Shown here piece after piece: positions 1 through 64,000 of a stretch of DNA of 64,000 nt. This DNA is from an uncultured Prochlorococcus sp. Lineage in GTDB: Bacteria; Cyanobacteriota; Cyanobacteriia; PCC-6307; Cyanobiaceae. Positions within the stretch are counted from its first letter, which is position 1. Each line of letters begins with the position of its first letter. A program made the position numbers and the translations under genes. The notes below the pieces were generated by a model. It was not told the origin of the DNA, did not search any database, and saw only the letters and a list, made by a program, of their open reading frames with translations. Location of the stretch: positions 62,001 to 126,000 of the forward strand of contig CACOCT010000002.1 in assembly GCA_902625845.1 (NCBI GenBank), in the 5' to 3' direction.

Positions 1-794
1 GGGAAAAATTCATCAATTTCATCCTGCAAAAAATTATCAAAATTGATAAACGATAATCTATTGGCATGGTTATGTTCATACGATTGAATCCAATCAAATA
101 TTTTTATTTCATTAAGAAATTCAACAGTTTTTAAAGCTTCTTTTCCTTGAACAATTTTTTTTAATTCATACTGTATTCTTTCTACAGAAACAGTTTTTAA
201 TTGAAATTTATTTAATTCAATGAATTCAAGTATGTGAGGTACAATATGAAAATTCAACTCTGATACAAAACGAAAACACCTCAATATTCTTATGGGATCA
301 TTGAGGAGGTTTTCACTACGTAGACTTCTTAATAAAGAATTATTTAAATCATATATTCCATCTGCTGGATCTATTAATTTTCCTTGATCAAATGAAAAGC
401 CTATAGAGTTAATTGTAAAATCTCTACTTTTTAAATCCTCAGTTAATAATTCATGCGTTTGATTTGCAATATCAATAGTAAAATTTCTAAATATAATTCT
501 TACTATATTTCTATCTTGATCAAGTACTAGAAATTTGCCAGAAAATTTTTCTGCAAGATTCTTTCCAATTTCTATAGAATTATTAGGGATAACAATATCT
601 ATATCAGGATAAGGACTTAATCTCTCCAATATAAGATCTCTAATATAACCGCCTACGAGAATTGATCCATAAGGTAATTCAGATAAAATTATTTCCAGAT
701 TTTGATAAGTTTTTATATTATCTTTTATTTTAGAAACTAATGTAGGATAGTGCATAGATAAATATTCATTATTAAAATTGCTTTTTATTTCCAT
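1..794 (-). CDS. CCA tRNA nucleotidyltransferase / poly(A) polymerase family protein (3' end outside window)
   Basis: Reverse-strand reading from ATG at 794 gives MEIKSNFNNEYLSMHYPTL...GSILVGGYIRDLILERLSPYPDIDIVIP..., a polyA-polymerase head-domain signature; open to window edge. Confidence 0.8.
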   Translation of the reverse strand, partial: MEIKSNFNNEYLSMHYPTLVSKIKDNIKTYQNLEIILSELPYGSILVGGYIRDLILERLSPYPDIDIVIPNNSIEIGKNLAEKFSGKFLVLDQDRNIVRIIFRNFTIDIANQTHELLTEDLKSRDFTINSIGFSFDQGKLIDPADGIYDLNNSLLRSLRSENLLNDPIRILRCFRFVSELNFHIVPHILEFIELNKFQLKTVSVERIQYELKKIVQGKEALKTVEFLNEIKIFDWIQSYEHNHANRLSFINFDNFLQDEIDEFF

Positions 795-1003
795 TTTTAA
801 TTTAATCTATTTATTAAAAACATTGGAAAGATATTTTCATCAAAAATTATTTTAAAACCCAGTTTAGAACAACATAAAGCATATTGATTAAAATAAAGAA
901 AAAAAATTTTTATTTATAATTTTTTTGTATTGCTAATATTAAAGTGAAAATTAAGTTAATTGCATTTTAAAAATAAGATATAGATAAAGATTCACTAAGT
1001 AAA

Positions 1004-1657
1004 ATGTTGCCAGCACACAATATTGATAATAATAAATTTATTCTTGCTATTCATAGCACAAATAATTTTTTTGGTTTTGGATATAAAGATTTAGAAAATA
1101 ATAATAAAGTTAATTTTTCTATAAAAAAATTAGATAAAGATCTATCGAAAAATTTAATTAGCACCTTGTCTGAATTTTTAAATAAAAAACGATTTAAATC
1201 GATCGCAAGACTTTCAATAAGTATAGGACCTGCTAATTTCAATGCTTCTCGCCAGATAGTTGTTTGTGCAAGAGCAATATCACAACAGCTAAATTGCTCT
1301 CTTGACCAATATAGTTCTTTTAAGATCATGGCAAAAAGAATTGCTATTAAGAATAAAATTTTAGAAAATAAACAACTTTTTTGGATTATGAGAAGATTAA
1401 AAACTAAAGGCTACATAGCCGGTCAATACAAAATAAATTATTTGAACGACCAGAATTCAAACCTGTATATTGAAGAGGTAATTAGTCCTAAGCTTTACAA
1501 GAATTTTATAAAAAGGGAACCATACTTTGAGGCCGAATATGATATTAAAGATGAGCTAAAACAGCTACTTGAATTATCTGCTAAAAACCATGAAAATCTT
1601 ATCCAAAATCATTGGCGAAATGTTTTACCTATTTACCCTTTAGAACCAGTTAATTAA
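1004..1657 (+). CDS. tsaB: TsaB/YeaZ-like tRNA threonylcarbamoyladenosine biosynthesis protein
   Basis: ORF with divergent ASKH-like N-terminus and SISIGPANFNASRQIVVCARAISQQLN motif resembling TsaB GPGSFTGLR region. Confidence 0.6.
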   Translation: MLPAHNIDNNKFILAIHSTNNFFGFGYKDLENNNKVNFSIKKLDKDLSKNLISTLSEFLNKKRFKSIARLSISIGPANFNASRQIVVCARAISQQLNCSLDQYSSFKIMAKRIAIKNKILENKQLFWIMRRLKTKGYIAGQYKINYLNDQNSNLYIEEVISPKLYKNFIKREPYFEAEYDIKDELKQLLELSAKNHENLIQNHWRNVLPIYPLEPVN

Positions 1658-1663
1658 TCTTAA

Positions 1664-2299
1664 TTAATCTAGTAAAAAATTAATTTCATTTTTTAGTTTT
1701 ATTGTTGTTTCAGTTATATCAATCTTTGAAGTGCTTAATGGATAATTAATTGGTTTACCTATCTTAATGATAACTTTATTAAAGAATGGGAGAAAAAATT
1801 TAAATCTCACTAATCTATGAGAGTTTATTATTGCAACTGGTAATAATAATTTTTTTGTTTTTGAAGCTATTAATGCTGCGCCATTTTTAGGTTTACTGAC
1901 AAATCCATCTTTTTGCCTAGTGCCATCAATAAAAATGCCAATAATTTCATTATTAAATAGTTTTTTTGATGCAATGATAATTGAATTTTTATCGACTAAA
2001 CCTCTTTTTACTGGATATGCCCCACATGCTTTTATAATTTGAGAAAGTATTGGTATTTTAAATAATTCTTGTTTTGCCATAAATGATACTTTTCTTCCTA
2101 AAGCATGGCCTAAAAATGGAGGATCGAGCAAAGAACCATGATTAGAAACAATTATAAATGAGTTTTGATCTGGAATATTATTAGCTCCACTTAATTCCCC
2201 ACGAAATATAAATCTAAAAATAGGAAAGACTATAACTTTACTTATAAATTGATACGTAATTTTATTAAGCGATAAGTAATTCATAAAGTTAATAAGCAA
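1664..2299 (-). CDS. plsC: 1-acyl-sn-glycerol-3-phosphate acyltransferase
   Basis: NHGSLLDPP (HX4D-like), FIDGTRQKDG motifs; adjacent to fabD/fabH/plsX. Confidence 0.85.
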   Translation of the reverse strand: MLINFMNYLSLNKITYQFISKVIVFPIFRFIFRGELSGANNIPDQNSFIIVSNHGSLLDPPFLGHALGRKVSFMAKQELFKIPILSQIIKACGAYPVKRGLVDKNSIIIASKKLFNNEIIGIFIDGTRQKDGFVSKPKNGAALIASKTKKLLLPVAIINSHRLVRFKFFLPFFNKVIIKIGKPINYPLSTSKIDITETTIKLKNEINFLLD

Positions 2300-3185
2300 T
2301 TTCTTTTGATGATGAAACTTGACTTATCATAATATTTTTTAAATGTCGCTTAGCAAGTCCTCCTAGGACATTAGAAGGGCCTATCTCAACCAGATGTATA
2401 TTCCCTTGTAATTTAAGTAAATCCATCGTTTCTCGCCATCTGACTCCGTTACACATCTGATCTTTTAAACGAATTTTTAATTCATTAGGATCACTACAGA
2501 GTGTCGGATTAGAATTACTAATAATAGGTAATATAGGTTCTTTAAAATTGAAATCATCTAAAAATTTAGAGAATTCTTGTGCAGGTTCTTTCATAAAATG
2601 CGAATGGAAAGCTCCTGAAACATTTAAAAAAATAAATCTTTTGCATGAAATTATTTTAGATAAATTTTCCAATTCTTCTCTTTTACCAGAAAGAACAACC
2701 TGAGAAGAACTATTATCATTTGCGATTACAACATCATCAAAAGCCTCTACTGATTTTCTAAGCTCATCTTTATCAAAGCCAATTAAAGCAGCCATACTAC
2801 CTTTAACTGCTGATGACATCAATGCAGATCTTATCTTTATTAGAGATACACAATCGTCAAAGGATAATACCTCTGCTGCATATAAAGCAGTAATTTCCCC
2901 TAAACTATGGCCTGCTAAATAGTCAGGCTTATATCCCTTTGACTTTAAAGAATCTAAAAGTATTGATTCAACCAAAAAGAGGCATATCTGTGTATTTTTG
3001 GTATTGTCGAGACTTTCTTCAGAATTTTTATTATCAGTTTGCAAACCACAAATTTGATACAAGTCTTTATTAAAGATATTTGATGCCAAATCAAATCTTC
3101 TTTTTGCATCATTCAATTCAATAATATCTTTTCCCATTCCAAGTTTTTGTGAACCTTGACCTGGGAATAACCACGCAGTCTGCAT
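2289..3185 (-). CDS. fabD: malonyl-CoA:ACP transacylase
   Basis: FPGQGSQ, GHSLGE motifs. Confidence 0.93.
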   Translation of the reverse strand: MQTAWLFPGQGSQKLGMGKDIIELNDAKRRFDLASNIFNKDLYQICGLQTDNKNSEESLDNTKNTQICLFLVESILLDSLKSKGYKPDYLAGHSLGEITALYAAEVLSFDDCVSLIKIRSALMSSAVKGSMAALIGFDKDELRKSVEAFDDVVIANDNSSSQVVLSGKREELENLSKIISCKRFIFLNVSGAFHSHFMKEPAQEFSKFLDDFNFKEPILPIISNSNPTLCSDPNELKIRLKDQMCNGVRWRETMDLLKLQGNIHLVEIGPSNVLGGLAKRHLKNIMISQVSSSKEIAY

Positions 3186-3204
3186 TTTTAAAGTTTTTAT
3201 TTTA

Positions 3205-4212
3205 TTAACCCCATTTTAATAGGGCAGCACCCCAACTTAACCCTGCACCAAAACCACTAGTTAAAATTATGTCATTTTTTTTAATCTTTTGATTTCTTGT
3301 GAATTCATCCAAAACTAGAGGTATCGTTGCGGCAGAAGTATTACCATATTTATTTAAATTACTTAATATTTTTTCTTTATTTATTTTTAGCCTTTCGCCA
3401 ACAGCATCCAATATTCTTTGGTTTGCTTGATGAAGAATTAACCAATCTACATCAGCAATATCAAGATCCATTTTTTTTAACAAATCGCTAATAATAATAG
3501 GAACCTCTCTAACAGCAAATTTATAAACTTCTTGCCCATTCATCGAGATAGTAGAAAATTCTCCTTTACGAAATTTTATTTGATCATTAATCTTACCATT
3601 TAAGTTTTTACTATAAAGATTTAAAACACTACCTCTTTCTCCATCAGTCCTCAAGTTAAAACCAAATAAATTACTTTTATCATTAGAAGCTTCAATAGCT
3701 AATGCTCCTGCACCATCTCCAAAAAGGATACAGCTTCCTCTATCTTTCCAATCAACATAGCTTGATAGTTGATCAGAACCAATGACTAATGCCCTTTTAT
3801 ATCTACCTGAACTTAAATATTGGGAGGCAGTAATTAGCGCGAATAAAAAGCCACTACAAGCAGCCGTAAGATCAAAAGCGAAAGCATTCGTTGCGCGTAA
3901 TTTAGCCTGAATTATAGGAGCAGAACCAAAAAGATCACTTGGAGTAGAAGTAGCCAATATTATTAAATCAATAGATTCAGAAGCCCAATTAGCCATATCC
4001 ATTGCTGATAATGCTGCTTTAAAACCCATCTCTGAAACATTTTCATTTATTTCAGCTATTCTTCTATTTGATATACCAGTTCTTGACTTAATCCACTCGT
4101 CGCTCGTGTCTACTATTTCACTAATATTTTCATTACTCAAAATTTGAGCAGGTAAATAACTGCCGCAACCTTTAAAAGTTATTCCAATATTAGCAAAGTT
4201 TGAACCTTTCAA
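3205..4212 (-). CDS. fabH: 3-oxoacyl-ACP synthase III
   Basis: TAACSGFLFAL, HQANQRI, GNTSAATIP motifs. Confidence 0.95.
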   Translation of the reverse strand: MKGSNFANIGITFKGCGSYLPAQILSNENISEIVDTSDEWIKSRTGISNRRIAEINENVSEMGFKAALSAMDMANWASESIDLIILATSTPSDLFGSAPIIQAKLRATNAFAFDLTAACSGFLFALITASQYLSSGRYKRALVIGSDQLSSYVDWKDRGSCILFGDGAGALAIEASNDKSNLFGFNLRTDGERGSVLNLYSKNLNGKINDQIKFRKGEFSTISMNGQEVYKFAVREVPIIISDLLKKMDLDIADVDWLILHQANQRILDAVGERLKINKEKILSNLNKYGNTSAATIPLVLDEFTRNQKIKKNDIILTSGFGAGLSWGAALLKWG

Positions 4213-4263
4213 GAAAATTAATAATTACTTATATAAGTCAAACATAAATTAGACACAATATGT

Positions 4264-5616
4264 TTATGAATTTAAAACTGGTAGTTTTTGAAGTTGGATC
4301 AAGTGCTCCATTACATCATGATGTACTGCTGAATGCGCTAATCTCAATGCGCTGACAACAGATAATGATTTGCTACTTCCATGACCAATTACACAAATAC
4401 CATTTACACCAAGTAACAATGCTCCTCCATGCTCTGCATGATCTAATCTTTTTTTTATCCTCATCAAATTACTTTTTAAGAAAGCAGATCCAACTTTCCC
4501 TCTCCTTCCTCTAGGTAATTCAGATTTTAAGATATCTAATAAAACGCCACCAACTGACTCTAAAAATTTTAAAAGTACATTACCCGTAAAACCATCACAA
4601 ACGACAACATCAAATTCTCCACTTAAAACATCTCTTCCTTCGCAGTTTCCTAAAAAATTTAAGTCTTTTTCTTTTGAAAGCAATTTAAATGTTTGTAATG
4701 AGAGTTCATTCCCTTTACAATCCTCTTCGCCAATATTTAAAAGACCTATTTTGGGACTATCTATTTGCAAAACATCCTTAGCATAGATATTACCTAGTAG
4801 AGCAAATTGAAGCAAATAGTTTGGCTTACAATCAGTATTTGCTCCAACATCTAATACTAAAACTGGTCTACTTTGATCTCTAGTTGGAAATAATGCACCA
4901 ATTGCCGGCCTATCTATTCCTTTAAGCCTTCCAATTCTAAATATTGCTGATGCCATTAAGGCTCCAGAATTACCTGCAGAATAGACTGCTTGAGCTTCAT
5001 TATTTTTTACTAAATTCATCGCTACATTAATACTCGCTTCCTTCTTCTTTCTTACAGCTGTTGCTTCTTCGTTCATACTAATTGGTGCACCACTGGCGAT
5101 GAGTTCAAAGCGACTATTTTGTATTTCTTTCTCCATCAATTCATATAAGCCAATTTTCTTGGAAGCCTCATTAATTTTTTCAATTTGACCAACAAATTTT
5201 ATATTAATTGGAAATCTTTGTATTGCATCTAAGCAACCTTCAAGTATAGGCCCTGGGGCATGATCTCCTCCCATCCCATCAACAGCTATCCAAACTCTTT
5301 GACCAGTAGTAATAGGATCTTTAATATTAGAGTTCTCGCTAGTTTGAAGACGTTTTAAGGGATCAAAGACTAAGGGCTGTAGTGTATTTTTTGCTAGAGA
5401 ACCTGCACTTGATACTACATTGCCAGCTACACTGCTAGCGGTACTTACAACTGATCCTGCACTTGATACTACATTCTCAGCAACATTACTAGCTGTAGCG
5501 GCAGAATTAGCGGCAGAATCAACAATAGATGTGACAGCGGCATTTCTCTTATACCAAATAACTAATCTCCTAATTGCTCTAGATTTATTAATTTTCCTAT
5601 AATTTTCTTTCGCCAT
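4264..5616 (-). CDS. plsX: phosphate acyltransferase PlsX with about 100-aa N-terminal extension
   Basis: IAVDGMGGDHAPGPILEG core; unusual Ala/Ser/Val-rich N-terminal repeats precede it. Confidence 0.92.
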   Translation of the reverse strand: MAKENYRKINKSRAIRRLVIWYKRNAAVTSIVDSAANSAATASNVAENVVSSAGSVVSTASSVAGNVVSSAGSLAKNTLQPLVFDPLKRLQTSENSNIKDPITTGQRVWIAVDGMGGDHAPGPILEGCLDAIQRFPINIKFVGQIEKINEASKKIGLYELMEKEIQNSRFELIASGAPISMNEEATAVRKKKEASINVAMNLVKNNEAQAVYSAGNSGALMASAIFRIGRLKGIDRPAIGALFPTRDQSRPVLVLDVGANTDCKPNYLLQFALLGNIYAKDVLQIDSPKIGLLNIGEEDCKGNELSLQTFKLLSKEKDLNFLGNCEGRDVLSGEFDVVVCDGFTGNVLLKFLESVGGVLLDILKSELPRGRRGKVGSAFLKSNLMRIKKRLDHAEHGGALLLGVNGICVIGHGSSKSLSVVSALRLAHSAVHHDVMEHLIQLQKLPVLNS

Positions 5617-6363
5617 TTAATTACCTTCAAAAGGAGCAATATCAACTATCCTCTGAAACAAATAACCTGTGCCTCTAGCTGTAAGGATTAATTCGGGATT
5701 AGCGGGATCAGCCTCTAATTTTGATCTAAGTCTAGATATATGTACATCAACAACTCTTGTGTCAACATGCCTTTCAGGCGTGTACCCCCAAACCTCTTTT
5801 AATATTTCTCCCCTACTAAAAGGCTCACCTGACCTGCTGACCAGTAATTCCAATAAGCTAAATTCCATTCCAGTTAATCTTATTCTCTCATCACTTTTAA
5901 AAACTTGTCTGCGATTTGTATCGATTTTTATATCTGTTACTTGTATTAGCCCAGAATTAGGCATCCCAGCAATTTGTTCTTTATCTATTCTTCTCAATAC
6001 GCATCTAATTCTTGCCTCAAGTTCTTTCGGGCTAAAAGGTTTCACCACGTAATCATCGGCACCTAGCTCTAGTCCAGTAATCCTATCTGCAACGTCTCCT
6101 AATGCAGTTAACATCACTATAGGAACATCAGAATCTTTTCTCAATTCTTGACAGACACCGTAACCATCTAGTTTTGGCATCATTACGTCAAGGACTACTA
6201 AATCCGGCTCATAATCCCTAAATAATTTAAGAGCCTCTTTACCATCAGATGCGGTTACTACCTTATAACCGATCATCGAGAGTCTAGTTTCTAGTATTCT
6301 TCTGATACTTGCCTCATCATCTGCGACGAGAATTGTTTCTTTTGTTTGACTTGATGCAGCCAT
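5617..6363 (-). CDS. rpaB: OmpR-family response regulator, RpaB/Ycf27-like
   Basis: Receiver plus winged-helix DNA-binding domain; very conserved cyanobacterial sequence LDVMMPKLDGYGVCQELRKDSDVPIVMLTALGDVADRITGLELGADDY. Confidence 0.85.
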   Translation of the reverse strand: MAASSQTKETILVADDEASIRRILETRLSMIGYKVVTASDGKEALKLFRDYEPDLVVLDVMMPKLDGYGVCQELRKDSDVPIVMLTALGDVADRITGLELGADDYVVKPFSPKELEARIRCVLRRIDKEQIAGMPNSGLIQVTDIKIDTNRRQVFKSDERIRLTGMEFSLLELLVSRSGEPFSRGEILKEVWGYTPERHVDTRVVDVHISRLRSKLEADPANPELILTARGTGYLFQRIVDIAPFEGN

Positions 6364-6471
6364 TTGTTGCTATTAGCTAATCAGCATGAGTATTTAACCT
6401 TTACCTAATCTAACTTGTGAAGGGGCAATATCCAAAACAACTTTTGTAGTTATTTTATCTTCATAAGCAAA

Positions 6472-7824
6472 ATGTTAAATAAATTCTCAAGATATGTTTG
6501 TCAAAATTGCGGTAATGAAACTTCTCAATACTTTGGCAGGTGTACCAATTGTAAAGAATGGAATGCGATTATAGAAGAAGAGAAAAGTTCTGTTTTTAAA
6601 AAAAATATTATTAAAAAAAGTAAAAAATCAAAACTCTTTACAGAAATTACAATTCAAGAAATCTCAAGAATTAAAACTGGTTTTAATGAATTTGATAGAG
6701 TCTTAGGAGGAGGATTAGTTCATGGTTCGATCATTTTACTGGGAGGGGAGCCTGGTATTGGCAAAAGTACGCTTGTTTTACAAGCCGCCTGCAAAATGTC
6801 TCTAATTCATAATGTGCTTTATATAACTGCTGAAGAATCATTGGAACAGGTTAAGGTAAGATGGTCTAGACTTAATCAAGGAAATTCTAATTTAAAAGTT
6901 TTTGCAGAAAATAATTTATCAATAATTATTCAAGAAATAAAAGACTCTAAACCTACTATCGCTATCATAGATAGCATTCAGGCCATTAATAACAGTGACT
7001 TAGAAAGTACCTCTGGGTCAGTTTCGCAAGTGAGATCATGTTCTTCTGAATTACAAAATTTCGCAAAAGATAATAATATTGCTCTTCTCATTATTGGACA
7101 TGTAACTAAAGATGGAACATTAGCTGGACCTAAAACTTTAGAACACTTAGTAGATGTAGTTCTTAATTTTGAAGGGGATCACATTGCTAGTCATAGATTA
7201 TTAAGAGGAATAAAAAATAGATTTGGTGCGACTTTTGAATTAGGGATTTTTGAAATGCTTGAAAATGGATTAAATGAAATTAAAAATCCAAGTTCTAACT
7301 TTACCAATAAAGAGAATATAGCTGGAGTCGCTACAACAATTACCATAGAGGGAACTAGATCTTTCGCCGTTGATATTCAATCACTTGTAAATAAAACTTT
7401 CTTCAATAATCCGAAAAGAGCCTCTACTGGATTAAATATTAATAGATTGCACCAAATAATTGCTGTAATTGAGAAACATCTTGAATTAAAATTATATGAA
7501 TTTGATTGTTATGTCGCTACAGCTGGTGGTTTTGAAATCAATGATCCTTCCTCAGACCTATGTGTAGCAATATCAATCATTTCTAGCCTCTTGAATAAAA
7601 ATCCTATAAAAGACTGCGCATTTGTTGGTGAACTTGGTTTAAATGGTCATGTGAGAAAAACTAATAATATGAAATCAAAAATTGAAGAGTGTATAAGATT
7701 AGGTTATAAAAAAATGTTAATTCCTAAGGCCAATAGTGAAATAATATTGAAATTTAAAAATGCTATTACTCTAATTGAAGTTGAAAATATCAAAGTAGCA
7801 GTAAATATTGCTTTAAAAAATTAA
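6472..7824 (+). CDS. radA: DNA repair protein RadA/Sms
   Basis: N-terminal CQNCGNETSQYFGRCTNC zinc motif, GEPGIGKSTL Walker A, C-terminal Lon-like domain. Confidence 0.95.
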   Translation: MLNKFSRYVCQNCGNETSQYFGRCTNCKEWNAIIEEEKSSVFKKNIIKKSKKSKLFTEITIQEISRIKTGFNEFDRVLGGGLVHGSIILLGGEPGIGKSTLVLQAACKMSLIHNVLYITAEESLEQVKVRWSRLNQGNSNLKVFAENNLSIIIQEIKDSKPTIAIIDSIQAINNSDLESTSGSVSQVRSCSSELQNFAKDNNIALLIIGHVTKDGTLAGPKTLEHLVDVVLNFEGDHIASHRLLRGIKNRFGATFELGIFEMLENGLNEIKNPSSNFTNKENIAGVATTITIEGTRSFAVDIQSLVNKTFFNNPKRASTGLNINRLHQIIAVIEKHLELKLYEFDCYVATAGGFEINDPSSDLCVAISIISSLLNKNPIKDCAFVGELGLNGHVRKTNNMKSKIEECIRLGYKKMLIPKANSEIILKFKNAITLIEVENIKVAVNIALKN

Positions 7825-7830
7825 CAAAGC

Positions 7831-8352
7831 CTACAAATAAACATCTATATTACTTCTGCCAGAAGTTTTAAGCCAATTTTCAATATCTAAATAGCCACCA
7901 GGATATAACCTGACAGCTTTAATCCAAACCTCTGCTGCTTTATCGAACCAAATATCCCTTTGATCATAATCTCCACTTTGTTCAGCATATCTTCCTCTTT
8001 TTTCATAAATTAATCCAATATTCTTAAGGCAAGAAGGTTGTTTAGGATTTTCAATTAATGCTTTTTTATAGGTATCAATAGCAAGGTCTTCATCACCATT
8101 ACTCATATAAATTATTGCCATATTTTTTAAAGTCTCCCCTCTATCAATAGGACTTTCTTCTAACGTTAGACTTTCTTGATAATATTCAAGAGCTTCTGAA
8201 TAATCTCCATTATTTTGTGCAGCCAAACCATCGCGGTAATATATGTATGCTTTTTTTTCTTTTTCAGCAATTGGAAGAACTTTTACAATTGATTCTGCTA
8301 TTACTGTAAAAGCTTTATCAATAAAATTGTCTCTGTTTTGATTACTAGGCAC
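7831..8352 (-). CDS. ycf3: photosystem I assembly protein Ycf3 (TPR)
   Basis: [46 protein letters not shown]...TPR repeats. Confidence 0.95.
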
Positions 8353-8467
8353 TTTAAAATTTCTGTAAATTAAATTGGAAATTAAGATTAAACTATTTAA
8401 AAAAAATTACTAACAATTACTATAGTAATTTATAAACTATAAGAATATTAGGCTATTTAAAAGGCAT

Positions 8468-10771
8468 ATGAAAAGCATACAACTTAATATTAGCGGAATG
8501 AAATGTGGAGGATGTGTTCAAACTGTTGAAAGAATATTAAATGATAGCGAAGGGACAAAGAATGTGACCGTTAATCTTTTAACAGAAAGTGCTTATTTTG
8601 ATATAAAAAATAGCAACTTAGATATAAAAGAAATATTAGATAATCTTTCCCAAAATGGCTTTCCCTCAAAAATTTATACAAATGATTTCTCAGAAAAGAT
8701 TAATAAAGCAGAATTAGATAAAAAAGAAAAATGGGTTAATAAATGGAAAAAACTTAATTTCGCATTTATTCTTTTATTTTTTTCAGTATTAGGTCACTTA
8801 GCTGAAGGAGGTTATATTAATTCATCATTACTTGGAAATATTTATTTTCATGCATCTATAGCTACTACTGCACTACTTTTCCCTGGAAGACCAATAATAC
8901 TTAAAGGTTATAAATCATTTTTACTAAAGAGACCAGATATGGATACTCTTGTAGCTTTAGGAGTAAGCAGTGCTTATCTAACTAGTCTCGTATCTTTAAT
9001 TTTTCCAAATAGTGGATTTCCTTGCTTCTTTAATGAACCAGTAATGTTACTAGGTTTTATACTACTTGGACGTTTTTTAGAAGACAGAGCTAAATATCAA
9101 ACTGGATCTTCAATTAATGAATTATTAGATTTACAGCCTGAAAAAACTCTTATTTATAATGAAAATGATGATGTTAGTGAAATTAGAGTTAATACATTAA
9201 ATCCTAATGACGAAATTCAAGTCCTCGCTGGAGATAGAGTTCCCGCAGATTGTGTTGTTGTAAAAGGCAATTCTCTAATAGATGTTTCACATATTACTGG
9301 AGAATCAAAACCTATTGAAGCCAATATGGGTGACAACTTACTAAATGGCTCTCTGAATTTAAACTCAAGTTTACGCTTAAAAGTGATCAAGGTTGGGTCA
9401 GATACTTCATTAGCCAAACTTGTAAATCTTATTGAATCTGTTCAATCACAAAAACCATCTATTCAAAGATTGGCAGATAAAATAGCTGGTAAATTTACAT
9501 ATTTTGTACTATTTACATCAATATCAAGCTTCATTTTTTGGTGGCAAATAGCCTTTAGAATATGGCCAAATCTTATCAGAACTGAAAATATTGGATTATC
9601 TATCCATAATAATCACTCCTTGCACAGTTCTTTAGGAAGTAACGCAGATAACCCTCTTACTCTTGCCATACAATTATCTATAGCGGTATTAGTAATTGCA
9701 TGTCCGTGTGCATTGGGATTAGCGACACCAACTGTAATTACCGTTGCTTCTGGCAAAGCTGCAAAAAAAGGAATTCTTTTTAAAGGCGGGGATAAAATAG
9801 AGATCGCCTCAAAAATAGATTCAATTATTTTTGATAAAACTGGTACACTGACAAAAGGATCACCTTACGTTGTTGGATACGTTGGTAGTAAAGACAACAC
9901 TTTTCTTCTACAAATATCTGCAAGTTTAGAAAATGAAAGTAGACATCCGATTGCAAAATCACTAATTGAAGAAGCAAAAAAACAAAATATAAATTTATTT
10001 CCAATAAAAAATATAAGTACTGAAACAGGCAGGGGCATCTCAGGAGAGTTAGATTCAATTAGTGGAGAAATAAAAGTCGGAAATTTACAGTGGTTAGAAT
10101 ATCACAATGTTGAAATAAGCGATGAAATTAAAGACAAAATAAATGCAACTGAGATGAAAAAATATACTATTATAGGAGTAAGCATCTCTAGAAATCTTTT
10201 AGGTTGTATTCTATTAGGAGATACTTTAAGAGACGATGCTCTATCATCAATAAAAAAATTAAGAGAAGATAATCTAGACATTTATATTTTTAGTGGAGAT
10301 AGAAAAGAATCTGTTATTGATTTAGGGAGACAACTTAATTGCAAAACAAACCAATTAAAATGGGAACTTTTACCTGCAGATAAACTTAAAAATATTGAAA
10401 AACTAAAAGATATTGATAAAAAGATAGTCGCAATGGTAGGCGATGGAATCAATGATGCCCCAGCTTTAGCCGCCTCCAACCTTGGAATCGCTGTTGGATC
10501 AGGGACTCAAATAGCAAAAGCCAACGCAGATCTTGTCCTAATGGGTGATAAATTAAATGGTCTTCACTATGCTTTAAGGCTTGCAAAGAAAACTATAAGA
10601 AAAATTAAACAAAACCTGTTTTGGGCATTTGGATATAATCTCATAGCAATTCCCTTAGCAGCAGGAGTGTTATACCCTAAATTTGGAATACTTTTATCCC
10701 CTTCCATTGCAGCATTATTAATGGCTATAAGTTCAATCACAGTAGTAATTAATGCATTATCTTTAGACTAA
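8468..10771 (+). CDS. copper-transporting P1B-type ATPase
   Basis: N-terminal HMA GMKCGGCVQ, CPC motif (IACPCALGLATP), DKTGTLTKG, GDGINDAPAL. Confidence 0.93.
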   Translation: MKSIQLNISGMKCGGCVQTVERILNDSEGTKNVTVNLLTESAYFDIKNSNLDIKEILDNLSQNGFPSKIYTNDFSEKINKAELDKKEKWVNKWKKLNFAFILLFFSVLGHLAEGGYINSSLLGNIYFHASIATTALLFPGRPIILKGYKSFLLKRPDMDTLVALGVSSAYLTSLVSLIFPNSGFPCFFNEPVMLLGFILLGRFLEDRAKYQTGSSINELLDLQPEKTLIYNENDDVSEIRVNTLNPNDEIQVLAGDRVPADCVVVKGNSLIDVSHITGESKPIEANMGDNLLNGSLNLNSSLRLKVIKVGSDTSLAKLVNLIESVQSQKPSIQRLADKIAGKFTYFVLFTSISSFIFWWQIAFRIWPNLIRTENIGLSIHNNHSLHSSLGSNADNPLTLAIQLSIAVLVIACPCALGLATPTVITVASGKAAKKGILFKGGDKIEIASKIDSIIFDKTGTLTKGSPYVVGYVGSKDNTFLLQISASLENESRHPIAKSLIEEAKKQNINLFPIKNISTETGRGISGELDSISGEIKVGNLQWLEYHNVEISDEIKDKINATEMKKYTIIGVSISRNLLGCILLGDTLRDDALSSIKKLREDNLDIYIFSGDRKESVIDLGRQLNCKTNQLKWELLPADKLKNIEKLKDIDKKIVAMVGDGINDAPALAASNLGIAVGSGTQIAKANADLVLMGDKLNGLHYALRLAKKTIRKIKQNLFWAFGYNLIAIPLAAGVLYPKFGILLSPSIAALLMAISSITVVINALSLD

Positions 10772-11401
10772 ATGGAAGGTAAATTTATTGTTCTTGAGGG
10801 AATCGATGGTTGTGGTAAAACAACCCAAATAAATGAACTTTACAAATGGTTACCAAAAAGTGGTTTAATCAACAAAAATGCAACTTTAATTAAAACAAGA
10901 GAACCTGGCGGTAGCATCTTAGGAAGAGAAATAAGAGATATGATTTTGAACAATAATAAATTAAATTCACCCTCAATCCTCACTGAGCTACTACTATATT
11001 CTGCTGATAGAGCAGAACATATTTCTAAAATAATATTACCTGCATTAAAAAGTGGAAATTGGATAATAAGCGACAGATTTTCAGGCTCAACACTAGCTTA
11101 TCAAGGCTATGGCAGAGAAATAAATATCGATATTATAAAAAAATTAGAAAATATTGTTTGTCAAAACATAAGACCAGACTTAACTTTCTTTTTAGAGATA
11201 TCACCGAATGAGAGTATATTACGTAGAAAAAATAAAGTCGCAGATAGAATTGAATCTGAAGGCTTAGAATTTTTAAGGAGAGTAAATAATGGATTTAAAA
11301 TAATTGCACAAGAAAATAACTGGGAAGTAATAAAAGCTTCTGACGATTTAAATTCTATATCGCAACAAATTCAAATGTCATTAATCAATAAATTTTCGTA
11401 A
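10772..11401 (+). CDS. tmk: thymidylate kinase
   Basis: [30 protein letters not shown] motifs. Confidence 0.95.
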
Positions 11402-11422
11402 AACTGAGTAAAAATTAATTTT

Positions 11423-12370
11423 ATGGATACTAAATGTACAAATGAAATCAAATTAAAATTAGAAAAAATTGTACAAGAAAATTCCATATCTAATGCTTAT
11501 ATTTTTTATGGTCCTGAACATATTGGAAAAAAAGAAACAGCCTTAAGATTTATATCAGAAATAATCAGAACCAATAATTCTGATTTAGATGCATACCCTA
11601 AAATTAAAGATAATAATTATCCTGATTATTTAAAAATTGAACCAACCTATTTATCAAAAGGAAATCTTATTAATAATTCAGAAATAGATAAAGATAAGAA
11701 TCAAAAAAACAAAGCTTTAATAAGAATTGAACAAATCCGTAATATTAAAGTTTTCTTGAGCAAAAAATCAATCCAATCAGCCAAAAAATTTATATTAATT
11801 GAAAATGCTCATCTATTAAATGAGTCTTCATCAAACTGTTTATTAAAAACTTTAGAAGAACCAACAAATGGAGTTTTTATTTTATTAACTTCAAAATTAA
11901 ATTTATTACTAGATACAATTATTTCAAGATGCCAAACAATAAGATTTAAGCCATATTCAGAACAAGAATTAAAACAATTACTTGAGCAATCAAAACATAA
12001 AACTTCAGAACTTTTATCAGATAGTGAAACTTTGGAAAATTTAATTCTTATATCGAATGGATCTCCAGGGACATTACTAAATAATTTAGAAATTTGGGAT
12101 CAAATACCTAAAAACATAAAAAATGATATTAAATTCCCACTCAAAAATTATGAAAAAATACTATTTTTAGCCAAAAATATTACTACTCATCTTGATTTAA
12201 ATCAACAAGAATTCCTCTTGAATTACATTCAAAGGACATGGTGGAAAAGAACAAAAAATAAAAAGATTGCTGAAATTTTAGAGAGCATCAAATATAATAT
12301 TAATTCAAATATACAACCAAGAATATCCTGGGAAGTCGGCTTATTAAAAGCAAAACTTAATGACTTATAA
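11423..12370 (+). CDS. holB: DNA polymerase III delta' subunit-like
   Basis: AYIFYGPEHIGKKETAL, LLKTLEEPTNGVFILLTS...SRCQTIRF; downstream of tmk. Confidence 0.85.
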   Translation: MDTKCTNEIKLKLEKIVQENSISNAYIFYGPEHIGKKETALRFISEIIRTNNSDLDAYPKIKDNNYPDYLKIEPTYLSKGNLINNSEIDKDKNQKNKALIRIEQIRNIKVFLSKKSIQSAKKFILIENAHLLNESSSNCLLKTLEEPTNGVFILLTSKLNLLLDTIISRCQTIRFKPYSEQELKQLLEQSKHKTSELLSDSETLENLILISNGSPGTLLNNLEIWDQIPKNIKNDIKFPLKNYEKILFLAKNITTHLDLNQQEFLLNYIQRTWWKRTKNKKIAEILESIKYNINSNIQPRISWEVGLLKAKLNDL

Positions 12371-12371
12371 A

Positions 12372-13145
12372 TTATGTATTTATTAGATTAGACTCTCTCG
12401 AATTGATAAATTCATCTCTCACGACATCTACCTGGTTACCTGTAGGAAGCTCTAGACAATATCCAGCTCCATAAACGGTTTTAATAAATTGAGGTTTCTT
12501 TGGATCTGGTTCTAGTTTTGTTCTTAAGTGCCTAACATGTACTCTTATAGTTTCAATATCATCATCTGGTTCATAACCCCACACTTCTTTAAGAATTAGT
12601 GATGGAGAGACAGTTTGACCATGTCTCTGAAGTAGGCAATGTAATAATTCAAATTCTAAATGTGTAAGTCTGACTGGAGAATTAAACCAAATAACTTCGA
12701 ATCTTTCTGGTACGAGTGTAAGTGGACCGTAATTAAGTATTTCTTGTTGATTTGTAGAGTTCAATGCAGCTCTGTTAGTTCTTCTCAAAAGGGCTTTGAT
12801 ACGGACATGTAGCTCTTCTAAATCAAAGGGTTTTGTTATATAGTCGTCAGCTCCTGAGTTAAAACCGGTAACTTTATCTTTCAATCCACCAAGAGCTGTG
12901 ATCATTAATATCGGTATACTGGATGTTCTATCGTCTCTTCTTAATCTTTGACATAAAGTAAGCCCATCTACATTTGGAAGCATTAAATCCAACAAAATGA
13001 TATCCGGTGCGTATTGTAAAGCTAAGGCTTGACCTTTAATTCCATCATCAGATTTTAAAACATCAAATCCAGAATGCTCAAGATGACCTGAAACTAACTC
13101 TCGCATATCGCGATCGTCTTCGATTAAAAGGATGGTAGTTTTCAT
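12372..13145 (-). CDS. rpaA: OmpR-family response regulator, RpaA-like
   Basis: Receiver + winged helix; cyanobacterial RpaA-like sequence. Confidence 0.7.
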
Positions 13146-13511
13146 ATTGATTACAAAAATTTAAATTTTTAATATTCTCTCAATAATTTTTATTTATTGC
13201 AGATAAAGCTTAAATACCACTTAAGAGAAAAAAACCCTGAGAAGTTAATTGTAGCAATAGGTTTACCATAATTACTTCGATCAGAACCTAAAGAAATTTT
13301 ATAAATTCTTCCGTTTTTTTTAACTTTTGCTTAATAATATACAATATTTTTTTTAATTTCTCCTCTCATTTAGTTACTAAATAATTTTAATTATTTGAAA
13401 ATAGCTCAATTTTTTAATAAACAAATCCTATACTTATTGTTTGAGAAAATTAAGATTAATCGTTTTTATACATAAAAGATTTATCTTATTAAAGATATAA
13501 ATCACGAAAAA

Positions 13512-13862
13512 ATGGCTAAGAAACAAATTAATTATTCAGATTTATCCAATAAAGAGCTTGAACTATTAAAAGATACATATGTAGATCAAAAAGTAAAAAG
13601 TATGAATAATAAGGATTTAAAAGATTTTGCTACTGAAAATATTTCACTACAGATTAAAAATACTATTGGAAATGAAGAGGAATTAGAAGCTTGGAATGAG
13701 ATGGAAGAATTTTTTCAAAATGAATTTGAAAGCATAATAGGAGATATACAAATTAAATTGAGATCAAACAACGGTGAAGGCACTAATTTAAATATTGAGT
13801 TAATAAAAACCAATGTAGAGGAAAATGGAGAAGATAAAAAACTTGATATGTGGGAAGACTAA
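13512..13862 (+). CDS. hypothetical protein (116 aa, acidic C-terminus)
   Basis: ORF followed by terminator at 13886-13915. Confidence 0.7.
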   Translation: MAKKQINYSDLSNKELELLKDTYVDQKVKSMNNKDLKDFATENISLQIKNTIGNEEELEAWNEMEEFFQNEFESIIGDIQIKLRSNNGEGTNLNIELIKTNVEENGEDKKLDMWED

Positions 13863-13885
13863 AGATTTTTTAATTTGTTTTGACT

Positions 13886-13915
13886 AAAAAAAAAGACCCT
13901 TAAAAGGGTCTTTTT
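13886..13915. terminator. bidirectional Rho-independent terminator
   Basis: aaaaaaaaagacccttaaaagggtctttttg: stem AAAGACCCTT/AAGGGTCTTT with A-run and T-run. Confidence 0.85.
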
Positions 13916-13976
13916 GAAATGAATTTTCAAGTGTTACCTTGTTTCCACTGATAAATTCATTCCCTCCTACACACAA
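13886..13976 (-). ncRNA. Yfr2-family-like small RNA (copy a)
   Basis: Reverse complement gtgtgtaggaggg...cagtggaaacaaggtaacac...terminator; shares GTGTGTAGGAG, GTGGAAACAAGG and 3' hairpin with copies at 21016 and 28139; TATAAT 6 nt upstream. Confidence 0.75.
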
Positions 13977-14029
13977 ATCAATTATAGTAATAATTAATTA
14001 AAAAAGAAAACTATTAATGTTTATCTAGT

Positions 14030-14053
14030 TCAACTGTCACATGTGACAGTTGA
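14030..14053. promoter_or_regulatory. 24-bp perfect palindrome TCAACTGTCACATGTGACAGTTGA
   Basis: Read directly; core of 20 bp repeats at 21608-21627; lies upstream of the copy-a ncRNA promoter. Confidence 0.75.
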
Positions 14054-14243
14054 TACATTACAAGACTAACAAAGTAATTTATAAATAAAAATTCTAGTTA
14101 ATCTGAAATTACATAAAAATTAAATTTCTTTTAAGTTAGTAAATTTCAATCTAGAGATTTATATCTCTTGTAGTGTTGATAAAACTCAATAATTATTTCT
14201 TAACTACGTTAATAAAAGAATTATTAATTTTAAAGAATGAAAT

Positions 14244-14489
14244 TTATTTTAATTTAAATTCATTAACAAGTATTTCTTTAATTAAATTTAAATCCGATGT
14301 GAATGGGCCTTGAATATCAGACTCGCCAGAATCCAAACAATATTCAAATACTTTCAAAGTAGCTTGATATATTTGCTCTTTAGATGCTCCGATATCTTCA
14401 ATACCTCCCTCTCCATAAAAAGAAAAAACATATTCTTGAAAATTCTTCATGTTTTCTTCTAAAGAGGAAGAATTGAAATTCATAATCAT
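14244..14489 (-). CDS. hypothetical protein (81 aa)
   Basis: Isolated ORF MIMNFNSSSLEENMKNFQEYVFSFYGEGG... Confidence 0.55.
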   Translation of the reverse strand: MIMNFNSSSLEENMKNFQEYVFSFYGEGGIEDIGASKEQIYQATLKVFEYCLDSGESDIQGPFTSDLNLIKEILVNEFKLK

Positions 14490-15123
14490 CTATCTAAAAA
14501 GATTCCATATAACCTAAAGTAGTTGATTGTTATTTAAGAATTTAAATACTTAAAGATACATAATGATGTATTTAAATTTGCTTTTAAAAATTATGAATTC
14601 AAATAACAGAAATATTTTTGTTAGCAGCAAATAAATCTCTTGAAAAATTGATACTGTCTAACGAAATGCTCTCTCTGCACTTAATTAATACTGTAAATAT
14701 CTATAAGATTAATCTTTAAATAAAAAAAAATGACAAGATCCTTTAGGGCGAATTAGATTTGACCTTAAAATATGAAAAGTAGCTAAATTTTTTTATTACA
14801 TAGAAATATTAAAAAATTTTTGAAATTAATTTCATTCTATAAATTATGATCCTAGGCAAAAATAAATACTATCAAATTTGTAATTATAACTGTTATTTTT
14901 ACTACAATTAAAAATGTTCTAAAAATATCATTAATTAGATTATAGTCTATTTATATGAGTTTAATTAAAGAAACTCAAACAAAAAAATCTGTACGTTCTA
15001 TAAACCATTATAATTACTATAAAAGATTTTCCTTGATTCATAAATAATAAAATGAAGATTATATGATTATTTTTTCGCGAGTCTTATTAGAATTTAATAA
15101 AAATCAAAATTAAAGCCAACTAC

Positions 15124-15888
15124 ATGAATTTACCAATTAATAAACAAACTGTTCTTATTACAGGAGCAGGAAGAGGATTAGGTTCCGCAATATCTAAATC
15201 TTTTCATAGAGAAGGTGCAAAAGTAGTTATAAATTATAGAAAATCATATGAGAGTGCTAAAAGATTGAAGGATTGCCTTGGAGATAATGCGATTTTAATT
15301 AAAGGCGACATCAGAAATAAAGAAGAAGTGAAACACATGAGTAAAGAATTATCAGATCAAAAAATCATTATTAATACAATTGTTCATAATGCAATTAATG
15401 ATTATAAATTTAACGGAGATCAAAGAAAAAAAATTGATGAAATAGATTGGCAAGATTTCCAAAATCAAATTGAAACTAGCCAAAGAGGTTTTTTAAATTT
15501 ACTAAATATTTTTACACCAAGTATGAGAAAAGACTTCTTCGGTAGATTTATAACAGTAGGAACAAATTTATTTCAAAATCCTGTAGTTCCTTACCATGAT
15601 TATACTGCGGCGAAAGGCGGATTATTATCAATGACGAGAACTGCTGCAATAGATTTAGGAGAATTTAACATAACTGTAAATATGATTTCAGGGGGGCTAT
15701 TGAGGATAACAGATGCTAGTAAAGATACACCCGAAGAGGTTTTTGACTATATAAAAAGTATTACTCCTCTAAGAAAAGTCACTTCAACTAATGATTTTTC
15801 TGATGCTGTATTATTTTTTGCTTCTCCTTGGTCAAGAGCTGTAACAGGACAAAATCTTATAGTTGACGGAGGTTTAGTACTTAATTAA
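15124..15888 (+). CDS. SDR-family oxidoreductase (FabG-like)
   Basis: TGAGRGLG, YHDYTAAKGG, C-terminal GQNLIVDGG motifs. Confidence 0.85.
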   Translation: MNLPINKQTVLITGAGRGLGSAISKSFHREGAKVVINYRKSYESAKRLKDCLGDNAILIKGDIRNKEEVKHMSKELSDQKIIINTIVHNAINDYKFNGDQRKKIDEIDWQDFQNQIETSQRGFLNLLNIFTPSMRKDFFGRFITVGTNLFQNPVVPYHDYTAAKGGLLSMTRTAAIDLGEFNITVNMISGGLLRITDASKDTPEEVFDYIKSITPLRKVTSTNDFSDAVLFFASPWSRAVTGQNLIVDGGLVLN

Positions 15889-16127
15889 TATTTTACTCAA
15901 TAAGAAATATAAGAAAGATTAATTAATTGATTATCTTATTAATAGAAATTTTTATTAATTAATATACATGAAATAAATTTATACCAACAATTTATCGGTA
16001 AAAAATTTTAACTTCATCGCTAATTAAATATAATAGTTATAGATCCACTACATAAACGTAGACTATTAATTTAAATTATTTAATAATTTTAGATTTTAAT
16101 CTACTAATTTACCCCTAATTAAATTTC

Positions 16128-16331
16128 ATGGAATATAAAATTCCACCAAACATAATTTTACACAAAAGCAAAGAAGTCATTTTTTATATTTCAAATAATA
16201 ATAAAAACCCTTTAAATATTGATTTATGGACAAGAAAGTTAAATCTTTTAGGTTATAAAGGATTGGTAATTCATAGTAAATGTATTTTTAAAAGACTTAA
16301 GACAGATGCTTCTCTGGGTAAGCATTCGTAG
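16128..16331 (+). CDS. hypothetical protein (67 aa)
   Basis: Short ORF only. Confidence 0.3.
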   Translation: MEYKIPPNIILHKSKEVIFYISNNNKNPLNIDLWTRKLNLLGYKGLVIHSKCIFKRLKTDASLGKHS

Positions 16332-16690
16332 AGTAAATTTAAAGATTATTATTTTGATCTGATAAATCAATCTTTATTTGAAATTTCGCAATAAATCCAA
16401 TAGAAATTAGTAATAAGCCAAGTGCCACTTGTGGAGGAGGTAATGTCATGAGTATTTGATTTTTCATTAATTTAATAAATTTTCTGACATATTGCTAAAA
16501 AAAATTTGCTATTGATATAAAGAAATTTTATTTAAATTATTTTTAAGAGATCTCTAATATAGAAAGCCATTATATTAATGAAAAACTAGAAAAAATAAAA
16601 ATATGAAACTTAGTTACTTAAGAAAAAACAACTATATCAATTATTGATTAATTAGTAGATAATTGACCTTTAGCAATATATGAAAGTCTT

Positions 16691-16774
16691 ATGAAACTAT
16701 CTACTCCAATGATAAGCCTTTCTAGATTCCTAAATACATTAAACAAAAAGAAATACAGGTTAAAATACAAATAA
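16691..16774 (+). pseudogene. truncated member of MKLxxPFT microprotein family
   Basis: agtcttATGAAACTatctactcca... encodes MKLSTPMISLSRFLNTLNKKKYRLKYK*; start context matches other copies. Confidence 0.5.
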
Positions 16775-16985
16775 TAATTACGAGAAGTATAACTACCGGG
16801 ATCAAGAATTTTTAGAGCATAAAACGAATAATTGCTGTCTAATTAACTGCAATTAGGCAAGAAATTTACCAACACAATTATTTATAATGAAATTAAAGTT
16901 ATATTTGTATATTGAGATCTTTAAATTTTAACTAGCAGAAAAAATTTCAGAAATCATTTACTAAAAAACGTTTTAAGGTTTTCTG

Positions 16986-17372
16986 CTATAAATCTTTTAA
17001 ATCATCATATTCAAAATCTTTTACTTCACCGAAAGATATATTAGTTTTAATCTGTTTGGGATATCCTGAATCTTCTGCAATCTGCATCCAAAAATTTATA
17101 TCCGTTTTATTAAATTTTGCACATTCTTTAAACCAGATTTTTAAACCTTTACATTTTGAACTCTCTTCCTCCTTGTCTATTCCAAAAAAGTAAAAAATCT
17201 CCATATAATTACCAAAAAATTTATCCCCAGACCAATAATCCATAGTTCGTTTGGTACCAAATTCATCAATAAAGAATGCATCATATTCATGAGATTTAAA
17301 ATCAACAAATAATTCCGGATTTACGTTATGAACATCATTACCTATGATGAGAGTTATTTTTTTATCAATCAT
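16986..17372 (-). CDS. hypothetical protein (128 aa)
   Basis: ORF with ordinary composition; no family recognised. Confidence 0.55.
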   Translation of the reverse strand: MIDKKITLIIGNDVHNVNPELFVDFKSHEYDAFFIDEFGTKRTMDYWSGDKFFGNYMEIFYFFGIDKEEESSKCKGLKIWFKECAKFNKTDINFWMQIAEDSGYPKQIKTNISFGEVKDFEYDDLKDL

Positions 17373-17659
17373 TAAATTCCACTAATTCATAAGTAAATTG
17401 TTTTTAAATTATTTTAAACGAAAAATAAGTATGAGTATATACCCATTGAGTCTTAAAGTACTTTTTCCTAAATATTTAAGGTTTTTAAAAATCATATATT
17501 CTTTATTATCATAATTAAAGAGGAACAGCTTATTTAAATCTGCAAGCATAATATGCAACTATAAAAAGAGTAATTCCCAATGTAATTGTTTTAAAAAAAT
17601 TAAAAATTACATAGAAGAATCATTCTTATATTTATAGTTTTAATTTATCTGGCTAATTT

Positions 17660-18382
17660 ATGTATAAAGTAAATTATTCCGTGAATAAAAAAATTAAAAA
17701 TCCAATAATTATTCTTGGAGGTTTTCTTATCACTTCAGAAGCTTATAAGCCTGCTAAAAATACTATCGAAAAGATTTCTGGAAGGAAAGTATATATTGTA
17801 GATGTTACAAGAAAAGATTGGTTTAAAAGCAATTCAGCGGAAGGATGGATAAATATTTTGAACAAAGTGAAAAATAAGGTTGCTTTAGCATTAAAAGAAA
17901 CCAAAGCAAAAAAAGCTGATCTCATCGGCCATAGTTCAGGAGGAATTATGTTGAGACTTTATCTTTCAAGTGAGCCATTCAATAATGTAATATATGACGG
18001 AAGATCTAACACTGGAAATTTAATTACCTTGGGGAGTCCCCATCAAGCAGTTAAAGCCACTAAGTTGAGAAGATTTGTTGATGATAAATATCCAGGCAAT
18101 TTTTTTAAAAATATTAATTATGTTTCTATTGGAGGTAAAGTAGAAATTAATTCAAAACAGACTTCAATTTTAACTAAAATTATCGCTAGAGATTCATATA
18201 AATCAATATCAGGAGATAGGAATGAAAGTGGAGATGGATTAGTTCCATTATCCTCATCACTTTTAAAAAATTCTCAAAAAGTTATTTTACATGAAACAGT
18301 CCATGGAGGAATTTTTGGAAAGAATTGGTATTTTAGTACTTCAAAAGTTATGGAATGGTGGGATCAAATAAATTGGAAATAA
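17660..18382 (+). CDS. lipase/acyl hydrolase of alpha/beta-hydrolase fold
   Basis: LIGHSSGGIMLRLYL nucleophile elbow (GHSSGG), NLITLGSPHQA, C-terminal H in ETVHGG. Confidence 0.75.
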   Translation: MYKVNYSVNKKIKNPIIILGGFLITSEAYKPAKNTIEKISGRKVYIVDVTRKDWFKSNSAEGWINILNKVKNKVALALKETKAKKADLIGHSSGGIMLRLYLSSEPFNNVIYDGRSNTGNLITLGSPHQAVKATKLRRFVDDKYPGNFFKNINYVSIGGKVEINSKQTSILTKIIARDSYKSISGDRNESGDGLVPLSSSLLKNSQKVILHETVHGGIFGKNWYFSTSKVMEWWDQINWK

Positions 18383-18404
18383 AGTTATTAAATAATTAAT
18401 TCAT

Positions 18405-19259
18405 CTAGAAAAGACTGCCTTGAATTTCGACTTTATCTTCTTTAAATTCTTTACTAATGACCTTGGCATATTGTTCTGAATAAGCACAGTTTTTGCATGA
18501 TGGATTAGGTTCGGGAATTTGACTATTATTCATTAAGTTAACCATTTCATCAATTTTTTTTTCAACCCAATTAATATTCCAATCGTAGGGTATTAAATAT
18601 TCGTCAAAATTCATTCTTTTATTAAATTCCTGATCATCTCTTTTTGCATTACATACTAGGAAATAAGAAGTTTCATGAACATCAAAACCCATCCCAACAA
18701 GAAGGTAATTATAAAAATCCATTTGGATTTTATATGCCTCATGATAGGGATCTTCAAGATAATCTTGTTTATCTAATCTTCCAAGTTTTGCCTGGGATTT
18801 ATAATCGACAACAATTAATTTCTTTGAAATAATATGTTGCCAAATATCATCTACTCCCCCAGTTAAAATAATATTTGTATCCTTATGACGAAGCATCAAT
18901 CCTTTATGGAGGGAATCCCTCCAATTGTCAATTTCTGGATGATCAAAAGGTATTATATTTCTTAATTGATTTTCGATAAATAATCTATGAGGAATTTGTC
19001 TTTCTCTGCAATAATCGAATTCTTTTTTTAATAATAAATCTGTTGTTTCATTCAAAGTCCATCCGGGGGTTCCCGGCGGATCCAAACCTTTTACTCGATC
19101 CAAGTAAAAACATCTCTTACAAGTTAAAAAATTTGAAAATCTTCCTCTACTAATTTTAAAATCTTCTTTTTGATTAGGAGAATAAAAGGAGGACACTCTT
19201 GATCTTAAGCCAGTCGCTCTAATAGGTTCCTTTTTACTATTTCTTTTTAGTTCAATCAT
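18405..19259 (-). CDS. PD-(D/E)XK superfamily nuclease, Cas4/RecB-like with possible Fe-S cysteines
   Basis: FSNFLTCKRCFYLDRVKGL, ...LTGGVDDIW..., LIVVDYKSQAK, C-terminal CKNC. Confidence 0.7.
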   Translation of the reverse strand: MIELKRNSKKEPIRATGLRSRVSSFYSPNQKEDFKISRGRFSNFLTCKRCFYLDRVKGLDPPGTPGWTLNETTDLLLKKEFDYCRERQIPHRLFIENQLRNIIPFDHPEIDNWRDSLHKGLMLRHKDTNIILTGGVDDIWQHIISKKLIVVDYKSQAKLGRLDKQDYLEDPYHEAYKIQMDFYNYLLVGMGFDVHETSYFLVCNAKRDDQEFNKRMNFDEYLIPYDWNINWVEKKIDEMVNLMNNSQIPEPNPSCKNCAYSEQYAKVISKEFKEDKVEIQGSLF

Positions 19260-19787
19260 GTAATCTTTAGGACATTAAATGATATTCATTACTTATAGAT
19301 TATCTAGACCAAAAATAATTTACAAAGTATTTTTTATTATTAATATAAAGACAATTTAGTGCCACTATATCAAAATAAAAATATCAAACATAACTAAGCA
19401 TAAATTAATTTCTGATTACTCAAGAACCTCTTCTAGATAAATTAATAATATAAAGAAAATATTCCCATTTGATAATTTTATTTCTTTATAAATTGACTAC
19501 CCCTATAAATTTATTAGTAATGTTTAATTTGTGTGTCGAATTATTTTCACTCAAAAAATAGACACAAGGCAACATTTGGTTTGTTATGACCAACAAACAT
19601 AATAATTTCATTTAGTCCATGCAATTATAAATAAATAAACTCTATTTTTACAAATTAAATAAATATTATTTCTTTAATCACAAAATATTTAAAGAAATAA
19701 ACAAAAAATTGATAAACCTATAAACTTTAAATTATTAAAAAATATATCTTTTACGAGAAGGTTATCTAAAGCTACACATAAAAAAAA

Positions 19788-20309
19788 TTAAAATTGTGGA
19801 TCAATTTCCTCGTACTCATCTTCTTCATCTTCTTCATCTTTTTCATTAACTTCATACCATCCCCATTCTTTTGAAGTAACATCCTTATTATTATATTGAT
19901 CAAAAAATGATTGCTCTTCTTCTCTATATACATAGGTAAAACATTCATTTGCACTAATTCTCTCTGTCTCTTCGACTAACTCCATAGTATCTAAATCTAT
20001 CTTATAAATCAGAGCACTGAATTCGCAAACTTTTACATCGACTGTATTAAGTTGAATCTCATTTTCTTTTAACCAAAATTCTACATAATTAAAAAGATCT
20101 GTAAATCCTTCAAATCTTCCAAATTGGGGTGTAAAAGTAAAATATTCAGTTATTTTATTATTAAATATTTCTACTGCTGCACTTTCATACTTATTAAAAG
20201 ATAAAACTTTTTCTTTAATCCATAAATTGCAACAGGCATACTCCCTCATATTTTTCCGTTCACAAAAAATATATTCTCTACCTTTAATATCTTTCTCTAA
20301 CTTTGACAT
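19788..20309 (-). CDS. hypothetical acidic protein (173 aa)
   Basis: ORF; DEEDEEDEYEEID C-terminus. Confidence 0.55.
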   Translation of the reverse strand: MSKLEKDIKGREYIFCERKNMREYACCNLWIKEKVLSFNKYESAAVEIFNNKITEYFTFTPQFGRFEGFTDLFNYVEFWLKENEIQLNTVDVKVCEFSALIYKIDLDTMELVEETERISANECFTYVYREEEQSFFDQYNNKDVTSKEWGWYEVNEKDEEDEEDEYEEIDPQF

Positions 20310-20563
20310 CGATAATTATTCTCTAACTTTTGAAAATATAACCCTAATTTTAAGCTAAATTAAGAAGTATGTCTTTTCTCCTTTCTAGTCTTGAAAGACA
20401 TATCCCAAATAATTCGAAGTATTTTTGCATCTCATATTATGATACAAAATGAACAAGAGAACTATAGTGTTGAGAGCCACAAAACACCATTTATCTTACA
20501 ATAACACTCTACAAATTCAATAAAGAATAGGGAGGGCTGATAAGTAGAAAGTTAGGAGTTATT

Positions 20564-20662
20564 ATTAAACTTAAAACTCCATTAACTATCATAAGCAAAA
20601 ACTTTAACAAGATTGATTTAATTAGACACTCAATGAAGTTAAAAGAAAAAATATGCAATTAA
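20564..20662 (+). pseudogene. degenerate MKLxxPFT microprotein copy with ATG changed to ATT
   Basis: Frame reads IKLKTPLTIISKNFNKIDLIRHSMKLKEKICN*, close to MKLTTPFTVLNRRFNEIDFIRHALKSKEKFA at 24016. Confidence 0.6.
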
Positions 20663-21015
20663 AAATTACATAATAATACAAAAAACTTACCAACTCTGAT
20701 ATCTTAATTATCTATTTTGACAAAAACCTTTCACTATAATTTTGGATATTTTGATACACTGATGCAACTTAATTACTATAACAAGTCCAAATAAAGATTC
20801 TGCTATATTTGCTAGTAATTGACAATACATTAAACTTTAAACTTTCCATTTAGATCAATAACTTCAATATACTTGGTGATTAATTTCTGGTCGCTAAACT
20901 CTTCTTTTAAAAGATTTTTTTAATAAATTTTTTTAGAATTGGCACATGTTATAGATAAATAACATTCCACTTCAACCTTTCGCAGAAAAAAAATAAATAC
21001 CTTAATATAAAAGTT

Positions 21016-21108
21016 GTGTGTAGGAGTGGTTTTACTAACAAGTGGAAACAAGGATACACAGAATAGGTAAAGCCAGAAAAAGATCCTTAGAGATAAGGAT
21101 CTTTTTTT
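21016..21108 (+). ncRNA. Yfr2-family-like small RNA (copy b)
   Basis: gtgtgtaggagtggttttactaacaagtggaaacaaggatacac...gatccttagagataaggatcttttttt; TAATAT -10-like box just upstream. Confidence 0.8.
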
Positions 21109-21607
21109 AATTAATAGTATTCTAAATTTATTTTAATATTAAATTGATATCTTCAGAAAAGTACTATAAATCACTTGCTAATCAGAAGATTACAGAGAAG
21201 TAAATAATACAAGACCCTATAAAACTAGCTAATCCGTAGAGGATCTTTTCTGGGTTTCTGAATATCTCATCTATCTAGTTACAAAAGTTGAATATAATCC
21301 AAATAATTTCTCAAAACATAACTATTGGAAATTAATTAAATGAACAATCAAAACTCATAATTTACTATATTGACTATTCTTGATACCTAATATCAATTTT
21401 TTTAGAAAATTACAATGAATATCTAATTCTCTCTTCAAACCAGTATTAGAAATCAAGAAAGAGCTTAAGGGATAGAACTCATTCTCTGGATTAGCTAAAT
21501 CAAGTGTTTTTTTTGTTTCCACTTTTTACTAAAATCGCTCATTCAAAAGCATTGTAATTTTTTTAATTATTTATTTTCCAAAACATATACAGAATGGAAT
21601 GTCACGC

Positions 21608-21627
21608 AACTGTCACATGTGACAGTT
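21608..21627. promoter_or_regulatory. 20-bp perfect palindrome AACTGTCACATGTGACAGTT
   Basis: Identical core to 14030-14053; TATAAT at 21669-21674 downstream. Confidence 0.75.
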
Positions 21628-21719
21628 CGTAAAGAATAATATTCCAACTTTATATTTTAAATAAATAATATAATGTTTAATTGTGTGTGTGAGTTGCTAA
21701 AAATAGTTTAATTTTAATT

Positions 21720-22163
21720 ATGAAGAATCTTATTATAACTCTTATATTGGGTATTTCCTTACCTCTAAATGCTTATGAGAATATAGGAGAGCGCAGTAAT
21801 CGTGAAGCGTATGAGTCACAAAAAGGGTATGCATATGAAAACAAATGTTTTCGTTATGCATACAGGGAACAATATGTTCCAGGCAATTCAATATCGCCTG
21901 GCTATGTCAGATCTTACAAAGAAAAAGTTTCAATACCATGCAATAGTCCTCGCAATGTATTAAATCATAACCTTAATAAGACTGAACACCAAAATGCATA
22001 TGTAAAATATAGATCTGCACCAAAATGCGCTGGGAGTATGACTTTAGGAGGATTAATTGGAGGTGGACTGGCTGCATCACTATCAAACAGTGATGCATAT
22101 AGTTGGAGTATACCTTTAGGTGCAGTTTTAGGGTTAGGTATCGGTAATAGTGGATGCAAATAA
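21720..22163 (+). CDS. secreted protein with glycine-zipper-like C-terminus
   Basis: N-terminal signal-like MKNLIITLILGISLPLNAYE; GGLIGGGLAASLS...GAVLGLGIGNSGC. Confidence 0.7.
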   Translation: MKNLIITLILGISLPLNAYENIGERSNREAYESQKGYAYENKCFRYAYREQYVPGNSISPGYVRSYKEKVSIPCNSPRNVLNHNLNKTEHQNAYVKYRSAPKCAGSMTLGGLIGGGLAASLSNSDAYSWSIPLGAVLGLGIGNSGCK

Positions 22164-22244
22164 TATTAGGTTTAATTTATTAATCCTCTTAATAATAAAA
22201 TTTCAATTAAAGGAGTATGTGATAATTAAATAGTAGGAGATTTT

Positions 22245-22463
22245 ATGAAAATGATTACTCCATTTCCTTCTCTAAAAAATGCAACTTCCTATATATGGAG
22301 AAGTCATAATTTCAATTACAAATTAGCTAAAGAAGCGAAAGAAGATTACTCTGAAAGAGAATACACAAATCAACAAACAAGTTCGTATTGCAAACTTTAT
22401 TTGATCAAATTAAATTCAGGTAATTCAAAGAAGAGGAGTTTCATTGTCTTTTCTTCTCAGTAA
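22245..22463 (+). CDS. MKLxxPFT-family microprotein (variant)
   Basis: MKMITPFPSLKNATSYIWRSHNFNYKLAKEAKEDY... matches MKLKTPFTALRNATSDMWRMHDFNYKLPKEAKQDY at 26631. Confidence 0.65.
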   Translation: MKMITPFPSLKNATSYIWRSHNFNYKLAKEAKEDYSEREYTNQQTSSYCKLYLIKLNSGNSKKRSFIVFSSQ

Positions 22464-22497
22464 GAAGATATTTTTTGATAATCAATCAAAGATAATT

Positions 22498-23100
22498 ATG
22501 GCTTTTAATATTTCAATATCTAAAGATTGGCAATACATTTTCAGCGCATTCCTTTTAATTACATTTTTTATTTTTACTGATTTAATTGGAGTTTTTGACA
22601 AAGAATCTTTAATCTTTGTACCAAGATTAATTAGTGATCAACCATATAGAATTTTCACTTCAATTCTGGTCCATGCAGATTTAAATCATTTACTAAATAA
22701 TCTTTTTGGAATAATCATAACTAGATATTTTTTAATTAGACTCGGCATTCAAAACAGATTTTTTTATTTGAAATTTATTTTAATTTGTTCTTTTTTAAAT
22801 TTTTTTATTATCTGGATTTACGAAAAGATCTTATCAGAGATTTTTAATATTTATCCTAATTATGCCACTTTAGGATTTAGTGGCATAATTTATGCTTTAT
22901 ATGGATTTTTACTTCTAACTTCTTTTTATGGAAAGAGTTATTTTTTAGGAAAAAAAGTTGGGCTAAAATCTAATGATGATGTAAAAGAAATTTTGATTGT
23001 AATTTGCTTTATAGGATTTATTTTCTCTTTCTCCCCAGGAGTGAGTTTATTAGGTCATGTAAGTGGTTTTTTGACTGGATGTTGCTTATTTTTAATCTAA
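22498..23100 (+). CDS. rhomboid-family intramembrane serine protease
   Basis: HADLNHLLNNLFG, GFSGIIYALYG (GxSG), GHVSGFLTG; ORF track start at 22444 but ATG at 22498 better. Confidence 0.85.
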   Translation: MAFNISISKDWQYIFSAFLLITFFIFTDLIGVFDKESLIFVPRLISDQPYRIFTSILVHADLNHLLNNLFGIIITRYFLIRLGIQNRFFYLKFILICSFLNFFIIWIYEKILSEIFNIYPNYATLGFSGIIYALYGFLLLTSFYGKSYFLGKKVGLKSNDDVKEILIVICFIGFIFSFSPGVSLLGHVSGFLTGCCLFLI

Positions 23101-23193
23101 ACTTGATTACTTTATCCTTCATCAAATTAATTTAGTGACATTGGTAGCACTCAAACTTTATTCACTTACTATTTGCTTTTAAATAAATCAAAC

Positions 23194-23349
23194 TTAATCT
23201 CGAGTTAACATTATTCCAATACCTATAAGCAATAATCCAATAGCTATTTGAGTAGAAGTTAAAATTATATAAAACTTATTTTCAATGACCCTATCAAATC
23301 TATCGAAACTTCCATTAAAGATTGAGTAATATAAAAGTTGAGTATTCAA
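23194..23349 (-). CDS. small single-TM protein (51 aa, TTG start)
   Basis: MNTQLLYYSIFNGSFDRFDRVIENKFYIILTSTQIAIGLLLIGIGIMLTRD; not in ORF track. Confidence 0.4.
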   Translation of the reverse strand: MNTQLLYYSIFNGSFDRFDRVIENKFYIILTSTQIAIGLLLIGIGIMLTRD

Positions 23350-23556
23350 CTAAAATTCAATATGAAAGATATAAAAAATGATCTTGATATTTATTACGCA
23401 GCAGGAAATGCAAATACGCAAAGGCAAGAAGATGAAATAACAGGAATTATCAAAAAAAGGAATTCAGCTGGGTGGAGATTAATCGCAACAAGTACAGCAA
23501 TTGTTGACACTAAAAACAATTTTTCAAATCTTTACTTGTTTTGGGAGAAAGAATAG
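23338..23556 (+). CDS. small DUF4177-like protein (ATG at 23362 likely the true start)
   Basis: IIKKRNSAGWRLIATSTAIVDTKNNFSNLYLFWEKE resembles DUF4177 C-terminus. Confidence 0.5.
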   Translation: MSIQLKFNMKDIKNDLDIYYAAGNANTQRQEDEITGIIKKRNSAGWRLIATSTAIVDTKNNFSNLYLFWEKE

Positions 23557-24015
23557 TAATTAATATATCGGTCATTTGATATTCTTGTAGATTGAAATTA
23601 CCTGCAAATGAACACACTAAATTGTCCCCTTTTCAAGATCTAGGAATTTTCTAAGTTTCTTGGAGTTTCTACATCAACAATTAATCTATTGGTCAAGGAA
23701 GGAGACTTTCCTCCAAAAGTAAAAATAACGCCCAGAAGAATATTTATTATGAAAAAAGATAGTGAGGATTGGATAAAAAGTAAAAAAATAATAAATAAAT
23801 TTCCAAAAAACAAAGGGGTATGCGTTTGCCCCTTTCGATTCTTGAACTTCGTTTCTCTAAATGTTTGAAGTCCTTTTGAATCCTATATTCTCTATACTCC
23901 TATCAAACAAAGAAATATAGTCCTGAGAACCATAAAGCATTATTACTTGAGCAAAAACACTCTTCAAATCTTATAGTAATTGAGCGAAAATATAAGTCAT
24001 AATCTAGTATAATTT

Positions 24016-24210
24016 ATGAAATTAACAACTCCTTTTACCGTTCTCAATAGAAGATTTAATGAGATAGATTTTATAAGACATGCTTTGAAATCAAAAGAAA
24101 AGTTTGCAACTGAAAGATTGCATGATGACTATAGAAAAATGTTAAAATCTGATCCTTGTATTATGTATTGTGACGAAGAATCTCCAGCTATCAGTAATGG
24201 ATATGTTTAA
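24016..24210 (+). CDS. MKLxxPFT-family microprotein
   Basis: MKLTTPFTVLNRRFNEIDFIRHALKSKEKFATERLHDDYRKMLKSDPCIMYCDEES. Confidence 0.65.
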   Translation: MKLTTPFTVLNRRFNEIDFIRHALKSKEKFATERLHDDYRKMLKSDPCIMYCDEESPAISNGYV

Positions 24211-24243
24211 TTTATTCGAAAGATTTAAATTGATAGAAGTTAA

Positions 24244-24861
24244 TTATTTTAAATAAGAAGTTGATTTTATATCGTTAATAAAAACTGCATCTGGTGAATT
24301 TTTAGTGGCGATAATATACGCCATATATTTTGTTTTATTCCCATAAGAGTGACCCATCCTTTTTGTTATTTGACCATTTTCTCTAATATTTGCAATTCCT
24401 TCATTTAAATATTGTTCTTCAGTTAGATCAATAACATAATTTCTACATTTAGATTCTAACCACCAATGATAATCTCTCATATTTTTATCAAAAGGGCATA
24501 AGACTTTATATAAATCAAAATTTTTATGAAAAAATCTATGCATTACTCCTGCGACCAAATAACTCCATCCTCTAGTTAAATTATCTTTGTTTCTATTTGG
24601 AGGACATTCTCCATTAGTATATTTATTACCAATATCTATTTGACTTAGTTCTAAAATTTCTCTATGAGAAATATGTAGACCCATCGGTCTTATAAAAATA
24701 TCCAAAATTGATTGTGATATTGAGTGAATATTTTTAATTGATGCAGGAGTTGTTAAATCTCCCTCAATATATTTTTCTTTTGGGGTAAAGAGTTTTGTAT
24801 TTTTTAAAACTTTATTATTTTGAACTAGCTTACCCTTTATTGATGTAATAAATAAATCCAT
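24244..24861 (-). CDS. hypothetical protein (205 aa)
   Basis: Clean ORF; no family recognised. Confidence 0.65.
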   Translation of the reverse strand: MDLFITSIKGKLVQNNKVLKNTKLFTPKEKYIEGDLTTPASIKNIHSISQSILDIFIRPMGLHISHREILELSQIDIGNKYTNGECPPNRNKDNLTRGWSYLVAGVMHRFFHKNFDLYKVLCPFDKNMRDYHWWLESKCRNYVIDLTEEQYLNEGIANIRENGQITKRMGHSYGNKTKYMAYIIATKNSPDAVFINDIKSTSYLK

Positions 24862-24973
24862 TGATAAATTATAAAATTAATTTTAAAAATTTAGATTTAT
24901 TAATTATATTAATCATGAAAGTTAAAATTTAAGATACATTGGATAATTAAAAAGTAGCGATTTAGTAGTTTTT

Positions 24974-25138
24974 ATGAAACTTACTAATCCGTTGAATGCT
25001 TTTAGAAATGCAACTTCAGATATGTGGAGAATGAATAATTTTAATTTGAAATTACCGAAAGAAGCAAATCAAGATTATTGAGAGAAAGAATTTATAGATC
25101 ATCCAACTAATATTCATTGTTTAATTTATTGTGAATAA
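24974..25138 (+). pseudogene. MKLxxPFT microprotein interrupted by TGG to TGA
   Basis: MKLTNPLNAFRNATSDMWRMNNFNLKLPKEANQDY*EKEFIDHPTNIHCLIYCE*. Confidence 0.7.
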
Positions 25139-25513
25139 AAATTAAAAATTAAAAATTGGATTAATGAAAGCGGTAGAAAGATATTTGAACATTGATAAAT
25201 GTTTTAAGCAAGAGATAGACTATTGTCTATATCAATAGAAATTGGAGTATTAAATTTAGTCTATTAAACCCAGTTTTAGTTGAAAAGATTTTAAAGAATA
25301 TAATTTTAAAACCATAAACAAACCCTTAACATAATTATGAAAACCCTTTTCTAATCAATGAAAAATTAATTTCACGACCATATCACGACCAGCAAAATGG
25401 TGGATTTGAGTTATCCTGAAAACATCTGATCTTCTGATTTCTTCAAAACAGTAGTCAGGGCATTAAAAAAGACCTCAAGTGAATTAACTTGAAGTTTTAA
25501 GAATCCGAGATTG

Positions 25514-25525
25514 AACTCCCCGGGC
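25514..25525 (-). repeat. displaced tRNA-Asn 3'-end remnant (AACTCCCCGGGC)
   Basis: Matches 3' end of tRNA-Asn at 41742; preceded by hairpin 25473-25494. Confidence 0.65.
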
Positions 25526-25621
25526 CGTTGTGCACTTAACAAAATATGTCGTGGTATGAAATGATTTTTCATGACATAAATGAAATAAATAAGAAAATGG
25601 TCTAATATTTTGACGAATAAA

Positions 25622-25930
25622 TTAGTTTTGTATTTTTTCTAAATTCCATTTATCAAATATTAATTTCATTTCTCTTTCGTAGTTTCTTACTTTCTTTGAG
25701 AAAGGTAATGCTTGAAAAATTATCCCAAAGGGAAACTTAAAAAAAGAAGAAACATAAACAATATAAAATTCGATAAAGGAAGGTTTTTCTGGAAGAGGTA
25801 AATTTTTTACATATGCCCAATCTATGCAAGGTTTTAGTTGCTTATCACTAGCGATAATATTTTTTTTGCATCTCCACCAAGAGAATAGATAAATGCAAAT
25901 AAAAATAGGTAAAGGAAGAAGTCGCAACAT
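25622..25930 (-). CDS. hypothetical protein (102 aa)
   Basis: ORF with hydrophobic N-terminus. Confidence 0.5.
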   Translation of the reverse strand: MLRLLPLPIFICIYLFSWWRCKKNIIASDKQLKPCIDWAYVKNLPLPEKPSFIEFYIVYVSSFFKFPFGIIFQALPFSKKVRNYEREMKLIFDKWNLEKIQN

Positions 25931-25950
25931 TAGAAATCTTTTACTTTATT

Positions 25951-26142
25951 TTATTCATCATCTTCAGGATGATGAGGATCCGAATGTGGAGGAATTGTAG
26001 CATTATATTCTTCCGATTTTGCTTCTCCTGTCATCATTTTTGTAATCCATCCTCTATGCCAAACTTCAAGTTCATCCCTTTGCCAAGGTTATAGATCTGG
26101 ATACATTTCTTCTAATTCTTCAGGAGTCTTTAGTGGTTGCAT
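25951..26142 (-). pseudogene. small conserved-looking protein with in-frame stop
   Basis: MQPLKTPEELEEMYPDL*PWQRDELEVWHRGWITKMMTGEAKSEEYNATIPPHSDPHHPEDDE*. Confidence 0.55.
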
Positions 26143-26217
26143 ATTTTTTAGATTTAATTTTGGCAGAGATTCCTCAAAAATTAAAGTTTCTATTTTATCC
26201 TCATTAGGTTTTTAATT

Positions 26218-26392
26218 TATTTTCTCTTACCATTCCATTTCCACCCATTCAAATTTTTCAACAAATTTATTTCTTCTTTAGAAAGTAAATTTTTATTATA
26301 TTTTGTTCTCTGAATGCCAACCCATTGACCTAAAGCAGATGACTTAGTAGGAGGGCATGCATGTCCATTTTCTAAAAAGTAATTTTTTAATT
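26218..26392 (-). pseudogene. helicase-associated-domain fragment
   Basis: ELKNYFLENGHACPPTKSSALGQWVGIQRTKYNKNLLSKEEINLLKNLNGWKWNGKRK*; in-frame stop just upstream. Confidence 0.5.
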
Positions 26393-26630
26393 CTTAAATC
26401 TTTTTTGCCATTTAGATTTACCATCCTATTTTCAACCTTCAAATTTTTCAAAATGCTTTCCTCTGACCCCGACATAAGGATCTAATGAAGCATAAAATTC
26501 ATCAAGGGTTGCCAAGATTATTCTTTGATCAAATTAATATAATCATAAAGCTCTTTTACTCAGGTATTAATACCCTATGAATTTCAAATTAAAAGGAGGA
26601 TAATATAAGAGTAGAGATCTAGGAGGTCTT

Positions 26631-26789
26631 ATGAAACTCAAAACTCCGTTCACTGCCCTTAGAAATGCAACTTCAGATATGTGGAGAATGCATGATTTTA
26701 ATTACAAATTACCTAAAGAAGCAAAGCAAGATTATTGGGATAAAGAATGTATAGATCATCCAAGTAGTTCTCACTGCAAAGTTTATTGA
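26631..26789 (+). CDS. MKLxxPFT-family microprotein (intact, 52 aa)
   Basis: aggaggtcttATG RBS; MKLKTPFTALRNATSDMWRMHDFNYKLPKEAKQDYWDKECIDHPSSSHCKVY; missing from ORF track. Confidence 0.75.
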   Translation: MKLKTPFTALRNATSDMWRMHDFNYKLPKEAKQDYWDKECIDHPSSSHCKVY

Positions 26790-26929
26790 TTTAACCTTTT
26801 ATTTTTACTCTCATAAAATGGGAAAAAAGAACCAATAAATAAAACAAAGATTCCAATTAGATATAGAAAGGGTTCTATAAATGATGGAATCACATCTCTA
26901 TATTTCAAAAGGATATCTACAAAGAGATC

Positions 26930-27283
26930 TTAGGAACTTGCACCCCATAATAGAAATCCTAGAAAATATCCAAATACAGTTGATATATCAGAATTGAGAT
27001 TGTAATTACTCAATAAAAAATGAAATTTAAATGCTCCTTTCCTCTGACAATATTGTTGAGATAAGAGTGCTATGAATAAGCCAACATTCCATAGTTGACC
27101 ATATCCACTTTGCCTACCTAAATCACCTATTAAATGAAATACTCCAAAGATAAAAGTTAACCAAGGTAGATAAGGTAAAAGACTTTTATAAAAGTTGATT
27201 TTCAAAATTATTAGCTTTCTACTAATTTTAAAGATCCTGTCAATATCAAAATTTGTAATAACAGATACCATCTTTATAAACAA
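26930..27283 (-). CDS. hypothetical membrane protein (117 aa)
   Basis: Several hydrophobic segments. Confidence 0.5.
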   Translation of the reverse strand: MFIKMVSVITNFDIDRIFKISRKLIILKINFYKSLLPYLPWLTFIFGVFHLIGDLGRQSGYGQLWNVGLFIALLSQQYCQRKGAFKFHFLLSNYNLNSDISTVFGYFLGFLLWGASS

Positions 27284-27504
27284 TAGTAGTTATTACTTGA
27301 GTATGCAGAACCCGTTCCAATTCTGTTAGGTCTCGTGGTCTTCCCTACTCTTTCATCTATTAATCTCCTATTAAAAAAAGACACCATTTTTCGGAGCATA
27401 GATGAAGAACAAAAGACCTAATATTACTGCCTTGATATCTCATATTTAATTCAATGATTTGAATATAATTTTTGCTTTGTGTTCTACAAATATTAAAGAC
27501 ATTA

Positions 27505-27532
27505 AAAAAGACTCCTTTCGGAGTCTTTTTTA
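27505..27532. terminator. Rho-independent terminator
   Basis: aaaaaagactcctttcggagtctttttt. Confidence 0.85.
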
Positions 27533-27977
27533 TTAGTGACGACAGAAGGAGATCTATTTGATAATCAGATTAAGAATGTTTTTAAAAATTTGTTTTTTTA
27601 GTAAAAGTGATAAATCACTTCTTCAGATTTTACTAAAGACTTTATTTTTAAAGTAATTCAAAATTAATCTCGGAAGTTTAATTTCTGATTACTTAACTTT
27701 CTTTCCTGAAAGGTTAGAGAAGTTAATTTACCTTGGTATTGCAGACCATGGATTAGTGAAGATCTAGTTGGTCAACCTTGGTCGAGTTGATCACCAGAAC
27801 TGTCGTGTTATTAAGTTAGTCGTTTTAAAAAGTTTTGCATTGTTCCTTTACATTACGTAAGAATTAAGAAATTTATTTACTTGTCTACCTATTTTCATTG
27901 CCCTTTCAATCATAAAAAGATTAATTAGTTATTAATAATGCAATTATTTGATACTTTAACGATTAGATTATTTACAT

Positions 27978-28046
27978 CAGAAAACTCCTCACACACTAAT
28001 TTCTGATTATTAAACGCCCCGATTCATAAGAATTAGGGTGTTTTTT
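27978..28046 (+). ncRNA. Yfr1-like small RNA
   Basis: Contains ACTCCTCACAC (Yfr1 invariant motif) in loop of CAGAAA/TTTCTG hairpin, followed by AACGCCCCGATTC/GAATTAGGGTGTT terminator with T-run. Confidence 0.55.
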
Positions 28047-28138
28047 AATAACTTTCGAGGAATTGGCACATATGATAGTTAAGTTACATACCTCTAACAT
28101 ATGCCACGCATCGAGAATAAATGGCATAAGCTAATCAT

Positions 28139-28233
28139 GTGTGTAGGAGAGGTTTTACTGAAAGAGTGGAAACAAGGATACACTTGACTCAGTAATTCCA
28201 GAAAAAGACCTCTAGAAATAGGGGTCTTTTTTT
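28139..28233 (+). ncRNA. Yfr2-family-like small RNA (copy c)
   Basis: gtgtgtaggagaggttttactgaaagagtggaaacaaggatacac...gacctctagaaataggggtctttttttt-type terminator. Confidence 0.8.
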
Positions 28234-28348
28234 ATGAAAGCATTATTATGAAATGTTCAAAGCGATACTTTATGATTCCTAAAATCCAACTATAAATTTG
28301 ATAGTAATAGGAGGATAATAAGGGAGTAGAACAACAATAAGAAGTCTT

Positions 28349-28513
28349 ATGACACTCGCTAATACGTTCACAATCCTTCCCAGATTCCTGAATGCTTTCA
28401 ACTATGTAGATACTTAAGTTTAAACGCCTAAGAAAGAAATCAAGCAAACCTATAGGGGAAAGGAATGCTTAGAACATCCAACCAATAATCACTGTTTAAT
28501 CTATTGCGATTGA
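28349..28513 (+). pseudogene. degenerate MKLxxPFT microprotein copy
   Basis: gaagtcttATGACACTCGCTAATACG...; C-terminal ...NHCLIYCD* recognisable after stops/frameshift. Confidence 0.6.
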
Positions 28514-28743
28514 GGGTAAAAACTTTAATTAATAGATATTAATTAAATGACCAAATAAATAACAAAATGACCAATAAATTGATCAATGCCAGATTGGTCA
28601 AGATGTCTTATTATGCCTTTAATTATCCTTTCTCTGAACGGCTAAATAGACAAATTAAAACGTGACAACTGCCTGTAGGACAGAAAAAATGCCCATACGT
28701 ATAGGCATTTAATAAACATCTTCAGTTTAACTGTTACATAAAA

Positions 28744-28754
28744 AACTCCCCGGG
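28744..28754 (-). repeat. displaced tRNA-Asn 3'-end remnant (AACTCCCCGGG)
   Basis: Matches tRNA-Asn 3' end; hairpin AAATGCC...GGCATTT at 28687-28710. Confidence 0.6.
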
Positions 28755-28891
28755 AAGTTACTTTGACTCCTGTATCCTTCGTACTCCTATCATATAGAGA
28801 AATATAGTGCTGAGAACCACAAAGCATTATTACTTGAGCAAAAACCATCAACCCTAGTAATAATATTCATTTTGCACCTCTTAGAAACGTT

Positions 28892-29317
28892 TCAAGGATT
28901 AAAGTCTCTACATTTTGATCTTTCGTTTACATAATCTTTTATAGCATTATCCCATTCTGATAAATCTGCTTCTTTTCCAGAAATATATAATTCCATTTGT
29001 TTCGAATAGTTTGCTGATTCAATCCGACTATTGAATGAAGCATTGCAAAAAATTATACTTCCAAATTTTGAATAGTCCGCATAATCCCTATTCGCAGCAA
29101 ATTCAGCATTTACCCTTTTCTTATCTAATGCTTTATACTCTAAATCCTCAATACTAGGTTTTGGACGGAGTAAGAATGCTTTATATTCCAAACCCTCAAT
29201 ACTAGGTTTTGAAGGTAGTAAGGATGGATTTTTTTGTGAATTTAGATAAGCAATCAGGCAAACACAAATAAGAACAGCAGCAAATACTCTAATTAACCAA
29301 GTGTTAGTTTTATCCAT
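28892..29317 (-). CDS. hypothetical membrane-anchored protein with internal repeat
   Basis: N-terminal TM; KPSIEGLEYKAFLL / KPSIEDLEYKALDK tandem repeat. Confidence 0.6.
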   Translation of the reverse strand: MDKTNTWLIRVFAAVLICVCLIAYLNSQKNPSLLPSKPSIEGLEYKAFLLRPKPSIEDLEYKALDKKRVNAEFAANRDYADYSKFGSIIFCNASFNSRIESANYSKQMELYISGKEADLSEWDNAIKDYVNERSKCRDFNP

Positions 29318-29529
29318 TATTCTCTTACTTATTCAATCCAACCATCAAAGGAAAATTTTTTTTAATATTACTCGAAATATTTAATTCTGGTTGTTTTATA
29401 TGTGTATTTTCAGGGTTTAGATTAAGGCAACATCCATAGCGAACATTTTTAAAAATTTTTAAAAAGAATGTTTTTAATTTTTAAACTTATTTGTTTGCTT
29501 TTTAGTTTGGAAATGAGTTTGATAATAAA

Positions 29530-29934
29530 ATGAATTTATTTGAAAGCATGAATAAATTTTTTCATTTCAATGAACTTGTTGAATTAGGAAATATATTCAA
29601 GGACTGTGAAGCATATTTACTTGCGGTAGAGCATTTTGATAAGGCATTAGAATTTAGTTACTTGCCCATTAACAAACATCGCCTTCTAGAGGCATATGAT
29701 TGCAGAGGTAACGCAAAAATATTCTTAAGTAACTATAGAGGAGCAATTATTGATTACACCAGTGCAATTAAAATAGACTCTACAGATAGTTATTTATTCT
29801 TTTGGAGAGGTTTTGCATATGAAGCACTTCAAAAATACCAAGAGGCAATTGAGGATTTTAAAATATCATTAAAAATTGATCCTGAGTTTTGGTTGGCAAA
29901 AATAATGCTTGATTATATTAAGAAAAAAATTTAA
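29530..29934 (+). CDS. TPR-repeat protein
   Basis: A-Y-x-x-G-x-A patterns: GAIIDYTSAIKIDSTDSYLFFWRGFAYEALQKYQEAIEDFKISLKIDPEFW. Confidence 0.8.
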   Translation: MNLFESMNKFFHFNELVELGNIFKDCEAYLLAVEHFDKALEFSYLPINKHRLLEAYDCRGNAKIFLSNYRGAIIDYTSAIKIDSTDSYLFFWRGFAYEALQKYQEAIEDFKISLKIDPEFWLAKIMLDYIKKKI

Positions 29935-29974
29935 ATTAACTTCATGATTTTAAAAAATTAGGAAAGGTAATAAA

Positions 29975-30121
29975 ATGGGGTTTACAAAATTTATATTTTT
30001 AGCCTTTATCTTTCTTGTTTTTATCCTACCTATATTCAGTGGCCTACTCAACGAATTTCTTAAAGAAGATAAGGAGCAATCATCTCTACAAGAACGAACA
30101 AATTTAGTCCATAGATCCTAG
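29975..30121 (+). CDS. small single-TM protein (48 aa)
   Basis: MGFTKFIFLAFIFLVFILPIFSGLLNEFLKEDKEQSSLQERTNLVHRS; RBS-like aggaaagg; not in ORF track. Confidence 0.5.
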   Translation: MGFTKFIFLAFIFLVFILPIFSGLLNEFLKEDKEQSSLQERTNLVHRS

Positions 30122-30198
30122 ATCAAAGGATTTATAATTGAAATGATTCTCAAAAATTGCAACCTGATCTAAAATTAAAATAATTAATTATTATCGAT

Positions 30199-30567
30199 TT
30201 GATTGTTTTACCTTTTAAGAAATTATTAGTTTCTTTACCTTTAACTTTTTTTATAAATAACGCAGTTTTTGCTTCAGAATATAAATGTGATTTGACAACT
30301 TTTGATGGTAGAGATTCTGAATTAAAAATTATTCCAAAAAATTATAAATATAAAGTAATTAGTGGTGATGTCAATTTAGGAGAATTTAGAGTTATAGATA
30401 ACACTATTAATTTTTTACATATTTTTAATTCTTTGGAAGAAGAAAAGTTATCTATGCATATTGGCATAAATAAACAAACAAACAAATTAATGTTTAATTT
30501 AATGGATTTCAAATTCACAGACAGACCAGCAAATCAAGTTAAGGGTTTTTGTCAAAAATCATACTAA
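30199..30567 (+). CDS. secreted hypothetical protein (122 aa)
   Basis: Signal-like N-terminus ...LTFFINNAVFASEYKCD. Confidence 0.6.
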   Translation: MIVLPFKKLLVSLPLTFFINNAVFASEYKCDLTTFDGRDSELKIIPKNYKYKVISGDVNLGEFRVIDNTINFLHIFNSLEEEKLSMHIGINKQTNKLMFNLMDFKFTDRPANQVKGFCQKSY

Positions 30568-30625
30568 ATAAAAGTATTGTTTTATATTATGTATTGATAA
30601 TTTTTATCATCAACATAAATAAATT

Positions 30626-31432
30626 TTATTTAGTGACAAGTTCATGAATTTTTATATCTTCAAATTTAAAATTACTTGGTTTTGGAGCACATTTTAAAAC
30701 TTGATGATTAACAACCTTACCAATTACTACTATTGATGGAGACTTTATTCTATCTCTTGCAATTTCTTGAGGTAAACTTTCTAGGGTTGTTTTATAACAT
30801 TTTTGTTGAGATAAAGTGCCTTGATAAATAATCGCTACTGGTGTTTCTTTTTGAAGTCCTCCCAATATTAATTCCTCTGAAATAGATCTTAAGTTCTTTA
30901 TTCCCATATAAATCACAATTCCATCTGAAGTTTTTGCTAAGTTTCTCCACTTCGTTCTGTTTTTCTCATCAGCAGCATTTTCGTGACCTGTTATGAACGT
31001 TATTGATGAACCAACTTTTCTATGAGAAATAGGAATCCCAAAATATGCAGGAGCTGCTATTCCTGATGTAACTCCAGGGACAACCTCTATATTTATATTA
31101 TTTAAGTTTAAATATTCAGCCTCTTCTCCACCTCTGCCAAACATAAATGGATCGCCTCCTTTAAGCCTAACTATGCATTTATAGTCTCTTGAAAGTTCAA
31201 CCAAAAGTTTATTTATTTGTTTTTGAGAGAGGATTTTTTGAGATCTTCTTTTTCCCACAAAAAAATGTCTGCATTTAATTGTGGTCAAAGATAATAATTC
31301 TTTAGGAATTAGAGAATCATAAACAATTGCATCACAATTACAAATTAATTTATAAGCTTTCAATGTTAGTAATTCAGGATCACCAGGGCCTGCACCAACT
31401 AAATAGACTTTAGAATCATGTAATTTATTCAT
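30626..31432 (-). CDS. cobA: uroporphyrinogen-III C-methyltransferase (siroheme synthesis)
   Basis: VYLVGAGPGDPELLTLKA, RLKGGDPFMFGRGGEE motifs. Confidence 0.92.
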   Translation of the reverse strand: MNKLHDSKVYLVGAGPGDPELLTLKAYKLICNCDAIVYDSLIPKELLSLTTIKCRHFFVGKRRSQKILSQKQINKLLVELSRDYKCIVRLKGGDPFMFGRGGEEAEYLNLNNINIEVVPGVTSGIAAPAYFGIPISHRKVGSSITFITGHENAADEKNRTKWRNLAKTSDGIVIYMGIKNLRSISEELILGGLQKETPVAIIYQGTLSQQKCYKTTLESLPQEIARDRIKSPSIVVIGKVVNHQVLKCAPKPSNFKFEDIKIHELVTK

Positions 31433-32304
31433 TAGAGATTTGCTAATTCGTTTATTAGAGTTTTATTAAATTGATCAAATTCAATTAGAGAAGTTTTTGA
31501 ATCTGATCGTAAAATTTTTCTTGTATTAGGGTTAGGTAATAAACAATATGGAATTGGATTAAATTGATTTATTAAAGTAATATCCTCATATTTATCCCAT
31601 GATAATAAAGGTGTTTTTAATTTTTTTTGAAGATTATTTAAATAATCAAAACCTATAGAATCAGTTAGAGGATGATGCAAAATCAAAGAAGGTTTAATAT
31701 TAATTTCACTGTCAAGAATATTTTGAACAGCCCTAATTATGGGTTGCCATGATCCTATATATGGAAATAGTTTGACTTTTATACCTTGATCCCTAAGGCG
31801 CTTACAAATCCCAGGAATATCGTATCTTATATGTTTGCCAGGCAAAAGGAATAAAGGTACCAAATAAACAGACTTAGAATTCGTTTTTTGAGAATTATTA
31901 TTTGTTAAAATTTCTAACTCAATCTTTGAATTCCTTAGTTTCTTCAATTCTTTTAATAGTTTTATAATTTTAGGATTCACAGTGCCATTCTTGGACCCAT
32001 GAATAATTAATCTTAAATCTATACTTTTTGATACATAATTGCATTTTGGTATAAATTGAGACCTAAATAAATTACCTTTTATTTTATTAATCTTTAACAA
32101 ATTAACTATTTTAAGGAAGGTATGAACAGATCCAGAAAAAACTTTTCTAAAAGAAAAACTACAAGACCAAATTATTATTTTAGGAGTAAAATTAATACAT
32201 CTAATAATATACTTGAGAGAGATATTAGAGCAATGATTAAAGTAATAAAAATGCTTAAAGATGGTATAATAACTAGCTTGGGAGAGATAGGTCGTCAATA
32301 TCAT
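31432..32304 (-). CDS. CbiX/SirB-like sirohydrochlorin chelatase (N-terminal start uncertain)
   Basis: LRLIIHGSKNG..., YLVPLFLLPGKHIRYDIP; adjacent to cobA and nirA; first about 90 aa of the ORF are probably not coding. Confidence 0.75.
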   Translation of the reverse strand: MILTTYLSQASYYTIFKHFYYFNHCSNISLKYIIRCINFTPKIIIWSCSFSFRKVFSGSVHTFLKIVNLLKINKIKGNLFRSQFIPKCNYVSKSIDLRLIIHGSKNGTVNPKIIKLLKELKKLRNSKIELEILTNNNSQKTNSKSVYLVPLFLLPGKHIRYDIPGICKRLRDQGIKVKLFPYIGSWQPIIRAVQNILDSEINIKPSLILHHPLTDSIGFDYLNNLQKKLKTPLLSWDKYEDITLINQFNPIPYCLLPNPNTRKILRSDSKTSLIEFDQFNKTLINELANL

Positions 32305-32349
32305 TAAAGTAATTACTAAAATTTTTAATTTAAATATACAAAATATTAT

Positions 32350-32363
32350 GTATCAAGTAATAC
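32350..32363. promoter_or_regulatory. NtcA-type site GTA-N8-TAC
   Basis: GTATCAAGTAATAC read directly, between chelatase and nirA. Confidence 0.6.
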
Positions 32364-32396
32364 TAAATTAAATATCTAAAATATATTTGATATTTA

Positions 32397-32410
32397 GTAT
32401 TTATAGATAC
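32397..32410. promoter_or_regulatory. NtcA-type site GTA-N8-TAC
   Basis: GTATTTATAGATAC, about 21 bp upstream of a TATTAAT -10-like box before nirA. Confidence 0.65.
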
Positions 32411-32488
32411 AAATTGTATTCATCATTTAAGTATTAATAGATATCGATAATCTTTAAAAATTAATCAAATTAATTCTTTATTTAGACC

Positions 32489-34063
32489 ATGAAAACTTAT
32501 CTTGAAGGTAAAAAACTAAATAAAATAGAACAAAATAAAGCAAAAAAAGATGGCCTAAAAATTTTTAATGAGATTGAAAAATTTGCCGAGATTGGATGGG
32601 AAAATATGGATAAAACTGACTTAGAACTAAGGTTAAAGTGGTTCGGACTATTTTGGAGGCCCAAAACACCTGGTAAATTTATGCTCCGTTTAAGAGTGCC
32701 CAATGGAATCTTAAACTCCAACCAGTTAAAAGTAATTGCTTCTATTGTTTCTAGATATGGCGAAAATGGTCGTTGTGACATCACGACAAGACAAAATCTT
32801 CAGTTAAGAGGAGTTTTAATTAATGATTTCCCAGAAATAATTAAGAGATTAAAGAGAGTCGGTATATTTTCAACTCAATCTGGTTTCGACAATCCTAGGA
32901 ACATAACTGGTAACCCTTTAGCAGGCATTGATCCGAATGAAATAATTGATACACGACCTTACATCCAAAAATTAAATTCCTATCTGATAGGAGATGGATA
33001 TGGAAATGAAGACTTCTCCAATCTTCCAAGAAAGTGGAATACAGCAATTGCGGGTTCAACTGATAATTTTCTTCTTCATAATGACTTAGTATTTCTTCCC
33101 TCATATTTTAGAGGAAGTTTAGGATTTTCTATTTGGGTAGGAGGAATATTATCTTCAGTTCTTAATGCATATGCTGAGCCTCTTGATGTGTGGATTGAAG
33201 AACACCGAATATGTGAAATAACCTCTTCAATACTAAAAATATGGCGAAATAATGGTGAAAGATCTACAAGGCAGAAAGGAAGATTTAGAATTTACTTAAA
33301 CTCAATAGGAATAAATAATTTTCGAGACTTACTTGTGAATGAGATTGGATTTTTGCATCCTGATCCAGGCTCTCAGTTCATAGAAAAGCCTAGATCCCTC
33401 TACGGAATTCATCCACAAAAGCAAGAAAAAGAGTATTTTGCAGGGATACATATACCTGTTGGGAGATTAAATGCTGATGATTTATATGAATTTGCAGATA
33501 TAAGCGAAAATTTAGGTGATGGTGATATTCGATTAACAGAGGATCAAAATTTAATAATCTCAGGTATCCATGAAAAAAATATTCAACAATTTAAATTGCT
33601 TGATATCTTTAAAAAATTTTCATTAGAACCAGGTAAATTTTCTGCTGGAACAGTATCATGTACAGGTAATACTTACTGTAATTTTGCATTAACCAATACT
33701 AAAGATCAAGCAATTAAGATTTCTGAAGAGCTTGATAGGGAATTATCAGTACCAGAAGAATTAAAGATTCATTGGACAGGATGTCCAAATAGCTGTGGTC
33801 AAGCTTATATGGGGGCTATTGGTTTAACTGGTAAGAAAGCAAAGAATTCTAATGGTGAAATTATTGATGCTTACGATATAAGTCTTGGAGGAAGTCAAGG
33901 TGCAGTAAATAAAATCGCTGATCTTTACCTCAAAGCTGTTCCAATAAATAAACTAAAAATTACCCTGAAGAAAATCTTAATAGAACATTTTGATGCAGTT
34001 CCAAGAAACTCTCAGAAAGTTGAAAATAAACAAACTATCTATCTTAGTAATTTTAAAACCTAG
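32489..34063 (+). CDS. nirA: ferredoxin-nitrite reductase
   Basis: TRQNLQLRGV, CTGNTYCNFALTNTK, HWTGCPNSCGQAYMG siroheme/4Fe-4S motifs. Confidence 0.9.
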   Translation: MKTYLEGKKLNKIEQNKAKKDGLKIFNEIEKFAEIGWENMDKTDLELRLKWFGLFWRPKTPGKFMLRLRVPNGILNSNQLKVIASIVSRYGENGRCDITTRQNLQLRGVLINDFPEIIKRLKRVGIFSTQSGFDNPRNITGNPLAGIDPNEIIDTRPYIQKLNSYLIGDGYGNEDFSNLPRKWNTAIAGSTDNFLLHNDLVFLPSYFRGSLGFSIWVGGILSSVLNAYAEPLDVWIEEHRICEITSSILKIWRNNGERSTRQKGRFRIYLNSIGINNFRDLLVNEIGFLHPDPGSQFIEKPRSLYGIHPQKQEKEYFAGIHIPVGRLNADDLYEFADISENLGDGDIRLTEDQNLIISGIHEKNIQQFKLLDIFKKFSLEPGKFSAGTVSCTGNTYCNFALTNTKDQAIKISEELDRELSVPEELKIHWTGCPNSCGQAYMGAIGLTGKKAKNSNGEIIDAYDISLGGSQGAVNKIADLYLKAVPINKLKITLKKILIEHFDAVPRNSQKVENKQTIYLSNFKT

Positions 34064-34115
34064 TTAAATTTTTTAACTTGATAAAAATTACTTAAACTAA
34101 AAAATTTTTTTAATT

Positions 34116-34259
34116 ATGAATTCAAAAAATCAATCCAAAGATTTCTTTTCTAATTTTGTAAATTGGTTTGCATCTCTTGGGAATGACAAACCTGAAGAAA
34201 TCAAAGAAGAGGGCGGAAAAGATTTTATTTCTCGTCTTATTAATTCTTTTTCAAACTAA
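34116..34259 (+). CDS. small protein between nirA and focA (47 aa)
   Basis: MNSKNQSKDFFSNFVNWFASLGNDKPEEIKEEGGKDFISRLINSFSN; not in ORF track. Confidence 0.55.
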   Translation: MNSKNQSKDFFSNFVNWFASLGNDKPEEIKEEGGKDFISRLINSFSN

Positions 34260-35183
34260 TTGATTTTCACCATGAACTCTTCTTTATCACAAATGGATTA
34301 CGTTTTACCAAATGAATTAGTTGACGGAATGATTAAGGCAGGTGGTAAAAAATCGACAGTAAGTATTAAAAATCTTATTTTAAGAGGATTTTACTCAGGA
34401 GCAATATTAGGGCTAGCTACATGTTTAGCAATAACTATTGGTATTCAATCAAAAATGCCTTGGCTAGGATCTTTTATTTTCCCATTTGGTTTTGCAAGCA
34501 TTGTTTTATTTGGGATGGAACTTGTTACTGGCAATTTTGCATTATTACCTATGGCAACTTGGGCTGGGAGATGCAGTTGGAGGGCAACATTCAGGAATTG
34601 GACATGGGTCTGGATTGGGAATTTCCTGGGGACAGTCTTTGTCGCGGTACTTCTCTCTATAAGCCTTACAAGTGCAGGAACCGTTGCGCCACTCTCTGCT
34701 GCAGAAGGCGGAACAGGTTGGTCAGTTATTGCGGCAAAATTAATAGCAATTAATAAAGCAAATGTTGTGGTGAAATATCAATCTTTAGGGAGTACTGGTT
34801 TCTTTTTAGGAATATTGAGAGGCATAATTGCAAACTGGCTAGTTTGTTTAGGAGTCACTCTGGCTCTAGTTAGTAAAAGTGTGCCAGGAAAAATACTTGC
34901 ATGTTGGCTACCTATTACTGCTTTTCAAACAATGGGAATGGAACATATTGTCGTAAACATGTTTTTACACACTATTGGACCACTTTTAGGATCAGGAGTT
35001 TCATATACAAATGTCATATTTTGGAATTTCATTCCAGTTACTCTAGGAAATATGATTGGTGGAATGATTTTTATTGGAATGCTTTTTTACAGTACTTATA
35101 GAACACCTATGGGTAACGTTTTACCAAAGCAACATGATGAAAAATTAGAAAGAGAGTTATCAGCTGAATTAGGAGCAAGATAA
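34260..35183 (+). CDS. focA: formate/nitrite transporter family protein
   Basis: FNT channel signature: FGMELVTGNFALLPMATWAG, NWLVCLGV, MGMEHIVVNMF. Confidence 0.88.
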   Translation: MIFTMNSSLSQMDYVLPNELVDGMIKAGGKKSTVSIKNLILRGFYSGAILGLATCLAITIGIQSKMPWLGSFIFPFGFASIVLFGMELVTGNFALLPMATWAGRCSWRATFRNWTWVWIGNFLGTVFVAVLLSISLTSAGTVAPLSAAEGGTGWSVIAAKLIAINKANVVVKYQSLGSTGFFLGILRGIIANWLVCLGVTLALVSKSVPGKILACWLPITAFQTMGMEHIVVNMFLHTIGPLLGSGVSYTNVIFWNFIPVTLGNMIGGMIFIGMLFYSTYRTPMGNVLPKQHDEKLERELSAELGAR

Positions 35184-35184
35184 T

Positions 35185-35931
35185 TTGAATTCTTTGTTAA
35201 AAAATAGGGTAATTAAACCTATCTCTGAAACAGAAATTAAAGAGAGATTTAATAAAAAACTTATTCCTAAAGATCCTCAATGGCTTAAGTATGCCTACTC
35301 TAAAAATTTATCAAATGAATTCAAATTCTTAATATGCGAGAGACTTGGCTTCTTAGGGGCTGATGGTTGGATAATTCTTAGAGAACTAATAGAGGATTAT
35401 GGATATGAAGATGAAATTATTTATGGGATAGGACTTTGTCATCAAATTGAGGCCAAGGATTATTTGATTGATTTACTGAATTCAAGTAAAAACTTTAATT
35501 TGCCAATTCTTAAAGCATTAAATTGCTGGGGAGCCTTTATACCTAACTATCAATTAAAACTGATAATTAAAAATAAATCTGCTGATATAAGATTGGCAGG
35601 ATTAGATCTTGTAAACTTTAAATCATATTTATTAGATGATCACGAATTAATAGAAATATTGAATATTGTTTTAAGTGATTTTCGAGAAGAGATTATTATT
35701 AAATGTATAAGCATTCTTCAAAAAAGAAATTCAGATAAAATAATTGACCTAATCAGCAATCTAGTAATATCTCAATCAAAGAAATCTTCCTTCGCTGCTA
35801 TTAGAGCATTAGGCTCTATTGGGACAAAAAGGAGTTCTTATCAATTAAAAAAACTTTTAAATAAAATCAATGATAAAGAATTATTAGAATTTATAAAAAA
35901 GCAAATATCTTTTCAAGAAATATTCAATTAA
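35185..35931 (+). CDS. HEAT-repeat protein of nitrite cluster (NirX-like)
   Basis: HEAT-like helices, AAIRALGSIGTKRSSYQLKKLL; abuts focA. Confidence 0.6.
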   Translation: MNSLLKNRVIKPISETEIKERFNKKLIPKDPQWLKYAYSKNLSNEFKFLICERLGFLGADGWIILRELIEDYGYEDEIIYGIGLCHQIEAKDYLIDLLNSSKNFNLPILKALNCWGAFIPNYQLKLIIKNKSADIRLAGLDLVNFKSYLLDDHELIEILNIVLSDFREEIIIKCISILQKRNSDKIIDLISNLVISQSKKSSFAAIRALGSIGTKRSSYQLKKLLNKINDKELLEFIKKQISFQEIFN

Positions 35932-36000
35932 ATAAATACATAAAAGGAGATAAATTTTCCTAAGTTTAGATCGGATGTCAACTCGCAATATTCAAAAATA

Positions 36001-36044
36001 AAAACACATAATTACAAAGAGCTAAAAACACATAAAAAACACAT
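36001..36044. repeat. AAAACACAT iterons x3
   Basis: Copies at 36001, 36025, 36036 (last pair 11 bp apart), next to tRNA remnant at 36167. Confidence 0.65.
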
Positions 36045-36166
36045 TTTCGCCTAAAACCCTGACCTATTATGCTTACGTGTAAACGATGGAATTTACAAAA
36101 AACTCAGTTATAAGCACAAAAAAAACTCATATAATCGCATATGAGTTCTTGTGAATTTGACTAAAG

Positions 36167-36183
36167 ACTCCCCGGGCGGAATC
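36167..36183 (-). repeat. displaced tRNA-Asn 3'-end remnant (ACTCCCCGGGCGGAATC)
   Basis: Matches tRNA-Asn 3' end with one G missing; hairpin AACTCATAT...ATATGAGTT at 36124-36147. Confidence 0.75.
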
Positions 36184-36250
36184 ATAAAAAGTCCCAAATG
36201 CACTCGTATGAAAGGGTTGGGAAGGTTATTGAATGAGATATAAGATGATA

Positions 36251-36272
36251 CCCCTAACAAACCCCTAACAAA
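36251..36272. repeat. CCCCTAACAAA iteron pair, 11-bp spacing
   Basis: cccctaacaaacccctaacaaa; related single copy at 38446-38456. Confidence 0.75.
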
Positions 36273-36394
36273 ATTATTAAACCAATTAAATTGATCTTTA
36301 AATATTGAGCAAATATTTTTACTTTAAATATCCCCCTCAATCAATATTCTGAAAATAAAAATTAATATTAATCTTGGATTTATATATATATTTT

Positions 36395-36925
36395 CTAAAA
36401 ATCAAGATGTCTTTTATTAAATAAAACTCCAGGGAATTCACATCCATTACTTAAAGTCCAGAATCCTGAACCTGCTCTTACTAATCTAGGATTATTCCTA
36501 TATCCAAAATAATAAAGAGTTGAATCCATACCAACAAAAATTACTCTTCTTCTATAAGTAGTATTAATCTCATCTTTTTTTGGGAAAAAACCTCTAGCAG
36601 TTTCATTACCAAAGAAAGTTAATATTTGTTTTGATTGAGGATTAAAATTCTTATCTTCTCGTTTAAATTTCCACCATTTTGATCCATATCCCTGAGACTC
36701 TATCATTTCAATTTTACTTATAAAATTTCCATCAAAAAATAATTCTGCCTGTTTTGGCATACCTCTTGGAGTAATATATTTTATTTTAATTATCGCTTCA
36801 TCTATTAAATCGCTCTGCCAGATGCAACCATCATTGTTTGACTTTTTTTCAGATTTTACTTGACTCATAAAACAAATAAGTAAGCATATTATTAATTTTG
36901 GGATTAAATATTTATTCATAATCAT
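36395..36925 (-). CDS. secreted hypothetical protein
   Basis: Signal-like N-terminus; clean ORF overlapping the next gene. Confidence 0.65.
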   Translation of the reverse strand: MIMNKYLIPKLIICLLICFMSQVKSEKKSNNDGCIWQSDLIDEAIIKIKYITPRGMPKQAELFFDGNFISKIEMIESQGYGSKWWKFKREDKNFNPQSKQILTFFGNETARGFFPKKDEINTTYRRRVIFVGMDSTLYYFGYRNNPRLVRAGSGFWTLSNGCEFPGVLFNKRHLDF

Positions 36926-37316
36926 TAATTTTATCTATGAATTTACATTTATAATTCCCAATTTTTAAACCATAATAATTTTTTCTTACATAAAGCGGTA
37001 AGTAATCGAAATAAGGAGATCTAATATATGTAATTACATTTCTAGTAGTATTCCAACTTTGAGCAGTATTCCCTCTATCAATTAACGCATCAAATTCAAG
37101 TAATTCATTTCCTGTAGGAACTTTAATATATTCCAATTCGCTTCCCCAGTCTCTTGGGTCTTTCCTTAGTTTTGCTTCAGTAATAGAAATATTTCCTAAT
37201 TTAGGACAATGGTAATTATATGTGGGTAATTTAATTTCATGAGATTTAACTTTTTCTTGCAGAGATAAAATAATACCAAGAAAAATTATGCTTATTAACT
37301 TTATTTGATATGTCAC
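36912..37316 (-). CDS. secreted hypothetical protein, paralogue of 37942-38367
   Basis: MTYQIKLISIIFLGIILSLQEKVKSHEIKLPTYNYHCPKLGNISITEAKLRKDPRDWGSELEYI shared. Confidence 0.75.
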   Translation of the reverse strand: MTYQIKLISIIFLGIILSLQEKVKSHEIKLPTYNYHCPKLGNISITEAKLRKDPRDWGSELEYIKVPTGNELLEFDALIDRGNTAQSWNTTRNVITYIRSPYFDYLPLYVRKNYYGLKIGNYKCKFIDKINDYE

Positions 37317-37355
37317 AAAGCAGAGAGAGTACTTAATTGAATAACAATAGATATT

Positions 37356-37949
37356 TTATTTTTCCATTCGTCTGTAAATACTTGTTTTTGGAAACATATC
37401 TTTAATTCTCTTATCATATTCGCATCTTGAATCACAATTTAATATTACTTCCTCTTTCTCTTTTAACCTAAAAAGTTCTTGAGAAATTATCCCATCTATT
37501 TGAATAAGTCTCCTTCTTTTCAAATAAAAAGAACATCTTCCTTTCATCGGAGATCCTATATATTTTATTTGATTCTTGCATTCTCTGGATACCCATTTAT
37601 TAAATAAGTCCTGACTTTCATTCAGATCATTTTCAAGACTAGACATTCTTGAATAGTAAATATTTGAACTAAATTTCTCAAGATTCTCCATTGAAACAGA
37701 ATTAATTTTTTCTTCAATAATTTGATCAATCATTTTTTCTGCAATCATACCGCATGCAATTAATAGAGAAGTATTGCGAGGCAGTCTTTTTTTTAGACTA
37801 AGTTCATTATTCCTAGAAATACAATCATTTTGAAATTGATAAAGTGATTTACTATTTTCAGGTTCAGAAAAATAACTTAAATGAGCAATTATTTTTGAAT
37901 TAGAGGAGAATACTAAAATTACTCCAATATAAAAAAATAATTTATTCAT
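37356..37949 (-). CDS. secreted hypothetical protein
   Basis: Signal-like N-terminus; clean ORF. Confidence 0.65.
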   Translation of the reverse strand: MNKLFFYIGVILVFSSNSKIIAHLSYFSEPENSKSLYQFQNDCISRNNELSLKKRLPRNTSLLIACGMIAEKMIDQIIEEKINSVSMENLEKFSSNIYYSRMSSLENDLNESQDLFNKWVSRECKNQIKYIGSPMKGRCSFYLKRRRLIQIDGIISQELFRLKEKEEVILNCDSRCEYDKRIKDMFPKTSIYRRMEK

Positions 37950-38367
37950 GATAATTTATTGTTTCTATAAATTTGCAAGCATAAATCCCAGATTTCAAAC
38001 CATCATAATTTCTATGCACTTCAATCAAAAATTCATAATTTTTTTGATATGGATTAGATGGATTAGGAGATCGATAATATGTAATTATGCGCCAAGCAGT
38101 TATCCAAGACTGTGAAGCAATTCCTCTTTTTATCAAGGCATCAAATTCAAGATTGCGATTCCCTCTCGTAATCCTAATATATTCCAATTCGCTTCCCCAG
38201 TCTCTTGGGTCTTTCCTTAGTTTTGTTTCAGTAATGGAAACACTTCCCAATTTAGGACAATGGTAATTATGTGTAGGCAATTTAATTTCATGAGATCTAA
38301 CTTTTTCTTGTAAAGAAAAAATAATTCCAAGTAAAATTATGCTTATTAACTTTATTTGATATGTCAT
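37942..38367 (-). CDS. secreted hypothetical protein, paralogue of 36912-37316
   Basis: Near-identical first half to 36912-37316. Confidence 0.75.
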   Translation of the reverse strand: MTYQIKLISIILLGIIFSLQEKVRSHEIKLPTHNYHCPKLGSVSITETKLRKDPRDWGSELEYIRITRGNRNLEFDALIKRGIASQSWITAWRIITYYRSPNPSNPYQKNYEFLIEVHRNYDGLKSGIYACKFIETINYHE

Positions 38368-38580
38368 AAGGCAGAAATCGTACTTAATAGAATAAATTTC
38401 TTAGATATATCAATAGTTTTAAGAAAATTTTCAAAACCATAAACAAACCCCTAACATTTTTTTAAAAGTAGTGCATACTAGTGAAATGTTAGGGAAGTCT
38501 CTTATTCTCTTAAAACTCTGATATAACCATAAAAAAAGAGACTTGAGAAAGTCTCTGGAAGTGTTTGAAACTGTTATGAA

Positions 38581-38602
38581 ACTCCCCGGGCGATTTTCGA
38601 AC
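38581..38602 (-). repeat. displaced tRNA-Asn 3'-end (ACTCCCCGGGCGATTTTCGAAC)
   Basis: 22 bp matching tRNA-Asn 3' end with 3 mismatches; hairpin AGAGACTT...AAGTCTCT at 38538-38556. Confidence 0.85.
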
Positions 38603-38661
38603 AAGTCTCTAATGACTTGGTATGACTACTCTTGAACCCTTATTTATCAATATTTCCTGAA

Positions 38662-38683
38662 TTACACTAACTTTACACTAACT
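38662..38683. repeat. TTACACTAACT iteron pair, 11-bp spacing
   Basis: ttacactaactttacactaact. Confidence 0.85.
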
Positions 38684-38689
38684 ATTTTT

Positions 38690-39535
38690 TTATTTTTTAT
38701 TTGTTTTTTGTTTTTGTCTTGAATATTCAAGTTTTCTACATGCAAGACAATTACCTTTTAAATCTCTTAAACTATCGTGCCCATATTTACATTTTCTGCC
38801 TTTATAGAATTTTATATTTCTCCTCCTTGCTTCTGCAGGAGAAAGAGGCACTAATCTATTTTTTATTCGATATTCCTCCTCTTTAGACTTAAGAATATCT
38901 TTCTGTTTCCTTTCATATGCTCTCTTTTCCTTATCTCTTCTTTTTTTCTGTTGTTGATTTGTCTTTCTAGTTTCTCTTTTAACTCTTCTATACCAAGATG
39001 GTTCCCATATTACTTTTTTACCAGAATTATCATAATAATATCCAAGTTTTTTCCTAAGAAATCTTGAAGGACAACTTTTATATTTTTCGTAATCAATTGA
39101 ATATTCGGGAAGATGAGTCAACGGATAACCCATGCATCCACAAATACAAATTTCTCGAAAAGTACCCCTATTAATATTTGAATCCGTATAGTTTGCTTCT
39201 TGACTAGATCTATTATTACTCCTGCTTTGATTACTCCGATATGCTTCTTGATTAGATCTATTCTTATTCCACATTTCATGCCACCATGAACTAGACCAAT
39301 TCTGTTTTTGATTCGTCCCAGTTGCATCATTTGTTGTTGCATAACTGTTATCAAAGTTTGTTTTCTTTTTTTCATCACTTAAAATCGCCCATGCATTATT
39401 GATTAATTTCGTTTTCTCTTCATCTCCTCCAAGATCAGGATGATATCTTTTTATTTGTTGACGATATGCTTTTTTAATTTCTTCGAAGGAAGCATTCCTA
39501 TTTACACCAAGAATTTTGTAGGGATTATTTGTCAT
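38690..39535 (-). CDS. J-domain protein with C-terminal zinc-binding-type motif
   Basis: N-terminal [37 protein letters not shown] (HPD); C-terminal [23 protein letters not shown]. Confidence 0.8.
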
Positions 39536-39575
39536 CTCTTTATCTAAAAAATCATGTCATTTAATACTTCTGAAA

Positions 39576-39607
39576 TTACACTAACTATTCTTAAACTTAC
39601 ACTAACT
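39576..39607. repeat. TTACACTAACT iteron pair, 21-bp spacing
   Basis: Copies at 39576-39586 and 39597-39607 between the J-domain gene and the T5orf172 gene. Confidence 0.85.
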
Positions 39608-39614
39608 ATTTCCA

Positions 39615-40553
39615 TTAGAATTCTGCTCCATTAATCATTTCAATATTCACTTCTTCAATTTGATTATTCTCTAACCTGAAATATTCAGTCTGTGGGATTC
39701 TATTCTCCTTAAATTTCTTATGTAAGTCTTTTTCTAAAGTTTCATAGTTAGAGCATCTAACAACATTTAGAATCTCATCTGGTTTAAGTTGATTAAATCT
39801 TCTTAAAAGATTATCTGTAATACCTATTTTGAAAATATCTTTGTTCCGAATAAAATAAACAAAACCTTTCGCTCCAAAATCTTTTACCTCGATAATTTTC
39901 TCCTTTGGTTCTTCGCCATTAAGAGTTTTTGTTCTTTCTGAATAAAACCTTAATAGTAATTTTGCTGCTTTATTAATATCCTCTCTGTTGTAGAAAAATG
40001 CTTTTAAATATGATTCCCATCTTTGTTTAATTTCTGGTGTCGAATAATCTCCACCTGTGTATTGAATATTTGTCTCATAGAATTTCATAATATCCAAAGG
40101 ATTTTCATCAATTCCAAAAGCATTCCATAAATAACCAACTATTGGTTTGTTCATTTCGTATTGAACTTTGATATATTTCTCATAATTTTCTTTGTTACCA
40201 ACTGTCCCTGAGTTTCTCCATGAATCAAAACTTTCAAAAATTGGAAAGCAATCATTAAATTCATATTCAAAAACTTCATCATCATCCTCATCATCTTCAT
40301 CTGCCTCAAACTCCAAAACTCCACTAACAATCCCTCTTAAATCACTTGGTTCCATGCCTTTAAAGATTTGCTTTACACTATCCAAACAAATTCTTAAATC
40401 TAATTTTTCCTCATCAGACATCCATATTTTTTTAGAAGCATTTAACTTTTCCTCTAATTCAATTTTCATTTCATTAAGAGGTTCAGTAATCTCATGAAAA
40501 AAATCAAGAATTTCATCTTCATTCTTTTCCCAAATATTTTTATAAGTATCCAT
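39615..40553 (-). CDS. T5orf172 / GIY-YIG-like domain protein
   Basis: C-terminal GFVYFIRNKDIFKIGITDNLLRRFNQLKPDEILNVVRCSNYETLEKDLHKKFKENRIPQTEYFRL. Confidence 0.75.
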   Translation of the reverse strand: MDTYKNIWEKNEDEILDFFHEITEPLNEMKIELEEKLNASKKIWMSDEEKLDLRICLDSVKQIFKGMEPSDLRGIVSGVLEFEADEDDEDDDEVFEYEFNDCFPIFESFDSWRNSGTVGNKENYEKYIKVQYEMNKPIVGYLWNAFGIDENPLDIMKFYETNIQYTGGDYSTPEIKQRWESYLKAFFYNREDINKAAKLLLRFYSERTKTLNGEEPKEKIIEVKDFGAKGFVYFIRNKDIFKIGITDNLLRRFNQLKPDEILNVVRCSNYETLEKDLHKKFKENRIPQTEYFRLENNQIEEVNIEMINGAEF

Positions 40554-40603
40554 TTTTTATGAGCGATGATACTATCTTAATCATTACTTGAGTTTCAGAG
40601 TAA

Positions 40604-41530
40604 ATGAAAGAATATTACAGGGTAATGCTTGGAAGAAAAAGTATATTTGCGAAGGAATGTAGAGAGAAAGGGTTTATTTTTGGCAATTTTGATATTGATC
40701 AAGATCTAACAGAATCATTAACTGAGGACTTGAGAGATTTTAATAAAGAATTTATTCCGATATATCTTCAAAAAAATCCTGAAAAGAGTAAATTTTCTGC
40801 TGGTTCAAGTTGTGGATTTCTCTGGACTATTTCTAAAAAAATAAAGAAGGGAGATATTGTATTCTCACCAGATGGTGAAGGAAATTACTTTGTAGGTGAA
40901 GTAACTGGTGATTATCAATATATTCCTGATTCGGATAAACCTCATAGAAGAGAAGTTAAATGGGGATTAGAAAAAATTGATAGAGCAGATATGAGTCAAG
41001 AATTAAAGTATTCAACAGGTTCTATTGGAACAGTCTGTCAGATAAGCAAATATAAAAAAGAATTAGAAAAATTAATAAAGGGAGAAGTTTTCAGTCCAGT
41101 CATTACAACAACCGATGAGACTATCGAAGACCCAACCGTTTTTGCTCTTGAAAAACATTTAGAGGATTTTTTAATCCATAATTGGAATCAAACACCTCTA
41201 GGTAAGAAATATGATATCTACAAAGATGAAGAAAATTCTGGGCAACAATTTCCAACTGATACTGGACCAATTGATATTCTTGCTATTAGTAAAGATAAGA
41301 AAGAAGTATTAGTTGTTGAATTAAAAAAAGGTAGAGCAAGTGATGCTGTTGTTGGACAAATTCAGAGATATATGGGATATGTCACCGAATGTATTGCTGA
41401 AGATACTCAACAAGTAAAAGGGATCATAATTGCTCTTGATGACGATAAAAGGATTAAGTTTGCTCTTAAGGTTGCTCCAAATATTGATTTCTATCGGTAC
41501 GAAGTTAAGTTTAATTTGATCAAAGAATGA
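40604..41530 (+). CDS. PD-(D/E)XK (NucS-like) nuclease with possible EVE/PUA-like N-terminal domain
   Basis: GPIDILAISKDKKEVLVVELKKGRASDAVVGQIQRYMGYV gives D..E-x-K..Q pattern. Confidence 0.75.
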   Translation: MKEYYRVMLGRKSIFAKECREKGFIFGNFDIDQDLTESLTEDLRDFNKEFIPIYLQKNPEKSKFSAGSSCGFLWTISKKIKKGDIVFSPDGEGNYFVGEVTGDYQYIPDSDKPHRREVKWGLEKIDRADMSQELKYSTGSIGTVCQISKYKKELEKLIKGEVFSPVITTTDETIEDPTVFALEKHLEDFLIHNWNQTPLGKKYDIYKDEENSGQQFPTDTGPIDILAISKDKKEVLVVELKKGRASDAVVGQIQRYMGYVTECIAEDTQQVKGIIIALDDDKRIKFALKVAPNIDFYRYEVKFNLIKE

Positions 41531-41552
41531 GAGGAAATTAGGATTGATTGGA

Positions 41553-41596
41553 TTACACTAACTAATTTTTAAAATTACACTAACTTTACACTAACT
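41553..41596. repeat. TTACACTAACT iterons x3 (22- and 11-bp spacing)
   Basis: Copies at 41553, 41575, 41586. Confidence 0.85.
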
Positions 41597-41741
41597 TTTT
41601 AAAAAAATTATTTATTTTATAACAAATCTAGTGGATATTATTGGAATGTACTGAATATCTATTTCTTCCCTAACTCCTTTTATAGAAACAAAAAAAGAGA
41701 CTTATGAGGTCTCTTGATTGTTCTTGGATTTTGTTAATGAA

Positions 41742-41813
41742 CTCCCCGGGCGGGATTCGAACCTGCGACCAATCGGTTAACAGCCGATCGCTCTACCGCT
41801 GAGCTACCGAGGA
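41742..41813 (-). tRNA. tRNA-Asn (GUU)
   Basis: TCCTCGGTAGCTCAGCGGTAGAGCGATCGGCTGTTAACCGATTGGTCGCAGGTTCGAATCCCGCCCGGGGAG, full cloverleaf, anticodon GTT. Confidence 0.96.
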
Positions 41814-41858
41814 ATATTAAGAATTTAGCCCTTACACCCACCAAATGACAAGGGGGGG

Positions 41859-42545
41859 TTAATTATATTTTAAATTATTTGGGTTTTGCCAAGTTGATAA
41901 TTTACCCATATTCATTACAGAAACTTTATCTGCATAAACTAATTCATCTAATCTATGAGTAATCCATAACACAGTTATAGGATTGTTTTTGTTTTGAATT
42001 AAAGATTTTATGATATCAAGTATTTTTTTTCTACTCAGCTGATCTAAAAGTGCCGTTGGCTCATCCATTAAAATAAAATTACTTTCACTGATAAGAGCCG
42101 ATGCTATAGCTAATCTTTGTTTTTGACCACCGCTTAGAGTATGTATAGGTTTTTTCCAAAAACCTTTTAAACCTACAGAATTTAGGGAATGTTTAACCTT
42201 TTTATCAATAATTTTTTTAGTAAAATTACCTTTTATATTTAAAATTAATTCACTCCCACAAGTAGGCATTAATATTTGATGATCTGGATTTTGAAATACT
42301 AGAGATAAATTAGAGGGTCGATTGATATATCCATAAGTTGGCTGCAAAATTCCTTTAATTAGTTTCAGCAGAGTACTTTTACCACATCCATTTTTTCCAA
42401 CCAACATCCATAAACCCGGCGCTGATAGAGAGAAGCTACAATTTTTTATAACAAAATCTTTTTTATCATGCCAAGTGAAATAGACATCTTCAAAAATTAA
42501 CTTGTCGCATTTATCTTCCTTTGATATTCCATAAATAGACATCAC
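41859..42545 (-). CDS. ABC transporter ATP-binding protein
   Basis: GKNGCGKSTLL, LSGGQKQRLAIASALI, LMDEPTALLD. Confidence 0.92.
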   Translation of the reverse strand: MMSIYGISKEDKCDKLIFEDVYFTWHDKKDFVIKNCSFSLSAPGLWMLVGKNGCGKSTLLKLIKGILQPTYGYINRPSNLSLVFQNPDHQILMPTCGSELILNIKGNFTKKIIDKKVKHSLNSVGLKGFWKKPIHTLSGGQKQRLAIASALISESNFILMDEPTALLDQLSRKKILDIIKSLIQNKNNPITVLWITHRLDELVYADKVSVMNMGKLSTWQNPNNLKYN

Positions 42546-42812
42546 TTAGCTTTCTAAGGAAAACCCTGGCCTTTTTGAACCACCAGCTATTGCAGACTTT
42601 TCATAAATTTGAACAGCTATAATTTCTTTAGACAATACAGCTATAGATTTACCCTTCATTTTGTCACATGTCAAATCAATTAATACAGAATCTGCATTTT
42701 CTCTCATCGCGTTTTTAATCTGCTCATAAACCCTTAAGACATCATCATGTTCTTTCTTTTGTATTGAGATTGGGAATGGTGAATATCTCAGGGATAATTC
42801 TAAAGTGAACAT
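42546..42812 (-). CDS. UPF0367-like conserved cyanobacterial protein
   Basis: MFTLELSLRYSPFPISIQKK...; conserved-looking 88-aa protein. Confidence 0.6.
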   Translation of the reverse strand: MFTLELSLRYSPFPISIQKKEHDDVLRVYEQIKNAMRENADSVLIDLTCDKMKGKSIAVLSKEIIAVQIYEKSAIAGGSKRPGFSLES

Positions 42813-42960
42813 AAAATCTTTTAATCTAATAATAGATTAACTATAGAAACTTCCAATAGAAAAAGATATATTTATAAATAAGGTATTTTCTTAAAAATAA
42901 GAAATAAGTTTATTATTAAGTAAATATTAATTTCTTTAATAATTTAGAAACTATCATAAT

Positions 42961-43929
42961 ATGGATATTGCCAACGATATTACCCACCTTGTCGGTAACA
43001 CACCATTAGTAAGACTAAATAGAATTAGAAAAGAATATAACTGTTACCCAGAAATAATTGCGAAATTAGAAAGTTTTAATCCTTCTGCATCTGTCAAGGA
43101 TAGAATTGCTTACTCGATGATCTTATCAGCAGAAAATAAAGGCCTCATATCTCCAGAAAAGACAACTTTAATAGAAGCTACTAGTGGAAATACTGGAATT
43201 GCTCTAGCCATGGTATCAGCTGCTAAAGGTTACAAATTAATACTTACTATGCCAGACACAATGAGTATCGAGCGGAGAGCAATGTTAAGAGCATACGGAG
43301 CTGAATTAAGATTAACGCCAGGATATGAAGGAATGAAAGGTGCACTAAATCTTGCAAAAGAATTAGCCAACAATATAAATAATAGTTTTCAATTTAATCA
43401 ATTTGAAAACCTTGCAAATCCTTCAATTCACGCAAAAACAACAGCCAAGGAAATATGGGAGCAATCCAATCATAATGTAGATGGTCTAGTTACTGGAGTA
43501 GGAACAGGTGGCACTGTTACTGGCTGCGCTAGTTATCTCAAAGAAGTAAATCCAAGATGTAAAATCTTTGCTGTTGAACCCGAAAAAAGCGCAGTTTTAT
43601 CTGGTAAAAGTCCTGGTGCTCATCAAATTCAAGGCATCGGAGCAGGTTTCATTCCAAAAGTTTTAAAAAAAGATTTAATTGATGAAGTATTAACAATTCA
43701 AGACGAGGAGGCATTTTATTTTGGAAGAGTTTTAGCTAAGAAAGAGGGACTCTTATCAGGGATCAGTAGTGGTGCCGCACTCGCAGCGACAATTCATATA
43801 GGGAAGAGAAAAGAATTTAAGGATAAAAGAATTATTGTAATCTTGCCAAGCTTTGGTGAAAGATATTTATCTACGGCAATGTTTGATTCTAATACATCTA
43901 TTCAAGCTAGAAATGATGGATATTTATAA
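42961..43929 (+). CDS. cysK: cysteine synthase
   Basis: NPSASVKDRIA, EATSGNTGIALA, GVGTGGTVTG motifs. Confidence 0.92.
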   Translation: MDIANDITHLVGNTPLVRLNRIRKEYNCYPEIIAKLESFNPSASVKDRIAYSMILSAENKGLISPEKTTLIEATSGNTGIALAMVSAAKGYKLILTMPDTMSIERRAMLRAYGAELRLTPGYEGMKGALNLAKELANNINNSFQFNQFENLANPSIHAKTTAKEIWEQSNHNVDGLVTGVGTGGTVTGCASYLKEVNPRCKIFAVEPEKSAVLSGKSPGAHQIQGIGAGFIPKVLKKDLIDEVLTIQDEEAFYFGRVLAKKEGLLSGISSGAALAATIHIGKRKEFKDKRIIVILPSFGERYLSTAMFDSNTSIQARNDGYL

Positions 43930-43937
43930 CCAAATTA

Positions 43938-44615
43938 ATGATGAAAAATTTTTATAAAGAACTAGGTTTAAAGAAAAATGCTAACAGAAATGAAATAAAG
44001 TCTGCATATCGTTTATTAGCTAAAAAATACCATCCTGATACTGGAGGCGATAATGAAAGGTTCCTAGCTTTACAACTCGCTTGGGAGACTTTAAATGATC
44101 CTCAAAAAAAAGCCATCTATGACAAATCACTGCTTAATGATGAAAGTTATGCTGTTAGTAAAAATAAACATTGGTCATCAGAACTAAAAAATAAAAAAAA
44201 TAACTCCACAAATAAAGATCAAGATATTAAAGATTGGATAAAGAAAATATATACCCCAATCAATAGATTCATCTCACAAGTAATAAAACCTTTAAATGAT
44301 GAAATTAAAAAGCTCTCAGCTGATCCTTACGATGATGAACTAATGGATGCATTCACTTCTTATTTAATTGAAAGTAGAAAAAAAATTGAAAAAGCCTCAT
44401 TTCTTTTTAAATCTCAGGCAGTTCCAAGTTCTATTTCCTCTATTGGATTGGACTTGTACCATTGTTTTTCTCAAGTTCAAGATGCATTAGATGAATTAGA
44501 TAGATATACACAAGGATATGTTGATGACTATTTATTTGATGGAAAGCAAATGATGAAAGAGGCTAAAAGAATTCAACTAAAGATGAACATTAACAAGAGA
44601 AATATTTCCTTTTAA
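43938..44615 (+). CDS. DnaJ-domain protein
   Basis: FYKELGLKKNANRNEIKSAYRLLAKKYHPDTGGD. Confidence 0.88.
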   Translation: MMKNFYKELGLKKNANRNEIKSAYRLLAKKYHPDTGGDNERFLALQLAWETLNDPQKKAIYDKSLLNDESYAVSKNKHWSSELKNKKNNSTNKDQDIKDWIKKIYTPINRFISQVIKPLNDEIKKLSADPYDDELMDAFTSYLIESRKKIEKASFLFKSQAVPSSISSIGLDLYHCFSQVQDALDELDRYTQGYVDDYLFDGKQMMKEAKRIQLKMNINKRNISF

Positions 44616-44618
44616 GTA

Positions 44619-44864
44619 TCAACTCTCAGCAGGAGTATATTCCTTAAGTTGCTCTAATTTAAACCATACATCTGGGACTGGTCTTCTCCATCTTACTTGC
44701 GCATAATCTTCTTTAATACCAAGTATTTCACCAGGGCCCTCAAATACATAATTTGGTAATTCAATATCACTTGCCAAAGATTCCACACTGTTTGTATATT
44801 TTTCCCTATCAAGGACGACTAAACTTCCTTTTTTTAGTGGTTTTTTTTGTATTGATTCCGTCAT
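44619..44864 (-). CDS. ndhO: NAD(P)H-quinone oxidoreductase subunit O
   Basis: KKGSLVVLDREKY...YVFEGPGEILGIKEDYAQVRWRRPVPDVWFKLEQL. Confidence 0.85.
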   Translation of the reverse strand: MTESIQKKPLKKGSLVVLDREKYTNSVESLASDIELPNYVFEGPGEILGIKEDYAQVRWRRPVPDVWFKLEQLKEYTPAES

Positions 44865-45003
44865 AAACTCATAATCAAAACTTAATAATAATCTATTGAA
44901 TTAGACATAGAAACGCATCTTACAAAATAAAACAAGGAATGTTTTCTAAATGTCTGCAGAAAACAAAAAAATTATCTAAGGTTTAATAATATTCATTAAA
45001 AAA

Positions 45004-45933
45004 ATGCGAATTTTATTGTTAGGTTGCACTGGTTTTATTGGAAAGAGTTTAATCCCAAAATTAATATCTGATGGACATGAATTATGTATAGTTAGTAGAA
45101 AAAATATTAATCAGTTAAAAATTAATTATTCTTTTGAAAAGATTGCATTTTTGAAATTGAATTTGGCTCAAGAGAAAAGTTGGGATGATATTAACCTTTT
45201 AAATCAACTTAAAAGTTGCGATGGAATAATCAATCTTATTGGAGAACCTATTACTGACAAGAGATGGTCAGACGAACAAAAAGTAGAAATTGAGAAGAGC
45301 AGAATAAATACTACTTCTAATTTGATGGAAAATCTTAAAAAAAATAAAATCAATCCAAAAGTTATAATAAATGCTTCCGCTATAGGATTTTATGGGACTA
45401 GCTTAGATAAGATATTTGATGAGACAAGTCCTGGCGGCAAAGATTTTCTTGCAAATTTATGCAAAAAGTGGGAAGAAGCTGCTTCTCAAAAACCATTCTT
45501 TACAAGATTAGTTATTCTAAGGATTGGGATAGTACTAGGAGTTAATGGTGGAGCTTTAGGTAAAATGCTACCAATCTTTAAAGTTGGATTAGGAGGTCCT
45601 ATTGGGGATGGAAATCAATGGATGAGTTGGATTCACATAGATGACTTATGCAACATTATCGTTAATGGAATAAAAGATAAAAAATATTCTGGAATAATTA
45701 ATGCTGTATCTCCAGAACCTGTCAAGATGAGAGAATTTTCATCGAAATTAGCGCAGTGCCTTCAAAGACCAAATTTGTTACCCGTTCCAGGTGCAACTTT
45801 AAAATTAATTTTAGGAGATGGTTCTAAATTGTTATTAGAAGGTCAAAAGATAAAAAGCATTAAGTTAAATAATTTTTTTAAATTTAAATATCCTTTTCTT
45901 CAGGAAGCACTTTCTTCTTTAACCAAGAAATAA
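45004..45933 (+). CDS. NAD-dependent epimerase (TIGR01777/YfcH family)
   Basis: LLGCTGFIGKSL; SAIGFYG; WMSWIHIDDL. Confidence 0.88.
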   Translation: MRILLLGCTGFIGKSLIPKLISDGHELCIVSRKNINQLKINYSFEKIAFLKLNLAQEKSWDDINLLNQLKSCDGIINLIGEPITDKRWSDEQKVEIEKSRINTTSNLMENLKKNKINPKVIINASAIGFYGTSLDKIFDETSPGGKDFLANLCKKWEEAASQKPFFTRLVILRIGIVLGVNGGALGKMLPIFKVGLGGPIGDGNQWMSWIHIDDLCNIIVNGIKDKKYSGIINAVSPEPVKMREFSSKLAQCLQRPNLLPVPGATLKLILGDGSKLLLEGQKIKSIKLNNFFKFKYPFLQEALSSLTKK

Positions 45934-46153
45934 ATGCTATTAATAATGTACTAAAGATTAGAATTGTTATTGCAGGTAATATAAAAGGCTCCCAAATCCT
46001 CCTAAAAAAGTCAAGAAAAATAGATTTCCCATTGATGTTCATAATCAATGAAAATATAAAAAATAACGCACTAAAAATTACTATAAATAAATTACACAAT
46101 AAAAAATTATCCAAATATTTTTTAAAATCAAATCTTGAAATAAAATCAATCAT
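45884..46153 (-). CDS. small membrane protein
   Basis: Two hydrophobic segments; overlaps neighbour ends. Confidence 0.5.
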   Translation of the reverse strand: MIDFISRFDFKKYLDNFLLCNLFIVIFSALFFIFSLIMNINGKSIFLDFFRRIWEPFILPAITILIFSTLLIAFISWLKKKVLPEEKDI

Positions 46154-47348
46154 TGATTAAATACTTTTCTATATCAGATATTATTTTTACAGTAGCATTT
46201 TTATTTCCAAGTCTATTTCTAGCATTCTCTTTACAGGACTTCAAAAAAGAATTATCTAACTTCATTAGATACATAATTTTGATAATCAAATCTATAGTTC
46301 CACTAATCTGCTCATTTTTATTAGAAAAATTTGTAAAGCAATACACATGCTGACCTAATAATCTACGCTGAGCTTCTGCAAATCCCTTGGTAAACTGAGG
46401 ACCCTTCCCTTCTACCTGTATAACTGGTTTTGACATACCTATTACTTGTTCAGCAGCAGTGCCAGACATACTTATTGCTAAATCAGATTCAGTTAAAATA
46501 TCATCAAAAGAATTCCATTTAAAAAAAACTTTAATAGATTTATAACTATATAGAAGTTTAAAATTACTAGGTGATATCTCCTCAAATTGCCAATTTCTCA
46601 TTTTCAATATATTTTGCACATTTTCCATTTTCAGATCTGATGAAAGAGCAAAATTAAATTTTATTCTTTTAAAGAATTTATAATTAGCAAGTTGTTGAAT
46701 AATATCTAGCATTAAATTAAAATTATTTATCACTTCAATAATTCTACTTCCAGGTAATAAAGCGATATGAAATGAATTATTTGAATCCTTATTCTTATTT
46801 TTTAATAATTTATCAATAAATGGATTACCAAAAAATAGAACTTCTTTTTTAAATTGATTACTTAAATCAATAGAGGTAAGGAGATCTCTTGCGTAAATTC
46901 TTATTGAATTTGGCGATTTTAAAAAATATTTGCATGGCCAAGGAAGATTCAATTTACCCTCATAGTGACTTGAATATGCGACTAGATATGTAAAATATTT
47001 TTTTCTAGATAACCATGCAAAAAAAATTGGGACTATATCACCAACCACAAGGAAATAATCATATTTTTTTCTTATTTGGACAACAATCCAAATTTTTTTT
47101 AAAAAATAATATATTTGACCATTAAATAAATCATATAATCTTCCTTTTAGGGAGTTATAACCTAAGCCTCCAGTATTAAATTTTCTTGTTTTGCCAATTA
47201 TATTTATTTTTTCTTTTTTATATGCTTCACCTGAACCAACTATTGGCAAAGCTTCAACTTTATTTCCAATTGATATTAATCTTCTCGCTAAAATACATCC
47301 AGATAAATCTTCACCATGACCATTACTTAATACTAAAATACTTGACAA
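46146..47348 (-). CDS. lipid-A-disaccharide synthase-like glycosyltransferase family protein
   Basis: LVLSNGHGEDLSGC; ALLPGSRIIEVINN; MSGTAAEQVIGMSKPVIQVEGKGPQF. Confidence 0.75.
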   Translation of the reverse strand: MSSILVLSNGHGEDLSGCILARRLISIGNKVEALPIVGSGEAYKKEKINIIGKTRKFNTGGLGYNSLKGRLYDLFNGQIYYFLKKIWIVVQIRKKYDYFLVVGDIVPIFFAWLSRKKYFTYLVAYSSHYEGKLNLPWPCKYFLKSPNSIRIYARDLLTSIDLSNQFKKEVLFFGNPFIDKLLKNKNKDSNNSFHIALLPGSRIIEVINNFNLMLDIIQQLANYKFFKRIKFNFALSSDLKMENVQNILKMRNWQFEEISPSNFKLLYSYKSIKVFFKWNSFDDILTESDLAISMSGTAAEQVIGMSKPVIQVEGKGPQFTKGFAEAQRRLLGQHVYCFTNFSNKNEQISGTIDLIIKIMYLMKLDNSFLKSCKENARNRLGNKNATVKIISDIEKYLIND

Positions 47349-47349
47349 A

Positions 47350-47766
47350 TTAAAAATCCAACCACTTTTTAACTTTTTTTAATTCTGGCCATTCTGGATA
47401 TTTTGAGAACCCGTCTTCAACTGATAATTTTAGATCTTTCTCCAAATCAGGAGCCATAATCATGATCCTTTTAATTAAATCAATATTTTCTCTAACTCCT
47501 TTTGTATCTGTTGCTAATAAAGCTAGAGATAGATTCATACGTGCTTGCAAATCTTGACCATTTAATTTAACAGCTTGTTTAGCAGCGAATAGTGCTTCAT
47601 TATTATTTTTTAGCAACAAATAAAGCCATGCTAGACAAGTCCATGCGGCAAAATGATTAGGAATTTGATTAATTATTTTTTTAAAATCATCCACTAAAGG
47701 TAGTAAATCTTCTCCTGCTTCATATTTAGATAAAGCTGCATTAAATTCCGCTTCAATATCATTCAT
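47350..47766 (-). CDS. TPR-like protein
   Basis: HFAAWTCLAWLYLLLKNNNEALFAAKQAVKLNGQDLQARMNLSLALL. Confidence 0.75.
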   Translation of the reverse strand: MNDIEAEFNAALSKYEAGEDLLPLVDDFKKIINQIPNHFAAWTCLAWLYLLLKNNNEALFAAKQAVKLNGQDLQARMNLSLALLATDTKGVRENIDLIKRIMIMAPDLEKDLKLSVEDGFSKYPEWPELKKVKKWLDF

Positions 47767-47780
47767 ATTTTTAAAATTGT

Positions 47781-48173
47781 TTAAACAGCAAAAGAACTAC
47801 CACAACCGCATGTTTGCGATGCATTGGGATTAGTAAAGTTAAATCCTCCCCCAATTAGTTCAGTACTGAAATCTAACTGCATCCCATAGATATAAAGTAA
47901 ACTTTTCGGATCACAAACAACTTGAAAAGCGACATCCTCACTCAGTGAATAATCATAAATTTTATCATCAGAATTTATCTCATCTTCTCCAATAAAATCC
48001 ATTGTATAACTCATACCACTGCATCCTCCAGATCTTACTCCAACTCTCAGTGCTTTTTTATCAACTTGATTTTTAATCAAATTAGATATTTGTTGTATTG
48101 CGGTACCAGTAATAAGTATTCCCTTCCCATCATCAGAATTTTTTAATTTTTCATTAATTTTGGTTTCTGTCAT
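47781..48173 (-). CDS. A-type iron-sulfur carrier (IscA/SufA family)
   Basis: LRVGVRSGGCSGMSYTMDF; C-terminal CGCGSSF. Confidence 0.93.
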   Translation of the reverse strand: MTETKINEKLKNSDDGKGILITGTAIQQISNLIKNQVDKKALRVGVRSGGCSGMSYTMDFIGEDEINSDDKIYDYSLSEDVAFQVVCDPKSLLYIYGMQLDFSTELIGGGFNFTNPNASQTCGCGSSFAV

Positions 48174-48291
48174 ATCTGAAGTAACTCATAACCTATATTA
48201 TAAAAATGATTAGCTTGGTGCATTCCTCATACCCTTAGCATATTCTTTTTGTTATAAATGCGTATTATTTTTGTTATAATTAAACGAAAAC

Positions 48292-49749
48292 GTGAAAATT
48301 GCGATAGTAGGTTCTGGTTTGGCTGGGTTAACAGCAGCAGTTGATCTAGTTGATTCTGGTCACTCTGTTGACATATATGAAAGCCGTTCATTTTGGGGAG
48401 GTAAAGTTGGAAGTTGGGAAGATAAAGAAGGTAATCATATAGAGATGGGTCTTCATGTGTTTTTTTATAATTACGCAAACCTCTTTAAATTAATGGAAAA
48501 GGTTGGAGCTTTAGAAAATATACTTCCTAAAGAGCACACTCATCTTTTCATAAATAATGGGGGAGATCTTAAATCATTGGATTTTAGATTTCCTATTGGA
48601 GCACCCTTTAATGGTTTAAAAGCTTTTTTTACAACTGAACAATTAAATATAGTTGATAAAATAAGAAATGCACTTGCATTAGGAACAAGCCCTATTGTGA
48701 GAGGATTAATTGATTATGAAGGGACCATGGTGATAATAAGAGAACTTGATAAAATAAGTTTCAAAAAATGGTTTATGAATCATGGAGGGAGTGAAAGAAG
48801 CTTAAAAAGAATGTGGGACCCAATAGCTTATGCCTTAGGCTTTATAAATTGCAATGATATTTCCGCACGTTGTATGTTGACGATCTTTATGATGTTTGCA
48901 GCCAAGACAGAAGCTTCTAAACTTAATTTATTAAAAGGATCACCCCATAAATGGCTAACAAAGCCAATCGTAGATTACATAACCAAAAAAGGTGCAAAAA
49001 TACACCTAAATCATAAAGTTAAAGAGATTAGTTATAAAAAGAATTCTTCATCATTTATTGTTGATGAATTATTAATGGATACATTAGAAGGAGAGAAATT
49101 AATATCCGCAGATAAATACTTAGCTGCTTGTGATGTACCAGGAATAAAAAAAATAATTCCTAAAGAATGGTATAAATTAAGTGAATTTCAAGGTATCAGT
49201 AAGTTGAGAGCTGTTGCTGTAGCGACAATTCAACTCAGATATGATGGCTGGGTTACAGAATTAAATAAAAATAATACAAATGTTAGTACGCCTTCAGGAT
49301 TAAATAATCTTTTATATTCTGCAGATGCATCATTTAGTTGTTTTGCTGATCTTGCACTAACAAGTCCTGAAGACTATAGGAAAGAGAATATGGGCTCATT
49401 ACTGCAGTGCGTACTTACGCCAGGAGATCGCTGGATTGGGAGATCAAAAGAAAAAATTACTGAAGAAATTGATATAGAAGTGAGAAGATTATTCCCATCA
49501 TCTAAAAATTTAAATCTTTTATGGAGCAATGTTGTCCAAATACCGCAATCTCTCTATAGAGAATCACCTGGGATGGATCCATTTAGACCAAATCAAAAAA
49601 CTTCGATAGAAAACTTTTATCTTGCAGGAAGTTATACTAAGCAAGACTATATAGATTCAATGGAAGGTGCTACAATGAGTGGCCATTTAGCAGCTTCAGT
49701 TATGCTTAATAAAGAAGTAAAATTAGCGAAAAATCTCGCGGTTAGCTAA
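48292..49749 (+). CDS. zds: zeta-carotene desaturase
   Basis: KIAIVGSGLAGLTAAVDLVDSGHSVDIYESR, HVFFYNYANLFKLMEKVG, LAGSYTKQDYIDSMEGA. Confidence 0.92.
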   Translation: MKIAIVGSGLAGLTAAVDLVDSGHSVDIYESRSFWGGKVGSWEDKEGNHIEMGLHVFFYNYANLFKLMEKVGALENILPKEHTHLFINNGGDLKSLDFRFPIGAPFNGLKAFFTTEQLNIVDKIRNALALGTSPIVRGLIDYEGTMVIIRELDKISFKKWFMNHGGSERSLKRMWDPIAYALGFINCNDISARCMLTIFMMFAAKTEASKLNLLKGSPHKWLTKPIVDYITKKGAKIHLNHKVKEISYKKNSSSFIVDELLMDTLEGEKLISADKYLAACDVPGIKKIIPKEWYKLSEFQGISKLRAVAVATIQLRYDGWVTELNKNNTNVSTPSGLNNLLYSADASFSCFADLALTSPEDYRKENMGSLLQCVLTPGDRWIGRSKEKITEEIDIEVRRLFPSSKNLNLLWSNVVQIPQSLYRESPGMDPFRPNQKTSIENFYLAGSYTKQDYIDSMEGATMSGHLAASVMLNKEVKLAKNLAVS

Positions 49750-49751
49750 TT

Positions 49752-50222
49752 ATGGGAATTTGGCTTAAGCATGATGTTATAACTACTGTAAATGCTCCAT
49801 TAGAAAATGTTTGGTATACGTGGAGTGATTTAGATTCCATGCCTCTATGGATGAGTTGGATAGAGTCCGTTAAAACAATTGATCAAGAGACATCAACACT
49901 TCCTGATTTAACTGAGTGGACTCTTGCAGCAAATGGCTTTAGATTTAAATGGAAAGCTCAAATCACAGAGAGAATTGAACGACAAAAATTAAAGTGGGAA
50001 TCAATTGGAGGCTTACCAACGAAAGGTTCAGTAACATTTAGTACAGAAAATACAAACTCAACATCAGTCAATCTCTCAGTAACTTATGAATTGCCAAAAA
50101 TGATTGCAAGATTAATGGAAGAAAATATTTTGGGGAAAATGGTTACCAACGAATTACAGGCAAATATAGATAGATTCAAAAATCTTGTCGAAAAAAACTA
50201 TTCACTTAATATTCCTAACTGA
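49752..50222 (+). CDS. SRPBCC/cyclase-dehydrase-like protein
   Basis: VNAPLENVWYTWSDLDSMPLWMSWIESV; follows zds. Confidence 0.8.
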   Translation: MGIWLKHDVITTVNAPLENVWYTWSDLDSMPLWMSWIESVKTIDQETSTLPDLTEWTLAANGFRFKWKAQITERIERQKLKWESIGGLPTKGSVTFSTENTNSTSVNLSVTYELPKMIARLMEENILGKMVTNELQANIDRFKNLVEKNYSLNIPN

Positions 50223-51012
50223 AGTAATTTATGGTTGCTTTAAGTAAACCTTCAAAAGTATATTTATCAGCTTCTTTATCAACTCTGCCAAAATTTCTGT
50301 GACACGCCAAAGTCGTTTGAGGACCAATACTAAATAACCTTACTTCACGAATGATAGATTCCCAGTCTCTACCAAAATGCTTTTGCAACAAAAAAGCAGT
50401 ATTTTTAACTGTCTTACCACTCGAGAATAAAATTGCATCAATCGTTCTACTTTGAAAGGCATTTATTGTCTCCAAAGGAATTGATTCTGGACACCTTGAT
50501 TCATATGCAGCTACTTCTTTTACCAAAGCTCCGCGGCTAAGCAAATTATCGATAATAAGATTATTTCCGCCACTTTGAACCCTTGGAATTAAAATACTCA
50601 AATCTTTTAAAGGAGATGGGAAATGTTTTACTAAACTCTCAGCTATAAAGTCTGGAGGGATATAATCAGCAACAATACCAGAACTACTTAAATATTGGGC
50701 AGTTTTTTCACCTACAACGGCAATCTTAAACTCCTTAGAACATGTTTTTAAAGATAGACCTTTATCTAATAATCTTTTGTTTAAATACTTGATCCCATTA
50801 CTACTTAAAAAAATAATCCAATCAAATTTATTTATTTGATCTATTACCTTATCTAAAAGAGTCATATCATCAGGATAATCAATAACCAATGCTGGCAAAT
50901 CAAAGATAAAAGCACCTGCATTCTTAAAAATTGTTTTTGCCTCAGAAATTTGACCTTTAGCACGTGTAATTACAATATTTCTATCTTGCAAAGGTAATTT
51001 AATTTCTTTCAT
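50215..51012 (-). CDS. hemD: uroporphyrinogen-III synthase
   Basis: IVITRAKGQ; IIFLSSNGIKYL; AILFSSGKTVKN. Confidence 0.85.
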   Translation of the reverse strand: MKEIKLPLQDRNIVITRAKGQISEAKTIFKNAGAFIFDLPALVIDYPDDMTLLDKVIDQINKFDWIIFLSSNGIKYLNKRLLDKGLSLKTCSKEFKIAVVGEKTAQYLSSSGIVADYIPPDFIAESLVKHFPSPLKDLSILIPRVQSGGNNLIIDNLLSRGALVKEVAAYESRCPESIPLETINAFQSRTIDAILFSSGKTVKNTAFLLQKHFGRDWESIIREVRLFSIGPQTTLACHRNFGRVDKEADKYTFEGLLKATINYFS

Positions 51013-51020
51013 AATTAAAT

Positions 51021-51386
51021 TTATAAGTTATTTTTTTGATCTCTTAATTTATCAAGGACTTTCAATACAGCTAAACCTTTTTCTAAAGCTCTATCCATCT
51101 TAAATGTTAATTCAGGAATTCTTCTCATTTCAACCCTTTGAGTTAACTTATGTCTAATAAAACTTTTTAAATTATTCAAGCTATCCACCATTTTATCTTT
51201 TTTTTCATCCTCAACTGCACTAGTAATATAGATTTTGCAATAATACAAATCTGGGGAAATCTCAATTTTAGATATAGATATAAAATTATCTGAAATTATT
51301 GGTTCATCTAGGTCATTATTTAAGATTAAGCTTAATTCTTTTTTTAAAAGAGAAGAAACTTTTTGTATTCGGCGAGTTTGCGACAT
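51021..51386 (-). CDS. rbfA: ribosome-binding factor A
   Basis: RRIQKVSSLLKKELSLIL; RRIPELTFKMDRALEKG. Confidence 0.92.
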   Translation of the reverse strand: MSQTRRIQKVSSLLKKELSLILNNDLDEPIISDNFISISKIEISPDLYYCKIYITSAVEDEKKDKMVDSLNNLKSFIRHKLTQRVEMRRIPELTFKMDRALEKGLAVLKVLDKLRDQKNNL

Positions 51387-51390
51387 AAAT

Positions 51391-51603
51391 TTATAATTGG
51401 TTAGAATTCGTCATTGCCTGCAAAACAAAAAAGATTGTAATGATTGCACTGATAACAGAAGAGATTAAAGCAAAAGCAGTTACAGGATTTGAAATATTCT
51501 TAAATAGAGGACCTAATAAAGCGACAATTCCACCAACAATAATTGAAATTAAATATTTAGGGTATCTTGCTACGTTAGAAAAGAATTCGCCCATAAACCC
51601 CAC
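51391..51603 (-). CDS. DUF751-like small membrane protein
   Basis: FFSNVARYPKYLISIIVGGIVALLGPLFK. Confidence 0.7.
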   Translation of the reverse strand: MGFMGEFFSNVARYPKYLISIIVGGIVALLGPLFKNISNPVTAFALISSVISAIITIFFVLQAMTNSNQL

Positions 51604-51647
51604 AAAAAGATTACTTTTTTAGCTAAGTTTTTAAAAACCATAGTTTT

Positions 51648-52379
51648 ATGATTACATTATATCAATTTAGGCACAGTGCTTTTTGTCTAAAAGTAAGAAT
51701 GGTTCTTCATGCAAAAAAAATTCCATATCGTATTGAAGAAGTTAAGCCTGGCATAGGCCAAATTGAGATTTTCCAAATATCTGGTCAAAAGCAATTACCA
51801 GTTATAAAAGATGAGAATGAACAGATCATTAGTGATTCTTCAAATATCTGCGAATATATAGACAATAAATATGAATCAAATAAATTATTTCCTGAGGAGC
51901 CAATGTTATTAGCTCAATCGAAATTAATTGAAGACTGGGCAGACACAACAATGGCTTCTACTTGTAAAAAAGTATTAATAAAATCGGCATTAGAAAATCC
52001 TCGATTGAGAAGTGCACTAGTTCCAGATGATTTTCCCTCTTCTATAAAAGGTATAATTGATAAATTACCTTTTAATAATGTTAGTAAACTATCCAATATT
52101 GTTTTATCAAATAAAAGCAATATTGACTTACAAAAGATTTTAGAAGCTTTATCTAAATCATTAATAAATAAAGAGTTTTTAATTGGGGATACTTTATCGA
52201 TAGCTGATATATCAATTGCTGCTCAACTATCCTTATTAAAATTCCCAACCTCCGCCGGCCCAATTTTAGCGGGGGAAGGATGTCAAGAATTCATAAATAA
52301 TCCTTACTTAGAAAATATATTCCAGTGGAGAGACAACTTAGAAGAATTAATATTTAGTGCTCAATCTCAGAAGATTTAA
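51648..52379 (+). CDS. glutathione S-transferase family protein
   Basis: Thioredoxin-like GST N-domain LYQFRHSAFCLKVRMVLHAKKIPY; ISDSSNICEYID. Confidence 0.88.
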   Translation: MITLYQFRHSAFCLKVRMVLHAKKIPYRIEEVKPGIGQIEIFQISGQKQLPVIKDENEQIISDSSNICEYIDNKYESNKLFPEEPMLLAQSKLIEDWADTTMASTCKKVLIKSALENPRLRSALVPDDFPSSIKGIIDKLPFNNVSKLSNIVLSNKSNIDLQKILEALSKSLINKEFLIGDTLSIADISIAAQLSLLKFPTSAGPILAGEGCQEFINNPYLENIFQWRDNLEELIFSAQSQKI

Positions 52380-53067
52380 AAGTTAATCTATATTTATTTG
52401 TAGTTATTGCTTTTATATTTGGTTCCCCTACTCTTGATCCATAAGTTGCCACATATTGGAAGCCACAAATATCATCATTTATTTTTTTATCGATAGTATC
52501 TTCTGAATTACATTTATAAAACTTACTCATAATTTCTACCTGATTTATACGAGAAATGCCATTTTTATGGTTTGTTTGAATAAAGAACTCATCTGAAAAA
52601 AACATGTCTCTATCAAAGATTTGATTTCTTCCTGTTACTCTAGAATCTATATATTCATTATCTTTTAAATATATAACTTGGTTATTAAAAGACTTTGGAT
52701 CAATTTTTACTTTCTGAAGTTGATCCCCAAAGATTTCTTTTCCTATTGACTCTGAATTTTTAGATCTATTACCCACAATATTACCTATTTCATTTTTTAG
52801 AAAATTGACTTTATAAATAATTGGTTCTTGCAAATTATTATTTAAATCTTCAGATTTTATAATCCAATTGCCTTCAAACCATTCAGGATAAATTAAATCC
52901 TGATTTATATTTGATGATTTTAATTTAGTTAAATTCCAATTAGGCCATGTTTTTTCCCTATTAATTAAAAATTGCTCTATATTTTTACTAGGTAATGCAT
53001 GTACTTCGGTAAAATTAATTACTTGAGAAAAAAACAAGCAAATCAGGCCTAAAAAAAAATTTATCAT
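52354..53067 (-). CDS. conserved cyanobacterial secreted/lumenal-type hypothetical protein
   Basis: Signal-like N-terminus; NREKTWPNWNLTKLKSSNINQDLIYPEWFEGNW. Confidence 0.65.
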   Translation of the reverse strand: MINFFLGLICLFFSQVINFTEVHALPSKNIEQFLINREKTWPNWNLTKLKSSNINQDLIYPEWFEGNWIIKSEDLNNNLQEPIIYKVNFLKNEIGNIVGNRSKNSESIGKEIFGDQLQKVKIDPKSFNNQVIYLKDNEYIDSRVTGRNQIFDRDMFFSDEFFIQTNHKNGISRINQVEIMSKFYKCNSEDTIDKKINDDICGFQYVATYGSRVGEPNIKAITTNKYRLTFKSSEIEH

Positions 53068-53323
53068 GTCAAATCCATTAATAAGATCTGAAGATCATTT
53101 TGTCTTATTAGAACCTGATAAGAAAGAGAGAATCGTTTCAAGAGAAGAAGCTTTAGAATGGTTAAGAGATTGGTTTAAAAAGATTGATATTAAAACAATA
53201 AATCAAAATGAAAATTTTGAAAAGGAAGAAACTTTATCAAAATTTCTAGAGGACACCTGTGAACTAGAGGTTAATAGTGGCTATGTTATAAAATGGTTTG
53301 CTGTAAGAATTGATCCAAATTAA
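53066..53323 (+). CDS. Crr7 (chlororespiratory reduction 7)-like protein
   Basis: 85-aa protein MSNPLIRSEDHFVLLEPDKKERIVSREEALEWL...; recognition moderate. Confidence 0.5.
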   Translation: MSNPLIRSEDHFVLLEPDKKERIVSREEALEWLRDWFKKIDIKTINQNENFEKEETLSKFLEDTCELEVNSGYVIKWFAVRIDPN

Positions 53324-53877
53324 GAAGATATAATTTTATGTAATTCACTAATAATTTTTTTAGTAACTTGCTCGATATTTTCATGTTGAACTTTAATTCT
53401 TAAATCTGCTTGTTCATATAAGCATTTCCTAGATTTAAAAATCTCAGAATAATTTTCCTCTATATCTCTTCCCTTAAGCAAAGGTCTATTATTGATATCA
53501 TTTTTTAGCCTTTTTATCGCATATTTTTTCTCAAGATCAATCCAGATCACAATACCTTGCCTTAGGATGCCCCAATTCTCGTTTTTTGTTATTACTCCAC
53601 CACCAGTTGAAACTACAAGTGAAGGAAATTTAATAATTTCTTGGAGGCATTGCCCCTCATATACTCTAAATTTATTTTCTCCATCTTCTTCAAAGATTTT
53701 TGAAATCGATTTTTTAGCTACTTTTTCAATTAATGAATCTAAATCAATAAATTTATATTTAAGAAGCTGAGCTAGTTTTGGCCCTGTTTTTGACTTTCCA
53801 CAAGCCATCATACCTATTAAAAATATACTTCTACCTTTTAAAAGATTAGTAATGTTATTGATAAAAGTTTCTTCCAT
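53320..53877 (-). CDS. aroK: shikimate kinase
   Basis: LIGMMACGKSKTGPKLA; FIDLDSLIE; STGGGVI. Confidence 0.92.
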   Translation of the reverse strand: MEETFINNITNLLKGRSIFLIGMMACGKSKTGPKLAQLLKYKFIDLDSLIEKVAKKSISKIFEEDGENKFRVYEGQCLQEIIKFPSLVVSTGGGVITKNENWGILRQGIVIWIDLEKKYAIKRLKNDINNRPLLKGRDIEENYSEIFKSRKCLYEQADLRIKVQHENIEQVTKKIISELHKIISS

Positions 53878-53927
53878 GAAGACAAATTTGTATTTGAGCC
53901 CTTAAGATAGTAATAATACAGGCAAAG

Positions 53928-54854
53928 ATGGCACTAAATCATTCCAATTATAAACATGGGGAAGGACGTGAATGCGTCATAACTCGCCGTGCCTGCTTTA
54001 GTTCTAGTCATCGCTATTGGCTTCCAGAAAAAAGTCCTGAAGAAAACTTTGCTCTTTTTGGAAAATGTAGTTTTTCCCCAGGACATGGTCATAATTATGA
54101 GCTGGTTGTATCAATGGGAGGTGAATTAGATCCATATGGGATGGTTTTAAATCTTTCTGATGTCAAACATTCTATTAAAGATAAAGTAACTGGACCATTA
54201 GATTTCCGTTTTCTAAATGAAGTTTGGCCAGAATTTGACATGTCTAATGATGCAGGAATCCTTCCTACAACGGAAGCTCTTGTTAGTATTATTTGGAATC
54301 GTCTTAAAAATGATTTACCATTAACATCACTAAGACTATACGAGAGCCCTACTCTTTGGGCAGATTATCATGGAAAAAAAATGGAAGCTTTATTAACAGT
54401 TCAGACTCATTTTAATGCAGCTCATAGACTCGCTAAAGATGAGATTTCTCTTAGTGAAAATAAAAAAATTTACGGAAAGTGTGCAAGAATTAATGGCCAT
54501 GGACATAATTATTTTCTTGATGTAACTGTTCGAGGAGATATAGATCCAAGAACGGGAATGATTTGTGATTTACCTTCGCTTCAAAATATTATTGATGATC
54601 TAATTGTTGAGCAACTTGATCATACATTTTTAAATAAAGATATAGAGTACTTTAAGACTTGTGTACCTACTTGTGAAAACATCGCCTTATACATTTCTGA
54701 TTTATTATCCAATCCTATAAAAAACATAGGCGCAAATCTGCATAAAGTTAGACTTCAAGAAAGTCCAAATAACGCCGCAGAAATTTATGTTGAACAAAGT
54801 TTAAGTAATTCTCTACAAATTAATCTTAAAAACAGTCTTGTAACTCAAGTTTGA
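53928..54854 (+). CDS. tandem 6-pyruvoyl-tetrahydropterin synthase/QueD-like protein
   Basis: Two PTPS-like halves: GKCSFSPGHGHNYEL and GKCARINGHGHNYFL; CVPTCENIA in second half. Confidence 0.85.
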   Translation: MALNHSNYKHGEGRECVITRRACFSSSHRYWLPEKSPEENFALFGKCSFSPGHGHNYELVVSMGGELDPYGMVLNLSDVKHSIKDKVTGPLDFRFLNEVWPEFDMSNDAGILPTTEALVSIIWNRLKNDLPLTSLRLYESPTLWADYHGKKMEALLTVQTHFNAAHRLAKDEISLSENKKIYGKCARINGHGHNYFLDVTVRGDIDPRTGMICDLPSLQNIIDDLIVEQLDHTFLNKDIEYFKTCVPTCENIALYISDLLSNPIKNIGANLHKVRLQESPNNAAEIYVEQSLSNSLQINLKNSLVTQV

Positions 54855-55510
54855 AAAGACCTGAAATAATCCTCGTTATTGCTAGTAGTTTAGATGGGAG
54901 AATTGCTTTCCCTCAAGGTGGAGAAACACATCTTGGGAGCAAATTTGATAAACAATTACTAAATAAATCTCTTACAAAAGTTGATGCAACTTTGTTTGGT
55001 TCTGGAACATTAAAAGCGCATCAAAGTACCTTCTTAATCAGAAAAAAGCACTTCTTAAAGAAGAGAAAAGCAATATCAGTTAAACAACCAATATCCATTA
55101 TCGCTGGAAATAGTGAAAATTTCTCAAAAAGTTGGAGGTATTTCAATCAACCTATAAGAAGATGGTTAATAAGCTCAACTAGAAATATAAAAGATTCAAA
55201 AGTTAATTTTGATAAAATTCTGTTTTATGAAAATTCATGGCTTCACACATTAAATATTTTAAAAAAGGAGGGTATAAAAAGAATTGCCTTATTAGGTGGG
55301 GCTAAGTTAATAAAATCTTTCTTTACAGAAGATCTGATAGATGAAATTAAAATAACTATTTGTCCAAAAGTTATTGGAGGCCAATACACATGGATCCCTT
55401 TTAAAGCAAAAAATGAAATTTTCAATTTTGATAATAGATGGAAAATTAAAATTACTAAAGTATTAAAAACAAGCGAAGTCTTCATTCATTACACAAAAAA
55501 GATCAATTAA
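54851..55510 (+). CDS. RibD C-terminal (dihydrofolate reductase-like) domain protein
   Basis: ILVIASSLDGRIAF; VDATLFGSGTL; IALLGGAKLIKSF. Confidence 0.85.
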   Translation: MKRPEIILVIASSLDGRIAFPQGGETHLGSKFDKQLLNKSLTKVDATLFGSGTLKAHQSTFLIRKKHFLKKRKAISVKQPISIIAGNSENFSKSWRYFNQPIRRWLISSTRNIKDSKVNFDKILFYENSWLHTLNILKKEGIKRIALLGGAKLIKSFFTEDLIDEIKITICPKVIGGQYTWIPFKAKNEIFNFDNRWKIKITKVLKTSEVFIHYTKKIN

Positions 55511-55523
55511 AAAATAATTACTC

Positions 55524-56681
55524 ATGATTAATGAAAAATATAATATAGAAATTAAATTAAGGATTCAAGATGTGGAGAAAGATGTTTGGAATAATCTTGC
55601 AAAAAAATTAGATAACCCTTTTTATGAATGGGAATGGCTTTTAAATCTTGAGACCTCAAAAAGTGTGTCTCAAAAAACAGGATGGCAACCACTATACTTT
55701 CTTCTTTATCTTGACAAAGAATTACATGGGATAGCACCTCTTTTTTTGAAGAATCATAGTTACGGCGAATTCATTTTTGATCAATCATTTGCAAGATTAG
55801 CTCAAGATTTAAATTTATCTTATTATCCAAAACTTATTGGTATGAGTCCTTACAGTCCCATAGAGGGATATCAATTTATATATAAAGAAAATTCAAACAA
55901 GCAAGAAATAACTGAAATACTTTTGAATTATATTGAAGTCTTCGCTACAAAAAATAATATACTTAGCTGTAATTTTTTATATATTGATAAAGAATGGGAG
56001 AAACTATTAAATGAATATAATTATCACAAATGGATCAATATAAGAAGCCAATGGGAATCAATTGGAGAAGAAAATTTTGAAGACTTCTTAAAAAGATTTA
56101 ATTCAAACCAAAGAAAAAATATCAGAAAAGAAAGAAAATCAATTAATAATCAAAAAATTAAAATAAAAATTTTTACTGAAAAAAATATTAATGAGGATTT
56201 AATGAATATTATGCATTTTTTTTATGAACAACATTGCTTGAGATGGGGGGTATGGGGTAGTAAATATCTTACCAATGATTTCTTTAAAAATAGCCTCAAA
56301 ACAAAAGAAAATTTAATTATCTTTAGCGCCTTTGAGGAAGAATCAAATAAGCCGATAGCCATGTCGATGTGTATCAAAAACAAGGAGCATTTATGGGGAA
56401 GATATTGGGGTTCCTTAAAAGAAATAAGTTACTTGCATTTTGAATTATGTTACTATCAGCCAATAGAATGGGCAATTAAAAATAAGATTAAATATTTTGA
56501 TCCAGGTGCTGGTGGACAGCACAAAAGGAGAAGAGGTTTTTATGCCAAAGGAACAAACAGTTTACATAAATGGTTTAATAATAATATGGAAAATATAATC
56601 GTTCAGTGGTTAAACAAAGTAAATAAAGAGACTTTAAATAGCATCCAAGATGAAAATAATTCTATTCCTTTTAAAAAATAA
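55524..56681 (+). CDS. GNAT/FemAB-like peptidogalycan biosynthesis family protein (DUF482-type)
   Basis: NPFYEWEWLLNLETS; RFNSNQRKNIRKER; LHFELCYYQPIEWAI...FDPGAGGQHKRRRGF. Confidence 0.82.
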   Translation: MINEKYNIEIKLRIQDVEKDVWNNLAKKLDNPFYEWEWLLNLETSKSVSQKTGWQPLYFLLYLDKELHGIAPLFLKNHSYGEFIFDQSFARLAQDLNLSYYPKLIGMSPYSPIEGYQFIYKENSNKQEITEILLNYIEVFATKNNILSCNFLYIDKEWEKLLNEYNYHKWINIRSQWESIGEENFEDFLKRFNSNQRKNIRKERKSINNQKIKIKIFTEKNINEDLMNIMHFFYEQHCLRWGVWGSKYLTNDFFKNSLKTKENLIIFSAFEEESNKPIAMSMCIKNKEHLWGRYWGSLKEISYLHFELCYYQPIEWAIKNKIKYFDPGAGGQHKRRRGFYAKGTNSLHKWFNNNMENIIVQWLNKVNKETLNSIQDENNSIPFKK

Positions 56682-56834
56682 TTTTTTAATTAATAAACTA
56701 AAATTCTAAAGTTTTAGATTTAGAAAAATAATAAAAGAAAATTATAAATATAGAATGATTTCTTTTTAAGCATCAAAAGAATATTCAAATAAAAATTTGT
56801 AAAGAAAGTATAATAAAAATAATTTTTTAATTAC

Positions 56835-57221
56835 ATGGATATTGAGGATTTAAAAAGAAAAAATAAACTTATTGATAAGAAATTATCTCAAAGAGATATA
56901 GTTCTTGACTCATCTGGATATTTTATTGTCAAGATCGATCAAATTAATAAAAAAATAGTTGTTGAACATTATCTCAATAATATTGATGACAAGGGAATAG
57001 CTTTAGATCCTATTACTAACAAACCGATACAATGTGATAAGCAGAATAAAAGACAATACAATAAAATCTTTGAAGGAAATACTGCTAAGGAAATTGGGAT
57101 TTTAATTACAGAAAAAAATAATAATTTAATTTCAAAATTTGATCACGCTTTGTATCTGGGCAGAGAATTGCAGAAGGCAGAAGAATGCTTATTGAAAGAT
57201 CATGAGTATATACAAGATTAA
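56835..57221 (+). CDS. conserved hypothetical protein (128 aa)
   Basis: ORF MDIEDLKRKNKLIDKKLSQRDIVLDSSGYFIVKID... Confidence 0.65.
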   Translation: MDIEDLKRKNKLIDKKLSQRDIVLDSSGYFIVKIDQINKKIVVEHYLNNIDDKGIALDPITNKPIQCDKQNKRQYNKIFEGNTAKEIGILITEKNNNLISKFDHALYLGRELQKAEECLLKDHEYIQD

Positions 57222-57278
57222 GAAATTAAACTAAATTAATCCCTCCATAAAGTAAGTGCTACATTTAAAAAAAAAGCT

Positions 57279-57371
57279 ATGAACATTATTTTTTATTTAG
57301 GTTTTCTTGCCTTTGGCTTTGGAGCAGCATTTGCTTTAGATAAACTGCTTAGAGCCGTCAAATTAATTTAA
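57279..57371 (+). CDS. PetL-like 30-aa single-TM protein (cytochrome b6f small subunit candidate)
   Basis: MNIIFYLGFLAFGFGAAFALDKLLRAVKLI; absent from ORF track because of length. Confidence 0.5.
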   Translation: MNIIFYLGFLAFGFGAAFALDKLLRAVKLI

Positions 57372-57456
57372 AAAATGAATTGGATAAACAAAAATTTCCA
57401 AGAATGTTAAGTGTTTAATATTAAAATAATTTTATAAATATAAATTCTGTCTTTGA

Positions 57457-58395
57457 ATGTCTTTGAACACTATAAAAATAAAAAATGAAAAAAATTTAAA
57501 ATGGCCAAAAATACTTATAGCCATTTTAAGTACTATTGGAATTGTTGATACTGGATCAATAACTCTGAAAAATTGGGGTTTGTTTAATTCATTAAGTTGC
57601 CCAGGTGTAAATAAAGGATGTGAGGCAGTTCTAAATAGCCCATGGGGAACATTAATAAAAAATGATCAATATGATATACCACTCTCATTTGCAGGCCTTT
57701 TAACTTATTCAATAATATTGTTAATAGTATTAATTTTGAGCCTAAAAATAATATCTCCAAAACAAGAAATTTATAAGTCGTTTTGGTGGCTTTTATATCT
57801 AATATCTTGCGGATCCTCAGTATTCAGCATCCTATTAGTAAGTATAATGATTATAAAAATTAAATCTTTTTGTTTTTTTTGTTTACTTTCTGCGATTTTA
57901 TCTTTCTCTATTTTTATTCTTACTATTATTGGAGCAAGGTTTGAGAACAGAGAAACTATGTTTTACAGAGGTTTAATTATTGCTTTTACAGTTTTAATTG
58001 GGGGCTTAATTTGGTCTAATCAAGTTGATCCAACTAGGGCAAACGAAATTAACTTGACTAGGGAGAACATATCTCCCCCAATAACGACTGTGAGTTCAAT
58101 AGAAAAAATAAATTTCGCAAAGTTTCTAAATGATAAGAATATCGTAATGTACAGTGCATATTGGTGTCCCCATTGCCATGATCAAAAGCAACTTTTTGGA
58201 AAAAAAGCAGTGGAAGAATTAATAATTGTTGAATGTGCTAAAGATGGTAAAAATAATCAATATAAGCTTTGTCAAGAAAAAGGTATTGAAGGATTTCCTT
58301 CCTGGGAAATTAATAATGAAATATATAGTGGAACTATGAGTTTAAAAGAACTTGCTGAAATGACTAATTATGATGGAGATATCAATTTTAAATAG
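57457..58395 (+). CDS. VKOR-thioredoxin fusion (disulfide bond formation)
   Basis: CPGVNKGCEAVLNSPWG, CFFCLLSA (VKOR CxxC) and C-terminal YWCPHCHDQKQLFG thioredoxin-like domain. Confidence 0.9.
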   Translation: MSLNTIKIKNEKNLKWPKILIAILSTIGIVDTGSITLKNWGLFNSLSCPGVNKGCEAVLNSPWGTLIKNDQYDIPLSFAGLLTYSIILLIVLILSLKIISPKQEIYKSFWWLLYLISCGSSVFSILLVSIMIIKIKSFCFFCLLSAILSFSIFILTIIGARFENRETMFYRGLIIAFTVLIGGLIWSNQVDPTRANEINLTRENISPPITTVSSIEKINFAKFLNDKNIVMYSAYWCPHCHDQKQLFGKKAVEELIIVECAKDGKNNQYKLCQEKGIEGFPSWEINNEIYSGTMSLKELAEMTNYDGDINFK

Positions 58396-60046
58396 GAGTT
58401 CTTTTTATTTCTTGATTTCTTTTTTGATTTGAGTGGCATTTCCAAATATCATTTTTATTTGGATAATCATTTCTATAATGTCCACCTCTACTCTCCTCTC
58501 TAAAAAGACATGCATTCATTAAAAGTCGAGTCGTAATTTGCCTATTTTGTAAATCGATCAACAAATTAAGTGCTCTTCTGTGTTCCTCATCAAAGGATAA
58601 TATCTGATCTAACTCAACTTGTTTAACAAGATTTAAAAGCGAGTTATCAATTAGATCAGATTTACCGTTATCCAAATGATAGGAAAATAATTCCATTTTA
58701 TTTTTAGAACGAGATACACCAATATTTTCCCAGCAAGATTTTCTCAATTCTTCAATGTGAATTGATATTTTACCAAACAAATCTTTATCAACATCACATA
58801 TCTGAAAACTCGTATTTATGCGTTCAATAGATTTAGTTAAACCCATATCTAATTCTATCGATGCCATTTTTTTAGCAAATACAAGGCATTCCATAAGTGA
58901 ATTACTTGCTAATCTATTAGCTCCATGGACTCCTGTTGAGGCAACTTCACCAACAGCATATAAGTTTTTAATAGTTGTCGCAGCGTTTAGATCTGTATAG
59001 ACTCCACCCATCCAATAATGTGCAGCTGGGGCGACTGGAATTACCTCATTTAATGGATTTACTCCATATTCTTGGCATCTATTTAATATTGTTGGAAATC
59101 TTTTAACGATTTTATCTGGATCAATAAATCGTAAATCTAAACCAACATGATCAGTATTATTCTTAATCATATTATTTATAATCGCTCTACTGACTTGATC
59201 TCTAGAGGATAATTCTTTATCTTTTAGATGATCGACTGGACTATTCCCATATTTATCAACTAGAACAGCGCCTTCTCCTCTCAAAGCTTCAGAAATCAAA
59301 AAACAAGGAGCTCCATAAAACTTTAAGGCCGTGGGATGAAACTGTATAAATTCCAAATCTTGAATCAAAGCACCTGCTTTCCAAGCGAGTGAAATTCCCT
59401 CCCCCGCTGACTGGGATGGATTTGTTGTATTTGTGAACAAATGTCCACCCCCTCCTGTCGCTAATACAACTGCCTTAGAAGAAATCCAATATAAATTTGA
59501 TCCATCTAACACTTGTACACCTCTACAGATTTTATTTTCGACTAATAATTCTGTTACCCTTACACCTCTGCAGTGCAAAATATTATCCTTAGATTCAACA
59601 TGATCTTCGAGAACTTCAACAAGAGCTCTTCCTGTTCGATCTTTTACGTGTAGTACTCTTCTACAAGAATGAGCCGCTTCTAAAGTTGTTGATAATTGAT
59701 CTAAATTCTTATCAAAAATCATTCCTAGCCTTTGTAAATTATCAACACAATTTGGCGCCTCTCTAACTAGCATTTCAACAGCTTTAATATCACATAATCC
59801 ATCCCCTGCTTTTAATGTATCCTCAATATGCAATTCAAAGGAATCATCAGGCCTAATAACAGATGCTATTCCACCTTGAGCCCATCTACTTGAAGATACT
59901 TTACTAGTATTTCTATTTAAAAGGAGAACATTTAAATTATCTGGCAGTTCTAGTGAGGCCATTAAACCTGCTGCTCCAGCACCAATAACAATGACGTCCC
60001 AATTATTAAATTCAATCGGATTTTTGGAGAATGGGGGCCTTAACAT
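58388..60046 (-). CDS. nadB: L-aspartate oxidase
   Basis: VIGAGAAGLMASLEL; SSRWAQGGIASV; HPTALKF; GGVYTDLNAATTIKNLYAVGEVASTGVHGANRLASNSLMEC. Confidence 0.93.
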   Translation of the reverse strand: MLRPPFSKNPIEFNNWDVIVIGAGAAGLMASLELPDNLNVLLLNRNTSKVSSSRWAQGGIASVIRPDDSFELHIEDTLKAGDGLCDIKAVEMLVREAPNCVDNLQRLGMIFDKNLDQLSTTLEAAHSCRRVLHVKDRTGRALVEVLEDHVESKDNILHCRGVRVTELLVENKICRGVQVLDGSNLYWISSKAVVLATGGGGHLFTNTTNPSQSAGEGISLAWKAGALIQDLEFIQFHPTALKFYGAPCFLISEALRGEGAVLVDKYGNSPVDHLKDKELSSRDQVSRAIINNMIKNNTDHVGLDLRFIDPDKIVKRFPTILNRCQEYGVNPLNEVIPVAPAAHYWMGGVYTDLNAATTIKNLYAVGEVASTGVHGANRLASNSLMECLVFAKKMASIELDMGLTKSIERINTSFQICDVDKDLFGKISIHIEELRKSCWENIGVSRSKNKMELFSYHLDNGKSDLIDNSLLNLVKQVELDQILSFDEEHRRALNLLIDLQNRQITTRLLMNACLFREESRGGHYRNDYPNKNDIWKCHSNQKRNQEIKRTPI

Positions 60047-60813
60047 TAAACCAATCCACTTAAATTTGGCTGAATTATTGCAAGCAAGATAAAAATGCCA
60101 TCAACTATTAATGTCGTTTGCAAAACATAACTAGATACTAAAATAGATCTACCATTCGAAGCATTGATAGAAGAATATTCAGCAATTTTTCTGGAAAGTA
60201 ACCATAGAGAAAAACCAGTAATAAAAATAATAGATAAAGGCTTAATACTAATAAGATTTTCAGAAGTTTTTTGGAGTATTAAAGGAGCAATTTCAGAGTC
60301 AGCATTTATCACATCCATCCATCTATCCATTAAACCAGTAAAAAATATAGTTAAGTCAGTAATTGCTGTGCCAACCAAAGATGCTATATAAAAGCTTGAT
60401 CCTATCTTCCACTTTGTCCCTAATCCAATTAAAGCGAGAGGAAGAGCTACAGCCTCAACAGGAATATGAAGGATAGGATGAGCACTTAACCAACCCCAAA
60501 AAAGTGACCCACCAAGCCAACTACCTGCAACACCTAACAATAATGATCCAATAATAAAGAATTTTTTTGAAGGCTCACTAGATAAAAATATTCCTGTTGC
60601 TAAAATAAAAAATGTAAATATTAAAGCACTATTTGGCTGAAATCTTACCCAAGGAGCTTGTAAAAATATAGGTAATATTACAAAAAAAGATGACCAGAAT
60701 CTTAAAGTTTTTGCTTGTGTCAGATAAGTACCTTCAACGATATGAACATCTTCAATAAACATCGATTTATAATGATTTTCTTTACTCAAATTTTTAGAGA
60801 CTACTTCTTTCAA
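60046..60813 (-). CDS. DUF3120-like integral membrane protein
   Basis: Multiple TM segments; cyanobacterial conserved pattern next to nadB. Confidence 0.65.
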   Translation of the reverse strand: MKEVVSKNLSKENHYKSMFIEDVHIVEGTYLTQAKTLRFWSSFFVILPIFLQAPWVRFQPNSALIFTFFILATGIFLSSEPSKKFFIIGSLLLGVAGSWLGGSLFWGWLSAHPILHIPVEAVALPLALIGLGTKWKIGSSFYIASLVGTAITDLTIFFTGLMDRWMDVINADSEIAPLILQKTSENLISIKPLSIIFITGFSLWLLSRKIAEYSSINASNGRSILVSSYVLQTTLIVDGIFILLAIIQPNLSGLV

Positions 60814-60999
60814 TGAACTAATAATGAAAAATGAAACTTTTGTTTAATTTTGACTTAAGTTAGATAAATCTGATGTTCATATTCTTTAGAATTGAACTAC
60901 AAAAAACCAAATATATTAAATATATTAAAAGTATTTAATAGGCTTTGAGTCTTTTATAGGTTTAGAATATGAATATTACAGCAATCTAGCATTTGTACT

Positions 61000-62412
61000 G
61001 TGTGGCAAGAAACTAATTATCTAGAAAATTCAAATGATGTATTAATTTCAGAAAATAGTCACAAAATAAATCCTGCTTTAATAGAAAGTATTGAAAACAA
61101 TTCAATAGCAGATGAGGTAGGGTTCGAATCTGGAGATGCTATTTTAAGTATCAATGGCATCAAACCAAGAGATTTAATTGACTATCAAATATTAATATGC
61201 GATGAAATCTTAGAAATAACAGTTTTGGATAAAAATAATAAAGTTCACAACATTACAATTGAAAAAGATCAAGATTCCAGTTTAGGTATAAATTTTACAG
61301 AGGCTTTATTTGATTCTCTAAAAGAATGTAATAATCAATGTCCATTTTGTTTTATTGATCAACAACCTTCAGGCAAAAGAAAAAGCTTATATCTTAAGGA
61401 TGATGATTATAGACTAAGTTTTTTATATGGATCATATCTAACATTAACTAATTTAAAGGAAAAAGATTGGAACAGAATATCTACTCAAAATCTTTCGCCT
61501 CTCTTCATATCTATTCATGCAACTAATCCTGATATCAGAGAAAAACTACTTAAAAACAAAAATGCCAGAGAAATTTTAAATCAGATAAAGTGGTTCGAAA
61601 AACACGCTCTTCAAATACATGCACAAATAGTTGTATGTCCAGAAATAAATGATAATGAAATACTTGAAAAATCAATTCTAGATCTTTCACAGTTTTGGTC
61701 TAAAGAAAAACAAACAGTATTATCTGTAGCTATTGTTCCAGTAGGTTTAACAAGATTTAGACCAGAAGATGATGGCTTAATAGCTATTGATAAATGCTAT
61801 GCAAAAAAAACAATTATCCAAGTAGAAAATATACAAGAAATGATGCAGAAAAAACTTGGGACAAGATTCTGTTGGTTATCTGACGAATGGTACTTGATTG
61901 CAGGTGAAAAATTACCCCAGTATAAAACTTATGAAAATATGCCACAAGAATCAAACGGTGTGGGAACAATTCGTAGCTTTTTAACAATGTTAGAAACTGA
62001 GACAAAATCTCTACCAAAAAAATTGGCTCAGAAAAGAAATGTGAGTTGGATCGTTGGTAAACTAGTTTATGAAGCTCTTATCCCAACTCGAGAAAAATTA
62101 AATAAGATAGAAAACTTAAAAATTAATCTTTATGGATTACCAAGTAAATATTGGGGTCAAGAACAAGTAGTAACAGGACTTTTAACTGGAGAAGACTTAA
62201 TTTTAGGTTTAAAGGATAAAGCTCTTGGAGAAGCAATTTATATACCTTCGATGATGTTAAAGGTAGGCAGTGATCTGTTTTTAGATGATAAAAAAATAGA
62301 AGACGTAGAAAAAGAATTGAGTACTAAAATTCACGTTGTATATGAAGCAAATGATATTATTAAAGATCTAGTTGGACAAAGTTCTAGTAAAAATTTAGTT
62401 AATCATGTTTAA
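61000..62412 (+). CDS. DUF512/radical-SAM-like Fe-S protein (TIGR03279 type; GTG start)
   Basis: PDZ-like N-terminus, ECNNQCPFCFIDQQPSGKRKSLYLKDDDYRLSFLYGSYLTLTNL. Confidence 0.85.
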   Translation: MWQETNYLENSNDVLISENSHKINPALIESIENNSIADEVGFESGDAILSINGIKPRDLIDYQILICDEILEITVLDKNNKVHNITIEKDQDSSLGINFTEALFDSLKECNNQCPFCFIDQQPSGKRKSLYLKDDDYRLSFLYGSYLTLTNLKEKDWNRISTQNLSPLFISIHATNPDIREKLLKNKNAREILNQIKWFEKHALQIHAQIVVCPEINDNEILEKSILDLSQFWSKEKQTVLSVAIVPVGLTRFRPEDDGLIAIDKCYAKKTIIQVENIQEMMQKKLGTRFCWLSDEWYLIAGEKLPQYKTYENMPQESNGVGTIRSFLTMLETETKSLPKKLAQKRNVSWIVGKLVYEALIPTREKLNKIENLKINLYGLPSKYWGQEQVVTGLLTGEDLILGLKDKALGEAIYIPSMMLKVGSDLFLDDKKIEDVEKELSTKIHVVYEANDIIKDLVGQSSSKNLVNHV

Positions 62413-63838
62413 AACGTTAATTAATTATTGTTTACTAATACCTATCTTGTTGATAATGACTCCAAAAAGTATCGCGCAAGCTGAAATATTAGACAAAGAA
62501 ACAACAGAAAAAAAATTACTAAAACAAAGACATATAAAGTTTGATGATATTCCCAATATTATATCAAACAGAAATTTGGAACTTAAATCTTTAGAGAAAT
62601 TAGTGCAAGCATCATCTTTCGATTTATCAAGCAAAATATCCCAAAGATATCCCAAGCTAAATTTAAATGCTAGCGGCTTTCCACAATATCTTTACTCAGA
62701 AAGTTTTAATAACAATTCTAATGATACTAAAACTTCTCAATATCAAATTAATCCATCCCTTAATTTAAGGTGGGATATCATTGATCCTACAAGAAAACTT
62801 GAGATTATATCTTTTAAAAATAGATATGAAATAGCAAGAAATAACTATAAAATAAAAAAACAAGATTTAATTCAAGAGGCAAAATCTCGATATCATAAAT
62901 ATCAAAAATCGATACAAGACGAAAAAAATGCTCAAATAGCTGTTGAATTATCAAAGACAAGCTTACAGGATGCTAACGCTAAATTAGAAGTTGGCATAGG
63001 AACTAAATTTGAAGTATTAGAAGCTAATTCTCAATTAGAGAGAGATATACAGCTTCTTAAAGAAAAGACTATCGCGAAAGAGATAAATTTAATATCTCTC
63101 AAAGAAATTTTTAATATTGATCCTGAAGAGGATTTTACTATCGATGAGAAACAAAAATTAATTGGATTTTGGTTTCACCCTTTAGAAAAAATTTTAAAAA
63201 GTGGATTAAATAATAGTTATTCTTTAAAAAATTTAACTCTTCAAGATTCAATCAAAAGGAATCAAGCTCAAAACTTTAAGAATGCAAATTTACCGATTAT
63301 TTATATAAGTAATAGTCTTTCAAGTTCATTCTCTAAAGGAAGCGCTCTTACTGGACAAATAGATCCTGACAGAACCTCTTCAACTTACTCCAATAAAATA
63401 AGCCTAAACTTAACGTGGAATTTTTTTAATGCAGGTCAAAATAATAATTCTTTTAAAGCCAAACAAGCTGAAGCTGAATCTGAGAAGTTAAAGTTTCTAA
63501 ATTTGCAGAATATTATTAAAACAAATATTAATCGGGCATATTTGAATTTATTAAAAAATAAAGATAAATTAATATCCACTAAACAAGAAATTATTGCAAG
63601 TAAAGAGGCATTAAGGTTAGCAAGATTAAGGTATGATGTCGGAGTATCTACTTTAAAAGATGTTTTAATAAGGCAAAAAGAATTAACTCTTTCTCAATCT
63701 AAAAATATTGATGCAATTTATAATTACAACATTAACTTAGATAAATTAGAAAGGTTAACTTTTCTTCTAAAAGATAAAGAGTGTAATAGTGACATTAATA
63801 CAAATGAAGATTTTAAAGATTCCATTTGTGATTATTAA
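62405..63838 (+). CDS. TolC-family outer membrane efflux protein
   Basis: Signal peptide, long coiled-coil repeats, LEVGIGTKFEVLEANSQLERDI and RLRYDVGVSTLKDVL. Confidence 0.88.
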   Translation: MFKTLINYCLLIPILLIMTPKSIAQAEILDKETTEKKLLKQRHIKFDDIPNIISNRNLELKSLEKLVQASSFDLSSKISQRYPKLNLNASGFPQYLYSESFNNNSNDTKTSQYQINPSLNLRWDIIDPTRKLEIISFKNRYEIARNNYKIKKQDLIQEAKSRYHKYQKSIQDEKNAQIAVELSKTSLQDANAKLEVGIGTKFEVLEANSQLERDIQLLKEKTIAKEINLISLKEIFNIDPEEDFTIDEKQKLIGFWFHPLEKILKSGLNNSYSLKNLTLQDSIKRNQAQNFKNANLPIIYISNSLSSSFSKGSALTGQIDPDRTSSTYSNKISLNLTWNFFNAGQNNNSFKAKQAEAESEKLKFLNLQNIIKTNINRAYLNLLKNKDKLISTKQEIIASKEALRLARLRYDVGVSTLKDVLIRQKELTLSQSKNIDAIYNYNINLDKLERLTFLLKDKECNSDINTNEDFKDSICDY

Positions 63839-64000
63839 ATGCATAATAAGGAAATGAATAATTCATCAAATCAATTAAACGAAGAACAATTAAGTGAATT
63901 AAATAATCTTTTTAATTCTATAAGTGAAAGGCAGCTTAATGATTTTGGTAATATTACTGCCAGTAATAAAGCGGATGGATCACTTATTACAAGTTGCGAC
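63839..64000 (+). CDS. inositol monophosphatase-family protein (5' part only)
   Basis: ...NITASNKADGSLITSCD, typical KADGSxVTxxD; runs off window. Confidence 0.75.
   Translation, partial: MHNKEMNNSSNQLNEEQLSELNNLFNSISERQLNDFGNITASNKADGSLITSCD

Follow-up and report, generated by a model that had tools for sequence, protein, structure and literature searches.

The question raised by this locus is what reads a short word, TTACACTAACT, that recurs seven times in one small part of a Prochlorococcus genome. The DNA analysed, hereafter the window, is a stretch of 64,000 nucleotides from an uncultured Prochlorococcus sp. An earlier note, made from the sequence alone, had described the copies as exact, alike in orientation and phased on the helical repeat, and, with integrase arm-type sites and replication iterons as known examples of such repeats, had proposed that a cassette-specific protein binds them for excision, replication or regulation.

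Seven repeats in a cassette at tRNA-Asn

The description of the repeats held up: TTACACTAACT occurs in seven exact copies in the window, all on the plus strand at the positions given below, where 0.07 would be expected from dinucleotide shuffling and no shuffle reached seven, and the spacings of 11, 21, 22 and 11 bp within clusters were correct. A genome-wide count in the assembly to which the window belongs (1.18 Mb, 66% complete) returned no exact copy beyond these seven, and a reversed-pattern control in the same assembly gave 0 matches. The copies sit in a 3.2-kb cassette (38581-41741) that is bounded by tRNA-Asn and by a remnant of the tRNA-Asn 3' end, and that adjoins a second cassette with a different word. 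The features are as follows; the arm assignments are predictions.

41741..41814, minus strand: tRNA-Asn (GTT), the integration target (ARAGORN)
41741-41752: core ACTCCCCGGGCG, the 3' end of tRNA-Asn, common to the cassettes at the locus
41553..41596, plus strand: tRNA-proximal arm, three TTACACTAACT copies (41553, 41575, 41586) in steps of 22 and 11 bp, with 144 bp from its end to the tRNA core
40604..41530, plus strand: cargo, NucS/PD-(D/E)XK-type nuclease, 308 aa (Pfam NucS_C, 4.7e-8; PADLOC, 9.3e-150)
39615..40553, minus strand: cargo, T5orf172/MUG113 (GIY-YIG-like) protein, 312 aa (Pfam)
39576..39607, plus strand: middle cluster, two TTACACTAACT copies (39576, 39597) 21 bp apart, its flanks compared with L030 and L035
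38690..39535, minus strand: cargo, J-domain protein, 281 aa (Pfam DnaJ, 2.4e-19)
38662..38683, plus strand: distal arm, tandem pair of TTACACTAACT (copies at 38662 and 38673) beginning 81 bp past the core start, a distance shared with other family members
38581..38592, no strand assigned: distal att core, a 12-bp remnant of the tRNA-Asn 3' end (ACTCCCCGGGCG; direct repeat)
38447-38456: third ACCCCTAACA copy, proximal arm of the cassette at 36167-38581
36250..36270, plus strand: distal arm pair with another word, two copies of ACCCCTAACA at an 11-bp period (36250, 36261)
36167..36178, no strand assigned: next distal core, edge of the second cassette at 36167-38581 (direct repeat)

The earlier note had placed the clusters inside both cassette ends and between the two minus-strand genes. 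More precisely, the middle cluster alone separates those genes, and the outer ones stand 81 bp in from the distal tRNA remnant and 144 bp in from the tRNA gene. The neighbouring cassette holds four small genes, two of whose products (36912-37316 and 37942-38367) are 65% identical.

The nuclease matches a candidate single-gene defence family, PDC-S02, over its full length (PADLOC, 9.3e-150). Among the three genes of the window cassette Pfam identified no integrase or recombinase, no replication initiator and no phage-like gene, and an AlpA-like gene was also absent from the cassette. Searches of phage records returned no match to the cassette or to its nuclease, and the window's own assembly, 66% complete, contained no match to a tyrosine recombinase. 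A cassette-specific protein, if taken to be one that the cassette itself encodes, thus does not fit the gene content, which includes neither an integrase nor an AlpA-like gene; what the motif marks instead is a cassette family whose cargo varies.

The word keeps a fixed distance from the tRNA core

We scanned 266 genomes of the genus for pairs of TTACACTAACT with a gap of 0-25 between copies, and retrieved 3-20 kb around each pair for comparison of the loci. Close pairs were found in 11 of the 266 genomes, with 0 in the reversed-pattern control, and every one of them lay in a cassette at the tRNA-Asn locus or at the core of that locus, which we take to be flanked, where the contig is long enough, by an ATPase-like/cysteine-synthase-like gene side and, on the other side, by a conserved 119-aa gene. 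The pattern that the earlier note had named as speaking against it, a motif spread over the whole chromosome and unlinked to tRNA remnants, was accordingly not what we found. In a collection of 85,462 species, with one genome per species, the gapless 22-mer occurred only in records named Prochlorococcus. Matches outside Prochlorococcus in that collection had irregular gaps and look like chance, as apparently do the motif pairs in viral contigs, which showed irregular spacing only.

Across these cassettes the distal pair starts 81 bp (82 bp once) past the point where the 12-bp core ACTCCCCGGGCG begins. Between the end of the proximal cluster and the next core there are 144-145 bp or, in two cases, 123 bp, a variant that is shorter by about two helical turns. 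The proximal arm of L030 has the identical 22 + 11 trio arrangement seen in the window. At L028 the core that follows the pair after ~145 bp carries a single change, ACTCCCTGGGCG, and beyond it stands another cassette with another repeat word. This geometry is constant across cassettes with unrelated cargo, which includes a type I restriction system (L031), a type IIG/ISP restriction enzyme (L029), a helicase-restriction protein (L025) and a TPR protein (L030); the tRNA 3' end is duplicated, with the intact tRNA at the cassette boundary. Given that the spacing is locked to the core, a role in recombination is favoured.

Two readings that assign the repeats to other functions fare poorly against this geometry. 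Rep proteins typically bind direct repeats phased in this way, and in that respect the clusters resemble the iterons of a small replicating element; however, the cassette has no initiator gene, so that the Rep gene expected beside the iterons of an iteron-controlled replicon is absent, the copies stand at both ends with a spacing locked to the att core, and the integrase-bearing elements described below share the layout. We therefore give scarcely any credence to the replication role that the earlier note had allowed for. A role as operators or promoter elements for the cargo genes is just as hard to credit: while in some other cassettes the first gene (AlpA) begins right beside the tandem pair, so that binding there could also regulate, two of the three window clusters are downstream of a gene's end, that at 38662 of the J-domain gene and that at 41553 of the nuclease gene, and the distance is fixed to the core and not to the genes.

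The same layout recurs with other words

Defining a tRNA-Asn remnant as ACTCCCCGGGCG without a following GG, we collected 65 distinct sequences from the 266 genomes and looked for a tandem repeat that starts +78 to +85 from the core and has a match of 80% or more and a period of 11, or of 12 in some families. Such a repeat was present at 54 of the 65 remnants, compared with 0.98% at the same offset from random positions in the same loci; the remnants are related by descent and not phylogenetically independent, and these counts overstate independence. Around 20 different arm words were found, among them ATTTCCCCACC, ATATTCCCAAC, ATCCCGAACAT, GACGAATATTTT, ATAAATGCCAC and ACCAGAACGA, so that across remnants the words vary and the spacing is constant. 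In 19 of the 30 cassettes with two cores, a cassette's own word appeared again in the proximal arm in the same orientation, as against 1.6% when the words of other cassettes were substituted; the remaining 11 complete cassettes had no recognisable proximal copy, in part because several are only 169-257 bp long.

An AlpA-like gene lies within 1.5 kb of 30 of the 65 remnants, and it often begins right at the end of the tandem pair (e.g. L127, L130 and L153, at core +103). This placement speaks for a reading in which a small AlpA/MerR-like helix-turn-helix protein, an excisionase or directionality factor, binds the repeats in place of an integrase, and it is one that phased direct repeats would also suit, since excisionases such as lambda Xis and P2 Cox bind sites of that type. 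Classical Xis sites, however, are found on one arm only, whereas here copies occupy both; moreover, 35 of the 65 remnants, the window cassette among them, have no AlpA gene within 1.5 kb, and, as described next, the words follow the N-terminus of the integrase. We regard the AlpA reading as unlikely. Whichever of the two proteins is predicted to bind, integrase or AlpA, its binding at the tandem pair might also control the adjoining AlpA-like gene.

Integrase-bearing elements and the co-variation of word and N-terminus

A profile search of the 266 genomes for tyrosine integrases of 413-448 aa gave matches in 23 of them. Elements carrying these integrases were located at tRNA-Asn (L154, L155, L196 and L200) and at tRNA-Ser (L157, L162, L194 and L206); they have the tandem distal pair with element-specific words, and most also have 2-3 copies in the proximal arm. 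The integrase of L157 has a Pfam arm-DNA-binding domain (2.2e-13), the sole such match among the integrases scanned, and in the others the arm domain was assigned from fold and position, not by Pfam. In the predicted structure of the L155 integrase (mean pLDDT 80), the core-binding and catalytic regions are preceded by a beta-rich N-terminus, in a domain arrangement that is uncertain given the pTM of 0.49; lambda integrase at full length (1z1g) is matched by the model over 396-408 columns with an E value of 4e-7, and the Tn1549 integrase is matched as well.

The earlier note had suggested asking if the repeats co-vary with an integrase or initiator family, and with integrases they do. Among 18 integrases, which are not phylogenetically independent, word similarity correlated with identity of the N-terminal domain at rho 0.58 (Mantel p 0.0005) and with identity of the catalytic domain at 0.45; the partial correlations were 0.39 for the N-terminal domain and -0.09 for the catalytic domain.

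Several other recombinase loci were encountered in these searches. At L209 (7572-7739) a truncated integrase fragment lies by tRNA-Asn, with arm repeats of TGGTGGCGATA type kept at both ends, and this may represent a possible step from an autonomous element to an integrase-less cassette. A 359-aa integrase at tRNA-Thr/Tyr had no consistent repeats of arm type in its 3-kb loci. Short recombinases, with open frames of ~190-220 aa and no tRNA in their 3-kb loci, were seen at L065, L067, L068, L087, L088, L090 and L092; one-mismatch motifs by two of them (L087 and L092) were single unpaired copies and were discarded.

Taken with the fixed distance to the core and the presence of copies in both arms, the shared layout of the integrase-bearing elements and the tracking of words with the integrase N-terminus strongly support the arm-type alternative that the earlier note had named. 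Predicted arm-type sites of a tyrosine integrase are thus the best explanation of the TTACACTAACT copies, and, judged from sequence comparison, very probably the correct one.

The search for an integrase that reads TTACACTAACT

No integrase with TTACACTAACT arms was found in the genus by the profile in 266 genomes, incomplete ones included, by a protein search of viral contigs, or within a second class of recombinase. An arm-binding integrase of the 413-448 aa type is present in just one of the 11 carriers, G045, where its own arms are TTCCCAACATA. Two carriers that are 100% complete, MIT 9302 and MIT 9107 (G020 and G021), have no integrase of the 413-448 aa type at the profile threshold.

In another genus of the same family, near-identical pairs (TTACACTAACT and TTACTCTAACT, with at most 2 changes) lie 40-130 bp upstream of genes for tyrosine recombinases of 528-529 aa, in elements for which the start of an EVE-domain gene apparently serves as core. 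By its position in these genomes the TTACACTAACT word is tied to recombinases. Given that these recombinases differ in class and target from those expected at the tRNA-Asn cassettes, the word may have arisen twice. Homologues of the ~528-aa recombinase also occur in the genus of the window, with words other than this one. These recombinases define a second element family, with the 5' end of the EVE-domain gene as core (TACTGGCTAATGAA) and 11-bp tandem words of its own (L213 at 2105-3679 and 15558-17144; L214 at 10031-11620 and 19296-19811; and L215-L220); the genus of L213 and L214 is not that of the window, and L213 includes a frameshifted recombinase copy.

The middle cluster and exchange of cargo

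The left half of the middle cluster at 39576-39607 (aatacttctgaaaTTACACTAACTATTCTTAAAC) is like the proximal arm of L030 (aatatctctgaaaTTACACTAACTATTTTTTAGAA), and its right flank (attt) is of the distal-arm type. Given this proximal-type left half and distal-type right flank, we read the cluster as the scar of fused tandem cassettes, and it looks more like such a fusion junction than like a third functional site. A cassette with the J-domain gene and another of the same family with the T5orf172 and nuclease genes would once have been adjacent, and recombination between their arm repeats would have fused them, deleting the internal core and leaving the middle cluster behind. The converse case is seen at L026 and L033, where one pair stands between two cores and cargo is absent. 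Core-to-core elements of 169-257 bp, with little beyond two cores and arm repeats, were also observed (L135, L106, L144, L051, L110 and L145).

The three clusters flank two cargo modules, and the cargo-less L026 and L033 retain a single pair, as might be expected if crossover in a cassette system took place at the repeats themselves, as at attC. This is very improbable, since it is the tRNA core that is duplicated at the cassette ends, with the repeats 81 and 144 bp off, the hybrid middle cluster is what plain direct-repeat recombination would give, and no integron integrase is encoded.

Homologues of the cargo occur under other arm words. A T5orf172 homologue of 61% identity is carried by the integrase-bearing L200, inside a cassette bearing other arm words, and the nuclease has a homologue in L114 (54% identity over the C-terminal part), again in a cassette with other arm words. 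Cargo thus crosses between arm-word families.

A model for the cassette

If the copies are arm-type sites, the segment 38581-41741 would be an integrated element whose circular form would have an attP of three arm sites, 144 bp, the 12-bp core, 69 bp and two arm sites, with all arm sites in one orientation. The N-terminal domain of the integrase would bind the arms, and its core-binding and catalytic domains would bind the core. By inserting at the tRNA-Asn 3' end, the circle would rebuild the tRNA and leave the distal remnant. Since the integrase is absent from the cassette and from complete carriers, we infer that the cassette is mobilised in trans, with the cognate integrase provided from another element.

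More tentatively, and with rather less than even confidence, we suggest that defence cassettes without an integrase could form a large pool that shares tRNA-Asn as its landing pad, the ~20 arm words acting as an address that chooses the passing integrase, and cargo being re-addressed through arm-repeat recombination or cassette fusion.

The signature of core, +81 bp and 11-bp tandem locates the ends of otherwise anonymous gene cassettes, and the pairing of integrase N-termini with DNA words in nature offers material on the evolution of arm recognition. If cassettes do move in trans, the arm word would predict the mobile element that can carry each defence gene in an organism that is among the most abundant photosynthetic ones.

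Comparison with known systems

The arm sites of known integrases, among them those of lambda, Tn916 and CTnDOT, are read by the N-terminal domain (survey, PMC8138268). The window-type cassettes resemble these systems in having accessory arm sites near the recombination site, and differ in that no cognate integrase for TTACACTAACT was found in the carriers. Predicted arm-type sites of mycobacteriophages are pairs of 11-bp repeats, and the attP of Pixie has predicted arm sites in direct orientation, a pair to one side of the core and three to the other, a layout that the window shares; Tweety, a related phage with the same attachment site as Pixie, has different arm sequences (PMC3203893). In Pixie, however, integrase and attP are on one phage genome, whereas the window-type arm word is found on small integrase-less cassettes.

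Integrase-less satellites and islands that are moved in trans likewise keep att sites and rely on a helper enzyme, as we propose for the cassettes, but at a single tRNA the latter use many different arm words. Integron gene cassettes are also small and arrayed at one site; here, however, the sites are tRNA cores and arm sites in place of attC, with a 12-bp tRNA-derived core at the cassette ends, and the cassette encodes neither an integron integrase nor any other. Prochlorococcus tycheposons, as far as they are described in PMC10872708, are cargo islands targeted to tRNAs that have a tyrosine recombinase. The window cassette shares with them tRNA integration with a duplicated tRNA end and lacks an encoded tyrosine recombinase, and window-type cassettes, at 0.2-5 kb, consist of arms, core and cargo only. 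Thus, arm-type sites are of a known kind, and what appears to be new, with tycheposons compared through the account in PMC10872708 only, is a pool of integrase-less, largely defence-carrying cassettes that use many words at one tRNA.
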